Below are positions 1-64,000 of a DNA stretch of 64,000 bases, one piece after another. Location: positions 1 through 64,000 of the forward strand of contig JAFZUY010000024.1 of the NCBI GenBank assembly GCA_017618075.1, given 5' to 3'. Both the position numbers and the translations under genes were made by a program. The stretch comes from Lachnospiraceae bacterium. GTDB lineage: Bacteria; Bacillota; Clostridia; Lachnospirales; Lachnospiraceae. Position 1 is the first letter of the stretch; each line of letters begins with the position of its first letter. The notes beneath the pieces are model-generated. The model saw only the letters and a list, made by a program, of their open reading frames with translations, was not told the DNA's origin and did not search any database.

Positions 1-94
1 ACCTTTTATCCCCAACCCCACTAGGAGTATCTGGATATTCACCACGATAATACATTTCCACACATTTTCTTTTAAATTCGTAACTATAGCGCAT
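1..94 (-). CDS. IS3-family transposase, N-terminal fragment (runs off the window)
   Basis: About 31 residues are visible, starting MRYSYEFKRKCVEMYYRG and continuing to the window edge. This matches the usual start of Clostridia IS3 OrfA-type transposases, whose first domain is a helix-turn-helix that binds the element ends. A strong ribosome site (TAAGGAGGG) lies eight bases before the ATG. The family call rests on the N-terminal signature alone. Whether the copy is intact cannot be judged. Confidence 0.7.
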   Translation of the reverse strand, partial: MRYSYEFKRKCVEMYYRGEYPDTPSGVGDKR

Positions 95-135
95 AAAAAA
101 CCCTCCTTACTGGTTTGTCCAGTAAAGAGGGTACA
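1..135 (-). mobile_element. End of an IS3-type insertion sequence (partial)
   Basis: The window opens inside an insertion sequence that reads leftwards. Its transposase start lies at 94. The sequence outside that start, read on the minus strand, begins TGTACCCTCTTTACTGG near 135, which resembles an IS3-family terminal repeat. The element has landed just past the stop codon of the GH13 gene (171). Only one end is visible, so the inverted repeat and target duplication cannot be confirmed. Confidence 0.6.
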
Positions 136-170
136 TATCAACTTAAGTCCGATGCCTTTTTTATTGCCTA

Positions 171-1484
171 TTATCGTTCACATTTAAGGAATTTTGCGCT
201 GTATGCAGGAAGATGAGTACCGCCTCCGAAGTCGAAGTTTTCGCCTGTTATTAAATCAACCGCCATACCGCAACCGACATCGAAATGAGCCGTATAATCG
301 TTCTCATCACAGTTGATGCATACAAGAACTCTTTCATGTTCGCTTCTTCTTTCGAATATGCACTGTCTGTTGGTAAGTACCACCGAGCGGAAGCCGCCAT
401 AGTTAAGTGCCTCGCTGCCTTTCTTTGCGTTAGCAAGCTTTGAAATAAAGTCTGTCAACTCGTTCCATTCAGGCTTATCAAAACTTACACGAAGTGCGGG
501 ATCGCCCTGTGACTTGTCAGCCTTAGTTCCCCATTCGGAACCGTAGTAAACGCAGGGGATTCCCGGCATTCCGAATACCATTGCATACACCAGCGGAAGA
601 TGATTGGGATTTTGAATAAGTGTAGCGATTCTTGACACATCATGATTATCCGCAAAACTTAAAAGATGTGCTCCTCTTGCGACACACCAGTCTTCGGGAC
701 CAAAGAGACGTAACAGTGAATGAACAATTTCAAACATATTGTTGGAGTTAAACGCAGAATGAATTCCCTTGTAGCACTGATAATTTGTCAGCGAATGAAT
801 ACCCATTTCATTTAACATTCGGCCGTATTCGCCGTGAAGAACTTCACCTACGAGGAAGAAATCTGCCTTTTTAGAGTCACAAAAGCCCCTAAGACGATTT
901 AAAAAGCCTTTATCCAGACAATATGCCACATCAAGGCGAATGCCGTCGATATCAAACTCTTTTATCCATCCTTCAACGGCAGAGAAGATATGGTTTATAA
1001 CATCTTCATTGTAGAGATTTAATTTAACTAAATCATAGTTGCCTTCCCAGCCTTCGTACCAGAGACCATCGTTATAATTTGAATTGCCGTCGAATGCAAT
1101 ACGTGCAAACCAGTTAACGTATGGCGAATTCTCTCTGTTCTTAAGCACATCCTGAAAAGCCCAGAAACCGCGACCGACGTGATTGAATACACCGTCTAAA
1201 ACAACCTTTATTCCTTCTTTGTGAAGATTGTTGACAACTTCTGCGAAATCTTCATTTGTTCCGAGCCTGCAGTCGATCTTTGTATAGTCCCTGGTATTGT
1301 ATCCGTGAGTGTCGGATTCGAATACCGGAGAGAAATAAATTGCATCGGCTCCCAATTTTTTGATGTGTGGAATCCAGTCATTTACCTTTAAAATTCTGTG
1401 CGTAAGCACACCGTCATTCTCAAACGGCGCCCCACAGAACCCTAACGGATATATTTGATAAAAAACAGACTCGTAAGCCCACAT
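171..1484 (-). CDS. GH13 alpha-amylase family glycosidase, cytoplasmic
   Basis: A 437-residue enzyme of the alpha-amylase (GH13) clan. The four conserved regions are visible: region I DGVFNH (97-102), region II GIRLD with the nucleophile D185, region III VGE with the acid/base E214, and region IV NHD ending at D282. There is no signal peptide, so it should act inside the cell on imported maltodextrins or similar alpha-glucans. The start is set by AGGAGGT eight bases before the ATG. The exact specificity (alpha-glucosidase, cyclomaltodextrinase or amylase) cannot be read from sequence alone. The gene stands alone, followed by the insertion sequence. Upstream lies a cluster of TTATCAACA-type boxes. 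Confidence 0.88.
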   Translation of the reverse strand: MWAYESVFYQIYPLGFCGAPFENDGVLTHRILKVNDWIPHIKKLGADAIYFSPVFESDTHGYNTRDYTKIDCRLGTNEDFAEVVNNLHKEGIKVVLDGVFNHVGRGFWAFQDVLKNRENSPYVNWFARIAFDGNSNYNDGLWYEGWEGNYDLVKLNLYNEDVINHIFSAVEGWIKEFDIDGIRLDVAYCLDKGFLNRLRGFCDSKKADFFLVGEVLHGEYGRMLNEMGIHSLTNYQCYKGIHSAFNSNNMFEIVHSLLRLFGPEDWCVARGAHLLSFADNHDVSRIATLIQNPNHLPLVYAMVFGMPGIPCVYYGSEWGTKADKSQGDPALRVSFDKPEWNELTDFISKLANAKKGSEALNYGGFRSVVLTNRQCIFERRSEHERVLVCINCDENDYTAHFDVGCGMAVDLITGENFDFGGGTHLPAYSAKFLKCER

Positions 1485-1557
1485 ATTGTGTTACCTCCTA
1501 TATTAACCCTTTCGGTCAACGAACATATTTGCGACGAAAGTTTGTTTACAAAAAAAG

Positions 1558-1663
1558 TTATCAAATGAATCGTGTTGATAAAAAATGCCATTAAATAAGG
1601 GGAAAAGCAACTTTTCCAACAAAGTTATCAACAGTTTTATGTAAATACGGAAAGTTATCAACA
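1558..1663. promoter_or_regulatory. Cluster of DnaA-box-like 9-mers
   Basis: Four related 9-mers lie between the GH13 start and the CPBP stop: TTATCAAAT at 1558, TGTTGATAA (reverse) at 1573, and TTATCAACA at 1625 and 1655. They differ by one base from the DnaA consensus TTATCCACA. They could be DnaA sites or operators for a local regulator. Function is inferred only from similarity and clustering. Confidence 0.4.
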
Positions 1664-2461
1664 TTGCTTGTCTTTTTTGGTCAACTTAACTTTGAAGACA
1701 TAACAAAGTATTATGGCAACCACAAGATATGCAAAGCATATTGCGATTACCCAAGGTGAATAAACTACATTATTTATATGTTTAAACTCGTAACAAAGGT
1801 TTGAAACAAGGTTTGCAGTCATATGGAATAAAAGAGCATACAGAAAACTTCCACCAAAATCCATACAGAGGCAGATTACAAATCCCATGATAAGTGCGTA
1901 TAAACCCTGCATGAGATTTCCGTGATAAATCGCAAAGAAAAATGCAGATCCGAGTGCAGCAAGCGGAAGGAATGTAACTTTTCTTAAACGGTAAAATATC
2001 ACGCCCCTAAAGAGTATTTCCTCAGCGAACGGTCCGATCAACACATACGCAATTATTCTAAAATAAAAGGGAATACCGTAAAAGGAATCACTGTCCTGAA
2101 CAACGTGTTTATTTCCGAACACTTCCCACGGGATTTTCGAAAAGAGAAAATTAAAGACTACGGTCAGCGAAAAAGCCGACAGTATTACAAATAATATATA
2201 GAGTATTATATATTTCTTATTTATTACACATGTTTTGGGGTTATAAAAAAGAGCGCCTCTTTCGTCCTTCGTTATGGTAAAAAACGAGGCTATGGCGGCG
2301 ACTAAAGAAGACACGGTTCCTATAAAAGTATTATCGTATTTAAAAAAGCCGGAAAGAGAATAAAGTATCACTATCGAAAGCAGATATGAGACGATATAAA
2401 CTACTATTCCGACGATAATTTTAACCGGTATTTTTCTGTTTGGGGTCATTTCTTTTTTCAT
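1658..2461 (-). CDS. CPBP family intramembrane metalloprotease
   Basis: A 267-residue multi-pass membrane protein of the CPBP (Abi/CAAX-protease) family. The family motifs are present: EEILFR in the first motif, a histidine in FAIYHGNLMQG, and LLFHMTANL for the third. The first motif's glutamates and the later histidines form the metal-dependent active site within the membrane. Such proteins process prenylated or peptide substrates or give self-immunity to bacteriocins. No bacteriocin locus is near, so the role is open. No strong ribosome site is seen before the chosen ATG; an alternative ATG lies four codons in. Confidence 0.85.
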   Translation of the reverse strand: MKKEMTPNRKIPVKIIVGIVVYIVSYLLSIVILYSLSGFFKYDNTFIGTVSSLVAAIASFFTITKDERGALFYNPKTCVINKKYIILYILFVILSAFSLTVVFNFLFSKIPWEVFGNKHVVQDSDSFYGIPFYFRIIAYVLIGPFAEEILFRGVIFYRLRKVTFLPLAALGSAFFFAIYHGNLMQGLYALIMGFVICLCMDFGGSFLYALLFHMTANLVSNLCYEFKHINNVVYSPWVIAICFAYLVVAIILCYVFKVKLTKKDKQC

Positions 2462-2603
2462 ATTTTACCACTCGGTTGATTTTAGCTTAACATATTATAT
2501 ATATCAAAGAGATTTAAGTCAATTTTGTGGACTTTGACCACTGTTTATGCTACAATAAAAACCGTCAGAAAACATGACGTATTAATTACAGGAGGGAAAT
2601 CTA

Positions 2604-3998
2604 ATGGGATTTATTAAACAAATCGCTTCAGAAATTGGTCAGGAAGCAAAAGCTGCTGGCAAAAACATGTTTGGAAACCTTATGGGTTCGGCAAGAAATA
2701 CTGTTGAAGATCAGTATCTTGAGTACTTCTACTGTGATGCATTCGCTGACGGCGTTCTTGCAGTAAAAGGTAAAAAAAGAAATCAAAAAGGTGTTAATAA
2801 AGGTAACGATAATGTAATCAGCAGCGGATCAATCGTCGAAGTAAATGCCGGACAGGCAGCTTTGATTATTGACGAAGGTAAAGTCGCAGACTTCTGCGCA
2901 GAGCCCGGACAGTACGTATATGATGCATCTACCGAGCCTTCAATCATCGGCGGACTTTTGACAGGCAAGTTTGGCCAGAGCGTCGTTGATACATTCAAGG
3001 AAGTCGGCAAACGTTGGGCATTCGGACAGGAAATTCCCAAGACACAGAGAGTTTACTACATCAATGTTATTGAAGTAAGAAACAACCTCTGGGGAACCAG
3101 CAATCCTATTCCTTTCTTCATTGCAGATCAGGTTACAGGATTCCAGGGTGATATTTCACTTATAGCTAACGGTGAATACACATTCCACATTTCCGATCCT
3201 ATCCGTTTCTACGCATTCATCGCTGCAAACTTTGCAGGTGATTCATACAACAAGAAAGAACTTCAGAGCATTATGAGATCTGACTTTATGACAGCTCTTC
3301 AGCCCGCTCTCGGTGCACTTTCAGATTACGGCGTAGGCATCAGATATTCAGCTATTACCACAAAGACTGACATCCTTGTTGAAAAGCTCAATGAGAGACT
3401 TTCAGACAAGTGGGGCAAGATGCGTGGTATGGAAGTCATTGATGTAACATTCAATACATTAAAGGCTACCGAAGAAGACGAAGCTAGAATCAAAGCATTC
3501 CAGGATCAGGCTGTATACACAAATGTCAACATGGCAGCAGCTCGTATGACAACAGCTACAGCAAACGCTATGGAAAATGCAGCAGCAAACGAATCTACAG
3601 GTCCTATGATGGCATTTGCAGGTCTTAACATGGCTCAGAATGCAGCAGGCGGAATGAATGCAGCTAACCTCTTCGCAATGGGTCAGCAACAGCCGCAGGC
3701 AGCTCCCGTACAGCAGGCAGCACCTATCCTCGGATGGTTATGTTCATGCGGTAAGGATGGCAACACCGGCAAGTTCTGTGCAGAGTGTGGAGCTAAGAAG
3801 CCCGATGCAGCAGGCTGGACATGTTCATGCGGCGCAGTTAACCAGGGCAAGTTCTGTCCGAGCTGCGGAGCAAAGAAACCCGAAGGCGCACCTATGTATA
3901 AGTGCGACAAGTGCGGATGGGAACCCGAAGATCCGATGAATCCTCCTAAATTCTGCCCTGAATGCGGAGACATCTTCGACGAGAACGACATCCAGTAA
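2604..3998 (+). CDS. SPFH-domain protein with C-terminal zinc ribbons (YdjI-like)
   Basis: A 464-residue cytoplasmic protein. Residues about 60-320 form an SPFH/band-7-like domain as in Bacillus YdjI, followed by an Ala/Met-rich linker and then three zinc ribbons of the form CSCG..FCAECG, CSCG..FCPSCG and CDKCG..FCPECG. YdjI-type proteins are thought to act in membrane stress with PspA/LiaH-like systems; that is family knowledge. The ATG follows AGGAGGG at good spacing. The next gene encodes a small membrane protein, and the two are separated by a hairpin, so they may form a stress-linked pair. Confidence 0.82.
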   Translation: MGFIKQIASEIGQEAKAAGKNMFGNLMGSARNTVEDQYLEYFYCDAFADGVLAVKGKKRNQKGVNKGNDNVISSGSIVEVNAGQAALIIDEGKVADFCAEPGQYVYDASTEPSIIGGLLTGKFGQSVVDTFKEVGKRWAFGQEIPKTQRVYYINVIEVRNNLWGTSNPIPFFIADQVTGFQGDISLIANGEYTFHISDPIRFYAFIAANFAGDSYNKKELQSIMRSDFMTALQPALGALSDYGVGIRYSAITTKTDILVEKLNERLSDKWGKMRGMEVIDVTFNTLKATEEDEARIKAFQDQAVYTNVNMAAARMTTATANAMENAAANESTGPMMAFAGLNMAQNAAGGMNAANLFAMGQQQPQAAPVQQAAPILGWLCSCGKDGNTGKFCAECGAKKPDAAGWTCSCGAVNQGKFCPSCGAKKPEGAPMYKCDKCGWEPEDPMNPPKFCPECGDIFDENDIQ

Positions 3999-4029
3999 AA
4001 GATTTGCTAATCTTAAAGAATAATTAAAA

Positions 4030-4076
4030 AATGCCGGGTTACGTTAGGAAGGAAACTTCCGGACTAGCCCGGCATT
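4030..4076 (+). terminator. Two-tier hairpin between the SPFH gene and the DUF5684-like gene
   Basis: Outer stem AATGCCGGGTTA (4030) pairs with TAGCCCGGCATT (4065), with one G-U pair. The inner stem GGAAG-GAAA-CTTCC has a GNRA loop. No long U tract follows, so it may be a processing or stability hairpin rather than a full terminator. Confidence 0.55.
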
Positions 4077-4102
4077 AAATATAAGAATTAAGGAGAAAGT
4101 AA

Positions 4103-4600
4103 ATGTCAAATTATAATCCTTCAGATTTATTTGCAGTAATCTTTGCGTCATCATTTTTTATCATTTATCTTATCATCTTTTTAGTGATGATTTTGTTTGT
4201 AACAGCATTATGCGTATTTGCCATCATCTGCAACTGGAAACTGCTTGAGAAGGCAGGAGAGCCTGGATGGAAATCACTCATACCTTTTTACAACATTTAT
4301 ACAATTAATGATATTGCTTTTACGAGACCTACTTCGATTGTATTTTTCATTATATTCTGCGTAACTTACGTATTTATATGTATCCCTTACCTCGGAGCAT
4401 TTATATTTGCGATGGTGGTGGGCGTTATTGCAGCATTCACCGGTTATGCGGTAGCAAAGGCATTCGGCAGAGATACGGGAATGTGCGTATGCGCAATCTT
4501 CTTTGCACCGATTGTATTTGCAATCCTTGCATTCTCAAAGGATATTGTATATACAGGCGACAAGTTAACAGTTTTCCCTGAAAGTACAAATAATAACTAA
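4103..4600 (+). CDS. DUF5684-like small integral membrane protein
   Basis: 165 residues with about four hydrophobic segments. The segment KAGEPGWKSLIPFYNIY is the hallmark of the DUF5684/'big membrane protein' family found next to signal peptidases and stress genes in Firmicutes. Molecular function is unknown. TAAGGAGA stands a good distance before the ATG. It is downstream of, and probably partly co-transcribed with, the SPFH zinc-ribbon gene. Confidence 0.75.
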   Translation: MSNYNPSDLFAVIFASSFFIIYLIIFLVMILFVTALCVFAIICNWKLLEKAGEPGWKSLIPFYNIYTINDIAFTRPTSIVFFIIFCVTYVFICIPYLGAFIFAMVVGVIAAFTGYAVAKAFGRDTGMCVCAIFFAPIVFAILAFSKDIVYTGDKLTVFPESTNNN

Positions 4601-4623
4601 TCATAAAAGATTATAAAAAAATA

Positions 4624-4667
4624 AGAGGTGTCTGGATCCTTTAGGTGCCTGACACCTCTGTTTTTAT
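4624..4667. terminator. Bidirectional terminator made of a REP-like palindrome (family A)
   Basis: AGAGGTGTC (4624-4632) pairs with GACACCTCT (4651-4659). A T run follows on the plus strand, and TTATTTTTTT follows on the minus strand, so it can end both the 4103 gene and the convergent cysK. The loop carries GGTGCCTGACACC, the core of a palindrome seen again at 28261, 35033 and 54267. Confidence 0.8.
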
Positions 4668-4673
4668 GTTCAA

Positions 4674-5576
4674 CTAGATTAATGCTGTAGAGAAATATCT
4701 CTCTGCTCTGTCGGGAAGGACTGTTGCGATAACTTTGTCCTTGCCGTATTTTTCTGCCATCTGCATAGCTGTCCAGACATTTGCACCTGCGCTGGTGCCG
4801 ACCAGGAGGCCCTGAACATGTGCGAGGCTTCTTGCTGTATTAATGGCGTCGTCATCGGTTACCGTTACAATGTCGGTAATGATTGATGTATCGAGAATGT
4901 CGGGAATGAATCCGTCGCCGATACCCTGGATCTGATGAAGACCGGGCTCGTCACCAAGAAGTGCGGACACGTTCTTAGGTTCAACTGCAACGATTCTTGT
5001 GTCGGGGTTCTTTTCAAGGAGATATTTTGCAACACCCTGAAGCGTTCCACCCGAGCCGATACCCGAGATATAAATATCAATTTTCTGACCTAGCTGTTCG
5101 CAAAGCTCTACAGCGGTGGTTCTGTAATGGATATCGGGGTTTGCAGGATTCTGGAACTGCTGAGGTACGAAATATTCATCGGAGCTTGAAGCAATTCTTG
5201 TAGCTTCTGCAACTGCACCGTCCACACTTAATTCGGGAGGAGTGAGTACAAGCTCTGCACCGAGTGCTTTGATGATTTTCTTTCTTTCCTCTGACATGTT
5301 CTCAGGCATTACAATGATTACTTTGTAGCCTTTTCTGACACCGCAGAGTGCAAGTCCGATACCTGTGTTGCCGCTGGTGGGCTCAACGATTGTCATGCCG
5401 GGTTTTAATTTTCCTTCTTTTTCGGCAACTTCAATCATGTTCTTGGCGATTCTGTCCTTGATGGAGCCGCCGGGATTTAAAAATTCGGCTTTCGCAAAAA
5501 TGTTATAGCCGGTACTTTCTTTTAGGGATAAAAGCGGAGTGTTTCCGATTAAATCGATTATGTTCGAATAATACAT
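4674..5576 (-). CDS. cysK: Cysteine synthase A (O-acetylserine sulfhydrylase)
   Basis: A 300-residue PLP enzyme that makes cysteine from O-acetylserine and sulfide. The PLP lysine is K40 in PGGSIKD, the phosphate/substrate loop is PTSGNTG (66-72), and a glycine-rich GSGGTL loop follows later. Length fits the family. The open frame extends 16 codons further upstream, but AAAGGA lies eight bases before the ATG at 5576, and the family N-terminus starts with this YYSNIIDLIGNTP segment, so the shorter start is chosen. It stands alone and ends in the shared terminator at 4624. Confidence 0.93.
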   Translation of the reverse strand: MYYSNIIDLIGNTPLLSLKESTGYNIFAKAEFLNPGGSIKDRIAKNMIEVAEKEGKLKPGMTIVEPTSGNTGIGLALCGVRKGYKVIIVMPENMSEERKKIIKALGAELVLTPPELSVDGAVAEATRIASSSDEYFVPQQFQNPANPDIHYRTTAVELCEQLGQKIDIYISGIGSGGTLQGVAKYLLEKNPDTRIVAVEPKNVSALLGDEPGLHQIQGIGDGFIPDILDTSIITDIVTVTDDDAINTARSLAHVQGLLVGTSAGANVWTAMQMAEKYGKDKVIATVLPDRAERYFSTALI

Positions 5577-5691
5577 ATAAAGAAATCCTTTCACTGGTGA
5601 TAAGTAAAATTTATTACCAAACATATTTATTATATCTTAAATATAATTAAATTCAAGAAAAGTTCTGAGTGAAGAATGACATTTCTTATGG

Positions 5692-5697
5692 TATAAT
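5692..5697 (+). promoter_or_regulatory. Extended -10 promoter for the TerB-like gene
   Basis: TTATGGTATAAT carries a TG extension before TATAAT. No good -35 is seen. The start codon follows about 50 bases later. Confidence 0.55.
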
Positions 5698-5749
5698 ATT
5701 GCATATATGCGAGTAAAAAAGCAAAAAACATAAAAGGCAGGTGATTACA

Positions 5750-6166
5750 ATGTTTCTGGAAATTCTTAAGGATGATCAAAAAGATTTGTTTTTACAGCTT
5801 GCGGTTATAGCAGCTAAGGAAAACGGTTACGTTGACGAAGCGGAAAGCGAAATGCTTCTCAAGTTTGCCGGTGAAATGAAAATTGCGCCCAGAGCTGAAG
5901 CAATTTTGTCTTTGGACGAGATAATTGACGGACTTGCAAAGTCCTGTGATAAAAGAGAAAAGAAGGTCGTTCTTTTCGAAGCAGCCGGCATTATGAATAC
6001 CGACGGCGAATATGACGACAAAGAATATGAATTCCTCAAAAAAATCGCTGCTAAATTCGAAATTTCAGAGGAAGAGCTCGGTGCAATGATGGGCCTTGTA
6101 AGTGATTATGTTGCACTTTTCAACGAAATCATCATTACCGTTATCGATGACGAAAACGAAATTTAA
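5750..6166 (+). CDS. TerB-like helical protein
   Basis: About 138 residues, all-helical and acidic, with two acidic loops (GYVDEAE and TDGEYDDKE) placed as in the TerB/tellurite-resistance-like fold, where they bind metal. Function in this family is unclear; it is linked to metal or stress responses. A GTG at 5741 is possible, but AAAGGCAGGTG is better spaced for the ATG at 5750. It stands alone between cysK (divergent) and the phosphorylase gene. Confidence 0.6.
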   Translation: MFLEILKDDQKDLFLQLAVIAAKENGYVDEAESEMLLKFAGEMKIAPRAEAILSLDEIIDGLAKSCDKREKKVVLFEAAGIMNTDGEYDDKEYEFLKKIAAKFEISEEELGAMMGLVSDYVALFNEIIITVIDDENEI

Positions 6167-6298
6167 TTTCTTTTATGAGAACGTATTAAGTATTTCGTAA
6201 AATAGCCGATGCTTAATATGGTGCTTTATTGTATTCTAATATTTTGGCCTGTGAGCAGACGGGCCCTGATATAAAAAATTAATTAAGGAGATTACAGC

Positions 6299-8782
6299 AT
6301 GAAATTTGGTTATTTCGATGACGCCAACAAAGAATATGTCATCACCACTCCCAGGACTCCCTATCCCTGGATTAACTACCTCGGAACTCAGGGATTCTTT
6401 TCTTTAATCTCAAACACAGCCGGCGGCTATTCTTTCTACAAGGATGCACGTCTCAGAAGAATCACACGTTATCGTTACAACAATGTTCCCATCGATATGG
6501 GCGGACGTTATTTCTACATTAATGATAACGGCACTATCTGGAATCCCGGCTGGTCACCTGTTAAGACAGAACTCGACGAGTACGAATGCCGTCACGGTAT
6601 GGGTTATACCAAGATTACAGGTAAAAAGAATGATTTAAAGGTTAATGTAACATTCTTCGTACCTCAGGATTATGACGGAGAAGTTCAGCAGGTAGTTCTT
6701 ACAAACGAAGGAAATGCTGATAAGGAATTCGCATTCTTCTCATTCGCAGAATGGTGTCTCTGGGACGCACAGGACGACTCCAACAACTTCCAGCGTAACT
6801 TCTCTACAGGACGTGTAGAAGTTGACGGATCTGTTATTTATCACAAGACAGAGTACAGAGATCGTCGTAATCATTACGCATTCTATTCCGTAAATGACGC
6901 TATCGACGGCTATGATACAGACAGAGATTCATTTATCGGTCTTTACAACGGATTTAACAATCCCGAAGCAGTTATTGCAGGCAAGGCAACTAACTCCTTC
7001 GCAGACGGCTGGGCACCCATTGCTTCTCATTATAAGAAGATTACTCTTAAGCCCGGTGAGACTAAGACACTTGTATTTGTTCTTGGTTACGTTGAAATGC
7101 CTCAGGCAGAAAAGTTCGAAGCAGACGGCAAGACAATCAACAAAGTTAAAGCCAAAGCAATGATCGAGAAGTACTCAACACCCGAAAAGTTTGAAGAAGG
7201 CATGAAAGAACTTAAGACATACTGGAACAAGCTTCTCAGTATCTTAAGCGTTACAACACCCGATGACAAGGTTGACCGTATGGTTAATATCTGGAACCAG
7301 TATCAGTGTATGGTTACATTTAACCTTTCACGTTCTGCTTCATATTTCGAATCAGGTATCGGACGTGGCATGGGCTTCAGAGATTCAAACCAGGACGTTC
7401 TCGGATTTGTACATCAGATTCCCGACAGAGCTAAGGAACGTATTATAGATATCGCTTCCACACAGTTCCCCGACGGTGGCTGCTATCATCAGTACCAGCC
7501 TCTTACCAAGAAGGGTAATGCGGATATCGGCGGTGATTTCTCGGACGATCCTTTATGGCTCATCCTTTCGGTTTCCGCATATATTAAGGAAACAGGTGAC
7601 TGGGGCATCCTTGAGACAAAGGTTCCTTATGACAACGATATGTCTGTAGCTGAGCCTTTGCTTGATCATCTTACAGTTTCCTTCTATCACATTGTAAACA
7701 ATTTAGGCCCTCACGGACTTCCTCTTGCAATGCGTGCAGACTGGAACGATTGTATCAACCTTTCATGCTTCTCAGATACACCCGGTGAATCATTCCAGAC
7801 ATATACCAACCCTAAGTTTGCTGCAGAAGGCGGTTACTCCAAGGTTGCTGAGTCTGTAATGGTTGCAGCTCTTTTCACATATTCGGGACCTAACTACGTT
7901 GAAATCTTAAAGCACCTCGGCAAAGATGAAGAGGCAGCCAAGGCTCAGGCAGAAATCGACAAGATGAAGAAGAACATCATGGAATCTGCATGGGACGGCG
8001 ACTGGTTCTTAAGAGCTTACGATGCTAACGGCGAAAAGATGGGCTCCAAGGAATGCGAAGAAGGCCAGATCTTCATCGAGCCTCAGGGCTTCGCTATTAT
8101 GTCCGATGTCGGCAAGGATCAGGGCGCAGACCTTAAGACTCTTGCAGCTATCGACGAAAGACTTAATACAAAGTACGGCTTAGTACTTAACAACCCTGCA
8201 TTTACCAAGTACTACATTCAGTACGGCGAAATCTCCACATATCCCGGCGGATACAAAGAGAACGCTGGTATCTTCACACACAACAATGCATGGATTATCT
8301 GTGCTGCTGCATACGCAGGACAGGGTGATCAGGCATTCAAATATTATTCGGAGATTGCTCCTGCATTTACCGAAGAAACATCGGATATCCACAAGACAGA
8401 GCCTTATGTATACGGTCAGATGATTGGCGGTAAGGATGCAGGTTCGGATATCGGCCAGACAGGCAAGAACTTCGGCCAGGGCAAGAACTCATGGCTCACA
8501 GGTACTGCAGCATGGAACATGGTTGCCATTTCCCAGTACATCTTAGGTATTCAGCCTGACTTTGACGGTCTTAGCATCAATCCTTCCATTCCTCACGAGT
8601 GGGACGGCTTCACAGCTATCAGACGTTACCGCGGCGCTACCTACAACATCACCGTTAAGAATCCTAACCACGTATGCAAAGGTGTTGCATCTATGGAAGT
8701 TAACGGCCAGGCAGTAGACGGTTGCATCGTTCCCATTACAGACGGTCAGAAAGAATACAATGTTGTAATCACAATGGGCTAA
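6299..8782 (+). CDS. Cellobiose phosphorylase (GH94)
   Basis: An 827-residue cytoplasmic enzyme that splits cellobiose with phosphate into glucose 1-phosphate and glucose, saving one ATP in cellulose users. The whole length fits GH94. The N-terminal beta-sandwich begins with the family signature [13 protein letters not shown], and the (alpha/alpha)6 barrel holds the catalytic aspartate in ADWNDCIN (about 481-484). AAGGAG precedes the ATG. The gene is monocistronic with a strong terminator at 8802. Codon usage is very uniform (AAG, GGC, CTT), as expected of a highly expressed gene. Confidence 0.93.
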
Positions 8783-8801
8783 TCACTCATAAAATAAACG
8801 A

Positions 8802-8832
8802 AAAACAGCAGGAGAAATCCTGCTGTTTTTTG
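8802..8832 (+). terminator. Intrinsic terminator of the phosphorylase gene
   Basis: AAAACAGCAGGA and TCCTGCTGTTTT form a perfect 12-bp stem closed by a GAAA loop and followed by Ts. Confidence 0.93.
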
Positions 8833-8867
8833 CGTAAAAAATTTTTTAAAATTTTTAAAAAAAGTTG

Positions 8868-8896
8868 TTGACATTAGTATGACATATTGCTATGAT
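8868..8896 (+). promoter_or_regulatory. Sigma-A-type promoter for the first repeat-protein gene
   Basis: TTGACA (8868) and TATGAT (8891) are separated by 17 bases. The transcript would carry a leader of about 180 bases (8900-9085) in which I saw no known riboswitch and only short hairpins. Confidence 0.7.
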
Positions 8897-9085
8897 AATA
8901 AGGTTTATTTCTAAACGTTCTTAAAAGCGTTATCGACAGAATGGTTGCTGATTCTAAATACTGAACATTATAAAAACTGTTGATTGGGAACGATTTTCCG
9001 AAAACGCATATCACAAAAATACTTCAAATATTCAGACTCCAAGGATTACTAAAACAATTACCGGAAAGAACCGAAGGATTATTCT

Positions 9086-12000
9086 ATGAAGAGAGCAAAA
9101 GCCGAATTCAGAAAAATCATATCTTTTGTATTGAGCATTGTAATGTTCTTTACTTTAATCAGTATTCCGAAAATTGCCGAAGCCAAAACTTATTATGAAG
9201 GAGACTGGACAGCAGGTCAGGTTTTCTTTCCGGGAGATGTTATAGGAACTCCTCCTGAAAACCAATGGATGATAATAAGGTATGGCTTTTCTACTTCAGA
9301 TGAATGGTTTCCTTTTAATGAAGAGGCATGGGGCGGAACCGGTAACAGTTATTATTTTCAGTATGGCGGTTTTTATGAAGAATATGCCAGCGGTTCTTCC
9401 GAAAGAGTATATCATAAAGCATTTACTTTCCCTGAGCGTCCGGATAGAGTTCCGGATGATGTCAGTTCAATTGTTTATATAGCCAGAACCGATTTCCTAA
9501 AACTGGGGAGTTTCGACACTTTCCTGATGGATACATATGGTTATCCCATCAAGGATAAAAAAGTCAGAGGACTTGATGTCTATGCGTACAGAGGATGTGC
9601 AGTTGAATTTTATAATAACAACGGTTCCAGAATATTAGAGGACTATATATTTTGTATTTTCCGAGACGGTCCATCTGTTGGATGCAGCGGACAGATAAAT
9701 CCGGCGAACTATCCTTTGCTGGATGGTATCATAGGGTGGTCTACAAATCCCAATTATATGAATTCTCCCGCCACTGATGATGTATTTATTCCGGCGAGCA
9801 AAGGGGAGAGGTTCACAGTTCCGAGTGATTTAAATATTTTCGAAGCTATGTACAATAAAGCGAATAACGGATCTTTGAAGCTTTATCCTGTATATTATAA
9901 GGATACGGCCCTTTCTGTATCAATCAGTGATTGCATGGAAGATGAAACTTTAAATTACAGCATTACCTCCAACAGACCTTCAGGAAGGGATAATTATTCG
10001 GTTGAATTCAGAAAATTCATAACATCGGATGAGACTGTAGCCGTAAGCGGAGTACCTTCGGAACCCGGACAATACAGAATAATTGTAAAGATGGATAAGG
10101 AAAGCTTATCTTATAATGATTCGGGTTCAAATCTTAACTATATACCATATTCCGATGCATATACAGACTGTGATTTTACGATATCTCCCACACATGATGC
10201 TTCCGTGACTAAAGCGCCGGTCGGACTGAACCTGGATTATAACGGTTCATTACAGGATCTTATTGTTCCCGGGACAGCATATGACGGTGAAATGGTATAC
10301 AGTTTTACTGAATCAGGAACTTATTCAAACGCTATTCCTGCAAAAAAAGAAGCGGGGAAATATACCATATGGTATAAGGCCAAAGGAATTAACAGACCGG
10401 ACAGCGCTACGGCAAAGGTTGAAGCTACAATCAACCCGATTAAAGTCGGATTGGAATGGTCTGAAAACGAATTTATTTATGATGGTGAAGAACACTGTCC
10501 TTCAGTTAATCTTACAGGTTTACTTGCAGGAGATGACTGCCAGGCAACGGTAACAGGTGCGCAAAAGAATGTTGGAACATATACTGCAACTGTTTCACAG
10601 TTATCGAACTCCAATTATTCATTACCAAGTAAAATAGATAAAACATTTACTATTTCGCCTGCTTCTTCAACAGTGTATATTGCTCCCGGAGAAAATGATT
10701 TAACATATAACGGAAAAGAACAGGAACTAATAAGTGCAGGAAGCGCCGATGGAGGAACAGTTGTTTACAGTCTTTCAAAAGACGGAACATATTCTTCGGA
10801 GCTTCCTAAAGGCAAAAATTCTCAGGAATATACAGTTTGGTATAAATCCATAGGTGATTCGAATCATACGGACAGTACAGCAAACAGTATAAATATCAGG
10901 ATTAAACCCGCGACGGTCGGACTTGAATGGTCAGAAAATGAGTTTATATTTGACGGAGAAGAACATTGTCCAAACGCCTTTGCAACAGGATTGTTCGAGG
11001 GTGATGAATGCGAAGTTACGGTTAGCGGGGCAAAGAAGGAAGCCGGAACATTTACAGCCAAAGCCGTAATGCTATCAAATTCCAATTATACGCTTCCGAA
11101 TGATACAGAAAATACATTTACAGTTTTACCGACAGGCTCATCTATTAAAACATATCCGACAGCCAATGAACTGATTTATAACGGCAATAATCAGGAATTG
11201 CTGACAACAGGGGAAACGAAAGACGGGGAAATGGTTTACAGCCTTTCGGAGAACGGAACATATTCTTCGGAAATACCTTTAGGCAAAGAAGCAAAAGTAT
11301 ACACAGTCTGGTTTAAAATAATAGGGGATTCAAACCATACTGACAGCGAAAAAGATAATATAAAGGTCATTATCAAACCCAAAACAGTTGACTTGGAATG
11401 GTCTGATACAGAGATAAAATATGACCGAAAAGAGCATTGTCCTACAGCTAAAATAACGAATCTTTGCGGAGATGATATTTGTGAAGTTAAGGTCTCCGGC
11501 AGCGAAACCGAAATAGGAATATATACCGCAACGGCAACAGAACTTTCGAACAAGAATTATAAGCTTCCGAAAAACAATACTACAGAGTTTAAAATCTTCG
11601 ATCCGGAAAAATTAAAGGGTGAAGTAACCATTTCGATGAAGGGATATATTTACGGCGGAAAAGCTGCAACACCTATAATTACCTCGAAGACTAACGATGT
11701 ATCAAAACCATCGATTTTGTATAAGCGTATAGGCAGTTCGGACAATTCGTACAGTGCTACTGTTCCTTCGGATGCAGGTGATTATATCGTAAAAGTAATA
11801 TTGCCTGAGAACAAAGAGTATAACGCATGCAGTGCAACAGCAGAGTTTTCAATTTCATACCTTCCCGTACCCGAGAACTCGTATACAATAAGCGGAGAGA
11901 CGGGCGAGAACGGCTGGTATGTATCGGATGTAACAATTACACCCGCTGTCGGATATGAAATATCATACGGCGACAGAAATCATTTCTCCGGAAATCCGAT

Positions 12001-12529
12001 TAGACTTGAAGATACCGTCAGCGTCTGTTATATATTTATTAAGGATACATTAACCGGCGAACAGACCTCCATGATTTCGGTCGGAAACTTCAAAATCGAC
12101 TGCGATGCACCCTATGTAATAGGCATGGAAAACAACGGACTTTACTTCGCGGATGAAAGCGGTCGGGTAAAGGTGCTCGTAAAAGACGAAAACATTTCAA
12201 AGGTAATGATCGGCGACGAAGAAGTTAAGCTTTCAAAAGCCGAAAACGGAAGCATGTCTTTTATGATTACGGTCGGAAGAAAAAAGGAAAAGACCTCCTT
12301 TACCATTTATGATGCGGCAGGAAATATGACGGATTTTGCGGTAATAACCGCTCCTTACTGGGCTTCGACGGGCGAAGTCATCGAAGGTGATCTTTATCTG
12401 GAAGGCAACGAAAAATACACGCTTCCCGACGGAACGTGGGCAGTGAGCGGAGACGGCACCAGATACAGCGGCGGAATTGTATTCTACGTAGTCAGTGAAG
12501 GCGACTACACCTTACAAAAAATTAATTAA
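9086..12529 (+). CDS. Large secreted MBG-type repeat protein, paralogue 1
   Basis: 1147 residues. A signal peptide (about 1-32, basic start, hydrophobic core, ending IAEA) is followed by a unique N-terminal region, then by alternating repeats between about 370 and 840. One repeat type has YTVWYK and the other LEWSENEFIYDGEEHCP...GTYTAT, in the style of MBG/bacterial Ig-like beta-sandwich modules. The C-terminal 250 residues contain SYGDRNHFSG and a final beta-rich domain. There is no sortase motif or other clear anchor. It is probably an extracellular adhesin or matrix protein. GAAGGA precedes the ATG. Its close paralogue lies at 16003, and the FecR-domain gene follows 17 bases after its stop. 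Confidence 0.75.
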   Translation: MKRAKAEFRKIISFVLSIVMFFTLISIPKIAEAKTYYEGDWTAGQVFFPGDVIGTPPENQWMIIRYGFSTSDEWFPFNEEAWGGTGNSYYFQYGGFYEEYASGSSERVYHKAFTFPERPDRVPDDVSSIVYIARTDFLKLGSFDTFLMDTYGYPIKDKKVRGLDVYAYRGCAVEFYNNNGSRILEDYIFCIFRDGPSVGCSGQINPANYPLLDGIIGWSTNPNYMNSPATDDVFIPASKGERFTVPSDLNIFEAMYNKANNGSLKLYPVYYKDTALSVSISDCMEDETLNYSITSNRPSGRDNYSVEFRKFITSDETVAVSGVPSEPGQYRIIVKMDKESLSYNDSGSNLNYIPYSDAYTDCDFTISPTHDASVTKAPVGLNLDYNGSLQDLIVPGTAYDGEMVYSFTESGTYSNAIPAKKEAGKYTIWYKAKGINRPDSATAKVEATINPIKVGLEWSENEFIYDGEEHCPSVNLTGLLAGDDCQATVTGAQKNVGTYTATVSQLSNSNYSLPSKIDKTFTISPASSTVYIAPGENDLTYNGKEQELISAGSADGGTVVYSLSKDGTYSSELPKGKNSQEYTVWYKSIGDSNHTDSTANSINIRIKPATVGLEWSENEFIFDGEEHCPNAFATGLFEGDECEVTVSGAKKEAGTFTAKAVMLSNSNYTLPNDTENTFTVLPTGSSIKTYPTANELIYNGNNQELLTTGETKDGEMVYSLSENGTYSSEIPLGKEAKVYTVWFKIIGDSNHTDSEKDNIKVIIKPKTVDLEWSDTEIKYDRKEHCPTAKITNLCGDDICEVKVSGSETEIGIYTATATELSNKNYKLPKNNTTEFKIFDPEKLKGEVTISMKGYIYGGKAATPIITSKTNDVSKPSILYKRIGSSDNSYSATVPSDAGDYIVKVILPENKEYNACSATAEFSISYLPVPENSYTISGETGENGWYVSDVTITPAVGYEISYGDRNHFSGNPIRLEDTVSVCYIFIKDTLTGEQTSMISVGNFKIDCDAPYVIGMENNGLYFADESGRVKVLVKDENISKVMIGDEEVKLSKAENGSMSFMITVGRKKEKTSFTIYDAAGNMTDFAVITAPYWASTGEVIEGDLYLEGNEKYTLPDGTWAVSGDGTRYSGGIVFYVVSEGDYTLQKIN

Positions 12530-12546
12530 ATCGTTAAGAGGTTATT

Positions 12547-13566
12547 ATGAACGGTAAAAAGGTTGGAATAATAATAGGAGCTGCTGCAGCGGGAGCGCTG
12601 GTATTAATTGCGGGTATTGTAGCTGCCATTTTCTTAATCGGCAAGAAAGACGATGTTTACCGTGTAATCAAGGTTATGAGTGCGGAAGGCCACTGCTATG
12701 TTACCAGAGGAGATATCAAAGATCTTGAGGCTTACGACGGAATGGCACTTCAGAGCGGCGATTCCATTCATGTCGACGGCAACTCATCGCTGGTACTCAT
12801 GCTCGATGAAGACAAGCTTGCTTACGTAGAGCAGAATACCGATTTTAAGATAATTGCAGAAGGTACGGCAAAGGATTCACGAAGCAAAATCATGCTTGAA
12901 AGAGGTGCATTAACCTGCGAAATCCAGAACTCTTTGAACTCCGGTTCGACCTACGAAGTAGATACTCCGAACTCTACGATGGCTGTCATGGGAACAAGCT
13001 TCAGAATGGAAGTTTCGGATGTCGATACCATCAGAGAGGTGCTTGAGAGCGAAGCAATTCAGCCTTCAATGCTCTTTATGGGCAAGACGCTTGAAAACAC
13101 CGGAGTTGAGAATTATAACACCATCACGCGTCTGACCATTACGGACGGTGTTGTAAAAGTTCAGCTTCATGACGAGAACGGCAACAAGATCGGCGACGAG
13201 ATAGTATTTAACGTAAATACGGACGTTCTTATCGGCGGAAACGATACACAGAGTAATCTCTTAAAACAGATAACGGGCCTGGATTTATCCACATTCCCCG
13301 AGATTACAATCGATTTCTTTAATGATATTTCCGAAGGCAGCGGAAAGATGATTATCTCAGGTAATGATTTAAAGAGCCAGCAGCAGGCCAACAACGGTCC
13401 GCACAAAGTAACATTTATGTATAAGAATACGGTCTTCGGAATTCAGACCGTTCCTTATAACTCGACACCCACGGAACCGGTATTTAAACCTACGCTAACC
13501 GGCAGCTGGGACGTTGATTTCAATATTCCGGTGACAGACGATTTAATCGTGTACTGGAAAGAATAA
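12547..13566 (+). CDS. Membrane-anchored FecR-domain protein
   Basis: 339 residues. One N-terminal membrane helix (about 7-31) is followed by an extracytoplasmic FecR domain; GDSIHVDGNSSLVLML and MAVMGTSFRMEV are its typical segments. The last 55 residues (VTFMYKNTVFG to the end) look like an InlB-type B repeat. In Firmicutes, such proteins sit near CHASE2 cyclases and surface proteins rather than iron transport, so the FecR label names the fold and not an iron role. It follows the repeat protein closely and is probably co-transcribed. Confidence 0.78.
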   Translation: MNGKKVGIIIGAAAAGALVLIAGIVAAIFLIGKKDDVYRVIKVMSAEGHCYVTRGDIKDLEAYDGMALQSGDSIHVDGNSSLVLMLDEDKLAYVEQNTDFKIIAEGTAKDSRSKIMLERGALTCEIQNSLNSGSTYEVDTPNSTMAVMGTSFRMEVSDVDTIREVLESEAIQPSMLFMGKTLENTGVENYNTITRLTITDGVVKVQLHDENGNKIGDEIVFNVNTDVLIGGNDTQSNLLKQITGLDLSTFPEITIDFFNDISEGSGKMIISGNDLKSQQQANNGPHKVTFMYKNTVFGIQTVPYNSTPTEPVFKPTLTGSWDVDFNIPVTDDLIVYWKE

Positions 13567-13604
13567 TTATGTATGTGATCATTGAAAGGGTTAACAATAC
13601 ATAG

Positions 13605-13637
13605 CAAAACTGGGCCGCTTAATGCGGTCCGTTTTGT
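13605..13637 (+). terminator. Terminator after the FecR-domain gene
   Basis: CAAAAC-GGGCCGC pairs with GCGGTCC-GTTTTG (one bulged T and one G-U), with loop TTAAT. The T-rich 3' arm acts as the tract. Confidence 0.8.
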
Positions 13638-13688
13638 TGAGAAAAAACACTGCTTATGGTACTATATCAAGTAGTGAGGAACATAAAA

Positions 13689-14843
13689 ATGCCTGATAAA
13701 ATCGAACTGATGGCTCCCTGCCACTTCGGCATGGAAGCAGTACTTAAAAAAGAAATATTCGACCTCGGATACGATGTTACTAAGGTAGTGGACGGCAGAG
13801 TTTACTTTGAAGGCGACATCGAAGCAATCTGCTATTCAAACGTTTTTTTACGAACGGCTGAAAGAGTTTTAATCAATGTCGGAGAATTTAAGGCAGAAAC
13901 TTTCGAAGAACTGTTTCAGGGCACCAAGGCCATCGAGTGGGAGAAATTTATTCCCGAGGATGCGAAATTTAATGTCGTAAAAGCAGCGAGTGTTAAGAGC
14001 AAGCTTTTCAGTCCCACGGACATTCAGAAAATCATGAAAAAAGCCATGGTCGACAGACTCGGCTCATTTTACGGCAGAACTCATTTCGACGAGACAGGCA
14101 TTGAATTCGGCATCCGCGTGATGATAAACAAGGATATCGTCAGCGTTGGCATAGATACGACGGGTACAAGCCTTCATAAAAGAGGTTACAGACTTTTGAC
14201 AGCCAAGGCTCCGATAGCGGAAAATCTTGCAGCAGCGATAATTATGCTCTCACCCTGGAGAGAAGACAGAATTTTAGTTGATCCTTTCTGTGGTTCGGGA
14301 ACATTTCCCATTGAAGCCGCACTTATAGGCGCAAATATCGCACCCGGAATCAACAGACGCTTCTCAGCCATGGAATGGAAGCATCTTATTGACAGTAAAA
14401 TGTGGGCTGACTGTAAGACCGATGCGAGAGAGAGAATCATTGTTCCCGATAAAATGGATATTCAGGGCTATGACATAGATCCCGAAATGGTTGAAATCGC
14501 CAGAGAGAACGCCAGAAAAGCAGGAGTAGATAAATATATACATTTTCAGGTAAGGGACGTAAAAGATTTAAGCCATCATAAAAAGTATGGTTTTATCATC
14601 ACAAATCCTCCTTACGGAGAGAGACTGATGGATAAGGATAGCGTATCACAAGTTTACATAACTTTGGGTGAAAGATTTAAGGAACTGGACTCCTGGAGCA
14701 TGTATATGATCACTTCTTACCCTGATGCAGAGACTTCAATCGGTCGAAAAGCGGATAAAAACCGCAAAATCTACAACGGAATGATGAAAACTTACCTTTA
14801 CCAGTTCATGGGGCCCAAGCCTCCAAGAAAGACGGAAGGATAA
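13689..14843 (+). CDS. THUMP-domain class I rRNA guanine-N2 methyltransferase (RlmL/YpsC type)
   Basis: About 384 residues. A THUMP RNA-binding region (about 40-160) is followed by a Rossmann methyltransferase domain with the SAM loop DPFCGSGTFPIEA and catalytic motif TNPPYGERL (NPPY). It should methylate a 23S rRNA guanine. The open frame reaches back to 13656, but the better start is at 13689 after GTGAGGA, since YpsC-like proteins begin just before the APCHFGMEAVLKKEI segment. It heads a four-gene run (methyltransferase, ITPase, phosphoesterase, repeat protein) with gaps under 25 bases. Confidence 0.9.
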   Translation: MPDKIELMAPCHFGMEAVLKKEIFDLGYDVTKVVDGRVYFEGDIEAICYSNVFLRTAERVLINVGEFKAETFEELFQGTKAIEWEKFIPEDAKFNVVKAASVKSKLFSPTDIQKIMKKAMVDRLGSFYGRTHFDETGIEFGIRVMINKDIVSVGIDTTGTSLHKRGYRLLTAKAPIAENLAAAIIMLSPWREDRILVDPFCGSGTFPIEAALIGANIAPGINRRFSAMEWKHLIDSKMWADCKTDARERIIVPDKMDIQGYDIDPEMVEIARENARKAGVDKYIHFQVRDVKDLSHHKKYGFIITNPPYGERLMDKDSVSQVYITLGERFKELDSWSMYMITSYPDAETSIGRKADKNRKIYNGMMKTYLYQFMGPKPPRKTEG

Positions 14844-14850
14844 TATAAAA

Positions 14851-15489
14851 ATGAGCGTTAAAGTAATCGTAGCCACCAAGAATCAGGGAAAAATCAGAGA
14901 AATTAAATCTATATTTAACTTTGATAATTGGGAAATTCTGACCATGAAAGAGGAAGGACTCGACCCTGAGATCGTCGAAGACGGCAAAACCTTCGAAGAA
15001 AATTCACTTATCAAGGTAAGAACAGTAAGAGAAGAATATTTAAAACAGAAGCCTCAAGATTATGTAAACTACGATAAGGTATATATTTTCGCGGATGACT
15101 CGGGACTTGAAGTCGACGCTCTTAATAAAGAGCCCGGAGTTTTATCAGCCAGATACATGGGAGAGGATACTTCCTATCATATTAAAAATCAGGCCATCAT
15201 CGACAGACTCGAAGGTGTTAAGGAAGAAGACAGAACAGCAAGATTCGTTTGCTCCATCGCAGCAATCGATATGGAAGGCAACGAAACCGTTGTCAGAGAG
15301 ACAATGGAAGGTTATATAGGATATAAAGAGGCCGGAGAGAACGGTTTCGGCTACGATCCGATATTTATGCTGCCCGAATACGGCTGCACATCAAGCGAAA
15401 TTTCCATGGAAGAGAAAAATAAAATCAGCCATCGTGGAAAAGCTCTTCGAAAAATGATGGAAGTTTTGTTAAATAAAACCGATAAATAA
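14851..15489 (+). CDS. rdgB: Non-canonical purine NTP pyrophosphatase (RdgB/HAM1)
   Basis: 212 residues. It hydrolyses dITP/XTP to monophosphates and so cleans the nucleotide pool. The N-terminal signature VIVATKNQGKIREIKSIF, the metal-site ADDSGLEVDAL and the C-terminal NKISHRGKALRKM are all present. Residues 56-66 (KPQDYVNYDK) are a small insertion relative to typical members. It begins seven bases after the methyltransferase stop. This order (RdgB then YfcE-type phosphoesterase) is common in Firmicutes. Confidence 0.93.
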   Translation: MSVKVIVATKNQGKIREIKSIFNFDNWEILTMKEEGLDPEIVEDGKTFEENSLIKVRTVREEYLKQKPQDYVNYDKVYIFADDSGLEVDALNKEPGVLSARYMGEDTSYHIKNQAIIDRLEGVKEEDRTARFVCSIAAIDMEGNETVVRETMEGYIGYKEAGENGFGYDPIFMLPEYGCTSSEISMEEKNKISHRGKALRKMMEVLLNKTDK

Positions 15490-15511
15490 TTAAGAAGATA
15501 GTGACAGATTT

Positions 15512-15997
15512 ATGAAAATACTGGTAGTCAGCGATACCCACAGGTATCAGGGAAATTTTTATGAACTGCTCGAAGAACTTGACGACATCGAATATGTGAT
15601 TCACTGCGGCGATGTCGAAGGATGCGAGGATGAAATGGAATCGGTCTGCGACGTGCCTTTTGTGGCTGTTGCGGGCAATAATGACTGGTGCTCATTTCTT
15701 CCGAGAGAGCGTGTACTTGAGCTTTGCGGCCACAGAATATTCGTGACACACGGCCATTTGTACAACGTTTCGAGCGGGCTTTGGCGAATTATCGACGAAG
15801 CCAAGGACAGAGAGTGCGATATAGCACTTTTCGGACACACTCACAGACCGACATATTCTACTGACGGTACATTACAGATAATGAATCCCGGAAGCATTTC
15901 GCTCCCCAGACAGTCTTCGGGAAAACCCACATACGGAATACTTGAACTTAAAGAAGACGGAAGCGCAGTATGCGAACTTCATGAAATGGATTGGTAA
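15512..15997 (+). CDS. YfcE/MJ0936-type metallophosphoesterase
   Basis: 161 residues with all the dimetal phosphoesterase motifs: SDTHR, HCGDVEG, GNNDW, THGH and GHTHRP, plus NPGSISLPR. Family members hydrolyse phosphodiesters; the natural substrate is uncertain. It follows rdgB by 22 bases, and its stop lies five bases before the next start, so translation may be coupled. Confidence 0.92.
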   Translation: MKILVVSDTHRYQGNFYELLEELDDIEYVIHCGDVEGCEDEMESVCDVPFVAVAGNNDWCSFLPRERVLELCGHRIFVTHGHLYNVSSGLWRIIDEAKDRECDIALFGHTHRPTYSTDGTLQIMNPGSISLPRQSSGKPTYGILELKEDGSAVCELHEMDW

Positions 15998-16002
15998 AAA
16001 AT

Positions 16003-19000
16003 ATGAAGAAGTCTCAGAAAGTTTTAAGAAAAAATGTAAAAGAAATAATATCCGTGCTTTTAAACTTTGTGCTTATTTTATGCACTTTGACGATACCTTT
16101 GCCTTCGGGAGTTAAAGCAGCAGGAAGTGTGTCGGGTAAAACATATGAATTTACCTCTGACGGATTTCCTCAGTATGTTTTATTTCCGGGAGATAAGATT
16201 AAAAAACATGGCGAATATCTTGCAGTCGGCTATGCTTTAGAGCCCGGGATGCCCTCTGAATATAATACTTTTGAAGAAGCATGGGGAAGTGTCGCATCTG
16301 ATCCGATATTTGATGAAATCGATTGGTATTCGGTGCTTTATTACAGGGATGATTTTGTTATGCCTGAACATCCCGACAGTTGCAGTGGATATTATGTTTA
16401 TATAAGAGAACAAAATAATATAAAAACAGATGATAACGGAATTGAATATGATTCTGTTCAATTCGGTGCTTATCCGGGATATCACGCTGTATTTTATGAT
16501 TTGAATAATAAAAATATATCTGACGATACCGGTACCGAATATTATGCTTGTCTTAAGCCGAGTGGTGAGGAGGGTTATTCTCTTTCAAGTAATTTCAGCA
16601 GCAGACCGACACTTTCAGACGACAGCAAATTGGGCAGTTTTCTCGGATGGTCTAATAATCCGGATTTCTTCGTATACAGCAATGCAGAAGATGCAGATTA
16701 TTTTATCGCTAACAGTACGGAATTTGATCGTTATGATGATATCAGATTCAAACCCTTTAGTTCTGAAGGAATATTAAAGCTTTACCCTGTATATGAATAC
16801 TGTGAAACAATATTAAGTGTTAACATAGAAGATTTCAATGAAGGCGAGGAGCCGGAACTGATTTTTGATTCAAACCGACCGGAAGATTTTATGGAGGATT
16901 ATTCGGTTGTTTATGAGAAGAAAAATGGTGAAAGCTGGGTAACATTAAGCGAAACGCCTACAGAAGCAGGTGAATACAGAGCCACAGTGACGATGGAAAC
17001 AGGCGGTGAAACCAAACTTGAAGATGTAGTTGTTCAAACATACGTAAATGAAGCTAATATAGAAACACAGAGAATCCGAAAACAGGTAACAAGCCGTGCT
17101 TATTCAGCAGCCACAGCAAGCGATACATTTTCTATTATTTCTACAAAACCGGTTATTACAACAGAACCTGAAGGAAAAGAATTAACATATAACGGTAATG
17201 AACAGGAACTGATTACTTCGGGTGAAGCCACGGATGGTCATATGCTATACAGTCTGTCGAAAGACGGAGAGTATACAACAAGCATTCCCAAAGGAAAAGA
17301 AGTCGGTGCTTATACAGTATGGTATATGGTAAAAGGCATTGAAGGCAAAGACGACCTTCCTCCTGCAAGCATAGAGGCATATATTAATCCTAAAATGCTG
17401 GGAATAGAATGGTCGAACACCTCTTTTACATATGACGGAAATGCTCATTGTCCTAGTGCCACTGCAACCGGATTATGCGGAGAAGATACATGCACTCTTT
17501 CAGTTACAGGCGGCCAGTCAAACGCAGGTACATATACGGCAACTGTGGAAGGTAAGTCAAATGACAATTATATGCTTCCCGAAAATGTGGAAACTTCTTT
17601 TACCATTTCGGCAGCAGGTACCTCGGTAACGACTGCTCCCACGGCTTTGACATTAGTGTATAACGGTCAAAAGCAGAAGCTGATTAATCCCGGTGAAGCA
17701 TCGTATGGAAACGTTGTTTATAACTTTTATGAGGAAGGCTCGTTTTCATCGGATATACCCGTAGGAAAAGATGCGGGAACTTATACAGTCTGGTATATGG
17801 CTGAAGGCGATGCAAATCACTCGAACAGTTCGAGAAACAGCTTAACCGTCACGATTGCTCCCAAAACTGTCGTACTAGAATGGGCAGATACCGAATTTAC
17901 ATATGACGGAAACGAACATTGCCCGAGCGCGGTTGCCACGGGTATTTGCGAAGGTGATACATGCAGCGTAACGGTAACCGGTTCGGCTACGGAAATCGGA
18001 TCCTATACTGCAAAAGCAACAGCTTTATCAAATTCAAATTATGCTCTTCCGAGTACAAATGAACAGAGTTTCAAAATAAATGATATTCCCACAGCTGCGG
18101 CTACCAAAGAACCGGCGGCAAACAAGCTGTCATATGACGGTAATTATCAGAGACTTGTATCACAAGGCGAGTCCGATAACGGAATCATTCTTTACAGTAC
18201 ACAAAAAGATGGAGAATACACTACTGTCATTCCTACGGGGAAAGATGCGGGAACATATACCGTATGGTATAAAGTGCGGGGAAATACCGGTGTAAAAGAC
18301 TCTGAACCAGTAAGTATTGAAATCACGATTTCTCCTAAAACAGTGAGCCTTAAATGGTCGGATACAGAGTATTTATACGATGGGGAAGAACACTGCCCGA
18401 ACGCGGTTGTTTCCAATCTTTGTGACGGTGATAAATGCAGTGTAACTGTATCTGGAAAACAAAAAGAAATAGGAATATATACTGCAAAGGCTACCGCACT
18501 TTCCAACTCGAACTATCAGCTTCCGAGTGATTTTACGAAAGAGTTTTCAATTCTTGATCCGGATAAAAAGAAGGGAATTGTTACAATCTCCATGGAAGGT
18601 TTCATTTACGGAGCAAAACCCTCTTCGCCTGTCATAACATCAAAGACAAACGATGTATCAAAGGCAGTAGTGGTATTTAAATCGGCAAATGAGTCGGATC
18701 TGACATACAGAGCAGGCGTGCCTACAGAAGTCGGAAATTATATCGTAAAAGTAACTTTGCCGAAGAATGAAGATTATAATGCATGTACAGCTACCGCAAG
18801 ATTTTCAATTGAGTATCTTACCGTTCCAGAAAACGCTTATTCCATCAGCGGAAAGAAGGGAACTAACGGTTGGTATGTTTCCACTATAGAAATTACTCCT
18901 TCTGCAGGATACGAAATTTCCTATGGCGACAGAGATCATTTCTCAAGCTATCCGATAAAAATTGATCAGAGTGTGACCGGAGGAAGTATATATATTCGTG

Positions 19001-19482
19001 ATGCGGTTTCGTATGGACAATCTGCCAGAATTCCTATAGGCAGCTACAGTATCGACACAACTGCACCGTATGTAGTGAATATGAATGACGGTGAAATATA
19101 TTTCGGTGACGAAAACGGAAATGTTGCCTGTGTAGTTAACGACGAAAATATTTCATATGTTGAAATAAACGGTCAAAAAGTTACTTTAACCGATCTCGAC
19201 AAGAGCAGTAAATCGTTTGATATTGTTGTCGGAGCAAAAAAAGAAACCATAACATTTTCGGTATATGATATGGCCGGAAACAGGACCGATTTCAGCGTTA
19301 TTGTCGCACCTTCATGGAAGAGAAACGGTGTGATTAATGAGGGTGAAATATACCTTGAGGCAGGCGAGAAATTTACGATTCCCGAAGGTAAATGGAAGAT
19401 TGACGGCGACGAGACCATATACTACGGCGGAACCGTATTCTACGTAACCAAAGAAGGCCTTTACAACTTCAAGAAGCAATAA
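16003..19482 (+). CDS. Large secreted MBG-type repeat protein, paralogue 2
   Basis: About 1159 residues. It has the same plan as the 9086 product: signal peptide (about 1-40), unique N-terminal part, a run of YTVWYK and LEWSxTxFxYDGxEHCP modules (about 390-860), and the same C-terminal SYGDRDHFSS region. The ORF can be opened with TTG at 15991, but the ATG at 16003 leads directly into a good signal peptide. There is no clear ribosome site, and the overlap context suggests coupling to the phosphoesterase gene. It ends just before a REP-like hairpin. Like its paralogue it lacks a sortase signal, so attachment is unknown. Confidence 0.75.
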   Translation: MKKSQKVLRKNVKEIISVLLNFVLILCTLTIPLPSGVKAAGSVSGKTYEFTSDGFPQYVLFPGDKIKKHGEYLAVGYALEPGMPSEYNTFEEAWGSVASDPIFDEIDWYSVLYYRDDFVMPEHPDSCSGYYVYIREQNNIKTDDNGIEYDSVQFGAYPGYHAVFYDLNNKNISDDTGTEYYACLKPSGEEGYSLSSNFSSRPTLSDDSKLGSFLGWSNNPDFFVYSNAEDADYFIANSTEFDRYDDIRFKPFSSEGILKLYPVYEYCETILSVNIEDFNEGEEPELIFDSNRPEDFMEDYSVVYEKKNGESWVTLSETPTEAGEYRATVTMETGGETKLEDVVVQTYVNEANIETQRIRKQVTSRAYSAATASDTFSIISTKPVITTEPEGKELTYNGNEQELITSGEATDGHMLYSLSKDGEYTTSIPKGKEVGAYTVWYMVKGIEGKDDLPPASIEAYINPKMLGIEWSNTSFTYDGNAHCPSATATGLCGEDTCTLSVTGGQSNAGTYTATVEGKSNDNYMLPENVETSFTISAAGTSVTTAPTALTLVYNGQKQKLINPGEASYGNVVYNFYEEGSFSSDIPVGKDAGTYTVWYMAEGDANHSNSSRNSLTVTIAPKTVVLEWADTEFTYDGNEHCPSAVATGICEGDTCSVTVTGSATEIGSYTAKATALSNSNYALPSTNEQSFKINDIPTAAATKEPAANKLSYDGNYQRLVSQGESDNGIILYSTQKDGEYTTVIPTGKDAGTYTVWYKVRGNTGVKDSEPVSIEITISPKTVSLKWSDTEYLYDGEEHCPNAVVSNLCDGDKCSVTVSGKQKEIGIYTAKATALSNSNYQLPSDFTKEFSILDPDKKKGIVTISMEGFIYGAKPSSPVITSKTNDVSKAVVVFKSANESDLTYRAGVPTEVGNYIVKVTLPKNEDYNACTATARFSIEYLTVPENAYSISGKKGTNGWYVSTIEITPSAGYEISYGDRDHFSSYPIKIDQSVTGGSIYIRDAVSYGQSARIPIGSYSIDTTAPYVVNMNDGEIYFGDENGNVACVVNDENISYVEINGQKVTLTDLDKSSKSFDIVVGAKKETITFSVYDMAGNRTDFSVIVAPSWKRNGVINEGEIYLEAGEKFTIPEGKWKIDGDETIYYGGTVFYVTKEGLYNFKKQ

Positions 19483-19488
19483 AAAAAG

Positions 19489-19552
19489 AACCAATTGGGG
19501 ACGGTTCTTAAATGGTAAAAAAAGCCAAAACAGAACCGTCCCCGAATGGTCA
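19489..19552. repeat. REP-like palindrome, family B (GGGGACGGTTCT)
   Basis: GGGGACGGTTCT (19497) pairs with AGAACCGTCCCC (19532), a perfect 12-bp stem with a 23-base loop. It lies between convergent genes and may end both. Related copies are at 23327, 41754, 52239 and 58103. Confidence 0.8.
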
Positions 19553-20566
19553 TTATTCCATTACGCTGATGACGCGGTTGCGGCCGTGCTCTTTTGCATA
19601 GTAGAGTTTGGCATCAACGCCTTCAACGTTTTCTTCGGTGGTAAGATTAGGATCGATTTCACTGACACCGAAGCTCATCGTGATTTTTATATCCGTACCT
19701 TCAAAAGTGATTACATCGGCTTCGATAGCTTTTCTTAAGTTCTCGGCGAACTCAGCAGCTTCATCCATATGTTTGTGGGAGAGAAGAAGGATGAATTCCT
19801 CGCCGCCCCATCTGAATGCGCCGTCATCGATTCCGATTGAATTTGAAAGTGTATTTGCAACATGCTTTAATACTTCATCGCCTGCGTTGTGACCGTATGT
19901 ATCGTTGACACGTTTGAAGTGGTCGATATCGCACATGATGATTGCAGTAGAATCAAAGTTCTTGTTGGTTGCGATACGTCTTTCATAATATGTATGAAGT
20001 CCGCGGCGGTTTCTAAGGCCTGTCAAGGGATCTTCGATAGCTTCGTTGTGAAGCACATAGGATTCAAGGCTTCTGCCACAGAAAGCGGTAGCAAGGGAGA
20101 GACGCTTTACATCTTCCTCGGTGAATACACCGTCACTGCCGTCTGTATTGATTTTATTAACCGCCTGATATGCACCGATTACGACACCTTCGGAGTTGGT
20201 AACGGGCATTGTAAGAATAGACTTTGTGTGATATCCCGAATTTTTATCAACCTCGGGATTGAATCTTGAATCCTCGTAAGGATTGTTGATTATAAGTATT
20301 TCGTTACCCGACATAGCGGCACCTACAAGACCCGTATTTTCGGGAACTGTGATGGTATCGATTCCAAGCGCTGCAAGAGTCCATGCAACATGTTTTCTCT
20401 TGTCCCAGAACCAGAAACTTGCACGGTCGGAATTAACAAGGGTTTTTCCAAGATCCGTTAAAAGAAAGAGCGTTTTTGAAAGCTCCTTTTCCTCGAATAG
20501 TCTGGACATATAATAAAAGATTTTTTCCAGCAATTCGTCGCTTGACAAATATTTTTTCTGATCCAT
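19553..20566 (-). CDS. GAF-GGDEF diguanylate cyclase
   Basis: About 337 residues. An N-terminal GAF sensor (about 25-170, with the SILTMPV core) is joined to a GGDEF domain that starts DPLTGLRNRRGL and has an intact GGEEF active site (RWGGEEFILLL). It should make c-di-GMP from two GTP. No RxxD inhibition site is seen before GGEEF. The frame opens eight codons upstream, but AGGGGGTG is placed for the ATG at 20566. No membrane segment, so it is cytoplasmic. It is transcribed away from the cyclase gene at 20672. Confidence 0.9.
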   Translation of the reverse strand: MDQKKYLSSDELLEKIFYYMSRLFEEKELSKTLFLLTDLGKTLVNSDRASFWFWDKRKHVAWTLAALGIDTITVPENTGLVGAAMSGNEILIINNPYEDSRFNPEVDKNSGYHTKSILTMPVTNSEGVVIGAYQAVNKINTDGSDGVFTEEDVKRLSLATAFCGRSLESYVLHNEAIEDPLTGLRNRRGLHTYYERRIATNKNFDSTAIIMCDIDHFKRVNDTYGHNAGDEVLKHVANTLSNSIGIDDGAFRWGGEEFILLLSHKHMDEAAEFAENLRKAIEADVITFEGTDIKITMSFGVSEIDPNLTTEENVEGVDAKLYYAKEHGRNRVISVME

Positions 20567-20671
20567 GAAAACACCCCCTGAATGACTCATTTTTAGTTCG
20601 TTTGAATATTTTTAAAACCGATATAATTATATCACGAATTTAAGCCTTTAGTAAATGCGGGAAATACCTTT

Positions 20672-22495
20672 ATGAAAGAAAACAAAAGCAAAAACAGAAG
20701 ATGGCTCATTGTATTGCAGGCGCTGCTTCTCGGCGTGGCTGCGTTTTTGTTCTGCTACAATGACGTGCTTTTCAATTTAAACAGCCTTTACCGCGACAAG
20801 GTTTACCAGCGCTCAAGGGGCGTAAACCAGTCGATTAAAATTATCGCAATCGACGACGAGGCCATCGCGGAATACGGACCCTTCGGTACGTGGGATCGAA
20901 GCGTATTTGCGGATACAATCGAAGCTCTCGGCGATTATCCTTCGGTAGTCGGCTTTGATATCATGTTCTTCTCCGAAATGACCGAAGAAGGAGACGCGCT
21001 CCTAAAAGAAAAAGCGCTCGAAAAAGGTAATGTTGTATTTGCTTCTAGAATCGATTTTGATACTGTGGTCGAAAAAGACGAAAACGGCAAACAGTATATA
21101 AACAGATTTCATGTAAACAATTTGAATCTTCCGTTCTCAGGCAAAGAAGTGCCTACGGGCTTTGTAAATGTATCTCAGGACGAAGACGGCGTTGTAAGAA
21201 GGATTATTCCCACATACACAAACGAAAATACAAACGAAACCTACACAGGTTTTTCCTATCTGATATATCAGATGTACTGCAAGAATAAGGGCATCATTCC
21301 CACAAATCCCAAGACCGATTCAAACAACGCAATGTGGATTTATTACGCAGGAAAGCCCGGTGATTACGAAGTTATTTCGTTGGTCGATCTTTTAAACGGC
21401 AAAGTTGATGCAAGAATTTTTACCGACTGTATAGTTCTTGTCGGCGCGTATACAAACGGCCTTCAGGATCAGTTTTCGGTACCTAATTCGGGCGTTGAAA
21501 TGTTCGGAGTTGAAATAAACGCGAACATCATACAAGGCTATTTAGACGGTGCATTTCCTGTCCCCGCGGACCGCGTTATAATCTCCGTTATCATCGGCCT
21601 TATAGTATTTGCGCTCTTCCTTATTTTCTCGAAACTCGGACTTAAATGGGGAACGCCTTTACTGATACTTGCAGAGGTTGCGACAGTCATCGCCGGCATA
21701 CTTCTTTTTACAAAGGGAGATATTATTTTACCCGGCGTTTACCTTCTTTTATTCATATTCCTGGATTACCTTTTTGCGCTGATTATAAAGTATTTTAGCG
21801 AAGCCATCGCAAAGAGAAAAATTGCTTCGGCATTCAGAAAATACGTGGCTCCGCAGGTCGTTGACGGCATCATGAAATCGGGCCAGTATAAAATCGCTCT
21901 CGGCGGCGAGAACAGAGACATAGCAGTTCTCTTCGTTGATATCAGAGGCTTCACGCCACTTTCCGAAAGCCTCGAACCCGAGCAGGTAGTCGAGATTTTA
22001 AATGAGTATTTAAACCTTACAACGAACTCAATATTTAAAAACGGCGGTACGCTCGATAAGTTTATCGGCGATGCTACAATGGCCGTATTTAATGCTCCTT
22101 TTGATTTGGACGATTATGAATTAAGAGCGCTTAGGACTGCAAAAGATATAGTAGCGGGAGCAAAAGCACTCGAAAAATCCTGCATGGAAAGATTCGGTAG
22201 AAAAGTAACTTTCGGTGTAGGAGTTAACTGCGGCGAAGCGGTCGTAGGTAACATAGGCTGCGATTTCCGAATGGACTATACGGCCATCGGCGATACGGTT
22301 AATACCGCAGCAAGACTTGAATCGAACGCAAAGCCCGGACAGGTGCTTATCAGCGAAACAATTTATGAACGCGTAAAAGATAAAGGTGTAAAAGTCGAGC
22401 CCATCGGCGAAATTCCTCTTAAAGGAAAATCGAAGGGCGTATTCGTATATCAGTTGACTGAAATAGACGGTGTAAAGGTGGGGGAAGAAGAATGA
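20672..22495 (+). CDS. CHASE2-domain class III adenylate/guanylate cyclase
   Basis: 607 residues. One membrane helix (about 11-29), an extracytoplasmic CHASE2 sensor (to about 290), three more helices (about 300-380), then a class III cyclase domain. Metal aspartates D423 (FVDIRGFT) and D467 (FIGDATMA), K463, and the transition-state segment TAIGDTVNTAARLE are present, so it looks active. AspThr/Lys choice suggests ATP, but this is not certain. Its stop overlaps the next start by four bases (ATGA). A FecR-domain gene lies 8 kb upstream; the two families often occur together. Confidence 0.88.
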   Translation: MKENKSKNRRWLIVLQALLLGVAAFLFCYNDVLFNLNSLYRDKVYQRSRGVNQSIKIIAIDDEAIAEYGPFGTWDRSVFADTIEALGDYPSVVGFDIMFFSEMTEEGDALLKEKALEKGNVVFASRIDFDTVVEKDENGKQYINRFHVNNLNLPFSGKEVPTGFVNVSQDEDGVVRRIIPTYTNENTNETYTGFSYLIYQMYCKNKGIIPTNPKTDSNNAMWIYYAGKPGDYEVISLVDLLNGKVDARIFTDCIVLVGAYTNGLQDQFSVPNSGVEMFGVEINANIIQGYLDGAFPVPADRVIISVIIGLIVFALFLIFSKLGLKWGTPLLILAEVATVIAGILLFTKGDIILPGVYLLLFIFLDYLFALIIKYFSEAIAKRKIASAFRKYVAPQVVDGIMKSGQYKIALGGENRDIAVLFVDIRGFTPLSESLEPEQVVEILNEYLNLTTNSIFKNGGTLDKFIGDATMAVFNAPFDLDDYELRALRTAKDIVAGAKALEKSCMERFGRKVTFGVGVNCGEAVVGNIGCDFRMDYTAIGDTVNTAARLESNAKPGQVLISETIYERVKDKGVKVEPIGEIPLKGKSKGVFVYQLTEIDGVKVGEEE

Positions 22496-23262
22496 GTCAG
22501 TTTTTAATTATTCCTGACAGAGAAAATATGAAGGAGACGCTTGCGCTTGCTAAGGAATATGACCTCGGGCTCGAATTAAACGAGTTCATGTATCCTAACG
22601 TCCTAGACGATACGCAGAAGTGCATTGAGATAGCGCAGTTTTATAAAAAAAGCGGCGGTAATGTGGAGACTAGCCACGGCGACTTTTTCGATGTGCTCGT
22701 ATTTTCAGAGGATAAAAGAATCGCCGATATTTCAAAACTTCGTATCATGCAGAGTATCGAAGTATCCGCCAAAGCAGGCGCAAAGGCAGTTATTTTCCAC
22801 AGCAACATTGAACCGTTTTTAACAGGCGATGCATATCGCGAAAACTGGTGCAACAAAAACGAAGAAGTGTTCCGAGAAATCTGCAAAAAATATCCCGACA
22901 TGAATGTATACATGGAAAACATGTTTGATACAAGACCTTACGATCTTGCAAATCTTGGCGAGAGAATGAAGGATGTAAAGAACTTCGGAATCTGCTTTGA
23001 CTACGCACACGCTTATCTTTCAAATACATTTTTAAGCGAGTGGGCAAAGGTTCTTTCACCTTACATTAAACACGTGCATATAAACGATAATGACAAGGCA
23101 GGCGACTGGCATTGGGCTTTGGGTGACGGCACCATAGACTGGACCGTATTTGCCAGACTTCGCGAGATGTATTTCCCCGAAGCAACAGTCTTAATTGAAA
23201 TGAATTCCATTGAAAGCCAGTTAAGATCCTTAGAGTATCTTCAGAGCATAAATCTTATTTAA
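22492..23262 (+). CDS. TIM-barrel sugar phosphate isomerase/epimerase-like protein
   Basis: 256 residues of the AP-endonuclease-2/xylose-isomerase-like TIM barrel. Metal-ligand-type segments are seen: a histidine in ETSHGDFFD, glutamate in VYMENMFD, FDYAHAYL, HVHINDND and the final VLIEMNS. Substrate unknown. It overlaps the cyclase stop by four bases, so the two are translationally coupled; a functional link between a cyclase and an isomerase-type enzyme is suggested but unproven. Confidence 0.78.
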   Translation: MSQFLIIPDRENMKETLALAKEYDLGLELNEFMYPNVLDDTQKCIEIAQFYKKSGGNVETSHGDFFDVLVFSEDKRIADISKLRIMQSIEVSAKAGAKAVIFHSNIEPFLTGDAYRENWCNKNEEVFREICKKYPDMNVYMENMFDTRPYDLANLGERMKDVKNFGICFDYAHAYLSNTFLSEWAKVLSPYIKHVHINDNDKAGDWHWALGDGTIDWTVFARLREMYFPEATVLIEMNSIESQLRSLEYLQSINLI

Positions 23263-23326
23263 AAAAATTTTTAAAAAGTTTGTAACGTTTTTCTTTGACA
23301 TATGTTTTATAAGTAGGTTGCTAAAA

Positions 23327-23379
23327 CCGAGGGGATGGTTCTCACCGGCTCTGATTATTCAGATGAACCGTCCCCTCGG
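23327..23379. repeat. REP-like palindrome, family B
   Basis: CCGAGGGGATGGTTC (23327) pairs with GAACCGTCCCCTCGG (23365), a 15-bp stem with one T-G pair. It is in the gap between the isomerase and lipoprotein genes. No T tract follows, so it is better seen as a repeat than a terminator. Confidence 0.8.
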
Positions 23380-23445
23380 CACTTCATTTTAAGGGGAAAG
23401 CAACTGTTTGGCAGCGATGTATTTTAACTTGAAACAGGAGAAGAT

Positions 23446-24813
23446 ATGAAAAGAAAATTATATTGCACTTGTCTGATAATAATGATGCTTCTTTTAGGAT
23501 GTAGCGGTAAAAACAATCAGCCTGAAAACACAGAAGAGAATGATACAGAAATAGGAACCGTTGCGGTTGAAAATCCTCAGATTATCGATGATGAAGATGA
23601 AGTACTGACACTTTCAATAAATCCTGCTGAAAACGATGATGCAGACACAGATGAAAACGAAGACACAGATACTGATATCGACAATGAAGATGCGGATGAA
23701 AACAACGATGTCGACTATGCAGATAGAGGAGATGACTACGACCTTTACATCGTACATGAAGACGGAAGTGTGGATCTTTTAACAGATGATGATAAAATAA
23801 TCAATTCGGCGGATTTTACGAGCTCTACAGAGTATGTATACATAATCAACAATTGTGTCGGAGAAAATGAAAAGCACGAAATGTATGATATCGCACGTTC
23901 AGTCCCGATATATGCGGATGGCGATTATTATTACAATGTCACTAAGAATATTACTCTTCCAAAGGAAGTTGACAGCACGAAAATTGAGTGGATCAGTTCC
24001 GATGAATCCATCATTTCAAACGAAGGAGACATCGTAAAAAGACCGCATGATCACAGCAAATACGTAATGCTTACAGCAGTTATTACAAATGGTGATTCGA
24101 AGCTTACATCAAGATACATCGTAAAAGTCGCAAGAGATATGTACGATGATGTAACAGAAGATATGATAATGGGCTTGTCGGATGACTATGGCAACTATGA
24201 ACTGCTCGAGGAAAAAGGTATTACATTAAGCGATTATCCCGGATGGTTCTACTGGTGCGACGAGCTTGGACAACTCTATTTCTTTCAGGAAGATTTGGAC
24301 AGAATAATGCTTTTTGACGATCCGGATAATGAAATAAATCCGAAAGTATCGGGCGTCGGAAATATCTTCGAAGTTAAGGTTGAGACGGTTCATGAAGCCT
24401 ATCTTGCAGCGAGTTCATTAAGAACCGTTATATATTGCGACGAAAAGTATGAGCTTCGCTTTGACGGGTCTTTTTCGGGCATGGGTGACGATGCTTATGA
24501 TTTTGTACAGTATTATAACGGTGTTAAGACCGACGGAATGATAAGACTCTTAATAGATCATAAGGGCGAGTGCAACTCCTTTAGCAGCTGGATGATTCAG
24601 GTTCCCGACGGATTTGATACCAAACCCAAATATACGAAGGATAAGATGAACAAAGACTTTGATTTGTATTCAGAACCGGAACTTTCGATATCTATATATG
24701 ATGATAAAATCCTTCTCGTCTGGGAAGCAGATACGAAGAAAAATACCAGAGTAATAGTTGACGCACAAACAGGCGAATTGATACATGAATCATCGCACAC
24801 AATAATTGATTAA
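23446..24813 (+). CDS. Lipoprotein with acidic linker and atrophied Ig-like domain
   Basis: 455 residues. The signal peptide ends in LLLGC, a lipobox with the modified cysteine at about 19. A long Asp/Glu/Asn linker (about 60-95) separates the anchor from the folded part. Residues about 160-225 (TLPKEVDSTKIEWISSDESI and what follows) match the 'atrophied bacterial Ig' fold. The last 60 residues resemble a PepSY-like strand pair. It is surface-exposed; ligand unknown. Ribosome site AGGAGA. Confidence 0.72.
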   Translation: MKRKLYCTCLIIMMLLLGCSGKNNQPENTEENDTEIGTVAVENPQIIDDEDEVLTLSINPAENDDADTDENEDTDTDIDNEDADENNDVDYADRGDDYDLYIVHEDGSVDLLTDDDKIINSADFTSSTEYVYIINNCVGENEKHEMYDIARSVPIYADGDYYYNVTKNITLPKEVDSTKIEWISSDESIISNEGDIVKRPHDHSKYVMLTAVITNGDSKLTSRYIVKVARDMYDDVTEDMIMGLSDDYGNYELLEEKGITLSDYPGWFYWCDELGQLYFFQEDLDRIMLFDDPDNEINPKVSGVGNIFEVKVETVHEAYLAASSLRTVIYCDEKYELRFDGSFSGMGDDAYDFVQYYNGVKTDGMIRLLIDHKGECNSFSSWMIQVPDGFDTKPKYTKDKMNKDFDLYSEPELSISIYDDKILLVWEADTKKNTRVIVDAQTGELIHESSHTIID

Positions 24814-24828
24814 TCTGCTTTCTTGCTC

Positions 24829-24876
24829 CCGGCTGACAGATTTGCCAAATCGGCATTTTTGTCGGCCGGTTTTTTA
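24829..24876 (+). terminator. Terminator of the lipoprotein gene
   Basis: CCGGCTGACA pairs with TGTCGGCCGG (one G-U), an inner TGCC/GGCA helix extends it, and six Ts follow. Confidence 0.88.
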
Positions 24877-24931
24877 TGTTCAAAAACTCTTCCCCAACAT
24901 AAATAATCACCATAAAAGATATGATTTCCAC

Positions 24932-24955
24932 CTAAAGTTAGTCTAATAAAACTAA
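24932..24955. promoter_or_regulatory. DtxR/IdeR-like palindrome upstream of the feo operon
   Basis: The palindromic core TTAGTCTAA (24938-24946) resembles the centre of the DtxR/IdeR/MntR-type box (TTAGGTTAGNCTAACCTAA), with a weaker outer match. Further GTTAG words occur in the promoter (24989) and just after it (25021). This fits iron-dependent control of the feo genes but is a pattern match only. Confidence 0.5.
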
Positions 24956-24981
24956 TTTTTCAAAAAATCCCCCAAAAAACG

Positions 24982-25010
24982 TTGACAAGTTAGCGATATA
25001 TAACTATAAT
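24982..25010 (+). promoter_or_regulatory. Promoter of the feo operon
   Basis: TTGACA (24982) and TATAAT (25005) match the consensus perfectly with a 17-base spacer. The spacer holds AAGTTAGCG, a possible regulator half-site. Confidence 0.85.
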
Positions 25011-25096
25011 CGCATTGAAGTTAGTGGAAGATAACCAGAAAAGCCCGTAAATAAAGGGACAAACGTTATCTAATCAAATAAGAAAGAAGGATGAAT

Positions 25097-25309
25097 ATGA
25101 TGCCATTAGGTTATGCGAATGTGGGCGAGGAAAACACAATCTTAAGAATCGGCGGCAGTCCCGAGACCAAGCAGCACTTGGAAAACCTGGGCTTTGTGGC
25201 AGGCGGAAGAGTGACGATCATTTCCGAGATAGGAGGAAATTTGATCGTAAATGTCAAGGACAGCAGAGTGGCTTTAAGCAAAGAACTTGCACAGAAAGTC
25301 ATGGTTTAA
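25097..25309 (+). CDS. feoA: FeoA, SH3-like ferrous iron transport accessory protein (copy 1)
   Basis: About 70 residues of the SH3-like FeoA fold, which is thought to modulate the FeoB G domain. Signature parts are PLGYANVGEE, HLENLGFVAGG and VKDSRVALSKELAQ. AAGAAGG favours the ATG at 25097 over the one at 25091. The first gene of feoA-feoA-feoB-small protein. Confidence 0.88.
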   Translation: MMPLGYANVGEENTILRIGGSPETKQHLENLGFVAGGRVTIISEIGGNLIVNVKDSRVALSKELAQKVMV

Positions 25310-25368
25310 AAAAGAAAAAGAAGGGGATAAGTAAATCATTCGAAAATAAAGAATAGCGAGGTAGGAAA

Positions 25369-25590
25369 ATGAAAACACTGAAAGACGCAAAAGTGAAAGA
25401 AACCGTAAAAGTAGTTAAACTCCACGGTGAAGGCGCGATTAAGAGAAGAATCATGGATATGGGTATCACCAAGGGTACCGAAATCTATATCCGCAAAGTT
25501 GCACCCCTTGGCGATCCTGTAGAGGTTACCGTTAGAGGATATGAATTAAGCATCAGAAAAGCCGATGCACAGATGGTTGAAGTCGAGTAG
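25369..25590 (+). CDS. feoA: FeoA, SH3-like ferrous iron transport accessory protein (copy 2)
   Basis: 73 residues, second FeoA. It has the family segments IKRRIMDMGITKGTEIY, VAPLGDPVEVTVRGYELSIR and a final ADAQMVEVE. It differs strongly from copy 1, so this is a heteromeric pair rather than a recent duplication, as in many Clostridia. GAGGT precedes the ATG, and feoB starts 44 bases after its stop. Confidence 0.93.
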   Translation: MKTLKDAKVKETVKVVKLHGEGAIKRRIMDMGITKGTEIYIRKVAPLGDPVEVTVRGYELSIRKADAQMVEVE

Positions 25591-25634
25591 ACCGTCATAT
25601 TAGAAGAGATTAATGATATCAAAGGAGATTAAAA

Positions 25635-28064
25635 ATGAGTATAAAGATTGCTCTTGCAGGTAACCCCAACAGCGGTAAAACAACCCTGTTTAATGCCCTT
25701 ACGGGTTCTAATCAGTTCGTCGGCAACTGGCCCGGCGTAACAGTTGAGAAAAAAGAAGGTAAACTTAAAAAACATGATGATGTAGTCATCACCGACCTTC
25801 CCGGTATTTATTCACTTTCTCCCTACACACTCGAAGAAGTTGTTGCGAGAGATTATCTGATCGGAGAAAGACCCGACGCAATTTTAAACATTGTTGACGG
25901 TACAAACCTTGAAAGAAATTTATATCTTACAACACAGCTTACAGAGCTCGGTATTCCCGTAGTAATCGCTGTCAACATGATGGATGTTGTAAGAAAGAAC
26001 GGCGATAAAATCAATATCGAAGAACTTTCCCGTCAGCTCGGCTGCAAAGTAATGGAAGTATCCGCTCTTAAAAACGAGGGCGTAATCGAGGCAGCAGAAG
26101 CAGCTATCGAAGCATCCAAGGGCGAGAAAACAGTTCCGATGCATACCTTCAGCGGTCCCGTTGAACATGCGCTTGCACACATCGAGGAAGCTGCGGTTCA
26201 TTCACTTCCCGAAGAGCAGCAGAGATGGTATGCAATCAAGATTTTCGAAAGAGACGAAAAAGTTTTAAAACAGCTTAACATAGAAGGCAGCACAAAGGCA
26301 CATATCGAAGGCGATATTCAGGCTGTCGAAAAAGAATTTGACGACGACGCGGAAAGCATTATCACAAACGAGAGATATGTTTACATAGCATCAATTATCA
26401 AAGCATGCTTAAAGAAGGCAAAACAGGGCGAACTCACGGCGTCTGACAAGATTGATAAAATCGTTACCAACAGATGGCTCGGACTTCCTATTTTCGCAAT
26501 TATAATGTTCCTTGTTTACTTCCTTTCAATGGCACCCGGCGCACCCGGAACAAAGCTTACCGACTGGGCCAACGACGGCCTCTTCGGAGATGGCTGGCAT
26601 TTATTCGGTATCGGCTCAGGCAAGTACAGTGCAGCCAGCGAAGAATACACGGATGCAGCCAATGTTATTGATGCATTTATCGGTCTTGAAGATGAGATTG
26701 ATATTGAAGCCTTAAAAGAAGCATATGCAGCAGTAGAAGCCGGCACAACAGCAGATTACACACTCGAAGACGAAGAAACACTTGCAACCGAAGACGTGAC
26801 TTACACATACGAAGAACTGACGGATGCGATGGATGTATTTGAATCTTATGAAGGCGAAGAACCCGATCCCGCAAACTACGGCGTATGGGTTCCTTCAATC
26901 CCTGCAATAGCAGAAGCAATCCTTGACAAACTTAACTGCGCTGACTGGCTTAAGAGCCTTATCATCGACGGTATCATCGGCGGTGTCGGAGCAGTGCTTG
27001 GATTCGTGCCTCAGATGCTTGTGCTTTTCTTCCTCCTCGCGTTCCTTGAGTCCTGCGGTTACATGGCAAGAATTGCATTCGTATTAGACAGAATCTTTAG
27101 AAAATTCGGCCTCTCCGGTAAATCCTTCATCCCCATGCTTGTCGGCACAGGATGCGGTGTTCCGGGCGTAATGGCTTCAAGAACAATCGAAAATGAAAGA
27201 GACCGTCGTATGACGATTATGACCACAACATTTATCCCCTGCGGTGCAAAGATTCCCTTTATCGCAATGATTGCAGGCGCACTTTTTAACGGCTCACCCT
27301 TTGTATCGGTCGGCGCATACTTCATCGGTATGGCAGCAATCATTATCTCGGGCGTTATGCTTAAGAAAACAAAGATGTTCTCAGGCGAGCCCGCACCTTT
27401 CGTAATGGAACTTCCCGCATACCATATGCCTACACTTCCTAACCTCCTTCGATCCATGTGGGAGAGAGGATGGTCGTTCATCAAAAAAGCAGGAACAATC
27501 ATTCTTTTATCCACTATTGTTATCTGGTTCTTATCTAACTTCGGATTTGTAGACGGTTCATTCGCAATGGTAGCGGAAGACGAAGTAGACCTTTCGATCC
27601 TCGCTAAAGTCGGAAGTGCTGTTTCATGGATATTTATTCCTCTCGGCTGGGGCAACTGGCAGGCAGCCGTTGCCTCGATAACCGGGCTTGTTGCAAAGGA
27701 AAACATCGTTGGTACAATGGGCGTTTTATACGGCGGCGGAGAGTTAAGCACATATCAGACGCTTGCTATGAAATTCAACGGCGTATCAGGTATGTCATTC
27801 CTCGTATTCAACCTCCTTTGCGCTCCCTGCTTCGCAGCAATCGGTGCTATTAAGAGAGAGATGAACAATGCTAAATGGACATGGTTTGCAATCGGTTATC
27901 AGTGCGGATTTGCATATGTAATCGCACTTATGATTTACCAGTTCGGCAGCATCTTTACTGGAAACTTAAATATCTTCGGACTTATCGTATCAGTCCTCTT
28001 ACTCGGATTTATGGTTTACATGCTCTTCTTTAAGAAGTATCATGAAGCTGTAAAGAGAAATTAA
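25635..28064 (+). CDS. feoB: FeoB ferrous iron transporter
   Basis: 809 residues. An N-terminal G domain has G1 GNPNSGKT (9-16), G3 DLPG and G4 NMMD, then a helical GDI region and the membrane core with Gate motifs (LAFLESCGYMARIAF, GTGCGVPG, APCFAAIGAIKRE). It moves Fe2+ into the cell. It is about 100 residues longer than the usual Clostridia form: residues about 300-415 after the first membrane helix form an acidic extracytoplasmic insert (see findings). AAGGAG precedes the ATG. Operon with two feoA genes. Confidence 0.95.
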   Translation: MSIKIALAGNPNSGKTTLFNALTGSNQFVGNWPGVTVEKKEGKLKKHDDVVITDLPGIYSLSPYTLEEVVARDYLIGERPDAILNIVDGTNLERNLYLTTQLTELGIPVVIAVNMMDVVRKNGDKINIEELSRQLGCKVMEVSALKNEGVIEAAEAAIEASKGEKTVPMHTFSGPVEHALAHIEEAAVHSLPEEQQRWYAIKIFERDEKVLKQLNIEGSTKAHIEGDIQAVEKEFDDDAESIITNERYVYIASIIKACLKKAKQGELTASDKIDKIVTNRWLGLPIFAIIMFLVYFLSMAPGAPGTKLTDWANDGLFGDGWHLFGIGSGKYSAASEEYTDAANVIDAFIGLEDEIDIEALKEAYAAVEAGTTADYTLEDEETLATEDVTYTYEELTDAMDVFESYEGEEPDPANYGVWVPSIPAIAEAILDKLNCADWLKSLIIDGIIGGVGAVLGFVPQMLVLFFLLAFLESCGYMARIAFVLDRIFRKFGLSGKSFIPMLVGTGCGVPGVMASRTIENERDRRMTIMTTTFIPCGAKIPFIAMIAGALFNGSPFVSVGAYFIGMAAIIISGVMLKKTKMFSGEPAPFVMELPAYHMPTLPNLLRSMWERGWSFIKKAGTIILLSTIVIWFLSNFGFVDGSFAMVAEDEVDLSILAKVGSAVSWIFIPLGWGNWQAAVASITGLVAKENIVGTMGVLYGGGELSTYQTLAMKFNGVSGMSFLVFNLLCAPCFAAIGAIKREMNNAKWTWFAIGYQCGFAYVIALMIYQFGSIFTGNLNIFGLIVSVLLLGFMVYMLFFKKYHEAVKRN

Positions 28065-28076
28065 AGGAGATAATCC

Positions 28077-28253
28077 ATGACCTGGATTTTAACCAATATT
28101 TGGACTATAGTCGTTGCACTAATCCTTATAGCTATTGTGACGTTAATTATAATAAAGCTCATAAAAGACAAGAAAAAAGGCAAGTCATCCTGCGGCTGTA
28201 ACTGCGGGAGCTGCCCTATGAGCGGTTCATGTCACAGTGCTCAAAAAAAGTAA
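28077..28253 (+). CDS. FeoB-associated Cys-rich membrane protein
   Basis: 58 residues. A membrane helix (about 8-29) is followed by a basic stretch and a Cys cluster CGCNCGSC...C. This is the small FeoB-associated Cys-rich family (PF12669-type) that commonly ends feo operons in Firmicutes. It may bind iron at the cytoplasmic exit. AAAGGAGA lies before the ATG, 12 bases after the feoB stop. Confidence 0.88.
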   Translation: MTWILTNIWTIVVALILIAIVTLIIIKLIKDKKKGKSSCGCNCGSCPMSGSCHSAQKK

Positions 28254-28260
28254 ATTTAAA

Positions 28261-28345
28261 AGAGGGTGCCTGACTCCCGCAGGGTGTCTGGCTCCCTCTT
28301 TTTCTTCGGTGCCTGGCTCGCGTAAGCGTGCCTGGCTCCGTTTCA
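28261..28345. repeat. REP-like palindrome, family A, acting as terminator
   Basis: AGAGGG...CCCTCT arms enclose GTGCCTGACTCCC and GGGTGTCTGGCTCC, followed by TTTTTC. Two further GTGCCTGGCTC units follow to 28340. It lies between the feo operon and the convergent GGDEF-EAL gene and can end the feo transcript. Confidence 0.75.
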
Positions 28346-28346
28346 C

Positions 28347-31097
28347 TTACTGTCCGATTTTCTCCGGATCAAATGCTTCCGCATTCTTTGAAAACGTAAA
28401 ACGTTTAATCTTGGAGGCGACTTCGTTGTCAATCTTTTGAACGGCGTCTTTTTTGGGAGCGCCCGTGTAATATCCCTGTACGAGATTTACACCAAGATCA
28501 ATGACTGTACGAAGTTCTTCTTCAGTCTCAACACCCTCCGCAATAACAGATATATTGCTCTTTGATGCGTACGAAATAATATTCTTTACGAAGTGACGCT
28601 TCTGTGCGCTTGTATTGATTTCGTGGATTAAACCGTAATCGATTTTGACATATCTCGGATTATATCGGATGAGGTTATTTACATTCGAATAACCGCTGCC
28701 GTAATCGTCCAAAGCGATTTCGATATATAGATTTAAATAATCCTCTTTTCGCTTATTAAGCATCGCCTCGTCCTTAAATTCAGAGATTTCGTTATACTCA
28801 ACGACGAGTCTTCCCAAATGCCTTTTAAATCTTGCGAATAAATCTTCCTCGTCCTTGCCTTCGAGCTGATGAGCCGGAAGACTGTTGATGAAAACTTTCT
28901 TGGAGATAAACTTCATGGGATTGTATTCCATGCAGTCTATAACGCCGTTAAACGAGGCTTTTTCAATATCGTAGAGTCTGTCTAAAGATGCCGCACATTT
29001 AAGGATTTCGCTGGGCGTAAGGTCCATATCGCCCTCATAGCGCATAAGTGCCTCATAGCCGAAGATTTCGCCGTCGCTTACCTTGACGATGGGCTGGAAG
29101 AAATATGATAAAAGATTGTTATCCAGTATCTTTTCAACCTCTTTGCACTTAAGCATATCTTCTTTGGAAAGTTCGGATAAAACGATTTCTTTCTGACTCT
29201 TTAATTTCTTGTTATGGTTCTTTGAATTGACAACCTTGTTGATGATGCTGTCAAGATCCGGCATTTTGTTAAGCGGAACGGTAACTATATCGTTGTGAAG
29301 CATGGCCCTGTGTTCCTTGCCCGACGAATCGTGGAAAAGAATGCCGTTTTCGGGAATCTCTGCAAGAAATTCCTTATATCTCTTTTCACAGTCCGAATGA
29401 ACGATGCCTACGAGGAACTCATCATTTGTTAACCTCGCGCAGATTTCACGCTCGTAGGTATGAGCGGATACAAATTTGGCCAGAGCCTGTATCGCCGAAT
29501 CGCCGGTGAAGCGGTTGTATTTTTCATTGATGCTTGAAAGCTTGTCAATATCTATTGCGATGATTGCAACCGAACGGCCGTTTTTAATATTGTCTTCGCA
29601 GAGAATCGAGAGGCCTTCGCGGAAGCCCTGATAGTTAAAAAGACCGGTCTGTCTGTCACGGATTTGCTGGGCTTTGATCTGATCAATCAAAGCCGTAAGG
29701 GCTTTCTGACGATAAAAGGCTTCGATACCTTCGTTTACATTCTTAAGCCAGGAACGATAAATCTCCGTATAAAAACGGATTTCCCTGCCGTAGTTAATAA
29801 CCGCATATCCGAAGCATCTGTCGTCAAAGAAAAGAGGAGTGAAAATAAATGTGGTCGGATAGTCTCTTTCCTCATTTAACTCGGGCAGCATATCGATTGA
29901 ATCAAACTTTCTCGTATAATCCACAGCACCCGTATTGTCGGCATCGGGATCGCCGCTTACCTTAATCACGGTATGGATTTTGTCTCCGTATCCCTCACGT
30001 CTTGCGAGCGGTCCGATGAATGAATAGGGATCCGTAAAATTATCGTTTAAGCAGATGTAAAGATTTTCAAACGGACGTACCTGATAGGAGTAGGATGCGA
30101 TGGTTTCGAAAAACTTCACATAATCCTTCTGGCACAGCAAATCTTCGCTGAAATGGTTAAAATCCGATTTAAAACTGATCTGCGAATGGTCGTTCTCCCA
30201 TGTGTCGCGGTTAATCTTTTTGTAAGCCGCCTTGAAATCCTTACAGCCGCAGCTTCCGCCTATAAAAATATCCGTATTTAAATCAGGCTCTATCGTAGGT
30301 TCTTTGGTAACAGCCGCATGAAGCTTCGCAAAGCAGAGTTCTCCGCATTTGTCCGCAGGAATTTCCGCGGATGTGATGGGAACCGGAGAGGTCTGACCTT
30401 CGCTCGTTAAATCATAAGCCGCGATGGCAATATCGTCGGGTATCTTAAAACCGTTCTTTGAAAGCGTGGCCGCGAGACCTATGGCCATATATTCGTTCGC
30501 ACACATTACCGCTTCAGGCATATCGTCCTTATTTTCCAAAAGTTTCTTTGCAAATTCGTCGCCTGTATTGTACCAGTAATCTCCGTGGAAAATACGGTCG
30601 TTACGGATAGGAAGATGGTGCGATTTTAATGCGTTTAAATATGCGTTGAAACGCTGTATCGAATGAGGGTGACCGACTTTACCGCCAAGGAACGCAATGT
30701 CCTTATATCCGTGATCGTCTATAAGGTGATTCATGATTTTAAGAATCGGCGTATAGTGGTCAATCAGTATATATTCAAAGTCTTCGGTCTCTCTGTCAAT
30801 CACGAAAACAGGACCGTCAAATTCTTCTTTGATTCTTTTTAAAAGTTTTTTGTCAAATTCGGGTGTGAGAATGGTGTCGAGCAGAATGACAACGGCATCA
30901 AAGCCTGCCAAATTGGCAAGCGAATAGATATTGGAATCACCGACGTTTCTTAAGTCGGTTTCCTGGTATTTCTGATACATTGAAAAAATGCATATATCAT
31001 AATCATGAGCATAGGCTTCTTTGGTAAAAGCCTTCATGAATCTGTTTTGAGTTTTTTCCTCGAGCTGTGCCAAAAGCACACATATTCTTTTTCTCAT
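28347..31097 (-). CDS. Periplasmic-binding-protein-like sensor fused to degenerate GGDEF and EAL domains
   Basis: 916 residues. Residues about 1-285 are a LacI/Peripla_BP_3-type ligand-binding domain without any DNA-binding head or signal peptide. A linker region of about 170 residues follows, then GGDEF (about 470-625), then EAL (about 670-900). The GGDEF core reads LTNDEF instead of GGDEF, so synthase activity is likely lost. The EAL domain keeps YEALMR, FINSLP, VEYNEIS, DDYGSGYS, KIDYGLI, AEGVET and QGYYTGAP, so it should hydrolyse c-di-GMP. The ligand domain is cytoplasmic, suggesting an intracellular sugar or nucleotide signal. It stands alone. Confidence 0.88.
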   Translation of the reverse strand: MRKRICVLLAQLEEKTQNRFMKAFTKEAYAHDYDICIFSMYQKYQETDLRNVGDSNIYSLANLAGFDAVVILLDTILTPEFDKKLLKRIKEEFDGPVFVIDRETEDFEYILIDHYTPILKIMNHLIDDHGYKDIAFLGGKVGHPHSIQRFNAYLNALKSHHLPIRNDRIFHGDYWYNTGDEFAKKLLENKDDMPEAVMCANEYMAIGLAATLSKNGFKIPDDIAIAAYDLTSEGQTSPVPITSAEIPADKCGELCFAKLHAAVTKEPTIEPDLNTDIFIGGSCGCKDFKAAYKKINRDTWENDHSQISFKSDFNHFSEDLLCQKDYVKFFETIASYSYQVRPFENLYICLNDNFTDPYSFIGPLARREGYGDKIHTVIKVSGDPDADNTGAVDYTRKFDSIDMLPELNEERDYPTTFIFTPLFFDDRCFGYAVINYGREIRFYTEIYRSWLKNVNEGIEAFYRQKALTALIDQIKAQQIRDRQTGLFNYQGFREGLSILCEDNIKNGRSVAIIAIDIDKLSSINEKYNRFTGDSAIQALAKFVSAHTYEREICARLTNDEFLVGIVHSDCEKRYKEFLAEIPENGILFHDSSGKEHRAMLHNDIVTVPLNKMPDLDSIINKVVNSKNHNKKLKSQKEIVLSELSKEDMLKCKEVEKILDNNLLSYFFQPIVKVSDGEIFGYEALMRYEGDMDLTPSEILKCAASLDRLYDIEKASFNGVIDCMEYNPMKFISKKVFINSLPAHQLEGKDEEDLFARFKRHLGRLVVEYNEISEFKDEAMLNKRKEDYLNLYIEIALDDYGSGYSNVNNLIRYNPRYVKIDYGLIHEINTSAQKRHFVKNIISYASKSNISVIAEGVETEEELRTVIDLGVNLVQGYYTGAPKKDAVQKIDNEVASKIKRFTFSKNAEAFDPEKIGQ

Positions 31098-31183
31098 ATA
31101 ACAGGTCCCCCAACCACTTTTATTTTACTACAAAATGCCGATAATCTCAAAGGGTTTTTCTTTTCAAATCAGTACAGATATGG

Positions 31184-31189
31184 TATATT
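31184..31189 (+). promoter_or_regulatory. Extended -10 promoter of the membrane-protein gene
   Basis: ATATGGTATATT is an extended -10 sequence 48 bases before the start at 31237. No clear -35. Confidence 0.45.
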
Positions 31190-31236
31190 TATACAGGATT
31201 TATTCCGAATTTTCTTTAGTGTAAAAGGAGAAAAAA

Positions 31237-31779
31237 ATGGGAAGAACTATTAAGATTACGGCTATAATTGCGTTTGCCATGGAGGTTCTGTATATTATTG
31301 CAGGAAGGATAATAATTCCCCTTGTAACAGGAATTATTTACAGCAACAGAACTCTTTCCTATTCAAACGAACCTGTCAAATCGCTTCTTGTATCCATGGG
31401 ATTGTATTATGGCATTGTCATAGTCGGACTTATTGTACCTCTGCTTTATCTGGTTTTTATGATTTACCTTATTGCGTCAACAAAGTCACAAAAGACCGGA
31501 ATAGCAATTGAAATACTCGGTATTGTCTTAATGGGTGTTGTTATACCTCTTGTAAAAGTGATTTTATCGCTTGTGTTCACACCTACGATATCCAGACTTC
31601 TTTCATCGTGGGGATCTATGGATTCATATGCGATTTACGCAACGATGAATGCATCGGGTGCGTATGTATCCATACTCACAACAATCGGTTTTGTTCTTTT
31701 GATAATGTCCTTCGCCTTTTCTATCAGCAGAAAGAAATGGGCCAGTGATGATATTTTCAAACAGGGAACAGAAGAATAG
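31237..31779 (+). CDS. Four-helix integral membrane protein, unknown function
   Basis: 180 residues. It shows about four hydrophobic segments (about 5-30, 45-75, 85-115 and 140-165) and no motif I recognise. AAAGGAGA lies seven bases before the ATG. The next gene follows after 20 bases, so the two are probably co-transcribed. Confidence 0.55.
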   Translation: MGRTIKITAIIAFAMEVLYIIAGRIIIPLVTGIIYSNRTLSYSNEPVKSLLVSMGLYYGIVIVGLIVPLLYLVFMIYLIASTKSQKTGIAIEILGIVLMGVVIPLVKVILSLVFTPTISRLLSSWGSMDSYAIYATMNASGAYVSILTTIGFVLLIMSFAFSISRKKWASDDIFKQGTEE

Positions 31780-31799
31780 TTCCCTTTTAGGGGGTTACA

Positions 31800-32393
31800 A
31801 TGTCAAAAATAGTAGTTGTGTTTCCGGGCATAGGTTATACAAGCGACAAACCTCTTTTATACTATGCCTCTAAAATTGCCAAAAAATGCGGATACGAAGA
31901 GAGCCGCGTTCTTGAATATAATTTTTCGTATAAAAGCGACATAAAGACCGACAGGGAAACATACCGCAGAGCCTGCAACAGAGTAGTCAAATTCACAGAA
32001 GAGGACCTAAAAGGAATTGACTGGATGAGCTACGACAGGATTCTTTTCATATCGAAGAGTCTCGGAACCATTGCTGCGGCTTCGTTTGAATATGATCTGA
32101 CGAGATTTTACAACAAAGAAGTATCACCCTTCGTTCTTCCGCCGCTGAAACAGATTTTCTTCACACCGCTTGAAGAAACTTTCAGATACCCTGTAAAAGA
32201 CGCGATAGGATTTATCGGTACAAACGATTCCTGGAGCGATTTTGATAAAATAATTAAATTTGCAAACAAACAGTATATTCCGATTAATGTTTACGAAAAT
32301 GCCAATCATTCCCTGGAAACGGGCAATATGAAGCAGGACCTCGAAAACATGGCGGATATTATGTCTCTTTGCGAAAGTTTTCTTAAGTCATAA
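31800..32393 (+). CDS. Alpha/beta-hydrolase-like protein
   Basis: 197 residues. The nucleophile-elbow-like SKSLGT, preceded by the strand RILFI, the acid region GFIGTNDSWSD and the final histidine in NANHSLET suggest an alpha/beta hydrolase with the usual order of Ser, Asp and His. Substrate unknown. AGGGGGT precedes the ATG. It sits between a membrane protein and the histidine kinase, all in the same direction and with gaps of 20-23 bases. Confidence 0.6.
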   Translation: MSKIVVVFPGIGYTSDKPLLYYASKIAKKCGYEESRVLEYNFSYKSDIKTDRETYRRACNRVVKFTEEDLKGIDWMSYDRILFISKSLGTIAAASFEYDLTRFYNKEVSPFVLPPLKQIFFTPLEETFRYPVKDAIGFIGTNDSWSDFDKIIKFANKQYIPINVYENANHSLETGNMKQDLENMADIMSLCESFLKS

Positions 32394-32415
32394 TTCTTAA
32401 GACGAGGGTACTGAA

Positions 32416-35031
32416 ATGCTTTTAGAACAGGTTTTAAGCGGATACGCGATAGCAATGAATCTTATAGGACTGATGGTATGTCTGTTTGATTATATCAAAC
32501 GGCCTACGAAGACCGGAGTTTTTGTAATCGTGTATTTGCTCTCAACGCTTCTTTCAAACTATTACTGGGGCGTTTACGTGGCCGTAATGGGTGATTATCC
32601 GAATGTATCATCCCTTCTGTCGTATGTCGGCTGGAATGCGGCTTTTCTTGTTCTGGCAATTATGCTTGTTTTTCTGATGAGAAAAGACAGGGTTATGTTT
32701 TTCACGCCACTCTGCCTTATTCCCATTCCATTAAATATAGTACAGCTCTTTATATATCTTCAGTACGGCGGATATTTCAACAATATCTGGCAGGTAAGTC
32801 TTACCACATTTATTTCCTGCATCTGCATAAATCATATCGTCCGCTATATTTTCAAACATAAAAAAATCGAAAACTTAAGAAAACCGTATATAGAAATCGT
32901 CATGCTCTGTATGATGTTTTTTGAGTATTCAGCATGGACCGCATCATGTTTTAACTGGTCTTCGGAATGGGTGGATCCTTATACATATGCGTCTGTTTTA
33001 GAAGCTGTAGGATATGTTCTTTTACCGATTGCGGCTATCAGGACATACTTTTCAGGCAGAGCGAGAACCGACGAGAACAGAAGGACGTCAAGAAACATAT
33101 TCATTCTGATGTATATCGTATTCATTACAGTTACCTGTATCGGCGGATGTGTCCTTGCTATATGGATGAGAGATACACTGATTGCCGGCATCGGACAGGT
33201 CGGAGATACGGACCCCTTCAGCGTTATCGCGGTAATGCTTTTCGTGGTTTCAATCGTTATCATTCTTTTTACCGCAACCATTATTCTTGTTGTAAGTTCG
33301 GATCAGAAGTCCTATGAAAGCCGTAAGCTTCGCGTAGAGAAAAAAGATGCCGAAAAATCCAATGCCGCAAAGAGCGAATTTCTTGCGAATATGTCGCATG
33401 AAATCAGAACTCCTATAAACGCTGTACTCGGTATGAACGAAATGATTCTTCGCGAGAGTCTTGAAGCGAGAGATATGTTACCCGAGGAGAGAGAAGAGAT
33501 CATAAAAATCTTTTCCGATATTTGCAATTACTCGGGCAATATCGAAAGTGCGGGCAACAATCTTTTATCAATTATCAACGATATTTTAGACTTCTCGAAG
33601 ATTGAAGCGGGCAAGATGGAAATAACCGAGAGCAATTACAAATTAAGCTCGGTATTAAACGATGTTTCCAACATGATTTCCTTTAAGGCGAAGAGCAAGG
33701 GCATCGAATACATTGTGGATGTCGATGAGACGCTTCCTGACGGCTTATATGGCGATGAACTGCGTGTACGCCAGATAATCACCAATCTTTTAAATAACGC
33801 CGTAAAATACACGCATAAAGGCACCATAAGGCTAATCGTAAACGAAAGAAAGGGCGAGGAAGAAAAATCCACCAACTTAATCGTAAAAGTTAAAGACACC
33901 GGTATCGGTATTAAGAAAGAAGATATATCCAAACTCTTCAGAAAATTTGAAAGAGTCGATATGGAAAATAACAGCACGGTTGAAGGCACGGGTCTCGGCC
34001 TTGCAATCACGGGAAGCCTCCTTGAAATGATGGGCGGCGAAATAAGTGTCGAGAGTGAATACGGCAAAGGCTCCGAATTTACTGTTTCGATTCCTCAGAA
34101 AATCGTATCCGAAGAACCCATCGGAAACTTCCGTGAGAAATTCGAAAAGAGTATCAGCGAGCTTAAGGCACCCAAGGAAAACTTCCATGCGCCCAATGCA
34201 AGCATTCTAATCGTAGACGATACCGTAATGAACTTAACGGTTGCAAGAGGCCTTCTTAAAAAGACCAGAGTCATGATAGATACCGCAATGAGTGGCGAAG
34301 AATCAATCGAGCTTGCCAAAGAAAAGCAGTACGACTTAATCCTAATGGATCAGCGTATGCCCAATATGGACGGTATCACGGCCATGCATCACATCAAAGA
34401 AGACGGCAACGGAATAAACGCCGCCACACCTGTCATCTGCCTTACAGCCGATGCCGTAAGCGGTGCAAAGGAAAAGTATTTGTCCGAAGGTTTCGAGGAT
34501 TATATCACCAAGCCCATCGACAGCAGAGCGCTGCTTGATGCACTGCTTAAATATCTGCCTAAGAACAAAATTAAAATTGTAGAAGCAAAGCAGACTTCTG
34601 AGAAAAAACCCGAGCATGAGAGTACCATAAAAGAAGGTTTTTCGGGCGAACTTATTGATAAAAAAGTCGGCGTAGGTTTCTGCAACGGCGACGAGGAATT
34701 TTACGAGACTCTGCTATCAGAATATGTGAGCGAATCAAAGGATAAAGCACGTCTCATAAAAGAGAGTTACGAAAACAAAGACTGGGATAATTATGGCATC
34801 TATGTGCATTCATTAAAGAGCACATCAAAGATGATTGGCGCAGTAAATCTTTCCGAAATTGCATTAAGTCTTGAGATGGCAGCAGGCAAGGAAGATACGG
34901 CAACTATCGATGCATCACATGATAAGATGTGCAAGCTCTATGAAGACGTCGTAAAAGAAATAACCGAGAAATTTGGAATCAAATCATCGGATGATGGAAG
35001 CGAAGATATAATGGAGTTTATGCCACAGTAA
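32416..35031 (+). CDS. Hybrid histidine kinase with receiver and Hpt domains
   Basis: 871 residues. About seven N-terminal membrane helices (to about 290) resemble a 7TM sensor. A HisKA with H328 in NMSHEIRTP is followed by HATPase motifs (N box NNAVKYT, G boxes DTGIGI and GTGLGLAI), a receiver domain with D645 in ILMDQRMPNMDG, and a C-terminal Hpt domain with H798 (YVHSLKSTSK). All phosphorelay residues are present. No output domain, so it must pass phosphate to a separate regulator, which is not in the window. Co-transcription with 31237 and 31800 is likely. Confidence 0.92.
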   Translation: MLLEQVLSGYAIAMNLIGLMVCLFDYIKRPTKTGVFVIVYLLSTLLSNYYWGVYVAVMGDYPNVSSLLSYVGWNAAFLVLAIMLVFLMRKDRVMFFTPLCLIPIPLNIVQLFIYLQYGGYFNNIWQVSLTTFISCICINHIVRYIFKHKKIENLRKPYIEIVMLCMMFFEYSAWTASCFNWSSEWVDPYTYASVLEAVGYVLLPIAAIRTYFSGRARTDENRRTSRNIFILMYIVFITVTCIGGCVLAIWMRDTLIAGIGQVGDTDPFSVIAVMLFVVSIVIILFTATIILVVSSDQKSYESRKLRVEKKDAEKSNAAKSEFLANMSHEIRTPINAVLGMNEMILRESLEARDMLPEEREEIIKIFSDICNYSGNIESAGNNLLSIINDILDFSKIEAGKMEITESNYKLSSVLNDVSNMISFKAKSKGIEYIVDVDETLPDGLYGDELRVRQIITNLLNNAVKYTHKGTIRLIVNERKGEEEKSTNLIVKVKDTGIGIKKEDISKLFRKFERVDMENNSTVEGTGLGLAITGSLLEMMGGEISVESEYGKGSEFTVSIPQKIVSEEPIGNFREKFEKSISELKAPKENFHAPNASILIVDDTVMNLTVARGLLKKTRVMIDTAMSGEESIELAKEKQYDLILMDQRMPNMDGITAMHHIKEDGNGINAATPVICLTADAVSGAKEKYLSEGFEDYITKPIDSRALLDALLKYLPKNKIKIVEAKQTSEKKPEHESTIKEGFSGELIDKKVGVGFCNGDEEFYETLLSEYVSESKDKARLIKESYENKDWDNYGIYVHSLKSTSKMIGAVNLSEIALSLEMAAGKEDTATIDASHDKMCKLYEDVVKEITEKFGIKSSDDGSEDIMEFMPQ

Positions 35032-35032
35032 C

Positions 35033-35103
35033 GGAGTCAGGCACCCTATGGGAGCCAGACACCGCGGCATCAGTGCCTGACTCCCGAAGGGTGTCCGGCT
35101 CTG
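35033..35103. repeat. REP-like palindrome cluster, family A
   Basis: Four units lie in a row: GGAGTCAGGCACC, GGGAGCCAGACACC, GTGCCTGACTCCC and GGTGTCCGGCTC. The first and third are exact complements, the second and fourth nearly so. It sits in the 87 bases between the kinase and macro genes, with no T tract. Confidence 0.85.
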
Positions 35104-35118
35104 AATGGAGGGGGATAC

Positions 35119-36282
35119 ATGTCACTGAAGATAATCAGAAACGACATTACAAAAATGAATACCGAAGCCATCGTAAACACCGCCAACGAAAAGCCCATGG
35201 TGGGCGCGGGCTGTGATACCGCGGTTTATAATGCTGCGGGTTATGATGAGCTGCTTAATTACAGAAAAGAAAACATCGGTACCGTAAAAGAGGGCGATGT
35301 TTTTATAACGCCCGGATTTAATCTGTCTGCAAAATATATTATCCATGCTGTAAGCCCTCGTTTTACCACTGAGGATGAGACAGAAAAACTTGTCAGAGAC
35401 TGCTACAGAAAAAGTCTTGAACTTGCAAAGAAAAATAATATCAAATCGATTGCTTTTCCGCTTATAGCCACAGGCAGTTACGGCTTCCCTAAGGAAGCTG
35501 GCTTAAGGGCTGCGCTTGATGAAATAAACAAGTTTCTTCTTAAGGATGATATGGAAGTTTATATCGTGGCATTCGATTCCGAATCCACGACGCTTTCCGC
35601 TAAAATCTCCGCAAGACTCGAAGAATACATTGACGAGAATTATGTAGAAGAAAAGACTGACGAAGAGTATTCGGAAAGATTCTTAGGCAACGCAGCTTAC
35701 AGCATAAGACGTAAGGAGCCCGCCGGAGATTTTGCCGAATCCAAGCCTTTGAAGAAAGAGCATGGTCATAAATTAGGCAGGAAAGCCAAAGAGTCAGAGC
35801 CTTTCTATGCAGGAGAAATACTTGCGGATGTTTGTGAAGCAGAGCCTTGTGAAAAAGGTAAAGGCGAAGATCTTTTAGATGATTATGGATTAACAGATGT
35901 GGCTGCAGCAAAATTAAAAAAACGCATTGAACATTTATCTGATACTTTCTCAGAATATTTAATGTTTCTTATCAGTGAGAAAAATCTCGAAAACCCTGAT
36001 GTATATAATTCCTGTTGCGTAGACAAAAAAACATTTTCAAAAATAAAGAATAATCCGGATTATCATCCAAAGAAAATAACGGCACTCTGTCTTTGCATCG
36101 GAGCAAGGCTTAACCTGGACCAGGCTAAAGACTTACTTTCCAGAGCAGGATATGCATTATCTCCTTCAGATATGACAGATGTTATTTTCAGTTTCTTTTT
36201 GGAAAATGAAATCTATGATATTTACGAAATCGATTTCCAGCGTGAGAGATACGGACTTCCTCCGCTAATCCCTGAAGACTAA
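35119..36282 (+). CDS. Macro-domain protein with a C-terminal HTH-like adaptor domain
   Basis: 387 residues. Residues about 1-170 are a macro domain: DITKMNTEAIVNTAN, then HAVSPRF and LIATGSYGFPKE, the ADP-ribose phosphate-binding loops. It lacks the Gly-rich GGGGVDGAI loop typical of deacetylases, so it may bind rather than hydrolyse ADP-ribose. A charged linker (about 190-270) leads to a C-terminal domain with CCVDKKTFSKI, YHPKKITALCLCI and LLSRAGYALSPSDMTDVI, a helix-turn-helix-like adaptor seen fused to macro, TIR and kinase domains in Firmicutes. AGGGGGAT precedes the ATG. It is monocistronic, with a terminator at 36309. Confidence 0.82.
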   Translation: MSLKIIRNDITKMNTEAIVNTANEKPMVGAGCDTAVYNAAGYDELLNYRKENIGTVKEGDVFITPGFNLSAKYIIHAVSPRFTTEDETEKLVRDCYRKSLELAKKNNIKSIAFPLIATGSYGFPKEAGLRAALDEINKFLLKDDMEVYIVAFDSESTTLSAKISARLEEYIDENYVEEKTDEEYSERFLGNAAYSIRRKEPAGDFAESKPLKKEHGHKLGRKAKESEPFYAGEILADVCEAEPCEKGKGEDLLDDYGLTDVAAAKLKKRIEHLSDTFSEYLMFLISEKNLENPDVYNSCCVDKKTFSKIKNNPDYHPKKITALCLCIGARLNLDQAKDLLSRAGYALSPSDMTDVIFSFFLENEIYDIYEIDFQRERYGLPPLIPED

Positions 36283-36308
36283 AAAACAACTTAAAATACA
36301 ACATTTTC

Positions 36309-36340
36309 AAGGTCGCTTTCCATGCGACCTTTTTTTATTT
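36309..36340 (+). terminator. Terminator of the macro-domain gene
   Basis: AAGGTCGC pairs with GCGACCTT around TTTCCAT, followed by a long T run. Confidence 0.92.
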
Positions 36341-36349
36341 TTCTTTTTG

Positions 36350-36355
36350 TATAAT
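36350..36355 (+). promoter_or_regulatory. -10 promoter element for the vWA gene
   Basis: TTGTATAATG 45 bases before the start at 36400, directly after the terminator. The -35 falls in the T-rich tail. Confidence 0.5.
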
Positions 36356-36399
36356 GACCTCACAAAGTAAAAATAAATTTCTTTTAGGAGGTATACATT

Positions 36400-37068
36400 A
36401 TGAAAAAAGATTTAACTGAAGTTGTATTTATTTTAGACAAGAGCGGTTCCATGAGCGGACTTGAATCGGATACTATCGGAGGCTTCAATTCATTAATCGA
36501 AAAACAGAAAAAGGAAGAGGGCGAGGCGCTTATCTCTGTGGTACTTTTCAACGACGAATCGAATGTTATTTACGACAGAGTGCCCATCGCAAAGGTTGAG
36601 CCAATGAATGATAAGCAGTATTTTGTAGGCGGATGCACGGCACTTTTAGATGCAATCGGCGGTGCAATTCATCACATCGGAAACGTACACAAATATGCAA
36701 GAGAAGAGGACAGACCGGAGAAGACTTTGTTTATCATCACAACCGACGGAATGGAAAATTCCTCACGCAAATACACTTATGACAAGGTCAAAAAACTGGT
36801 TGAAAAGCAAAAGGAAAAATACGGCTGGGAGTTTCTTTTCCTCGGTGCAAATATCGATGCAATCGATGTAGCGGGAAGATTCGGCATAGGTGCAGACAGA
36901 GCGGTTAATTACGAATGCGATGAAGAGGGAACAAGACACAATTTTGAAAGCCTGGGCAAGATGGTAACAGGTGCAAGGAGGGCTAGGAGCAAGGCTAAAA
37001 TGGCCGAGGCAATGGACTTTTGCTGCATGGAAATAAGCGAAGACTACGAAAACAGACATAAGAAATAA
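36400..37068 (+). CDS. von Willebrand factor A (vWA) domain protein
   Basis: 222 residues forming a single cytoplasmic vWA domain. The MIDAS metal site is intact: DKSGSMSG (D13, S15, S17), a threonine in GGCTALLDAIG, and the aspartate of TTDGMENSS. Single-domain vWA proteins act as protein-binding switches in phosphoregulatory and conflict systems. AGGAGGTATACAT gives a very strong ribosome site. It lies between the macro and HTH/TIR genes. Confidence 0.88.
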   Translation: MKKDLTEVVFILDKSGSMSGLESDTIGGFNSLIEKQKKEEGEALISVVLFNDESNVIYDRVPIAKVEPMNDKQYFVGGCTALLDAIGGAIHHIGNVHKYAREEDRPEKTLFIITTDGMENSSRKYTYDKVKKLVEKQKEKYGWEFLFLGANIDAIDVAGRFGIGADRAVNYECDEEGTRHNFESLGKMVTGARRARSKAKMAEAMDFCCMEISEDYENRHKK

Positions 37069-37140
37069 ACTTTTTTGACAAGCAGGTGTATAATGTAAGG
37101 TAGTGGGAGATGTATTGTATTATTTTAGAGGGTATGTTCT

Positions 37141-37371
37141 ATGAAACAAAAATTGACTTTGAAACAGTGGAGAAAGTCCCTGCATCTTACTCAGGCTGAA
37201 GCAGGGAAACTGATCGGAGTCGGAGCTACCACTATCTGCGCATGGGAAACCGGCAAGACCACGGTAACGATTCCGAAACTCAAAAAAATTATGGAAGCAT
37301 ACGGAATTGAAGATTTAAGCCAGATTGACGCAGGCGAAAACAAATTCTGGAATGCGCACAAACCAAAATAA
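37141..37371 (+). CDS. Small XRE-family helix-turn-helix protein
   Basis: 76 residues, almost all of it an XRE helix-turn-helix: LTLKQWRKSLHLTQAEAGKL, then IGVGATTICAWETGKTTVTI and PKLKKIMEAYG. It should bind DNA as a dimer. It resembles the small HTH proteins of phage or TA regulators. Ribosome site AGAGGGT. It ends at a terminator and is followed by the TIR gene. Confidence 0.85.
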   Translation: MKQKLTLKQWRKSLHLTQAEAGKLIGVGATTICAWETGKTTVTIPKLKKIMEAYGIEDLSQIDAGENKFWNAHKPK

Positions 37372-37391
37372 CAGACTTAAAAAACTATCAC

Positions 37392-37430
37392 AAAAGTCCC
37401 GAAGAATTCTATTTCTTTGGGACTTTTTAT
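37392..37430 (+). terminator. Terminator of the XRE gene
   Basis: AAAAGTCCC pairs with GGGACTTTT; an inner AAGAA/TTCTT helix extends it, and Ts follow. Confidence 0.9.
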
Positions 37431-37432
37431 GT

Positions 37433-37482
37433 TACAATAAGAGAGGTTGCAAGCAGCAACTCTTTTATGAGATAAAAGGGAG
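37433..37482 (+). promoter_or_regulatory. Promoter and hairpin leader of the TIR gene
   Basis: A -10-like TACAAT (37433) is followed by two overlapping hairpins. The first is AGAG-TTGC (37442) with GCAACTCT (37456), followed by TTT. The second is CTCTTTTAT (37460) with ATAAAAGGG (37472), which buries the ribosome site AAAGGGAG. The two share CTCT and exclude each other, so translation may be switched. Confidence 0.5.
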
Positions 37483-37489
37483 AATAAAA

Positions 37490-38497
37490 ATGAAAGTAGA
37501 AGTAATCAACTGTCAATCCTGCGGAGGCGTATTAAAAGTTAACAGTTCGGTCTGTACGTGCGAATTCTGCGGCGTAACCAACATCATCTGCGGCGAAACC
37601 GGCAATTATATCGATGCACTCAACAGGGCCAACAGATTAAGACAGCAGTGTGAATTTGACAGAGCATTTGAAATATATGAGGAGATTCTCGAGACGAATC
37701 CTCCTTTTGCGGATATTTTATGGTCCGAAACCCTCTGCGATTACGGTATCGAATATGTCGAAGATCCCGTGAGCGGCAAATATCTGCCGACTCTTCACAG
37801 AATAAAAGACGAGAGCATACTGGGATCGCCGTACTTTATCGAAGCGGTCGAACTCTGCGATGAAGAGCAAAAGGAACAGATTACCGCAGCAGCAGAACAA
37901 ATCTACCAGATTCAGGTAGAGTATCTTAATATCGCAAGCAACGAAAAGCCTTACGATGTCTTCATCTGCTACAAGGAAACCGACGACGGAAAGCAGACCT
38001 ATGACAGCGAAGTCGGAATGAAATTATACGACAGACTCACTGCAATGGGATATAAAGTATTCTTTTCAAGAGTCACCCTAAAAGACAAGCTCGGCATTGA
38101 ATTCGAGCCGTATATTTTCGCGGCTTTAAAGAGTGCACCCGTAATGGTTGTAATCGGCACAAAGCCTGAATACTTCGAGGCCACATGGGTTAAGAACGAG
38201 TGGACCAGATTTTTAAGATTAAAAGAAAAAGATCCGAAGAAACAGATATTCTTTGCGTGCGATGATATATCAGATCTTCCGAAGGCATTCGTAAGAAAAC
38301 AGGCGCAGGTTCTGGAAAATGATGATTCCATCGCCAATCTTGTAAACAACATTTTCAAATATATCAAGCCTTCGGATTATAAAGGAACTACTCCGATCAA
38401 CACAGATCCTCCCCGCACCAGAGTTAAATGCCCACACTGCGGCAGACTGCAGGAGAAGAATCTTTACGGCTGTATTTACTGTCATAAGCAGTTTTAG
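37490..38497 (+). CDS. TIR-domain protein with N- and C-terminal zinc ribbons
   Basis: 335 residues. An N-terminal zinc ribbon (CQSCGG...CEFCG, 8-28) leads into a helical TPR-like region (to about 150), then a TIR domain (about 152-300) with YDVFICYKETD, KVFFSRVTLKDK and the helix FEPYIFAALKSA, whose glutamate near 205 is in the place of the NADase catalytic residue. A second zinc ribbon (CPHCG...CIYCH) ends the protein. The frame opens upstream at 37325, but AAAGGGAG and the zinc ribbon set the start at 37490. TIR enzymes cleave NAD+ or make cyclic ADP-ribose signals in defence; activity here is inferred. Confidence 0.85.
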   Translation: MKVEVINCQSCGGVLKVNSSVCTCEFCGVTNIICGETGNYIDALNRANRLRQQCEFDRAFEIYEEILETNPPFADILWSETLCDYGIEYVEDPVSGKYLPTLHRIKDESILGSPYFIEAVELCDEEQKEQITAAAEQIYQIQVEYLNIASNEKPYDVFICYKETDDGKQTYDSEVGMKLYDRLTAMGYKVFFSRVTLKDKLGIEFEPYIFAALKSAPVMVVIGTKPEYFEATWVKNEWTRFLRLKEKDPKKQIFFACDDISDLPKAFVRKQAQVLENDDSIANLVNNIFKYIKPSDYKGTTPINTDPPRTRVKCPHCGRLQEKNLYGCIYCHKQF

Positions 38498-38516
38498 AGT
38501 GTTATTTTTCCAAAAA

Positions 38517-38543
38517 CGTGCAAATACGCGAGCGTAATGCACG
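38517..38543. other. Nested hairpin after the TIR gene
   Basis: CGTGC (38517) pairs with GCACG (38539), and inside it TACGC pairs with GCGTA. No T tract follows. It could be an RNA stability element or an operator. Confidence 0.4.
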
Positions 38544-38634
38544 CAACTATCCATATATTAATTCGCCAACCTGTCAGATAATGGTATAAAGGCAAAAAAG
38601 GTTCGCCTGTACATTTAAAAAGGAGGGTGTTGAT

Positions 38635-39090
38635 ATGGATAATACTACTATTAATAACCTTAAAAAACTGAATTATGAATTGCCGGACAACTACAACAGC
38701 ATAGCTTTTTATAACGATATTTTAGAAGATCTTTTAAAAGCTGTAGAGGCATCAAAAGATATACTTAAAACATATTCTGCTACCGAGAGCTACAGCAGAT
38801 TTAAAGAGAGATTAAACAAGATAATCGATGCATCGGAGAGAATGGATTCAAGCTTCGATGAGTATTCGCTCGATTTCAAAAAAGATCTGGCAGAAAGCAT
38901 CAATGACGAGTTCGAATTCATCAACGGTATGCTTGAAGCACATTTCGTGAAGATGGGCAAGCTCTATGAATTTTGGAGATATGATTACAACAAAACCGAT
39001 ATCTACAGAGCTTCCAGACATCAGCTTGTGATTAGTCCCGTGGACGGCTCATTGCTTCCCATCGTGGATAAAATGCGCCTGACGGACTAA
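38635..39090 (+). CDS. Conserved-looking helical protein, unknown function
   Basis: 151 residues, soluble and mostly helical, with strong heptad-like patterns (about 20-110) suggesting a coiled coil or helical bundle. I recognise no family. AGGAGGGTG seven bases before the ATG is a near-perfect ribosome site, which supports a real gene, and GGTATAAAG (about 38583) is a possible -10. The hydrolase gene begins 30 bases after its stop. Confidence 0.6.
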   Translation: MDNTTINNLKKLNYELPDNYNSIAFYNDILEDLLKAVEASKDILKTYSATESYSRFKERLNKIIDASERMDSSFDEYSLDFKKDLAESINDEFEFINGMLEAHFVKMGKLYEFWRYDYNKTDIYRASRHQLVISPVDGSLLPIVDKMRLTD

Positions 39091-39120
39091 GGATTATGGG
39101 GATAATGAGGGTTAAATGTT

Positions 39121-39930
39121 ATGAAAAGAAAAAAATTTAAAACACCCGGGGGAAGTATCGTTTACTGGACCAACGAAAAGAAAGAGGGCGCGCCGCAACT
39201 CGTATTTTTACCAGGACTTACGGCAGACCACAGACTTTTTATAAAGCAGATTCAGTACTTCCAATATGACTATTCAGTGTTTGTCTGGGATGCACCGGGC
39301 CATGCATTTTCCTATCCTTTTGAGATGGATTTTACGATCGAAGACATAGCAAGGTGGCTCAATGATATCCTCATAAAAGAGGGTTACGACCATCCAATCT
39401 TAATCGGTCAGTCAATGGGCGGATATATAGCGCAGATGTATGCCGAGCTTTTCCCCGCAAAGATAGCAGGATTTATTTCGATTGATTCATCTCCGCTTCA
39501 GAGAAAGTATTACAAGGATTGGGAGATAAAATTCCTCGAGCATACAGAGCCGATGTACAGAATGTATCCCTGGAAACTGTTGATGCGTCACGGGACGGAC
39601 GGTGTTGCGAACACACGTTACGGCAGAGGCTGCATGTACAGAATGATGCTTACATACGATAAGGATCAGGCGAGATATGCGAAACTCGTAGGCCACGGAT
39701 ATTATATCGTAGCGCAGGCTATAAAGGCTGACTTGCCGTACGAAATCACATGTCCTGCACTTTTAATCTGTGGTACAAAAGACCATGCAGGATACACGAA
39801 GCGTTATAACGAAGCATGGGCCGAAGAGTCCGGTTTGCCCATCGAATGGATTGAGGGCGCGGGCCACAATTCCAACACCGACAATCCTGATGAAGTAAAC
39901 AACATAATTGAAAACTTCATAAACAGTTAA
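39121..39930 (+). CDS. Alpha/beta-hydrolase fold protein
   Basis: 269 residues. The oxyanion strand FLPGLTADHR, the nucleophile elbow GQSMGGY, the acid in CGTKDHAG and the base in EGAGHNSNTDNP fit an intact serine hydrolase triad. No signal peptide, so it is cytoplasmic. Substrate unknown, but the family contains esterases and C-C hydrolases. It follows the 38635 gene with a 30-base gap and ends in a strong terminator. Confidence 0.85.
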   Translation: MKRKKFKTPGGSIVYWTNEKKEGAPQLVFLPGLTADHRLFIKQIQYFQYDYSVFVWDAPGHAFSYPFEMDFTIEDIARWLNDILIKEGYDHPILIGQSMGGYIAQMYAELFPAKIAGFISIDSSPLQRKYYKDWEIKFLEHTEPMYRMYPWKLLMRHGTDGVANTRYGRGCMYRMMLTYDKDQARYAKLVGHGYYIVAQAIKADLPYEITCPALLICGTKDHAGYTKRYNEAWAEESGLPIEWIEGAGHNSNTDNPDEVNNIIENFINS

Positions 39931-39940
39931 TCATTCATAA

Positions 39941-39971
39941 AAGAGACTTTCTAACTGAAGTCTCTTTTTAG
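39941..39971 (+). terminator. Terminator of the hydrolase gene
   Basis: AAGAGACTT pairs with AAGTCTCTT, followed by TTT. The stem includes part of a TCATAAAAGA word (39935). Confidence 0.88.
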
Positions 39972-39983
39972 ATTAAAATATGC

Positions 39984-39989
39984 TATAAT
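39984..39989 (+). promoter_or_regulatory. -10 promoter element before the MBL-fold gene
   Basis: TATGCTATAATG has an extended -10 form, 30 bases before the ATG. No good -35 is seen. Confidence 0.5.
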
Positions 39990-40019
39990 GATATATATTT
40001 CTGTTGGGAGAGAATATGT

Positions 40020-40649
40020 ATGATTGACAATATTGATGTTTTTAAGCAGAACAGCATCCGCATAAAATCGGGCGCCGGTGTTATTTATATTGATCCTTTT
40101 AAGATGGATGAAGAGCCGCACGATGCGGACTTTATCTTAATCACTCACGACCACTACGATCATTTTTCGCCAGAAGATATCGACAAAATCAAAAAGGATG
40201 ATACAGTACTCATAGTGCCTGAAAAGATGCTTGCCAAGGCTCAAAAGGCGGACGTAAAAGAAATTGAAACCGTCAAGCCCGGCACATATCATGAGCTTGG
40301 TGATCTCGAATTTGAGACCATTCCCATGTACAATATCTTAAAGCCTTTCCATCCGAAGACGGCAGGCTGGTGTGGATACGTTCTTAAAATCGACGGCAAG
40401 CGAATCTACGTCGCAGGCGATATCGACGCCATAAAAGAAGCAAAAGAAGTAATCTGCGACATCGCCCTCATTCCCATCGGCGGCACATACACAACCGATG
40501 CCAAGAAGGGCGCAGACCTCGTAAATGAAATCAATCCCGAAATCGCAATCCCCGTCCACTACGGCTGCGAAGTCGGCAAACTCTCCGACGCAGAAGTTTT
40601 CAAAGCAAACGTAAAAGACACAATAAAAGTTGTTATAAAGATCAAATAA
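40020..40649 (+). CDS. MBL-fold metallohydrolase (UlaG-like)
   Basis: 209 residues of the metallo-beta-lactamase superfamily, UlaG/YtnP-like branch. The zinc motif THDHYDHF (HxHxDH) is intact, followed by later metal ligands in YVAGDID and IPVHYG. It hydrolyses an unknown ester or phosphate-type bond. The next gene starts one base after its stop, so the two are coupled. Confidence 0.85.
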   Translation: MIDNIDVFKQNSIRIKSGAGVIYIDPFKMDEEPHDADFILITHDHYDHFSPEDIDKIKKDDTVLIVPEKMLAKAQKADVKEIETVKPGTYHELGDLEFETIPMYNILKPFHPKTAGWCGYVLKIDGKRIYVAGDIDAIKEAKEVICDIALIPIGGTYTTDAKKGADLVNEINPEIAIPVHYGCEVGKLSDAEVFKANVKDTIKVVIKIK

Positions 40650-40650
40650 T

Positions 40651-41754
40651 ATGGGTATTTGGAATCCGTGGCACGGATGTAAGAAAATAAGCCCCGGCTG
40701 TGCAAACTGCTATGTTTACAGACGTGACGACAGCATCGGGAAAGATGCGTCCGAAGTAAACAAAACAGGCGATTTTGATTTACCGCGCAAGAAGAACAGA
40801 CAGGGCGAATATAAGTTAACCGGAGAAGACGGAGTTGTGTATGCGTGCATGACTTCGGATTTCTTTTTAAAAGAAGCAGATATCTGGAGAGAGCAGTGCT
40901 GGGATATGATAAGAGAGCGAAAAGATCTCGAGTTTCATATCATCACAAAAAGAATCGACAGATTTGAAAAATGCATCCCCGCAGACTGGGGAGACGGATG
41001 GGAGCATGTAACCATTTGCTCAACCTGCGAAAATCAGGACAGAGCAGATTACAGACTGCCTCTTTTTTTAAGCCTTCCGATTAAGCACAGGGAGATAATC
41101 TGCGAACCTCTTTTAGAAGAAGTAAACATCGAAAAATACTTAGAAACAGGCCTCATCGAGCATGTAACCGTGGGCGGTGAATCGGGTGATAACGCAAGGC
41201 CATGCGATTTTAACTGGGTAAAAGAAATAAGGCGTGAGTGCATAAGACAGAACGTTCCGTTTTATTTCAAGCAGACCGGTGCCCTTTTCATAAAAGATGG
41301 AAAACAATATAAGATTGAGCGTAAAGACCAGATGAGCCAGGCGAGAAAGTCAAACTACAGCTATTATCCCGGCTGTACGGACGCAGAGAAAATCGTCTAC
41401 AGAACTCCGAACAAAGACAGGCTCTTTGAAAGACTTTCGAATTCAAAGTTTAGGACGGGTTTTCATCTGAGTGATGAAGATAAGGCATATGTAAATGAGA
41501 AAGGTCTGGAGACTATAAGAGAACATGCAAAGGATTTCATAGGAAAACGTCTGGCACCTCAAAATCCGGACAAAGACGGCATTCAGACACCTACTAAAGG
41601 CCATCCTGTATTCAAGGCTCAGCATGCTACGGCAACCTGCTGCAGAGGCTGCCTGGAAAAATGGCACAATATTCCTGCAGGCAAAAAATTAAATGCCAAA
41701 GAAAAGGAATACATAACCGACGTCATAATGGAATGGATTAAGAGACAAATGTAA
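40651..41754 (+). CDS. DUF5131 / phage Gp37-Gp68 family protein
   Basis: 367 residues. The N-terminus WNPWHGCKKISPGCANCY is the signature of the Gp37/Gp68 (DUF5131) family found in phages and in defence-linked loci; its cysteines may bind an iron-sulfur cluster. The C-terminal 100 residues carry a second Cys-rich part (CCRGCLEKWHN), which is not universal. It starts one base after the MBL-fold stop, and a family B hairpin ends it. Molecular function is unknown. Confidence 0.82.
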   Translation: MGIWNPWHGCKKISPGCANCYVYRRDDSIGKDASEVNKTGDFDLPRKKNRQGEYKLTGEDGVVYACMTSDFFLKEADIWREQCWDMIRERKDLEFHIITKRIDRFEKCIPADWGDGWEHVTICSTCENQDRADYRLPLFLSLPIKHREIICEPLLEEVNIEKYLETGLIEHVTVGGESGDNARPCDFNWVKEIRRECIRQNVPFYFKQTGALFIKDGKQYKIERKDQMSQARKSNYSYYPGCTDAEKIVYRTPNKDRLFERLSNSKFRTGFHLSDEDKAYVNEKGLETIREHAKDFIGKRLAPQNPDKDGIQTPTKGHPVFKAQHATATCCRGCLEKWHNIPAGKKLNAKEKEYITDVIMEWIKRQM

Positions 41755-41790
41755 AAAAGTACCGAAGGGACGGTTCCTCCGGTACTTTTT
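41754..41790 (+). terminator. Terminator containing a family B REP core
   Basis: AAAAAGTACCG pairs with CGGTACTTTTT, an 11-bp stem with GGGACGGTTCCT in its loop region. It begins at the last base of the DUF5131 stop. Confidence 0.88.
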
Positions 41791-41798
41791 AAATTTAA

Positions 41799-42068
41799 TT
41801 ATACTTTCATCAATCTTGCTTTCTGGCTTTCAAAATTATTTGAATTAATACTGTCCAGCAAATCCCAGTACGCTACTGCATCATTAAAATAGATGTCGTT
41901 TTCCACGCCGAGACATTCTTTTATGGTCTTCATTTTCTGGATGTCGTTAAATTTATCAACCGCAAAATCAACGCCGTTTCTGACCAAATCGCCTCCGATT
42001 CCGGCTGCAAACGGAGCAACATCTCCCAAAACATCCTGTGCTATTTCACTTAATAATTCACCTAACAT
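41799..42068 (-). CDS. Small protein of unknown function, paired with the zinc-ribbon coiled-coil gene
   Basis: 89 residues. It has a mildly hydrophobic, Gly/Ala-rich stretch (about 8-25), then a helical C-terminus. The ATG at 42068 is chosen because TAAGGAGA lies seven bases before it; the frame opens ten codons earlier. I see no known domain. It follows the 42088 gene with about a 19-base gap, so both are probably one transcript. Confidence 0.55.
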   Translation of the reverse strand: MLGELLSEIAQDVLGDVAPFAAGIGGDLVRNGVDFAVDKFNDIQKMKTIKECLGVENDIYFNDAVAYWDLLDSINSNNFESQKARLMKV

Positions 42069-42087
42069 ATTTATCTCCTTAAAACTA

Positions 42088-43065
42088 TCAGTCTTCAAAG
42101 AATTTTTTCAAAACTCTGTTGATGATATCGTACATTGCAAGTGTGTGTTTGTATTCGAAGAAACTCTTCAGGCAGCCTTCTTTTAGGGTGTTCATATTCT
42201 TGCCCAAATCAGCCTGACGCTGACGAAGCTGCATTATCTGAGATTTTATTTTCACAGCATACGCCTGTTCAATAACAACGATTGACTGTCCTAAGAAATG
42301 ACGTGCAACATTTGCTCCGACACCTGCTAAAACTACGAGAAGGCCTAAAGGAAGCAAAACTATTGTGACGCAAAGCACTCCGCCTGCGATAGGAGCAGCT
42401 ATAGATGCAATGGAGGTAATTTTAAACCACAAATAAACATCCGGATTTTCAAGCTGGCTGTTCTTAGATACCTGTTCAGGAGTGGCAATAAGTCCGCTTA
42501 ACTTGGAAACTTCGTCTTTAAGCTTTACTTCTTCACTCTTTAGTTTCTTAAGTTCATTCTCGAAGCTTTCGTTTTCCTCTTTCAACTGCGACATGCGCGC
42601 CTCAAGAATCGGAAGGTTTCTGTTGTAATATCCTGCCAGACAGTCTTCCTCAGGTTCTGTGAATTCGGAGAGTTTTGAATGCTCTTCAACACACGCATTG
42701 ATTTCCTCGAAAGGCTGGTATCTGTCGAAATTCCACTTAAAATCACCCGTAAAAGCTCTCAGACGTAAAGTCCAGTAACCGTATTTGTAGGAGTGCGCTT
42801 CCTGGTCTCGTACAAGTTCAGTGTAAATATTCGAATAATCCTGATACATTTCCATGCGCTCTTGAATAGCCGCAAGATCAGGATCAATTATTCTTTGCAC
42901 TCCGACAAAAGGATTCTCAAAGTGGAATTCCTTGAGTATCTTTTCACCCTCTACATTATCGAGAATATATTCAGTTCCACAACTCGGGCAAATGAGCTTT
43001 CCGACGTTTTCAACTACCGGAATTCGTGACCCGCATTGTTTACAAACAATTGCTGTAGCGTCCAT
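42088..43065 (-). CDS. Zinc-ribbon, coiled-coil membrane protein
   Basis: 325 residues. An N-terminal zinc ribbon (CKQCG...CPSCG, 8-32) is followed by a helical region, a long coiled coil (about 155-195, rich in EELKKLKSEEVKLKDE-type heptads), two adjacent membrane helices (about 215-262), and a final helical region. It resembles the cytoplasmic zinc-ribbon sensors that Firmicutes couple to membranes. Function unknown. AAAGGAC precedes the ATG. Confidence 0.65.
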   Translation of the reverse strand: MDATAIVCKQCGSRIPVVENVGKLICPSCGTEYILDNVEGEKILKEFHFENPFVGVQRIIDPDLAAIQERMEMYQDYSNIYTELVRDQEAHSYKYGYWTLRLRAFTGDFKWNFDRYQPFEEINACVEEHSKLSEFTEPEEDCLAGYYNRNLPILEARMSQLKEENESFENELKKLKSEEVKLKDEVSKLSGLIATPEQVSKNSQLENPDVYLWFKITSIASIAAPIAGGVLCVTIVLLPLGLLVVLAGVGANVARHFLGQSIVVIEQAYAVKIKSQIMQLRQRQADLGKNMNTLKEGCLKSFFEYKHTLAMYDIINRVLKKFFED

Positions 43066-43175
43066 AAGTAAGTCCTTTTTAGTATTTTAGAAAATTATAT
43101 CATAAAAGAATAATTTTAAACCGATAAAAATCGCCGAATAACCCATTATAAATACTTTTTCGCAGCAATATAAAA

Positions 43176-43209
43176 AACTCATACAACCGAGGAGGCGATT
43201 GTATGAGTT
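43176..43209 (+). promoter_or_regulatory. Hairpin holding the ribosome site in its loop and an ATG in its stem
   Basis: AACTCATACAA (43176) pairs perfectly with TTGTATGAGTT (43199). The loop shows GAGGAGG and the ATG at 43203 is in the 3' arm. This ATG opens an 18-codon frame, MSSFYRGMKMKKSILYFC, that is one base out of frame with the next gene. Confidence 0.55.
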
Positions 43210-43263
43210 CTTTCTATAGGGGAATGAAAATGAAAAAAAGTATTTTGTATTTTTGTTAATTCT

Positions 43264-44748
43264 TTGCTGTTTATATTTGAACAAAATGAATTTGATAGAG
43301 GATGGAACTATTTTGTTGCATTGGCTGGAGCTAAAATTGCATATGAAGCAGGGGATAAAAGAATACAAGAAGTGCTAAATGCTATTAAAATTTTGGAGGA
43401 TAATATAAATAAACATCCAAATAAAAACAACTCAATAGCAACATTTCAAGGATTTGTCGCAGAAGAATGGTCAGCAGGAACATTTAATGTTAATGCTGCG
43501 GCAGCTGGTTCAAAAGATAGGGCATTCGCTTTAAAGTTAAACACAGAAGGATCCGTTGATGTAGAATTGAATTCGGGAAAAAAATATAGTATGAAATCTT
43601 ATGCGGATGGACCTAAGAGTGCAAAAGCACAGGCTAATTCGAAATATTCCGGACAGGAGAGATGGGTTCCAGAAGATTTTCTTGACAGCGCTAAAGAAGA
43701 GGCCCACCGACAAATGTTAAGAAATAAAGAAATTAGACCAGACGTGTCGGATGTATATGGGGAAACCGAACACAAATTAACTGATAGAATAGTAAATGAT
43801 GAAGGAATTGAAAGTAATCCTGTTTTCCGAAAAAAATTGGATAAAATGGCCAAGGCTGGTCAAAAGGGTGAATTTAAAGCAGAAGACTACGATGTTACAG
43901 TAAAAAATGCAATGGAATTGAAATTCATTGTTCAAGAAGCACTTAAGGCGGGATATACAGCTGCGGCGCTTACGTTTGCATTTCAGATGGCACCGGAACT
44001 CTATAAGTGTATTGACTATTTAATTAAGAGTGGAGAAATAGAATTTGAACAAGTATTGCGCTTAGGAGAAAAAGCTATTACAAGTTCCGCTGAGGGTTTT
44101 TTATGTGGTTCCATTGCATGTGCATTAACACTTATGGCTGAAGAAGGAGACTTTGGAAAAGTACTAGCCAAAGTGAGTGGGAATTGGATAGGAATGACAA
44201 CCTCAATTTTGCTTGCTACTCTAAAGGATAGTATTTATTTTGCAACTGGACGAATTTCTGCAAGAGAGATGGGTGCTTCTTTGATAGATAGAGCTGCAAT
44301 AGGGGTTGGATATACAGTTGTTGGAGCACAAGTTGTAGATACCTTACTTAGCACACAAGTTATAAAAAAAATATCTGCAGCAATTGGTCAGTTGATAGGA
44401 TTTGAATTTCCTGTTATGGGCTATTTGATTGGTAGCCTTGTTGGTAGCGCTATAGCAACGGTTTATAATGTTGGTAAAAGGAAATTCCTTTCTATTTGTG
44501 TAGATACTGGATTCGCATGTTTTGGATTAGTTGATCAAAATTATGAAATGCCCGTAGAATATTTAAAACAATTAGGAGTTGAAATAGATTTACCGGATTT
44601 TGCAGAACCCGATTTAGTTTATTCAGATTTTATTGAACCAGATTATTTAGAGGCGGATTATGAAAAACTTGAAACAATCGAGTTTTATGAACTAAAAAGA
44701 GGAATAATAGGTGTAAATAAGATAGGATATGTAAGTGTAAATTCTTAA
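43264..44748 (+). CDS. Large hydrophobic protein of unknown function, possible 5' frameshift
   Basis: 494 residues from a TTG, the only start in frame after the stop at 43231, and without a ribosome site. A good ribosome site and ATG (43203) lie upstream in another frame; one base less in the A7 run at 43233-43239 would join them. I therefore suspect a frameshift or slippage (see findings). The protein has an N-terminal soluble part with charged helices, then several Gly/Ala-rich hydrophobic segments (about 220-410, including GYLIGSLVGSAIATVYNVG) like glycine zippers of pore-forming proteins. It is A/T-rich with TTA/ATA codons unlike its neighbours, suggesting transfer. Confidence 0.55.
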   Translation: MLFIFEQNEFDRGWNYFVALAGAKIAYEAGDKRIQEVLNAIKILEDNINKHPNKNNSIATFQGFVAEEWSAGTFNVNAAAAGSKDRAFALKLNTEGSVDVELNSGKKYSMKSYADGPKSAKAQANSKYSGQERWVPEDFLDSAKEEAHRQMLRNKEIRPDVSDVYGETEHKLTDRIVNDEGIESNPVFRKKLDKMAKAGQKGEFKAEDYDVTVKNAMELKFIVQEALKAGYTAAALTFAFQMAPELYKCIDYLIKSGEIEFEQVLRLGEKAITSSAEGFLCGSIACALTLMAEEGDFGKVLAKVSGNWIGMTTSILLATLKDSIYFATGRISAREMGASLIDRAAIGVGYTVVGAQVVDTLLSTQVIKKISAAIGQLIGFEFPVMGYLIGSLVGSAIATVYNVGKRKFLSICVDTGFACFGLVDQNYEMPVEYLKQLGVEIDLPDFAEPDLVYSDFIEPDYLEADYEKLETIEFYELKRGIIGVNKIGYVSVNS

Positions 44749-44764
44749 AAATTTTTTATATCGA

Positions 44765-46078
44765 ATGTCTCGTTCTTTAAATTCTTTAAAACGCATCAAC
44801 TGGAAACTCTACAAAGCCCTTCTTTTGATGGGCTTATTTCCTGCGGTTTATACGACTGTCAGAACATTCTTTTTAGGGCAACTAGGTAGCGAATGGGCCT
44901 TTTCTATTGCAGGACAACTCTCATGGGTAAATTTGATATATGAGATAATGGATGAAGCGATTATTTTACCGCTTTTCTTTTTTATGGGCGCTTCGTGCGA
45001 TAATAAGAAAGAGTTTTCAAATAAGTTTAAGACAGGTCTTATCACTTCAGGATTGATTTATGTTGTGCTTGGAACAATTGTGTTTGCGTTTGTAACACCG
45101 ATGCTTAAGTTTATGGCTGCTTCTCCAGATATTATTTCTGAATCAGCAACATACATTCGTATCGAAAGTATCGCAAATATATTTGGGATTTTATATCGTT
45201 TTGCACTTGTTGCGCTGATTACTAGTGGCTCAAGCAAAGCGGTTTATATTATTACCGGAGTAAGAGCAATCCTAGCGATTATTTTCGATACGTTTTTAGT
45301 TTCGGAACTTCCGATTTCCTTAAAACTTGGAGTTAATGGTATTGGAATATCAAACATAATTGTTAATTTGATTTTGTTTGTTATAGTTATCTTTATTCTC
45401 ATAAAAGAAGGCTATTCAATATTTTCTAAAGAAAAGATGTCTTTCTCCTGGATGAAGGGATTTGTTAGGATTGGCGGAATATCCGGACTTGAATCTTTTA
45501 TCAGGAATATAGCGTATATGATGATGGTCTCCAGAATGGTAAACATGGTTGGAGAGCAGGGTACTTATTGGGTAGCAAATAACTTTATCTGGGGATGGCT
45601 GCTTTTGCCTGTATTGCAACTTGGTGAACTGATAAAGCAGGAAGTTTCTAAAGACAAAAATGCAATAATAGAAAACAGTCTAGGTTATCATATAACGACA
45701 GCAATTATCTGTTCTTCGTGGTTTGTTCTGATACCTTTATACAAGCCTTTTATGAAGTATGCTTTGGGCCATGACGATGTCGATAAGCTTTTTACCCTTG
45801 TAATGGTTTTGCTTGGATTTTACGTGCTATATGCATTCCAGAATGTTTTTGATGCAACATTCTATGGTGTAGGAAAAACCAATTATATGCTGTTCGAATC
45901 TGTAGTTACAAATTCGATTTATTATGGTGGATTTTTCATTGCATATCTTACAGGATTGTGGACGCCGAGTCTTATCGGAATAGCAATAATGTTTGGTGTT
46001 GGCAATGCATTTGACAGCATGGTATCATTAGGTGCATACATTTTTATGCGAAGGAGAATGAAGAACGAAAATGGATAA
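44765..46078 (+). CDS. MATE-family multidrug exporter
   Basis: 437 residues, about 12 membrane helices in two homologous halves, as for MATE proteins that export drugs with Na+ or H+. The N-terminal part (TFFLGQLGSEWAFSIAGQLSWVN) and the internal repeat around residue 225 fit. It overlaps the next small gene by eight bases. Upstream there is no clear ribosome site. The substrate cannot be read. Confidence 0.8.
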   Translation: MSRSLNSLKRINWKLYKALLLMGLFPAVYTTVRTFFLGQLGSEWAFSIAGQLSWVNLIYEIMDEAIILPLFFFMGASCDNKKEFSNKFKTGLITSGLIYVVLGTIVFAFVTPMLKFMAASPDIISESATYIRIESIANIFGILYRFALVALITSGSSKAVYIITGVRAILAIIFDTFLVSELPISLKLGVNGIGISNIIVNLILFVIVIFILIKEGYSIFSKEKMSFSWMKGFVRIGGISGLESFIRNIAYMMMVSRMVNMVGEQGTYWVANNFIWGWLLLPVLQLGELIKQEVSKDKNAIIENSLGYHITTAIICSSWFVLIPLYKPFMKYALGHDDVDKLFTLVMVLLGFYVLYAFQNVFDATFYGVGKTNYMLFESVVTNSIYYGGFFIAYLTGLWTPSLIGIAIMFGVGNAFDSMVSLGAYIFMRRRMKNENG

Positions 46079-46271
46079 CGAATCATACTTAATAAAAGAC
46101 ACAACGAAAGAAGAACGCATAGCACTCATAAAATCATGGATTCCCGACGACGAAGTCATGGACGCGGAAGGTGCACCGAATCTGTGGGATTTGTATGCAG
46201 ATTATATTAACGGCACAAAAGAGATTGCTGAATGCAATGCTGCGTTTAAAACAGATTATTTATCGGAATAA
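46071..46271 (+). CDS. Small conserved-type protein, unknown function
   Basis: 66 residues, acidic and helical. It overlaps the MATE stop by eight bases, so translation is likely coupled. It has no recognised domain, but similar short proteins follow transporters in Lachnospiraceae. It ends before a strong terminator. Confidence 0.6.
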   Translation: MDNESYLIKDTTKEERIALIKSWIPDDEVMDAEGAPNLWDLYADYINGTKEIAECNAAFKTDYLSE

Positions 46272-46304
46272 GAAATTCTTTCTTTTGACATCCAAGAATC
46301 CCCT

Positions 46305-46335
46305 AAAACAGCCACTTTGAGGGCTGTTTTTTTAT
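46305..46335 (+). terminator. Terminator after the MATE operon
   Basis: AAAACAGCC pairs with GGCTGTTTT, followed by TTTTATTTT. Confidence 0.92.
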
Positions 46336-46378
46336 TTTGAAAAATTATTTTTCGTGATTATTAACAAACTTTATTTTT

Positions 46379-46408
46379 TGGCTGTTTTTATATTGATTTA
46401 AGTATTTT
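46379..46408 (+). promoter_or_regulatory. Possible promoter for the Rpn-like gene leader
   Basis: TTGGCT (46379) and TATTTT (46403) lie 18 bases apart. The transcript would begin near 46415 and carry about 140 bases of leader. Confidence 0.4.
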
Positions 46409-46444
46409 AGGATGTTACGATACAATCAAATTCAGGACTTCTAA

Positions 46445-46556
46445 CGTCGGATTCCCGACGCCGATATATAGCCCGTATTTATCGGATTTTCCTGCTAACA
46501 ATTAAATATTTTAATTAGCAGGAGAGCCGCCAGCCTCCTGCATAAAGGAGGTTACA
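46445..46556 (+). promoter_or_regulatory. Structured leader with mutually exclusive hairpins (candidate riboswitch or thermosensor)
   Basis: Two independent hairpins (CGTCGG/CCGACG at 46445-46460 and CCGATA/TATCGG at 46461-46485) precede four segments that pair in alternative ways. CCTGCTAA (46491) pairs with TTAGCAGG (46515); GCAGGAG (46518) pairs with CTCCTGC (46535); and CCTCCT (46534) pairs with AGGAGG (46546), which is the ribosome site. If the first pair forms, the third can form and block translation; if the second forms, the ribosome site is free. I know of no riboswitch class that it matches. Confidence 0.6.
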
Positions 46557-47435
46557 ATGGCAGATGATAAAAACTATAATGATGGAAACAGAGAGTATCG
46601 GAGCGATTTATTTTCGATGCTTTTGAATGAAAAAGAATATGCACTGGATGTTTACAATGCGGTAAACAATTCAGAATATGATAATCCCGATGATATTGAG
46701 ATTATTACTCTTGAGCATGGTGTTTCTCTTTCGATAAGAAATGATGCTTCTTTTGTGCTTGATATGAGCGCTAACTATTATGAGCATCAGTCGACATACA
46801 ATCCCAATATGCCTTTAAGAAATCTGATTTATTTCGTAGAGGATATAAGAAGAAAAGTTGAGAAGGAAGACAGAAATCTGTTTGGAAAAGCAAAGATAAA
46901 AATACCAACACCACACTTTGTTGTATTCTATAACGGAGAAGAGAAAAGACCTGAGGTGGAAATACAGAAGCTTTCGACATCTTTTTGCAAAGAAACGGAT
47001 GAACCGGAACTTGAAGTAATATGTAAAGTATATAACATAACCCCAGGGAATAATAGGGAACTTTTAAAGAAGACTGAAGTGCTCAGGTCTTATGCATATA
47101 TAGTTGAAAATGTTAAAGACAAAATAAAAACAATGTCTTTGAAAGATGCAATTCATACTACGATAGACGAATGCATATCAAAAGGAATTTTGAGTGATTT
47201 TCTCTCAAAGAACCGCAGAAAGGTGGAGAAAGTTATGAATTTGGATTTTACATTTGAAAGACAGATTGAACTTACCAGAAAAGAAGAAAGAGAACTTGGC
47301 CGTACGGAAGGACGCGAAGAAGGCCGTATCGAAAGTGTATTATCTTTGTTAAGGAAAGGAAAGATTACTCTTTCTGAAGCTGCAGAAGAGATAGGAACAG
47401 ACGAAGATAAGGTTAAAGAATTACTTGGAAATTAG
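46557..47435 (+). CDS. Rpn/PD-(D/E)XK nuclease family protein
   Basis: 292 residues. The segment SIRNDASFVLDM followed by ANYYEHQST matches the D...(E/D)xQ core of the PD-(D/E)XK Rpn (recombination-promoting nuclease/putative transposase) family, in its Lachnospiraceae form. The C-terminus ends in a charged helix-turn-helix-like tail (LGRTEGREEGRIESVLSLLR) as in other members. Such proteins cut DNA and may move genes or act in defence. AAAGGAGG precedes the ATG but is in a hairpin (46534-46551). Confidence 0.8.
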   Translation: MADDKNYNDGNREYRSDLFSMLLNEKEYALDVYNAVNNSEYDNPDDIEIITLEHGVSLSIRNDASFVLDMSANYYEHQSTYNPNMPLRNLIYFVEDIRRKVEKEDRNLFGKAKIKIPTPHFVVFYNGEEKRPEVEIQKLSTSFCKETDEPELEVICKVYNITPGNNRELLKKTEVLRSYAYIVENVKDKIKTMSLKDAIHTTIDECISKGILSDFLSKNRRKVEKVMNLDFTFERQIELTRKEERELGRTEGREEGRIESVLSLLRKGKITLSEAAEEIGTDEDKVKELLGN

Positions 47436-47532
47436 GCAAGGGATTGCGATATATCCGAGTGTAAGGAAAAAATGTTTTTTAAGAAGGAGCCTGATTTTGT
47501 GTACAGGCAGCTTCTGGATTTAAGATAAAAAG

Positions 47533-47565
47533 AGCTTCAGCCGAGAGGACTGAAGCTTAAATTTT
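47533..47565 (+). terminator. Terminator after the Rpn-like gene
   Basis: AGCTTCAG (47533) pairs with CTGAAGCT (47550), followed by TAAATTTT. Confidence 0.8.
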
Positions 47566-47569
47566 GTGG

Positions 47570-47575
47570 TATAAT
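47570..47575 (+). promoter_or_regulatory. Extended -10 promoter for the 47605 gene
   Basis: TTGTGGTATAAT is an extended -10, 30 bases before the ATG. It overlaps the tail of the terminator. Confidence 0.6.
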
Positions 47576-47604
47576 ATTCATGCTAAAAGAAAGGAAGATG
47601 TGAC

Positions 47605-48180
47605 ATGAGTGACAGACATAAAAGAAAATTAAGAGTTATTTTGATAGCCGGAATTATTTTTGCGGTTCTTTTTATAGGAGTGGCAGTTTTACGAGTAATA
47701 AGAATCAGCGCCGGCATTAAGAAAATGAAGGAAGAAGCGGCAGTTTATGAGACGCAGGTTAAGGAGCAGCAGAGCACAGAAACGCCCATAAAATCAGCAG
47801 ACCCCGAAGAGAAAGAACCTGACGAAACTCCCGCAGAACCCGAAGAAACGGAGCCTCTTGAGGACATTGGCGAAAACTATTCTAAAGAAGTTACAGAAGA
47901 TGACGTGGTGTTTGATGAAGAGACAGGCATACAATATGCCAAAAATCAGCTTCTAATCAGTTGCGACATAGGTGTGCCCAAGGAACTTATGCAGGATGTT
48001 TGTAACGAAATAGATGCTGAGATTGTTGGTTATATAGAGATTACAAGCGATTTCCAGATAGAGTTTAAGGAAGATAAAACATTCGAAGAATTGGAAGCGA
48101 TGATGATTGAGTTACCGGAGAAGTATGATTTTATCAGAGGAGCTTCTTTTAATATGGTTTCCGAAATAGGCATTGATTAA
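47605..48180 (+). CDS. Membrane-anchored protein with a protease-propeptide-like domain
   Basis: 191 residues. One N-terminal membrane helix (about 11-31), then a Glu/Pro linker (about 55-100), then a domain (about 105-185) with YAKNQLLISCDIG and IDAEIVGYIEITSDFQIEF. This looks like the inhibitor-I9-like propeptide domain that comes before S8 proteases in Clostridia, but no protease follows here. It may thus be an inhibitor or a relict. AAAGGAAGATGTGAC precedes the ATG. Confidence 0.6.
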   Translation: MSDRHKRKLRVILIAGIIFAVLFIGVAVLRVIRISAGIKKMKEEAAVYETQVKEQQSTETPIKSADPEEKEPDETPAEPEETEPLEDIGENYSKEVTEDDVVFDEETGIQYAKNQLLISCDIGVPKELMQDVCNEIDAEIVGYIEITSDFQIEFKEDKTFEELEAMMIELPEKYDFIRGASFNMVSEIGID

Positions 48181-48197
48181 CGCATTTAAGGAGCATT

Positions 48198-48455
48198 ATG
48201 AAATTAACATCCGGAATAATCGAAATCGATCTTCACGGACTGCGTGTCGAAGAGGCGGTGCAGAAGGCGGAAGATGCGGTCAGAAAGGCCCCGTCTTCGG
48301 TGTATATCATTCGCCTGATTCACGGATATCACAGAGGTACCGGAATCCGCGAAGCCGTTGAATATGAGTTCTCCAACGGGCGAAATCCGAAGGTCAAACG
48401 CGTCCGCCCGGGCAGCAATCCGGGGATTACAGAGCTGATTTTACGAGAATTTTAA
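48198..48455 (+). CDS. Stand-alone Smr domain protein
   Basis: 85 residues, one Smr domain: IIEIDLHGLRVEEA (LDxH-like motif), IRLIHGYHRGTGIREAV (HGxGxG-like) and the C-terminal GSNPGITELILREF. Smr domains bind branched DNA or cut RNA on colliding ribosomes. AAGGAG precedes the ATG. A second Smr-like protein is at 62618. Confidence 0.85.
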   Translation: MKLTSGIIEIDLHGLRVEEAVQKAEDAVRKAPSSVYIIRLIHGYHRGTGIREAVEYEFSNGRNPKVKRVRPGSNPGITELILREF

Positions 48456-48539
48456 ATAACCACCATAAAAGAATCAGCCCTCATGCGTGTATTTTACGAG
48501 AAGGGCAAATTATGCCCTAAAAACAAGGGGGAATTAAAG

Positions 48540-49220
48540 ATGAAAACAAAGACAAGTTTGCTGATTGCACTAATCACTGCAATAATGTTCGTTATGACCG
48601 GTTGCAGTTCCAAAGCCGTAAATGCAATAACCGAAACAACGCCCGATACTGCTTTTAAGGAGGTAAGGGTCGGACAGGTCGGCAATCACATTTATATCGA
48701 GGAAGATTTCTGCGAAAAAAGAAATCGTGAAGATCAGAAAAAGGAAATTATGGCGGCTCTTGAGGAAGCGGATAAGCTGATTGATGAGGATATGTATGTT
48801 TACGGCGTGTCCGAAAGCTTCGATAAAAGCGGATACAGTTTTAACGCAGACAGATATGTAAAAGGTGTGGATATTACCGACGCCAAAGCAAGATGCGATT
48901 GTAAAGACGGAGTATACACATGGAAATCATCCAGTGGCGGCACATATACGAAGCAGGACATCGACATTGATACAAGCAAAGTAATTCCCGCCGAGAATCT
49001 TTACAACAAGGTGTTTAAACTTGCCACGGATCATAAAAAAGAAATGATTCTATTTGACGAGGAGAATTTTCAGATTCGCGGCGAATATACCCTCAGGTAT
49101 ACTGAAGGGCGTGGGTTGTATTACTTTTTTGGAATCTATGATTATAGCAGTGTGCAGGTTGATGCAACCACAGGCGATATACTTGAATATTATTTCTTTA
49201 ATGGATTATATATAGACTGA
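48540..49220 (+). CDS. Putative lipoprotein
   Basis: About 226 residues. Signal peptide ending MTGC (lipobox, Cys near residue 21). The exported part has a PepSY-like C-terminal pair of strands (YDYSSVQVDATTGDILEYYF). The ORF opens at 48483, but AGGGGGAATTAAAG sets the ATG at 48540. A hairpin, AGGGCA/TGCCCT, lies 25 bases before it (48502). Role unknown; the terminator at 49231 closes it. Confidence 0.72.
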   Translation: MKTKTSLLIALITAIMFVMTGCSSKAVNAITETTPDTAFKEVRVGQVGNHIYIEEDFCEKRNREDQKKEIMAALEEADKLIDEDMYVYGVSESFDKSGYSFNADRYVKGVDITDAKARCDCKDGVYTWKSSSGGTYTKQDIDIDTSKVIPAENLYNKVFKLATDHKKEMILFDEENFQIRGEYTLRYTEGRGLYYFFGIYDYSSVQVDATTGDILEYYFFNGLYID

Positions 49221-49230
49221 AAGACAGTTA

Positions 49231-49256
49231 AGGCCCACTTCGGTGGGCTTTTTTTT
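49231..49256 (+). terminator. Terminator of the 48540 lipoprotein gene
   Basis: GCCCAC-TTCG-GTGGGC, a UUCG tetraloop stem, is followed by eight Ts. Confidence 0.95.
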
Positions 49257-49371
49257 ATTGAGAATATTGACAGCAAACAACAAAAGGAGTATCTTAAAAA
49301 CAAGGAAACAAAGAAAAACTGCAAACAAGGAAACAAGGAAATATAAATAATTTTGAATGGAGGGTGAAAAT

Positions 49372-49731
49372 ATGTCAGTAGCAGTTGTTCCGCAGCAGAA
49401 GAGAGTAACAATATCTTCAAAGCGTCAATTTACGATTCCTCAGAGATTTTTTACTGAATTGGGATTTGACAAAGAAGCTGTTTGTACAATGGCTGAAGGA
49501 ATGCTCATCATTGAGCCGGCGAAAGAAGTAAGCAACAGTGAGTTTTCTGAGCAGATTCTTGCAGATTTGATAGCCGAAGGTTATGAAGGCCAGGATTTAC
49601 TCATCGAATTCAAAAACAGACAGTCAAAGATCCGTCCTGCGGTCGAGAGATTAATAAAAATGGCAAAGGATGCGGCCAATGGAATTGGCGAGTATGCGGC
49701 ATTTGATGAAGTATTTGGAGGTTCGGATTGA
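49372..49731 (+). CDS. AbrB/SpoVT-type antitoxin
   Basis: About 119 residues. Residues 5-45 (KRVTISSKRQFTIPQRFFTE) form an AbrB/MazE-like swapped-hairpin DNA-binding fold. The C-terminal part should wrap the toxin. The ATG at 49372 follows GGAGGGTG. The toxin gene overlaps its stop by one base. This is the first gene of the pair and probably represses it. Confidence 0.85.
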   Translation: MSVAVVPQQKRVTISSKRQFTIPQRFFTELGFDKEAVCTMAEGMLIIEPAKEVSNSEFSEQILADLIAEGYEGQDLLIEFKNRQSKIRPAVERLIKMAKDAANGIGEYAAFDEVFGGSD

Positions 49732-50039
49732 TGGCAGAGGTTATTTTTCTTCCGCCCGCAATCAAATTTTTTAAAAAACTAAAAGATAAAAAATTAAAAA
49801 GTTTATACGAAAATGCTATTAAGAAAATCAGCGATGATCCTAATATTGGCGTGATGAAACATGGCGATTTAGAGGGTATATTTGGGTATGATATTTATTA
49901 CAATCGTATAAACTATGAACTGGCTTACAGATTAGAAGAACGTGTATCGGCCGAATCCGGAAAGACCGAAATAGTTATCATAATAATGGCCGGTACACGA
50001 GAAAACTTTTATGATGAATTAAAAAGATACATAAAATAA
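49731..50039 (+). CDS. RelE/ParE-family toxin
   Basis: 102 residues. FLPPAIKFFKKLKDKKLK and LEGIFGYDIYYNRINYELAYRLEE give the RelE/ParE fold; the basic residues and final IIIMAGTRENFYDEL fit. RelE proteins cut mRNA at the ribosome and ParE poisons gyrase; which applies here cannot be said. The overlap TGATG with the antitoxin (TTG at 49728 is a less likely start) makes the pair a type II toxin-antitoxin operon. Confidence 0.87.
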   Translation: MAEVIFLPPAIKFFKKLKDKKLKSLYENAIKKISDDPNIGVMKHGDLEGIFGYDIYYNRINYELAYRLEERVSAESGKTEIVIIIMAGTRENFYDELKRYIK

Positions 50040-50190
50040 TAATTCCTAAAACGTTCTGGTATCACTGATTTTTTCTTATATTTTTCCCAAGAAACAAAAA
50101 TCTAATATCATAAAAAACATAGTAAAATTGCCTCTTTACAAACCCGAACAAATGTTCTATTATACATATACACAAAAAAGAGGTGGGGCT

Positions 50191-50472
50191 ATGTTACCGG
50201 TAAAGGCGGATGTAATATGCCTGCATACGAAAGACGGAAATATAGTGCCTTTGAGGATCAGAGTGGCTGACGAGGATGGACTGTTGCAGGCATATTCGAT
50301 AAAAGAATATAAAGACGTGTCACATCAGGGTGCGAGGACAATGCCCGACGGGCTTATTGTCACGAACAACACCCTTAATTTTGAGTGCAAAATTGTCGTG
50401 TTCGGCCAGGAAAAAAGAGTTCGTCTCTACAGCAACCCGCCGTATCTTGAATGGAAGATGACACATCAGTAA
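50191..50472 (+). CDS. Small beta-rich protein, unknown function
   Basis: 93 residues. The longer frame opens at 50128, but AAAGAGGTGGGG is placed for the ATG at 50191. The protein is predicted to be mainly strands (CLHTKDGNIVPLRIRVADED, TLNFECKIVVFGQEKRVRLY). I recall no family name. It is followed by a perfect terminator. Confidence 0.62.
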   Translation: MLPVKADVICLHTKDGNIVPLRIRVADEDGLLQAYSIKEYKDVSHQGARTMPDGLIVTNNTLNFECKIVVFGQEKRVRLYSNPPYLEWKMTHQ

Positions 50473-50495
50473 AGACTCTTCGGAGTCTTTTTTTA
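50471..50495 (+). terminator. Terminator with UUCG loop
   Basis: AAAGACTC and GAGTCTTT enclose TTCG; Ts follow. The stem begins on the stop codon of the 50191 gene. Confidence 0.95.
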
Positions 50496-50516
50496 TTGCA
50501 GGTTTGCTATTCACAT

Positions 50517-50541
50517 AATAACAATTCTCAAGATTGTTATT
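50517..50541. repeat. Perfect 9-bp inverted repeat before the 52-bp array
   Basis: AATAACAAT and ATTGTTATT flank TCTCAAG. It could be an operator or the end of the mobile unit that holds the array. Confidence 0.45.
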
Positions 50542-50553
50542 GTTTCGTTAAGA

Positions 50554-50923
50554 GTACTGCTCAGGTGAGAAAGAAGTGAAATTAGGCAGTACAAAAGCCA
50601 TTCAAAGTACTGCCTAAAAGAGTAGAAATGGAAACAGGCAGTACAAAAGCCATTCAAAGTACTGCCTAAAAGAGTAGAAATGAAAACAGGCAGTACAAAA
50701 GCCATTCAAAGTACTGCCTGAAAGAGTAGAAATGGAAACAAGCAGTACAAAAGCCATTCAAAGTACTGCCTGAAAGAGCAGAAGTGAAAACAAGCAGTAC
50801 AAAAGCCATTCAAAGTACTGCCTGAAAGAGCAGAAATGGAAACAGGCAGTACAAAAGCCAATTAAAGTACTGCCTGAAAAATCAGAAGTGAAATTAGGCA
50901 GTACTCAATACTGTATAAAACCA
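50554..50923. repeat. 52-bp palindromic tandem-repeat array
   Basis: Six units start at 50584, 50636, 50688, 50740, 50792 and 50844, with a partial unit each side (50554 and 50896). Each unit holds AGGCAGTAC, 14 bases, then GTACTGCCT, then a 20-base A-rich spacer. Units 4 and 5 begin AAGCAGTAC, breaking one stem pair. The first five are almost identical; unit 6 is divergent. The spacers are conserved, so it is not CRISPR. No gene lies in the array, and the period is not a multiple of three. Confidence 0.9.
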
Positions 50924-50976
50924 AAATATGAATATTAATTAAAAAGATATAAGGGCGTTTTATGGGACATCGAACA

Positions 50977-51012
50977 GATTCTTTTATGATAGGATTTGAT
51001 CATAAAAGAGTC
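50977..51012. other. Strong hairpin built from two head-to-head TCATAAAAGA words
   Basis: GATTCTTTTATGAT pairs with ATCATAAAAGAGTC over 14 pairs (one G-U) around an 8-base loop. The small Cys-rich gene starts 17 bases later. Confidence 0.75.
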
Positions 51013-51028
51013 GCACAAGGGGAAAGGC

Positions 51029-51151
51029 ATGAAAAAATTTATTTACTGGATAAAAAAGAACATAAAACGGGATAAGGGATGTAAAGGATTCTGTCTGAAT
51101 TGTAAGTATTACGAAACATGTAAGGAAGACAATCCTTTTCAGAAACTTTGA
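51029..51151 (+). CDS. Small Cys-rich protein, possible zinc finger
   Basis: 40 residues, starting MKKFIYWIKKNIKRDKG and then CKGFCLNCKYYETC, which gives four closely spaced cysteines that could hold a zinc ion. AGGGGAAAGG precedes the ATG, which supports a real gene. It lies inside the 50951-51169 inverted-repeat unit. Confidence 0.6.
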   Translation: MKKFIYWIKKNIKRDKGCKGFCLNCKYYETCKEDNPFQKL

Positions 51152-51184
51152 GTCCCTTATATCGCCCTTTAAGTAAAAATATGG

Positions 51185-51190
51185 TATAAT
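51185..51190 (+). promoter_or_regulatory. Extended -10 promoter of the WYL regulator gene
   Basis: ATATGGTATAAT lies 54 bases before the ATG at 51244. No -35 consensus. Confidence 0.55.
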
Positions 51191-51243
51191 GAATTATCTA
51201 TTTGTATCTGTTGTCTTCAGTGTTCGAAATGGAGGTATTCATT

Positions 51244-52233
51244 ATGCCCAGCGGAAAGAATCAAAAGCTCAAACTCTGTTATTTATCCCAGATTATGCTG
51301 TCCAAAACCGATGAGGATCATCATCTGACAATGCCTGAAATTCATGGCTATCTGGAGGATTGTGGTGTTACGGCCGACAGAAAAGCGCTCTACAAGGATA
51401 TGGAAGCGCTTAAGCATCTCGGTATTGATGTCAACGGCCAGAAAACCAGGGGCGGCGGATATGATTATTATGTGGCCAGCAAGACGTTTGACGTGGCAGA
51501 GCTTAAACTGCTCGTAGATGCCATTCAGTCGTCGAAATTTATCACCGAGAAAAAGTCCAAAGACTTAATCGAAAAAGTCGGCACGCTGGCAAGCGAATAC
51601 GAAGCAGAGCAGCTTAAAAGACAGGTGACCGTTCACGGCAGAGTAAAGACCATGAACGAGAGCATTTACTATATCGTGGATGACATTCACAGAGCGATTC
51701 TTGAGAACAAGAAAATCTCTTTCGAATACATGAAGTGGAACGTCTCCAAAAAGATGGAAAAGCGCAAGGAAGGCCTCTACGTTGTAAGCCCCTGGGCGCT
51801 CACATGGGATGACGAAAATTATTACTTAATTGCCTTTGACGAGGAAGCAGGCAAGATCAAACACTACCGTGTGGACAAGATGAAAGCCATCAAAATCGTC
51901 GAAGAAAAGCGTGAAGGACGTGCGGAATTCAGAGAATTCAATCTCGCGGAATATGCGAAGATGAGCTTTGGCATGTACGGCGGTGAAAAGACGCATGTAA
52001 TCATCGCCTTCAAGGAAGAGATGGTAGGTGTGCTTTTGGACCGCTTCGGCACAGGCATTCCCGTAAAAGCAGCAAAGAAAGCCGGCTGGTACGAAACTGA
52101 TGTTGAAGTGGCAGTATCGGATCAGTTTTTAGGATGGATATTTGCACTTGGCGACGGCGTGAAGATTATCGGTCCGAGCAGGGTTGTAAAGCAGATGAAA
52201 GAGAAACTGGAGAACATCGGAGACCTTTATTAA
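51244..52233 (+). CDS. WYL-domain transcriptional regulator
   Basis: 329 residues. An N-terminal winged helix-turn-helix (about 10-70) is followed by a WYL domain (about 140-220; VVSPWALTWDDENYYLIAFD) and a C-terminal WCX region. WYL domains sense nucleotides or nucleic acid ends and often control defence genes. GGAGGT marks the ATG at 51244; the frame opens 42 bases earlier. It precedes the 52331/AAA/macro set, divided by a family B terminator. Confidence 0.88.
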   Translation: MPSGKNQKLKLCYLSQIMLSKTDEDHHLTMPEIHGYLEDCGVTADRKALYKDMEALKHLGIDVNGQKTRGGGYDYYVASKTFDVAELKLLVDAIQSSKFITEKKSKDLIEKVGTLASEYEAEQLKRQVTVHGRVKTMNESIYYIVDDIHRAILENKKISFEYMKWNVSKKMEKRKEGLYVVSPWALTWDDENYYLIAFDEEAGKIKHYRVDKMKAIKIVEEKREGRAEFREFNLAEYAKMSFGMYGGEKTHVIIAFKEEMVGVLLDRFGTGIPVKAAKKAGWYETDVEVAVSDQFLGWIFALGDGVKIIGPSRVVKQMKEKLENIGDLY

Positions 52234-52238
52234 AATCG

Positions 52239-52292
52239 AACCAGAGGGACGGTTCTTCTGGTCCTTTTTGAACCAGGGGGACAGACCTTCAT
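52239..52292 (+). terminator. Terminator and family B REP core after the WYL gene
   Basis: ACCAGA...TCTGGT enclose GGGACGGTTCT and are followed by CCTTTTT. A second half-unit, AACCAGGGGGACAG, follows at 52270. Confidence 0.82.
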
Positions 52293-52330
52293 TCTTTCGT
52301 CGATGATGTTTTTTAAGAAAGGAGGCTCGC

Positions 52331-52552
52331 ATGGGCTTATTTGGCGGTCTGTTTGAAGATGAAAAACCACAAGGCAATTACGATTATAAAAGACTCAGAC
52401 GGGACCTTGAAAACGAATATGCTGCGCAGAGTGCGACATTCTCGGGCGGATTCGGTTTCTGCCAGATGATTGATGCTTCAAAGGCGAGCGATGAAGAACT
52501 TCTGAAGATGGCGAAGAGAGAAGGCATAAACCTTAACAAATACAAGAAATGA
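52331..52552 (+). CDS. Small Gly-rich protein, unknown function
   Basis: 73 residues starting MGLFGGLFEDEKPQGNY. A central Tyr/Arg-rich stretch and a C-terminal helix with DEELLKMAKREGINLNKY follow. AAAGGAGG is eight bases before the ATG. It is 10 bases from the AAA gene and likely its partner. No known domain. Confidence 0.6.
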   Translation: MGLFGGLFEDEKPQGNYDYKRLRRDLENEYAAQSATFSGGFGFCQMIDASKASDEELLKMAKREGINLNKYKK

Positions 52553-52561
52553 GAGACCTAA

Positions 52562-53413
52562 ATGTACCTAAAGAAATTTGAATTTGCCCCCATAGAAAAA
52601 GAAGAACAGTTCACGCACTGGAACATACAGCGAACCTGCTATGACACATGTTATCCGTTCGGAATACTGTCGAAGAACGGTCTGAGGCAGGTGGATTTTG
52701 AGCCGATAACTATCTTTTATGGTAGTAACGGATGCGGCAAAAGCACGGCACTAAATATCATTGCGGAGAAGATCGGAATTGAGCGCGGAACACTTTACAA
52801 CAGGTCGAATTTCTTCGAGGATTATCTGGATTTCTGCGATTTTGAGAGCACCACGATTCCGCGGGAAAGCAGAATAATTACGAGCGACGATGTCTTTGAT
52901 TTTATGCTGAATTTGCGCAGCTTAAACGAAGGCGTCGATCTTAGAAGAGAAGATCTGCTCGAAGAATACATGAACGACAAATATTCGACGTTTCAGATGA
53001 AATCGATAGATGATTACGAGGAGCTGAAGCGCAGAAATCTGGCGAAAAGAAAGACGCAGTCGCAGTACATCAGAAGCAAACTGAAAGACAATGTGCGCGA
53101 GCATTCGAACGGCGAGAGCGCATTCATGTACTTCGTAAACATGATAAAAGAAAATGCGCTTTATATCCTCGACGAGCCGGAGAACAGTATGAGTACCGAC
53201 AATCAGATGGAACTGATGAAACTGGTTCAGGACTCTGCGCGATTTTTTAACTGCCAGTTCATAATTGCGACGCATTCGCCTTTCCTGCTTGCGATGGATT
53301 ATTGTAAGATATATGATTTTGATGAAAACCCGGTAGACGTGAAGAAGTGGACCGAGCTTAAGAATGTGCGCGTGTATTATGATTTTTTCAAGGCGCATGA
53401 GAGAGAATTTTGA
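52562..53413 (+). CDS. AAA-type ATPase (OLD/RecF-like, single domain)
   Basis: 283 residues. Walker [10 protein letters not shown] (about 54-62), a Q-loop-like region, Walker [12 protein letters not shown] (about 200-210) and a final THSPFLL H-loop. This pattern is typical of ATP-binding-cassette ATPases related to OLD/RecF/Abi proteins with no added nuclease. It lies between the 52331 gene and the macro gene, whose reading frame overlaps it. The role is inferred as DNA-end or defence related. Confidence 0.8.
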
Positions 53414-53428
53414 CTTTGGAAAATGTTT

Positions 53429-53449
53429 GAGGTTCCAATTTGGAACCTC
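53429..53449. promoter_or_regulatory. Perfect 21-bp palindrome before the macro gene
   Basis: GAGGTTCCAA-T-TTGGAACCTC is a 10-1-10 perfect inverted repeat, 20 bases before the macro start. It can be an operator or a hairpin. It shares the CAATTTG centre and AGGT ends with the palindrome at 57801. Confidence 0.65.
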
Positions 53450-53468
53450 AAAAAAGAGGAGATGGAAC

Positions 53469-53972
53469 ATGGAAATCAAAGCAATTCTTGGAGATATAAC
53501 AAAACAAAACGATGTAGACGCGATAGTTAATGCGGCAAACGAGTCACTGCTTGGCGGTGGCGGAGTTGACGGCGCAATTCATCGTGCTGCGGGACCGAAA
53601 CTCTTAGAGGAGTGCCGTACGCTGCACGGATGCCCGACAGGAGAGGCGAAGATTACGTCCGCCTATAATTTGCCGTGTGAATATATAATACATACTGTAG
53701 GCCCGATCTGGCGTGGTGGAGCCGGGGGCGAAGAGAAACTTTTAAGGAGCTGCTATACGAATTCGCTTAAGATCGCCGTAGAAAAAGGCATTCGTAAAAT
53801 TGCCTTTCCTTCAATATCCACAGGCGTGTACGGATATCCCGTAGAGATGGCGGCAGAGGCAGCAGTGGATGCGGTCAGAGGATTTGTGGTGGAAAATCCC
53901 GACGCGTTTGATTTAATTGAGTGGGTATGCTTTGACGGTAGAACACTGGAGGCATATTCAAGAGTTATGTAA
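53469..53972 (+). CDS. Macro-domain ADP-ribose/O-acetyl-ADP-ribose hydrolase (YmdB-like)
   Basis: 167 residues. The complete macro motif set is present: [41 protein letters not shown] and [12 protein letters not shown]. The Gly-rich loop and Asn of NAAN fit the deacetylase/hydrolase branch. GAGGAGAT precedes the ATG at 53469; the frame opens further upstream within the ATPase gene. The second macro protein in the window (the first is at 35119), and the only one with the catalytic loop intact. Confidence 0.9.
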
Positions 53973-53997
53973 ACCATAAAAGAAACAGGAGAAAACA

Positions 53998-54195
53998 ATG
54001 AAAGACAGAACAGAACCCTGCATTTACTATGTTTGCAAGGGCGCAGATTGCAAAAAAGGATTTGTAGATGTCGATCTGAAAAAGTGCAAAAACTGTTCGA
54101 AATACAGACCGAGAAAAAGTTCGGTAAGGCCTGAGTCCGTAAGAAACAAAAGGCAGAAAGACAAGGACAGGCACGATAACTGGAAAGACGGCTGA
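53998..54195 (+). CDS. Small Cys-rich basic protein
   Basis: 65 residues. Cysteines are spaced as C-x5-C-x4-C and CKNC (8, 13, 18 and about 31, 34) before an Arg/Lys-rich tail. It may bind zinc and nucleic acid. CAGGAG precedes the ATG. A TCATAAAAGA-type word (53975) lies between the macro stop and its ribosome site. Confidence 0.6.
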   Translation: MKDRTEPCIYYVCKGADCKKGFVDVDLKKCKNCSKYRPRKSSVRPESVRNKRQKDKDRHDNWKDG

Positions 54196-54198
54196 TTT

Positions 54199-54230
54199 TA
54201 GGAGGGGTGAAAACTCCTCCTTTAAATTTG
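54199..54230 (+). terminator. Terminator-like hairpin after the Cys-rich gene
   Basis: AGGAGG (54200) pairs with CCTCCT (54216), followed by TTAAATTT. Confidence 0.7.
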
Positions 54231-54250
54231 GGTTTTTATGAGGTATGTGG

Positions 54251-54256
54251 TAAAAT
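54251..54256 (+). promoter_or_regulatory. Extended -10-like element before the 54356 lipoprotein gene
   Basis: TATGTGGTAAAAT, 100 bases before the start. The REP cluster lies between it and the gene. Confidence 0.45.
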
Positions 54257-54264
54257 ATATGGCG

Positions 54265-54335
54265 GTAGTGCCAGACACACTTCGTGAGTCAGGCACTGAA
54301 TATGGTGGCCGGCTCCCACAGGGTGCCTGACACCG
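54265..54335. repeat. REP-like palindrome cluster, family A
   Basis: Two hairpins: AGTGCC...GGCACT and GGTGGCCGGCTCCC...GGGTGCCTGACACC. The unit sequences GAGTCAGGCAC and GGTGCCTGACACC repeat those at 28261 and 35033. Confidence 0.85.
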
Positions 54336-54355
54336 AATTAAAAGGAGATACAAAA

Positions 54356-55270
54356 ATGAAAAAGAAACTTTTAGCAGCACTTGCTGCATTATCTATAATT
54401 TCGCTCACAGCATGTTCATATCATAACCACACCAATGTTGAGGTGACTGCAGGTACAAACACTCCCGCGACCATAAATGTGGAAACAAACAATGGCAAAC
54501 AACAGACTAACATTAATATAAGTTCGGACAATCCCGACATTATTTCCGTAGAAACAAAACAGGGAAATGAAGGTCAGACTGAGAATAACGACAACAACGC
54601 TGCAGAGAATAATACTACTTCAAACGCAGATATTTTACCCATCACAGATGACGCGGCACTTTCGGCAATCCAGAACTTATGCCTTGAAGAAAATCCCGGC
54701 ATCGTGGATTATCTTAAAGAAGGCGAAGTTCCTTTATACTGGGTCGTTGAATCAAGCGATGCCAAGCAGATTGTAGTGCTTTACAGATCTTATACAGGCT
54801 CACAGACCAGATATTACATTGACCGTGTAAGCGGCGAAACATACGTGACCGAGCTTGTTCCGGGTATTATTGACGAAGAGACCGAAAACGGCCAGACATT
54901 CAACGTTCGCGATTACTTTACCGTGGAAGGCCAGGTAGTAATTCCCGGCACATGGCAGACAGTTTCAATCGTTATGACAGATGATGAAAACATGGAGCCT
55001 GAATACTATGTTCAGTTTACGGGCTCGGATGTTATCTACGGTCATATGTCAGACGGCAATTTCGTACAGGAATACACAGACAAAATATTCGCATCAGAGA
55101 AACTTTCATCAGGCGGATATATGATTAAGGCAATGAACTCAAGCGGTATTGAGTACACATATTTAACGAGCGAATCAGACGACACCATCCTTGAGTATTA
55201 CGAGACCTGGGATGAGTTTGATTACGCCAACAAGTACTTCGGCGGTTCATCACTTTCGAAGTGCGAGTAA
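54356..55270 (+). CDS. Lipoprotein with Asn/Thr-rich linker
   Basis: 304 residues. The signal peptide ends SLTAC (lipobox). A Thr/Asn/Glu-rich linker (about 25-105) is followed by a folded domain with TDDAALSAIQNLCLEENPGI and an exposed strand domain. The open frame starts at 54284, but the clear ribosome site AAAGGAGAT sets the ATG at 54356. Function unknown; similar lipoproteins occur in gut Clostridia near bacteriocin-like genes. Confidence 0.72.
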   Translation: MKKKLLAALAALSIISLTACSYHNHTNVEVTAGTNTPATINVETNNGKQQTNINISSDNPDIISVETKQGNEGQTENNDNNAAENNTTSNADILPITDDAALSAIQNLCLEENPGIVDYLKEGEVPLYWVVESSDAKQIVVLYRSYTGSQTRYYIDRVSGETYVTELVPGIIDEETENGQTFNVRDYFTVEGQVVIPGTWQTVSIVMTDDENMEPEYYVQFTGSDVIYGHMSDGNFVQEYTDKIFASEKLSSGGYMIKAMNSSGIEYTYLTSESDDTILEYYETWDEFDYANKYFGGSSLSKCE

Positions 55271-55335
55271 AAGTTATGTAAACCTATAAGGCATTAAATC
55301 CAAATTTAATTTTTACGTGAAAAGGCATAAAATCA

Positions 55336-56190
55336 ATGAAAAAGAACAAAGACAAATTTAAACAACCCAGAATCAGCAAAAAAGCACTCACAGTCTTCAT
55401 GTCGCTCGTAATTTTGCTCTCAGGCATAGCTGAGGCACTATACTGCGCAGGCAGAATCGAGTGGGTGGTGGCTCTTCTTATGTGGGTACCGGCCGTCTCG
55501 GCATTCATTGCTTCAGGGGTAGCGATGGCAGATAACAAAGACAAATTCAACCCCATCAAACTTTTCAGATATGTCGGCCTCAGATTTTGCAATCCTTTAT
55601 ATGTTTTGCTCGGAGTAGTAATTCCTTTTATATATATTTTCATCCCTTACAGGATTTACTGGACCATGCATCCTGAAAACTTCGGCTACAGCGGAGTGGC
55701 ATTTTCGATTGTTTTAAAGGATCTGGCTTTATATACGGTAGTTTGCGTATTAATTTCGCTCATCACGGCGCTCGGCGAAGAGATTGGCTGGAGAGGCTTT
55801 ATGTTGCCGGCGTTCGTGCAGCGCTTAGGCGATATGGGTGCAATCGCAGCAGTCAGCATTTTCTGGTGCCTGTGGCATTTCCCGCTTCTTATATTCAGCG
55901 ATTATATGGAAGGCACGCCTGTCTGGTATAAGCTTATTGCATTCGTTCTTTGCATATTCCCTGTTGGAATCATCGCAGGCATCCTGACATTTTGGAGCAA
56001 GAGCGTCTGGCCCGCTGCATTTGTTCACGCAGCACACAATGCTTTCGATCAGACAGTATTCGATGTAATCACAATAGGCGACGACAAAAAGTTCTTCGTC
56101 AGCGAAACAGGCGTATTTACGATAGTCTGTGCGTGGGTGATTGCGATTATAATGCTTGTGATTTATATGAAGAAAAAGAAGAAAAAATAA
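55336..56190 (+). CDS. CPBP family intramembrane metalloprotease
   Basis: 284 residues with about seven membrane helices. All CPBP motifs are present: GEEIGWRGFMLPA, the histidine in FWCLWHFPLL and the third in FVHAAHNAFDQ. Second CPBP protein in the window. It may act as an immunity or prenyl-protein protease. The ribosome site (AAAAGG) is weak and the AbiE pair lies convergent to it. Confidence 0.85.
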   Translation: MKKNKDKFKQPRISKKALTVFMSLVILLSGIAEALYCAGRIEWVVALLMWVPAVSAFIASGVAMADNKDKFNPIKLFRYVGLRFCNPLYVLLGVVIPFIYIFIPYRIYWTMHPENFGYSGVAFSIVLKDLALYTVVCVLISLITALGEEIGWRGFMLPAFVQRLGDMGAIAAVSIFWCLWHFPLLIFSDYMEGTPVWYKLIAFVLCIFPVGIIAGILTFWSKSVWPAAFVHAAHNAFDQTVFDVITIGDDKKFFVSETGVFTIVCAWVIAIIMLVIYMKKKKKK

Positions 56191-56198
56191 AATAAAAA

Positions 56199-56220
56199 GC
56201 CGGAGGATTTTTCCTCCGGC
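56199..56220. terminator. Bidirectional terminator between the CPBP and AbiE genes
   Basis: GCCGGAGGA pairs with TCCTCCGGC around TTTT. On the minus strand a T-rich run follows directly. It is two bases from the AbiEii stop. Confidence 0.88.
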
Positions 56221-56221
56221 C

Positions 56222-57019
56222 TTACATTTTTTCCAAGTATGCCACGATACCATCTGCAATTTCGTGAATATCATTATCGAGCCATCTCTGGCGGGATTCA
56301 GATGCACGTTTGAGATACTGTTCATCCTTAAAAGTTGTTTTCAAACGTCTAACTATATCTGAAAAAGATTTTTCAAACATTCCTGAATCATCAAATATTA
56401 AAATCCGAATCGTATCTGAAATTTTTTCAGATGAAGCAATATCCTTGAGATAAAACATATCATATAAATCCCTGTATCTTCTGCTATTTGCTCCAAATTT
56501 TAAAAGAGAGCGCAGTTTCTCAACGAAAGATTGTTCCACTGTATTTTTTAAAAGTGTTGATCCTTCATCATCCATGCAAACATCAAAACAGTATTCTTCC
56601 TGCTCAATTTCAAGATGATTATGAACGCCGATGTCTATCTTACTGTTAACCGTATTTCCTGATTCATCGCTGATTCTTATTTCGATACTCTTACCCTTAT
56701 AGTCTTGATGCTTTAGTTCTGTGATTTCATTTTTCATTTCAATTCGAATACCATCGATACAGTTTAATCTCTGAACAAATTCGCGAATAGAATCATCTTG
56801 TAAAGAATAATGTATAAAGTCTAAATCTATATCTTTGGTCGCTCTACGATTGTTCTTCGTTAGACTCCTCATAACCACACCGCCTTTTATCGTAACATTT
56901 CTGCTAAAAGGTCCTTCAGATATGGCTTTTAAAACGATATCTTGACATACACGTGATGAAGCTAGTTCTGAAGTCAGTCCTTCTTCAAGATATGCATCCA
57001 TCAACTTCTGTAAATTCAA
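56222..57019 (-). CDS. AbiEii/AbiGii-family nucleotidyltransferase toxin
   Basis: 265 residues. The motif KGGVVMRSL followed by RATKDIDLDF fits the GG...DxD nucleotidyltransferase core of AbiEii toxins (type IV toxin-antitoxin, phage abortive infection). The start is a TTG at 57019 directly after the antitoxin stop; GAGGAGG lies at the right distance, and an ATG further in is a possible alternative. The gene is A/T-rich, suggesting transfer. Confidence 0.83.
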   Translation of the reverse strand: MNLQKLMDAYLEEGLTSELASSRVCQDIVLKAISEGPFSRNVTIKGGVVMRSLTKNNRRATKDIDLDFIHYSLQDDSIREFVQRLNCIDGIRIEMKNEITELKHQDYKGKSIEIRISDESGNTVNSKIDIGVHNHLEIEQEEYCFDVCMDDEGSTLLKNTVEQSFVEKLRSLLKFGANSRRYRDLYDMFYLKDIASSEKISDTIRILIFDDSGMFEKSFSDIVRRLKTTFKDEQYLKRASESRQRWLDNDIHEIADGIVAYLEKM

Positions 57020-57562
57020 TTATAAAACCTCCTCATCGAGCGCTTTGGATATCATTTTGCTCTTGGGGAAAACTGAAGCGTATTGTTGAATTCGCCATAT
57101 TTCAAGATCGTAAATAATCTCTCTGTAATGAACAATAATTTCTTTGTATAAGTCGTACGGCATAGAATTTTTAGCTCGTAAAAGTTCTATAAGCATTCGT
57201 TCTTTATCATAAATACGAATTTGTACATCGTTTTCTTCTTTTTCTTCAATTCCCAAATTAAAGATATCCTCTTTCACATAAATCTGTTTAATTCGATTAT
57301 CCGATAATTTGGCTGATTTCGAAGGAGTTGCAATGTCATATTTCTCCGGAATAAGATTAGTCAGTCCGTGAACATAAAAAGCATATTCCCCAGTCAAAAC
57401 AGCTTTCGGATATTTTTTCATAATAATTCCCAGTTCGGATACATGCTTTTTTGTAGAATATATTCCGTCTTCTATCTTAAAAACAGAGCCATCAGCCACC
57501 GCTTTGGCGAGTTTATAAGCATTTCCGTACTGTTCAATTGCTTCATTGTATGATAATAACAT
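57020..57562 (-). CDS. AbiEi-like antitoxin / transcriptional regulator
   Basis: 180 residues. An N-terminal winged-helix-like part (about 1-60) is followed by an AbiEi antitoxin-type C-terminal domain with YAFYVHGLTN and IRIYDKERMLIELLRAK. It should bind DNA before its own operon and block the toxin. It comes first in the pair and its stop touches the toxin start. Together they form an AbiE system. Confidence 0.82.
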   Translation of the reverse strand: MLLSYNEAIEQYGNAYKLAKAVADGSVFKIEDGIYSTKKHVSELGIIMKKYPKAVLTGEYAFYVHGLTNLIPEKYDIATPSKSAKLSDNRIKQIYVKEDIFNLGIEEKEENDVQIRIYDKERMLIELLRAKNSMPYDLYKEIIVHYREIIYDLEIWRIQQYASVFPKSKMISKALDEEVL

Positions 57563-57800
57563 TTATGTAATCCTCGGTATTTTCTATAAATTTACCTATG
57601 TTTACAAAAAAATGATACTTCAATACAAAAAGTTTGTCAATGAAGTTATATATTTAGTTTCATTAGGGAAAATAAGAGATGATAATGTAAACCTTATGAT
57701 GCTAATATATAGCAAATATCAATATGAATCAATTTGATCTTCTCTTTTTGCCTATAGAAATACGATACCTAAAATTGTGCATAATGCTAGCGGATATTTA
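57563..57800. other. Gene-free A/T-rich stretch upstream of the structured RNA
   Basis: No convincing gene. It includes a possible promoter (TTGCCT at 57748, TAAAAT at 57770, spacer 16) for a transcript running into the structured RNA at 57855. The rest shows no structure that I can name. Confidence 0.4.
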
Positions 57801-57823
57801 TAAGGTCGCAATTTGCGACCTTA
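57801..57823. promoter_or_regulatory. Perfect 23-bp palindrome
   Basis: TAAGGTCGCAA-T-TTGCGACCTTA is an 11-1-11 perfect inverted repeat. It shares AGGT..CAATTTG..ACCT with the palindrome at 53429, while the inner bases change together. It lies just before the structured RNA. Confidence 0.65.
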
Positions 57824-57854
57824 AAAGAAAAAAAGAGATTTTTAATATTCGGAG

Positions 57855-58070
57855 GTCCGTCCCAACCGTATACTTTACCGCGCTACAACACTAATTTGCC
57901 AAACAAGAAGAATATACTTATATATCACGCACAAACGGATATGTAAGTGTTGACGCGTTAGAGTTATACCGTATATAGAGGAACAAGTTCCGGAAACCTT
58001 TCTATCGCCCGGGCGCCATACAATGCTTACCAGGCAAGCAGCCCGGGCGACCCCAACCCCTGTTCCGGAC
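57855..58070. ncRNA. Candidate structured RNA, about 216 nt, class unknown
   Basis: A closing helix GTCCG/CGGAC (57855/58066) encloses two domains. Domain 1 has a 14-pair helix (57866-57882 with 57954-57971, one bulge and one G-U) and inside it AACACT/AGTGTT (57887/57946). Domain 2 has GGAACA/TGTTCC (57980/58061), TCGCCCGGG/CCCGGGCGA (58005/58042, nine perfect pairs) and TGCTT/AAGCA (58024/58036). It is GC-rich in an A/T-rich gap and has no credible gene. It does not show the tmRNA, RNase P or SRP signatures that I know. Strand is uncertain. Confidence 0.65.
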
Positions 58071-58102
58071 ATGTAAAATGAGTAAAAGGTGGATATAGAT
58101 TA

Positions 58103-58168
58103 GAGCCAGGGGGACGGTTCTGATGGTTCGAAAAGGACCGGAAGAACCGTCCCTCTGGTCTATTTTTC
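58103..58168 (+). terminator. Terminator from a family B REP palindrome
   Basis: AGCCAGGGGGACGGTTCT pairs with AGAACCGTCCCTCTGGT, an 18-base stem, followed by CTATTTTTC. It could end the structured RNA. Confidence 0.78.
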
Positions 58169-58196
58169 GGAGATGTGTCCCTAAATGGTCAGAAGG

Positions 58197-58225
58197 TTGA
58201 CAAATTGCTCATAAAAGAATAAAAT
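58197..58225 (+). promoter_or_regulatory. Promoter of the riboswitch-controlled surface protein
   Basis: TTGACA (58197) and TAAAAT (58220), spacer 17. A TCATAAAAGA word (58209) falls in the spacer. Confidence 0.7.
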
Positions 58226-58230
58226 ATTAA

Positions 58231-58312
58231 GCAAATAAGGGCAAACTATCCGAGAGGGTAGGACGCAAAGTTGTAAGCCTTAAAGTGTAAACGAAGGCGG
58301 TTTAACTGCAAT
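58231..58312 (+). promoter_or_regulatory. c-di-GMP-I (GEMM-I) riboswitch aptamer
   Basis: AGGGCAAAC, then a hairpin CTATCC-GAGA-GGGTAG (58246-58261) with a GNRA loop, then GGACGCAAAG (58261), then a hairpin with GCCTT...AAGGC. These are the conserved parts of the GEMM-I aptamer. A T-rich stretch after a weak hairpin (GCAATC...GGTTGC, TTTTTTG at 58338) suggests control by termination. The target gene encodes a surface protein, as is common for this class. Confidence 0.82.
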
Positions 58313-58397
58313 CAGATGAGAATGTCTTGTTTGGTTGCTTTTTTGTTTTTAGAGCAAAGGAGCGCGAACAGGCAAGAGTTGTTTTGGAGGAAAAAAT

Positions 58398-61300
58398 ATG
58401 AGAAAAAACGGAAAAAGAATTTTATCATTTATCTTGATGGCAGTTATGATATTTGCACTATTGCAGGTAGTTTGCACACCTATGTCCGTTAAAGCTGCAC
58501 CTAAACAGCATAAAGAACATACAGAAAGTCAATCTCATGATGAATGGACAAAGATAAGTTCTGAACAGGATTTAAGAGATTTCTTTTTAAATAAAGGGGG
58601 TAAGGGTTACTTGACAAAAACCATTACGCTCAATTCGCTTGTGGCTTTGTCTAATAAATATGAGTTTGATTTATGTCTTAATGGATACGGTATTATTCAA
58701 GAAGCATCAGACAATCCGGTAATACATGTAAGCTCAGGAACCTTAAATCTTTATGATATTGAAGGTAACTCGGGGTTTTTAACTCATAAAGAAAATGTTG
58801 ATGGTGAGGGCTTAGTTTTATCTGCTAACGCAACACTTAATATGTATGGCGGTAAAATTACTGGAAATAATGGGTGTGGAATAGAAATAAAATATAGCAC
58901 TGTGAACATGTATGGAGGAGAGATTTCTTCCAATACAGCAACACTTGGTGGAGGTGTATGTATACGTGACAATAAGGGAACATTTAATATGGTTGATGGA
59001 ATAATATCCAATAATAAAACTACAGAATACCCGGGTGGTGGAATTTATGTAGATAAAGGAACTGTTAATATATCCGGCGGAGAAATAACCAATAACTATT
59101 CGATAAGTAGTGGCGGTGGAATTATGTGTTGGGAGGGAAATCTCAATATAACCGGAGGAAAAATCACGTCTAATGAGGCGGGATTATATGGTGGTGGAGT
59201 AGAGGTACTCGATGGAAAATTATATATGTCCGGAGGGATTATTTCCGGAAATATCTCCAAAACTAGGGGAAATGGAATAGATTTAATTATAGGGGATTCA
59301 AAAGATGCCTCTTTTAAAGGAGGATACATCTATGATTCAATAGGTGATAAAGGGGAAAAGATTAATCCTTATGCTTTAAATTTTAATGCAAACGGTGGTA
59401 CCGGAGATATGCCCACACAATATCTTCCCAAGAATATAGAGATGCCTATCGGTAAAAATACATTCATTAATTCCGGAAAAGAATTTGTTGAGTGGAATAC
59501 AAAAGCGGATGGAAGCGGGGATTCTTATTCAGATAAAAGCCAGATAAAGATTAATAAAGATATAACCCTTTATGCTCAATGGGTAGAGCCTAATGTTACT
59601 AGTTATGAAGTTACTTTCAAAGTTGAAAATGGAACTTGGGATGGGGTATCAACAGAGGATAAAGTTATCAAGGTCAGTCGAAATAAAAACGAAATTAAAC
59701 TGCTCAGAGTTGGCGCAGATAAATTTCCTGAAGTGGGAAGTTACCCATATTCGTGTTATAAAGCAGGCAGTTGGGATAAGCCTGCAAACATGGTAATATC
59801 CCAAGATACTGTCTTTACGTATACATATAAATTCGATTCAAAAGTACTTACGATAACATTTGATCAGAATGATGGATCCGGAAAACAAACAACATATAAA
59901 ACAAAAGACAATCGTAAGCTGGATTCTCTTCCGAAGCCAACCAGAAAAGGATATGACTTCCTTGGATGGTACGATAGTGTCACAGGAGGAAATAAAATAA
60001 CCACAAATACGATGTTTGCTTCTGATACCACAGTTTATGCACGCTGGGAAGCACATAGTTATACCGTAAAATTTAATGCAAATGGTGGAAGCGGTTCAAT
60101 GAACAACCAGGCAAGGGTATATGATAGCACGGAACCGCTTACGGGAAATACCTTTACTTACGATGGTTATACATATATGTGCTGGAATACTGCTTCCGAT
60201 GGCTCGGGTGATAATTACTCTGATAAGGCTGTAGTCAACTTGACGGATGCAAAAGATGCAGAAATTATTCTGTATGCGAAATGGAAACCTAATTCATATA
60301 AGGTTACATTGAACGAATGCGGAGGAGCTATTAATAACGGTAACATAACAGGTTATACATGCGGAACGGGTGCGACACTTCCGACAGCAGCAGATATGAC
60401 TTTAACCGGTTATATTTTTGCAGGCTGGTATGATAATGCCGAATATAAGGGAATGGCAGTAACAGAGATATCAACCACAGATTTTGGCAATAAAGAGTAT
60501 TTTGCCAGCTGGACTCCAATCACATACACCGTTAAATTCGACGCAAACGGCGGAAGTGGCTCGATGGATGATGAAACAAGAACTTATGACACAATCTCTC
60601 CGCTTACTGAAAATACCTTTACTTACAATGGTTATACATATATGGGCTGGAATACTGCTTCCGATGGCTCGGGTGATAATTACTCTGATAAGGCTGTAGT
60701 CAACTTGACGGATGTAAAAGATGCAGAAATTACTTTGTATGCGCAATGGGATCCTAATGCATATAAGGTTACATTGAACGAATGCGGAGGAACTATTAAT
60801 AACGGTAACATAACAGGTTATACATGCGGAACGGGTGCGACACTTCCGACAGCAGCAGATATGACTTTAACCGGTTATATCTTTGCAGGCTGGTATGATA
60901 ATGCCGAATATAAGGGAACGGCAGTAACAGAGATATCAACCACAGATTTTGGCAATAAAGAGTATTTTGCCAGCTGGACTCCGAACACATACACGGTTAA
61001 ATTCGATGCCAACGGCGGAAGCGGAACGATGACTGACATGAATCGTACATATGCTGACGGCGCAACACTTGCCGCTAATGTATATTCATATGAATCACAT
61101 ACTTTTACAGGCTGGAATACAGCGTCTGACGGAACAGGAACGACATATGCAGATGGATATGATGGAGATTTGGCGAGTGATGAAGGAGCTATAGTAACCC
61201 TTTATGCTCTGTGGGATGATGTTGTTTATACTGTAAATGCAATCAATGACGGTAACGGAACAGCATCGGCAAGTGCTGATACAGGCATAAAAGATGCAAT

Positions 61301-61967
61301 CATAACAGTTTCCGCGACCCCCAATGACGGCTATCAATTTGCAGGTTGGGAAGTAGTTTCGGGAGGCATTACTCTTGACGATGCAACTGCAGTAACTACG
61401 ACATTTAAAGTCGGTACAGAGAACGTTGTAGTAAAGGCAACATTCGAAGAAATACCCGAAGAGCCTGAAAAACCGGCGCCCACACAGCCTTCAACACCAT
61501 CGGATTCCGAGTCCAACTCTGACCCCGAAATCCCCGAAAAAGACTGGCTTGACGATTTAAGACTTGATCTTAACATTGCGGATGAACTCGGCGGACCTCA
61601 GACGGTGGAATACAGCGGTGATTTTGCGCTCTCATATGACATCATGGAATACCTTAAAGAGCATACCGACATCACGCTCGTTTACCACGTAACATACGAA
61701 GGCGTTACATACACAGTCACAATTCCTGCAGGAAGGGCAATCGCAGACGCGAACATAAGCTGGTACGGTCCTTTGTGGCTCTTAGCTAATTACGGCGGCG
61801 ACAACGTTCCCGAAATCATCGCAGGAAGCGGCAAATACACAGTGGTTGCAGGCGATACATTATCGGCAATAGCCGAAAAGTTCGGCACAACCGTAGATTA
61901 CCTCGCCCAAAAGAATGGCATCAAAAACCCTGATTACATCATAGTTGGTCAGGTAATCGTTTACTAA
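58398..61967 (+). CDS. Secreted InlB-repeat/LysM surface protein under c-di-GMP control
   Basis: 1189 residues. A signal peptide (about 1-33) is followed by a right-handed-helix-like region (about 90-320) with short GGxIxxNxA repeats (YGGGVEVLDGKLYMSGG). Then come several InlB/Listeria-Bacteroides B-type repeats (about 325-1010; for example YTVKFNANGGSGSM). Residues about 553-707 and 708-862 are a near-exact duplication. The last 50 residues are a LysM domain (YTVVAGDTLSAIAEKFGTT), which binds peptidoglycan and so anchors it. TTGGAGG precedes the ATG. Confidence 0.85.
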   Translation: MRKNGKRILSFILMAVMIFALLQVVCTPMSVKAAPKQHKEHTESQSHDEWTKISSEQDLRDFFLNKGGKGYLTKTITLNSLVALSNKYEFDLCLNGYGIIQEASDNPVIHVSSGTLNLYDIEGNSGFLTHKENVDGEGLVLSANATLNMYGGKITGNNGCGIEIKYSTVNMYGGEISSNTATLGGGVCIRDNKGTFNMVDGIISNNKTTEYPGGGIYVDKGTVNISGGEITNNYSISSGGGIMCWEGNLNITGGKITSNEAGLYGGGVEVLDGKLYMSGGIISGNISKTRGNGIDLIIGDSKDASFKGGYIYDSIGDKGEKINPYALNFNANGGTGDMPTQYLPKNIEMPIGKNTFINSGKEFVEWNTKADGSGDSYSDKSQIKINKDITLYAQWVEPNVTSYEVTFKVENGTWDGVSTEDKVIKVSRNKNEIKLLRVGADKFPEVGSYPYSCYKAGSWDKPANMVISQDTVFTYTYKFDSKVLTITFDQNDGSGKQTTYKTKDNRKLDSLPKPTRKGYDFLGWYDSVTGGNKITTNTMFASDTTVYARWEAHSYTVKFNANGGSGSMNNQARVYDSTEPLTGNTFTYDGYTYMCWNTASDGSGDNYSDKAVVNLTDAKDAEIILYAKWKPNSYKVTLNECGGAINNGNITGYTCGTGATLPTAADMTLTGYIFAGWYDNAEYKGMAVTEISTTDFGNKEYFASWTPITYTVKFDANGGSGSMDDETRTYDTISPLTENTFTYNGYTYMGWNTASDGSGDNYSDKAVVNLTDVKDAEITLYAQWDPNAYKVTLNECGGTINNGNITGYTCGTGATLPTAADMTLTGYIFAGWYDNAEYKGTAVTEISTTDFGNKEYFASWTPNTYTVKFDANGGSGTMTDMNRTYADGATLAANVYSYESHTFTGWNTASDGTGTTYADGYDGDLASDEGAIVTLYALWDDVVYTVNAINDGNGTASASADTGIKDAIITVSATPNDGYQFAGWEVVSGGITLDDATAVTTTFKVGTENVVVKATFEEIPEEPEKPAPTQPSTPSDSESNSDPEIPEKDWLDDLRLDLNIADELGGPQTVEYSGDFALSYDIMEYLKEHTDITLVYHVTYEGVTYTVTIPAGRAIADANISWYGPLWLLANYGGDNVPEIIAGSGKYTVVAGDTLSAIAEKFGTTVDYLAQKNGIKNPDYIIVGQVIVY

Positions 61968-61993
61968 AGCTCATAAAAGAACCAACACACACA

Positions 61994-62036
61994 GGTTGCG
62001 AAGCGAAACCGCAAAGTTTCGTTTCGTAACCTTTTC
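61994..62036 (+). terminator. Terminator of the surface-protein gene
   Basis: GGTTGCGAAGCGAAAC pairs with GTTTCGTTTCGTAACC over 16 pairs (two G-U) around CGCAAA, followed by TTTTCTATT. Confidence 0.9.
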
Positions 62037-62238
62037 TATTATTGCCGGACATACGCCAACCATCATAAAAGGAACGCCGATGTATACCGACGGTAAGGTT
62101 TATCGATTTTACGATGAAAAGAAAGACTGTACTTTCTACGATATTGACTGCGGATGCGCATTCAATGATTCCGAATGGTTTCTAAACGGCAGACTGGCGT
62201 GTATAAGACTGGAGGATGAGGAAGTATTTTATATATAA
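62032..62238 (+). pseudogene. 3' remnant of a Ser/Thr-type metallophosphatase gene
   Basis: About 66 residues, from IIAGHTPTIIKG to the C-terminus. GHTPT followed by YRF, IDCGCAF and RLACIRLEDEEVFYI is the final third of calcineurin-like PrpE/Ser-Thr phosphatases. The first two-thirds with the metal-binding N-terminal motifs are missing, and the terminator of the neighbouring gene runs into it. A TTG at 61996 opens the frame but has no ribosome site. I take it as a relict. Confidence 0.7.
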
Positions 62239-62249
62239 AACCCAGATGG

Positions 62250-62255
62250 TATAAT
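62250..62255 (+). promoter_or_regulatory. Extended -10 promoter of the 62289 gene
   Basis: AGATGGTATAAT, 39 bases before the start. TCATAAAAGA (62261) follows in the leader. Confidence 0.55.
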
Positions 62256-62288
62256 TAAGATCATAAAAGATAAAGGAAGGAACACAAA

Positions 62289-62459
62289 ATGGAGACCTGG
62301 TATTACGAAGTTGTAAGCATAGACGGAGACTATGCAAATCTTAAAAGAATCGACATAGAAAGCGACGATTTAAAACTCGTGGCAAGAGCCTTGCTGCCGG
62401 CAGAGATTTATGAAGGCTGCAAGCTTAGGTATGAGTTGTTGCAGTATTATATGGAGTAG
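62289..62459 (+). CDS. Small conserved-type protein, unknown function
   Basis: 56 residues, starting METWYYEVVSIDGDYANLKR and with LVARALLPAEIYEGCKLRYE. Short proteins of this pattern occur across Lachnospiraceae without known function. AAAGGAAGG precedes the ATG. Terminator at 62484. Confidence 0.72.
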   Translation: METWYYEVVSIDGDYANLKRIDIESDDLKLVARALLPAEIYEGCKLRYELLQYYME

Positions 62460-62483
62460 ATCATAAAAGAATAGCAGAATGAG

Positions 62484-62521
62484 AAAACGCCCTGTCGATA
62501 ATTTTCGGCAGGGCGTTTTAT
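62484..62521 (+). terminator. Terminator of the 62289 gene
   Basis: AAAACGCCCTGTCG pairs with CGGCAGGGCGTTTT (one G-U), ending in Ts. Confidence 0.93.
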
Positions 62522-62617
62522 CTAAGGGCGGTTTATTGTACAGCGCTTCTTGTTAAAACTGTTAAGATTAAATCATAAAAGATATAAGAAAAACAGATTA
62601 TAGAAAGGAGCTTGCAT

Positions 62618-62911
62618 ATGGAAGAGAGAATCAAACTTGTTTTATCAGAAACTGATGTTGAGAGAATGGACTTTACAGTAGATGATGTTGTGACCGTAAA
62701 TGTACACGGATTAACCCGTAACGCTATGGTTAGGCTGCTTAAGAACATATCCTGCTTATGCAGGCAGGCCTTTACGATGCGTATAATACATGGTTTTAAC
62801 CACGGAACCATACTTAAAGATACTGTCAGAACCGAAGGCGTGTTTATGAGAACATACAAGATTGTACCGGATCAGATAAACCCCGGAGTTACAATGCTTG
62901 TTTTTGAATAA
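62618..62911 (+). CDS. Smr-like small protein
   Basis: 97 residues. VTVNVHGLTRNAMVRLLKN, MRIIHGFNHGTILKDTVR and INPGVTMLVF match the order of Smr motifs (H-G-L, HGxxxG, the final strand), although the TGRG-type glycine motif is altered to NHGT. It may bind RNA or DNA without cutting. AAAGGAG precedes the ATG at 62618. Second Smr-type gene after 48198. Confidence 0.75.
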   Translation: MEERIKLVLSETDVERMDFTVDDVVTVNVHGLTRNAMVRLLKNISCLCRQAFTMRIIHGFNHGTILKDTVRTEGVFMRTYKIVPDQINPGVTMLVFE

Positions 62912-62940
62912 AAAATGGTGTCAAAAAAAGTACTTTATGG

Positions 62941-62946
62941 TATAAT
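62941..62946 (+). promoter_or_regulatory. Extended -10 promoter before the leader ORF
   Basis: TTATGGTATAAT (TATAAT at 62941). The ATG at 62964 is only 18 bases after it. Confidence 0.6.
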
Positions 62947-62963
62947 ATCAAAGGGTGAAAGCA

Positions 62964-63008
62964 ATGAATAATAAGACATTTAGGGGACCAATTAAACACA
63001 GAGAATAA
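62964..63008 (+). CDS. Possible 14-residue leader peptide
   Basis: MNNKTFRGPIKHRE, preceded by AAAGGGTG. It lies between a promoter (62941) and a strong terminator (63013) and comes before the HNH gene. This arrangement fits transcription attenuation, but it may also be a small RNA or a chance ORF. Confidence 0.4.
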   Translation: MNNKTFRGPIKHRE

Positions 63009-63012
63009 TTAT

Positions 63013-63043
63013 AAGCACAGGTAGGGAAAACCTGTGCTTTTTA
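63013..63043 (+). terminator. Terminator or attenuator before the HNH gene
   Basis: AAGCACAGG pairs with CCTGTGCTT, then TTTTA. It is 21 bases before the HNH start, so the downstream gene depends on read-through or another promoter. Confidence 0.85.
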
Positions 63044-63063
63044 TGCATTATAGGAGATTAATT

Positions 63064-64000
63064 ATGATACTTCCGTATGAAGAAAACTTGGAAATAAAAT
63101 ATCTAAATCACATTTTTGACAGAACCTCAAACTGTTATAAGTTTTTTTGGTTTTTGGCGATATTGGAAAAGATAGATATTAAGACAGAATATACTTATGA
63201 CGAGTTAATAACTGAAATGATTGTTATTGCCTGGTATATGGTCAACGAGTATGGGTTAAAACTTGGTCCAAACAATACAACAGACAATCTTGAAGAAGTG
63301 GTAAAGTATCTTTATAAAGTTTCGTTTGATAAGAAAGTGTATTCAGCTGTAAAGAAGGAAGTTTTAAGAAAAAAACTGAATGAGCTTAATGACGAGAAAT
63401 ATATAGATTTCAAAGAAACCTTGATAAACAATGTTCCATATTGTCTTCAATCACCGTTTTATAAAGAAATTAAAGACCCAGATAAAAATAAAATTGATAT
63501 CATAAATCGAAAAGAACGGTTAATATACTATTTCAAAGAATTTAAGAAACTAAATACCGTTATATTTATATCTGACGAATGGGTAGATTATCTTCGAAAA
63601 AACAAAATAATATTAATTGACTGGGCTCGATATGGATTGGTTAATTATTTGGAGAAAAAGAATCGTTTAGTGCCTGGTATTTCAGAAAAGATACTTCCGC
63701 CGTATTCACGCGATCTTAAAAGAGTAAAGGAATATTGGGGTACGATTATAAAGGTTGCTCCGGATATTAAAGAAATATATGGGGATAATCTTCTTAAAGA
63801 TGTTTCAATTTCAATAGATCATTTTGTTCCATGGCAATTTGTTGCACACGATGAATTATGGAATTTATGCCCTACTACAAAAAGTATAAACAGCAGTAAG
63901 AGTAATAATCTTCCCAATTGGGATAAGTATTTCATTAAGCTGTGTAATCTTGAATACAGAGCATATCAACTTCGATATGAGAACGAACTGGTTGCTAAGG
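63064..64000 (+). CDS. HNH endonuclease-like protein (partial, runs off the window)
   Basis: About 312 residues are visible. A charged N-terminal helical part (about 1-230) is followed by an HNH-type core SIDHFVPWQFVAHDELWNL and KSINSSKSNNLPNWD, where DH, the second His and the Asn line up with HNH nuclease sites. Such proteins occur in Lachnospiraceae next to helicases or other defence genes. AGGAGATTAATT precedes the ATG. A/T-rich with unlike codons (ATA, TTA), so probably acquired. The stop is outside the window. Confidence 0.75.
   Translation, partial: MILPYEENLEIKYLNHIFDRTSNCYKFFWFLAILEKIDIKTEYTYDELITEMIVIAWYMVNEYGLKLGPNNTTDNLEEVVKYLYKVSFDKKVYSAVKKEVLRKKLNELNDEKYIDFKETLINNVPYCLQSPFYKEIKDPDKNKIDIINRKERLIYYFKEFKKLNTVIFISDEWVDYLRKNKIILIDWARYGLVNYLEKKNRLVPGISEKILPPYSRDLKRVKEYWGTIIKVAPDIKEIYGDNLLKDVSISIDHFVPWQFVAHDELWNLCPTTKSINSSKSNNLPNWDKYFIKLCNLEYRAYQLRYENELVAK

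Follow-up and report, generated by a model that had tools for sequence, protein, structure and literature searches.

A stretch of about 240 noncoding bases on the plus strand (57866-58104) of the 64,000-nucleotide Lachnospiraceae contig segment analyzed here (the window) may be a lineage-restricted noncoding RNA gene, a reading in which we place about half of our confidence. Its limits are the span of homology with a second copy in Lachnospiraceae bacterium G41 (74.4% identity), and the coordinates of the original prediction, 57855-58070, were thus too short, as conservation reaches 58104. At the level of sequence, an RNA gene is supported by homology across three genomes, a blocky pattern of conservation, lack of coding capacity, helices P2, P3 and P4 shared by the copies, a hairpin after all three of them and downstream genes that differ. 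We counted against it the lack of room for a promoter in G41, the chance-level folding of the G41 copy, the equal performance of the two strands, thin covariation, the improbability of P3 in two of three ensembles and the rarity of the element (3 of 31 genus genomes). The proposed transcript would be made from the plus strand, span approximately the region of homology and end at the hairpin that follows it. Its fold would be built around the P2 hairpin and a rigid arm of P3 and P4, leaving conserved stretches exposed as single strands, and the RNA would act in trans by binding a protein or another RNA instead of controlling the next gene. No two of the genomes have the same gene in that position, and in each a promoter-like site of that gene's own lies between it and the hairpin.

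Of 31 genomes in the genus, blastn detected the element in three, one of them the window's own. The two other copies belong to the MAG Tb.RUG.284 (contig JAEEOJ010000107.1, 94% identity to the window) and to G41 (contig FNEU01000012.1, 75%), whose record carries no MAG label and which is therefore probably an isolate. A covariance model built from the three copies, matching the window at 57868-58098, found a single match in each carrier genome. At E ≤1 it matched 7 of the 31 genus genomes, namely the three copies (E ≤1e-43) and four weak candidates (E 0.08-0.92, two of them inspected in alignment) that were not accepted. Searches with the model in 397 genomes of the family, 392 of the order and 291 of the class, counts that each include the window's genome and that overlap in some genomes, yielded no further accepted copy; the filters here were stricter and can miss weak matches. 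One match from the 397-genome search (32.2 bits, E 0.005) was rejected for lacking P3 and P4. Four blastn matches in the family (E 7.6e-5 to 8e-4) were also rejected, as they covered 24-29 query bases without the other conserved blocks; by eye, three of these fell where coding genes begin and the fourth in AT-rich sequence. Blastn detected no copy in plasmid or phage records, and the 15 loci found in viral contigs with four exact patterns matched the model at E 0.32 at best. An exact pattern recovered seven loci from 84,980 species genomes, two of which were the known G41 and Tb.RUG.284 copies, and the remaining five were rejected since none matched the model better than E 3. With copies in only two relatives, the RNA is probably real but very local. 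No paper on this RNA was found in the literature searched, and we claim its absence from print no further than that. If transcribed, it may be a new orphan RNA family, found as far as searched in three species of one Lachnospiraceae genus; by itself it answers no long-standing question.

An alignment of the window with G41, slightly longer than the element, had 71.6% identity over 250 gap-free columns. Identical positions formed runs of 17, 17, 17, 15, 14 and 11 bases, and only 3 of 5000 shuffles were as clumped by the sum of squared runs; the longest run was by itself ordinary (reached in 897 of 5000). Neighboring genes matched between the same two genomes had 79-88% identity over their main stretches, with the AbiE genes at 66%. 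The lower identity of the element relative to its neighbors, AbiE aside, together with the clustering of its matches, implies that it changes faster than they do and in a block pattern. A decaying intergenic remnant without function, inherited within a small clade, would likewise be rare and would likewise fall below its neighbors in identity (74% to G41), but it would hardly preserve discrete blocks and stems, and we consider this explanation very improbable. Indels of 1 and 4 bases within the body make a coding frame unlikely, and a protein-coding reading was rejected on these indels; the conservation is also not protein-like. Open reading frames lying wholly or partly in the gap, listed from 50 aa, reach at most 65 aa and include no convincing gene, in agreement with the original description of the gap as free of genes.

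The unusual folding that first drew attention to the region was reproduced. The plus strand of 57855-58070 reaches a folding energy of -66.2 kcal/mol, compared with a mean of -45.35 for shuffled sequences (z -4.78), and none of 200 shuffles was as good. For the minus strand of the same segment, too, folding is unusually good (z -3.57, 0 of 200). A 257-nt stretch of the window was beyond most shuffles (z -3.05, 1 of 200 as good), and the 263-nt G41 copy folded singly was at chance level (z -0.35, 72 of 200 as good). The energy of the three-copy alignment was low on both strands, with z -4.6 for plus and z -4.8 for minus and none of 200 column shuffles as low on either; the covariation component of the plus-strand value was ordinary (z -0.3). 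The element thus likely has RNA structure, though its fold as drawn here is tentative, and its assignment to the plus strand is based on the G-U pairs described below and from the position of the hairpin 3' of the body.

Three helices are shared by all copies (Table 1). P4, which corresponds to the GC-rich helix already proposed and counts ten pairs with its U-A pair, is paired in the three copies with invariant stem bases; it is the longest stem common to the window and G41, and a length of ten was reached in only 1 of 500 column shuffles. Its variable tip over an invariant stem behaves as an RNA arm would. P3, which encloses P4, is pairable and invariant in the three copies, with pair probabilities of 0.76-0.83 in G41, 0.05 in the window and 0.02 in Tb.RUG.284; in the window fold it competes with pairing of UCCGGAA (57989-57995) to UUCCGGA (58063-58069). 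The P2 stem is invariant in the three copies, with a pair probability of at least 0.93 in each. As all 22 pairs of P2, P3 and P4 are unvarying, covariation is silent about them.

Table 1 Features of the element and its surroundings in the window.
Feature	Position	Strand	Description
AbiEii gene	56222-57019		preceded by the putative AbiEi gene
Putative AbiEi gene	57020-57562	-	180-aa ORF
Weak promoter-like site	57748-57775	+	TTGCCT-16-TAAAAT, 9/12 match
Near-perfect palindrome	57798-57826		14-nt arms, 1 nt between
Alternative domain-1 helix ACUUUA/UAGAGU	57872-57877 with 57959-57964	+	pairs in three copies; pseudoknot with P1
Alternative domain-1 helix CACU/AGUG	57889-57892 with 57946-57949	+	pairs in three copies; incompatible with P1
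P1 (candidate long-range helix)	57891-57900 with 58088-58098	+	one bulge; added by RNAalifold
P2	57923-57941	+	hairpin UAUC-A-CG / CG-GAUA, 6 pairs, 6-nt loop
P3	57980-57985 with 58061-58066	+	GGAACA with UGUUCC, 6 pairs, encloses P4
P4	58005-58014 with 58041-58050	+	10-pair GC helix including one U-A, variable apical loop
Candidate terminator hairpin	58106-58168	+	palindrome arms 58106-58158, U-rich tail UCUAUUUUUC
c-di-GMP-I riboswitch	58230-58313		54.7 bits
Terminator hairpin at riboswitch	58308-58338		overlapped by the riboswitch 3' end
Surface-protein gene	58398-61967		LysM / InlB-repeat protein
56-aa protein gene	62289-62459		METWYYEVV...

A fourth, candidate helix (P1) would join distant parts of the element. 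No copy loses any of its 10 pairs, four of which differ in G41, with one altered on both sides; each of the four changed pairs is a G-U in one copy, a pairing available only on the plus strand. Of 400 shuffles that preserved conservation, 12 produced a stem that equaled the 7-pair core of P1 in length and in number of changes. When the complementary strand was shuffled, such a stem appeared in 28 of 400; it is absent from the real minus strand. Some stem with four changed pairs appeared in 80 of 500 plain shuffles. To two decimals, every single-sequence ensemble gives P1 a pair probability of zero, and a fold with P1, P2 and P4 lies above the minimum by 7.1 kcal/mol in the window, 2.3 in Tb.RUG.284 and 5.2 in G41. 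Two alternative helices of domain 1, one of which (CACU/AGUG) has a C-G to U-A double change in G41, belong to the best fold of the window at no cost and lie about 6 kcal/mol above the minimum in Tb.RUG.284 and G41. Over the whole structure of 32 pairs there is one double change, and the observed covariation values were reached in 171 of 500 shuffles. The homologues that were to be searched for compensatory changes exist and offer one double change each in P1 and in the alternative helix, but this is weak with three copies, two of which are 94% alike.

The larger architecture of the original prediction, a closing helix joining two domains, held only in part. In the 257-nt fold of the window the two domains are joined, and a helix of 5+2 pairs (57855-57862 with 58088-58094) closes them; this helix is not kept in G41, the homology does not extend to its 5' half, and the 216-nt fold of the segment first proposed has no joining helix. 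The nearest match found within the original coordinates to the closing helix as first described, GUCCG (57855-57859) with CGGAC (58066-58070), is complementary but in neither minimum-energy fold. The 6-pair tip and 4-pair base of the long bulged helix survive comparison with G41, but the five middle pairs are broken there.

A strong hairpin stands just 3' of the body in all three copies, followed by a U-run in two of them (window and G41), so that the terminator-like palindrome noted earlier at this position was found again. In the window (58097-58172) it folds to -45.2 kcal/mol and runs into UCUAUUUUUC. The G41 hairpin (-32.8 kcal/mol) is unrelated to it in sequence, has the tail GCUUUUUGC and was the only one called a terminator by a pattern scan. 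In Tb.RUG.284 the window's palindrome lies within a 100-nt stretch of -51.3 kcal/mol and its U-run is broken. The window hairpin is also a member of a dispersed palindrome, GGGACGGTTCT...AGAACCGTCCC, found at 19498-19542, 23332-23374, 41767-41777, 52246-52256 and 58111-58153, with four of these five places 13-70 nt past the end of an ORF. With one mismatch allowed, the window holds eight half-site matches against 0.56 expected; the window's genome has five exact full copies, related copies occur in other genomes of the genus, and a literature search on the core of the palindrome found nothing relevant.

Upstream of the element, the promoter proposed earlier does match in 9 of 12 positions and recurs in Tb.RUG.284, but five sites of this grade were found against 3.2 expected (sd 1.7), which is not clearly above chance. 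No promoter-like site was found upstream of the G41 copy, where 42 nt separate the stop codon of a surface-protein gene from the modeled start of the element. That gap holds a strong two-way terminator and so leaves no room for a promoter of the element's own, and transcription there would need read-through. Between the hairpin and the next gene there is a promoter-like site in the window (11/12), in Tb.RUG.284 (11/12) and in G41 (9/12), in numbers not clearly above chance. A short way 5' of the element, the window and Tb.RUG.284 have in common the near-perfect palindrome of Table 1 (-14.5 kcal/mol), behind which lies an A-rich tract; G41 has no match to the palindrome.

The gap that holds the element lies between the 180-aa ORF and the surface-protein gene. 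The ORF, without a Pfam match, is a putative AbiEi, named only from the AbiEii gene that it precedes. The surface-protein gene is itself preceded by a c-di-GMP-I riboswitch, the sole match in the window at an Rfam gathering score and located outside the element; it is found at the window and G41 loci. Its overlap with a terminator hairpin suggests, by inference, an ON switch. All three copies share a neighborhood that extends from a CPBP (Rce1-like) protease gene to a gene for a 56-aa protein, with the pieces in different order. The window has AbiE, element, riboswitch and surface protein; Tb.RUG.284 has AbiE, element and a RelB/RelE-like pair (names assigned by eye); and G41 has AbiE, riboswitch, two surface proteins and the element, with a 99-aa gene downstream. 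The element is therefore not tied to one gene.

This reshuffling, together with the equal structure of both strands and the G41 copy that has no room for a promoter, would also fit a DNA element, that is, a recombination, insertion or protein-binding site in a variable island whose hairpins act in DNA, and two nearly palindromic copies of GCCCGGGCG could then form an operator-like pair of sites. We regard such an element as unlikely, though with an appreciable share of the probability. One model match per genome and no flanking inverted repeat in the window (the two inverted-repeat pairs near the element are both hairpins, one on either side) are not what a dispersed mobile element would show, conservation extends over long stretches beyond the palindromes, and P1 is kept partly through G-U pairs, which are relevant only in RNA.

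Gene order bears equally on control in cis, in which the element would be a 3' UTR or a leader for a neighboring gene, for instance together with the c-di-GMP riboswitch. The G41 copy directly follows a surface-protein gene and the window copy lies ahead of the riboswitch and of a surface-protein gene from that family, but in Tb.RUG.284 the element sits between AbiE and the RelB/RelE-like pair, with neither riboswitch nor surface protein adjoining, and a strong hairpin and then a promoter-like site separate the element from the next gene; we therefore judge cis control improbable. An RNA partner of the adjacent AbiE toxin-antitoxin genes, given that AbiEii occurs at the locus in all three genomes and that the genes are adjacent and divergent in the window and Tb.RUG.284, is a far weaker candidate, as, of 31 genus genomes, AbiEii was found in 14 and the RNA in 3, leaving 11 AbiEii genomes without it, and the G41 AbiE genes lie about 9 kb away and inverted.

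The trans-acting RNA that we favor was compared with known classes. None of 4227 Rfam 15 families reached its gathering score within the element in any of the three copies tested, consistent with the initial description as an unassigned structured RNA, and the Rfam comparison proposed there, raiA included, gave no match at that score. Permissive scans (57600-58400 in the window) returned only sub-threshold matches to unrelated families, none of them raiA. Identity with raiA or another Rfam class was rejected on this basis. HEARO and the omega RNAs of IscB-TnpB are structured RNAs roughly 200 nt long that are associated with variable DNA, and the element resembles them in structure, size and setting. 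No match to the HEARO model was found in the Rfam scans, and no IscB-TnpB nuclease was recognized beside the element among neighboring ORFs surveyed by eye and eight window proteins searched with Pfam.

The element is similar to raiA in length (the raiA model has 209 positions), noncoding nature and occurrence in Clostridia. No raiA match over the cut-off (RF03072, 101.3 bits) was found in the three carrier genomes, the best score being 17.8 bits elsewhere in G41, in a search that had no positive control, as the 14 of 14 control genomes were also below the cut-off. The element might be related to a known RNA, above all raiA/ModT, and too far diverged for Rfam to reach; such a relative would have a similar size and might occupy a slot that is empty in the carriers, although no control genome was over the cut-off either and the window's own genome is 89% complete. 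The lack of any raiA match in the permissive scans and the contrast between 3 of 31 genus genomes and a family said to occur in more than 2,500 species (PMC11706538) leave such kinship with little credibility. ModT, the raiA RNA of C. difficile, is described as having a SigA promoter, acting in trans and affecting c-di-GMP (PMC11706538). The c-di-GMP riboswitch near the element, present at two of three loci only, offers a suggestive analogy. A new, lineage-specific trans-acting RNA might fill the regulatory role of raiA/ModT in the species that yielded no raiA, with a link through its locus to surface proteins under c-di-GMP control, and might be pseudoknotted if P1 and the ACUUUA/UAGAGU helix coexist; we give this fuller scenario only a slim chance. 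The element also resembles the orphan structured RNAs from comparative genomics, as described for instance in PMC8040213, in being intergenic and conserved with a predicted structure and no function, and differs from them in having only three known copies.

The island around the element (55336-62913) carries toxin-antitoxin and surface-protein genes beside it, and across the three related genomes several of its pieces, among CPBP protease, AbiE, surface-protein and small genes, are reshuffled in varied order or orientation. The gene for the 56-aa protein is a conserved small gene, without a Pfam match and with one match each in 23 of the 31 genus genomes.
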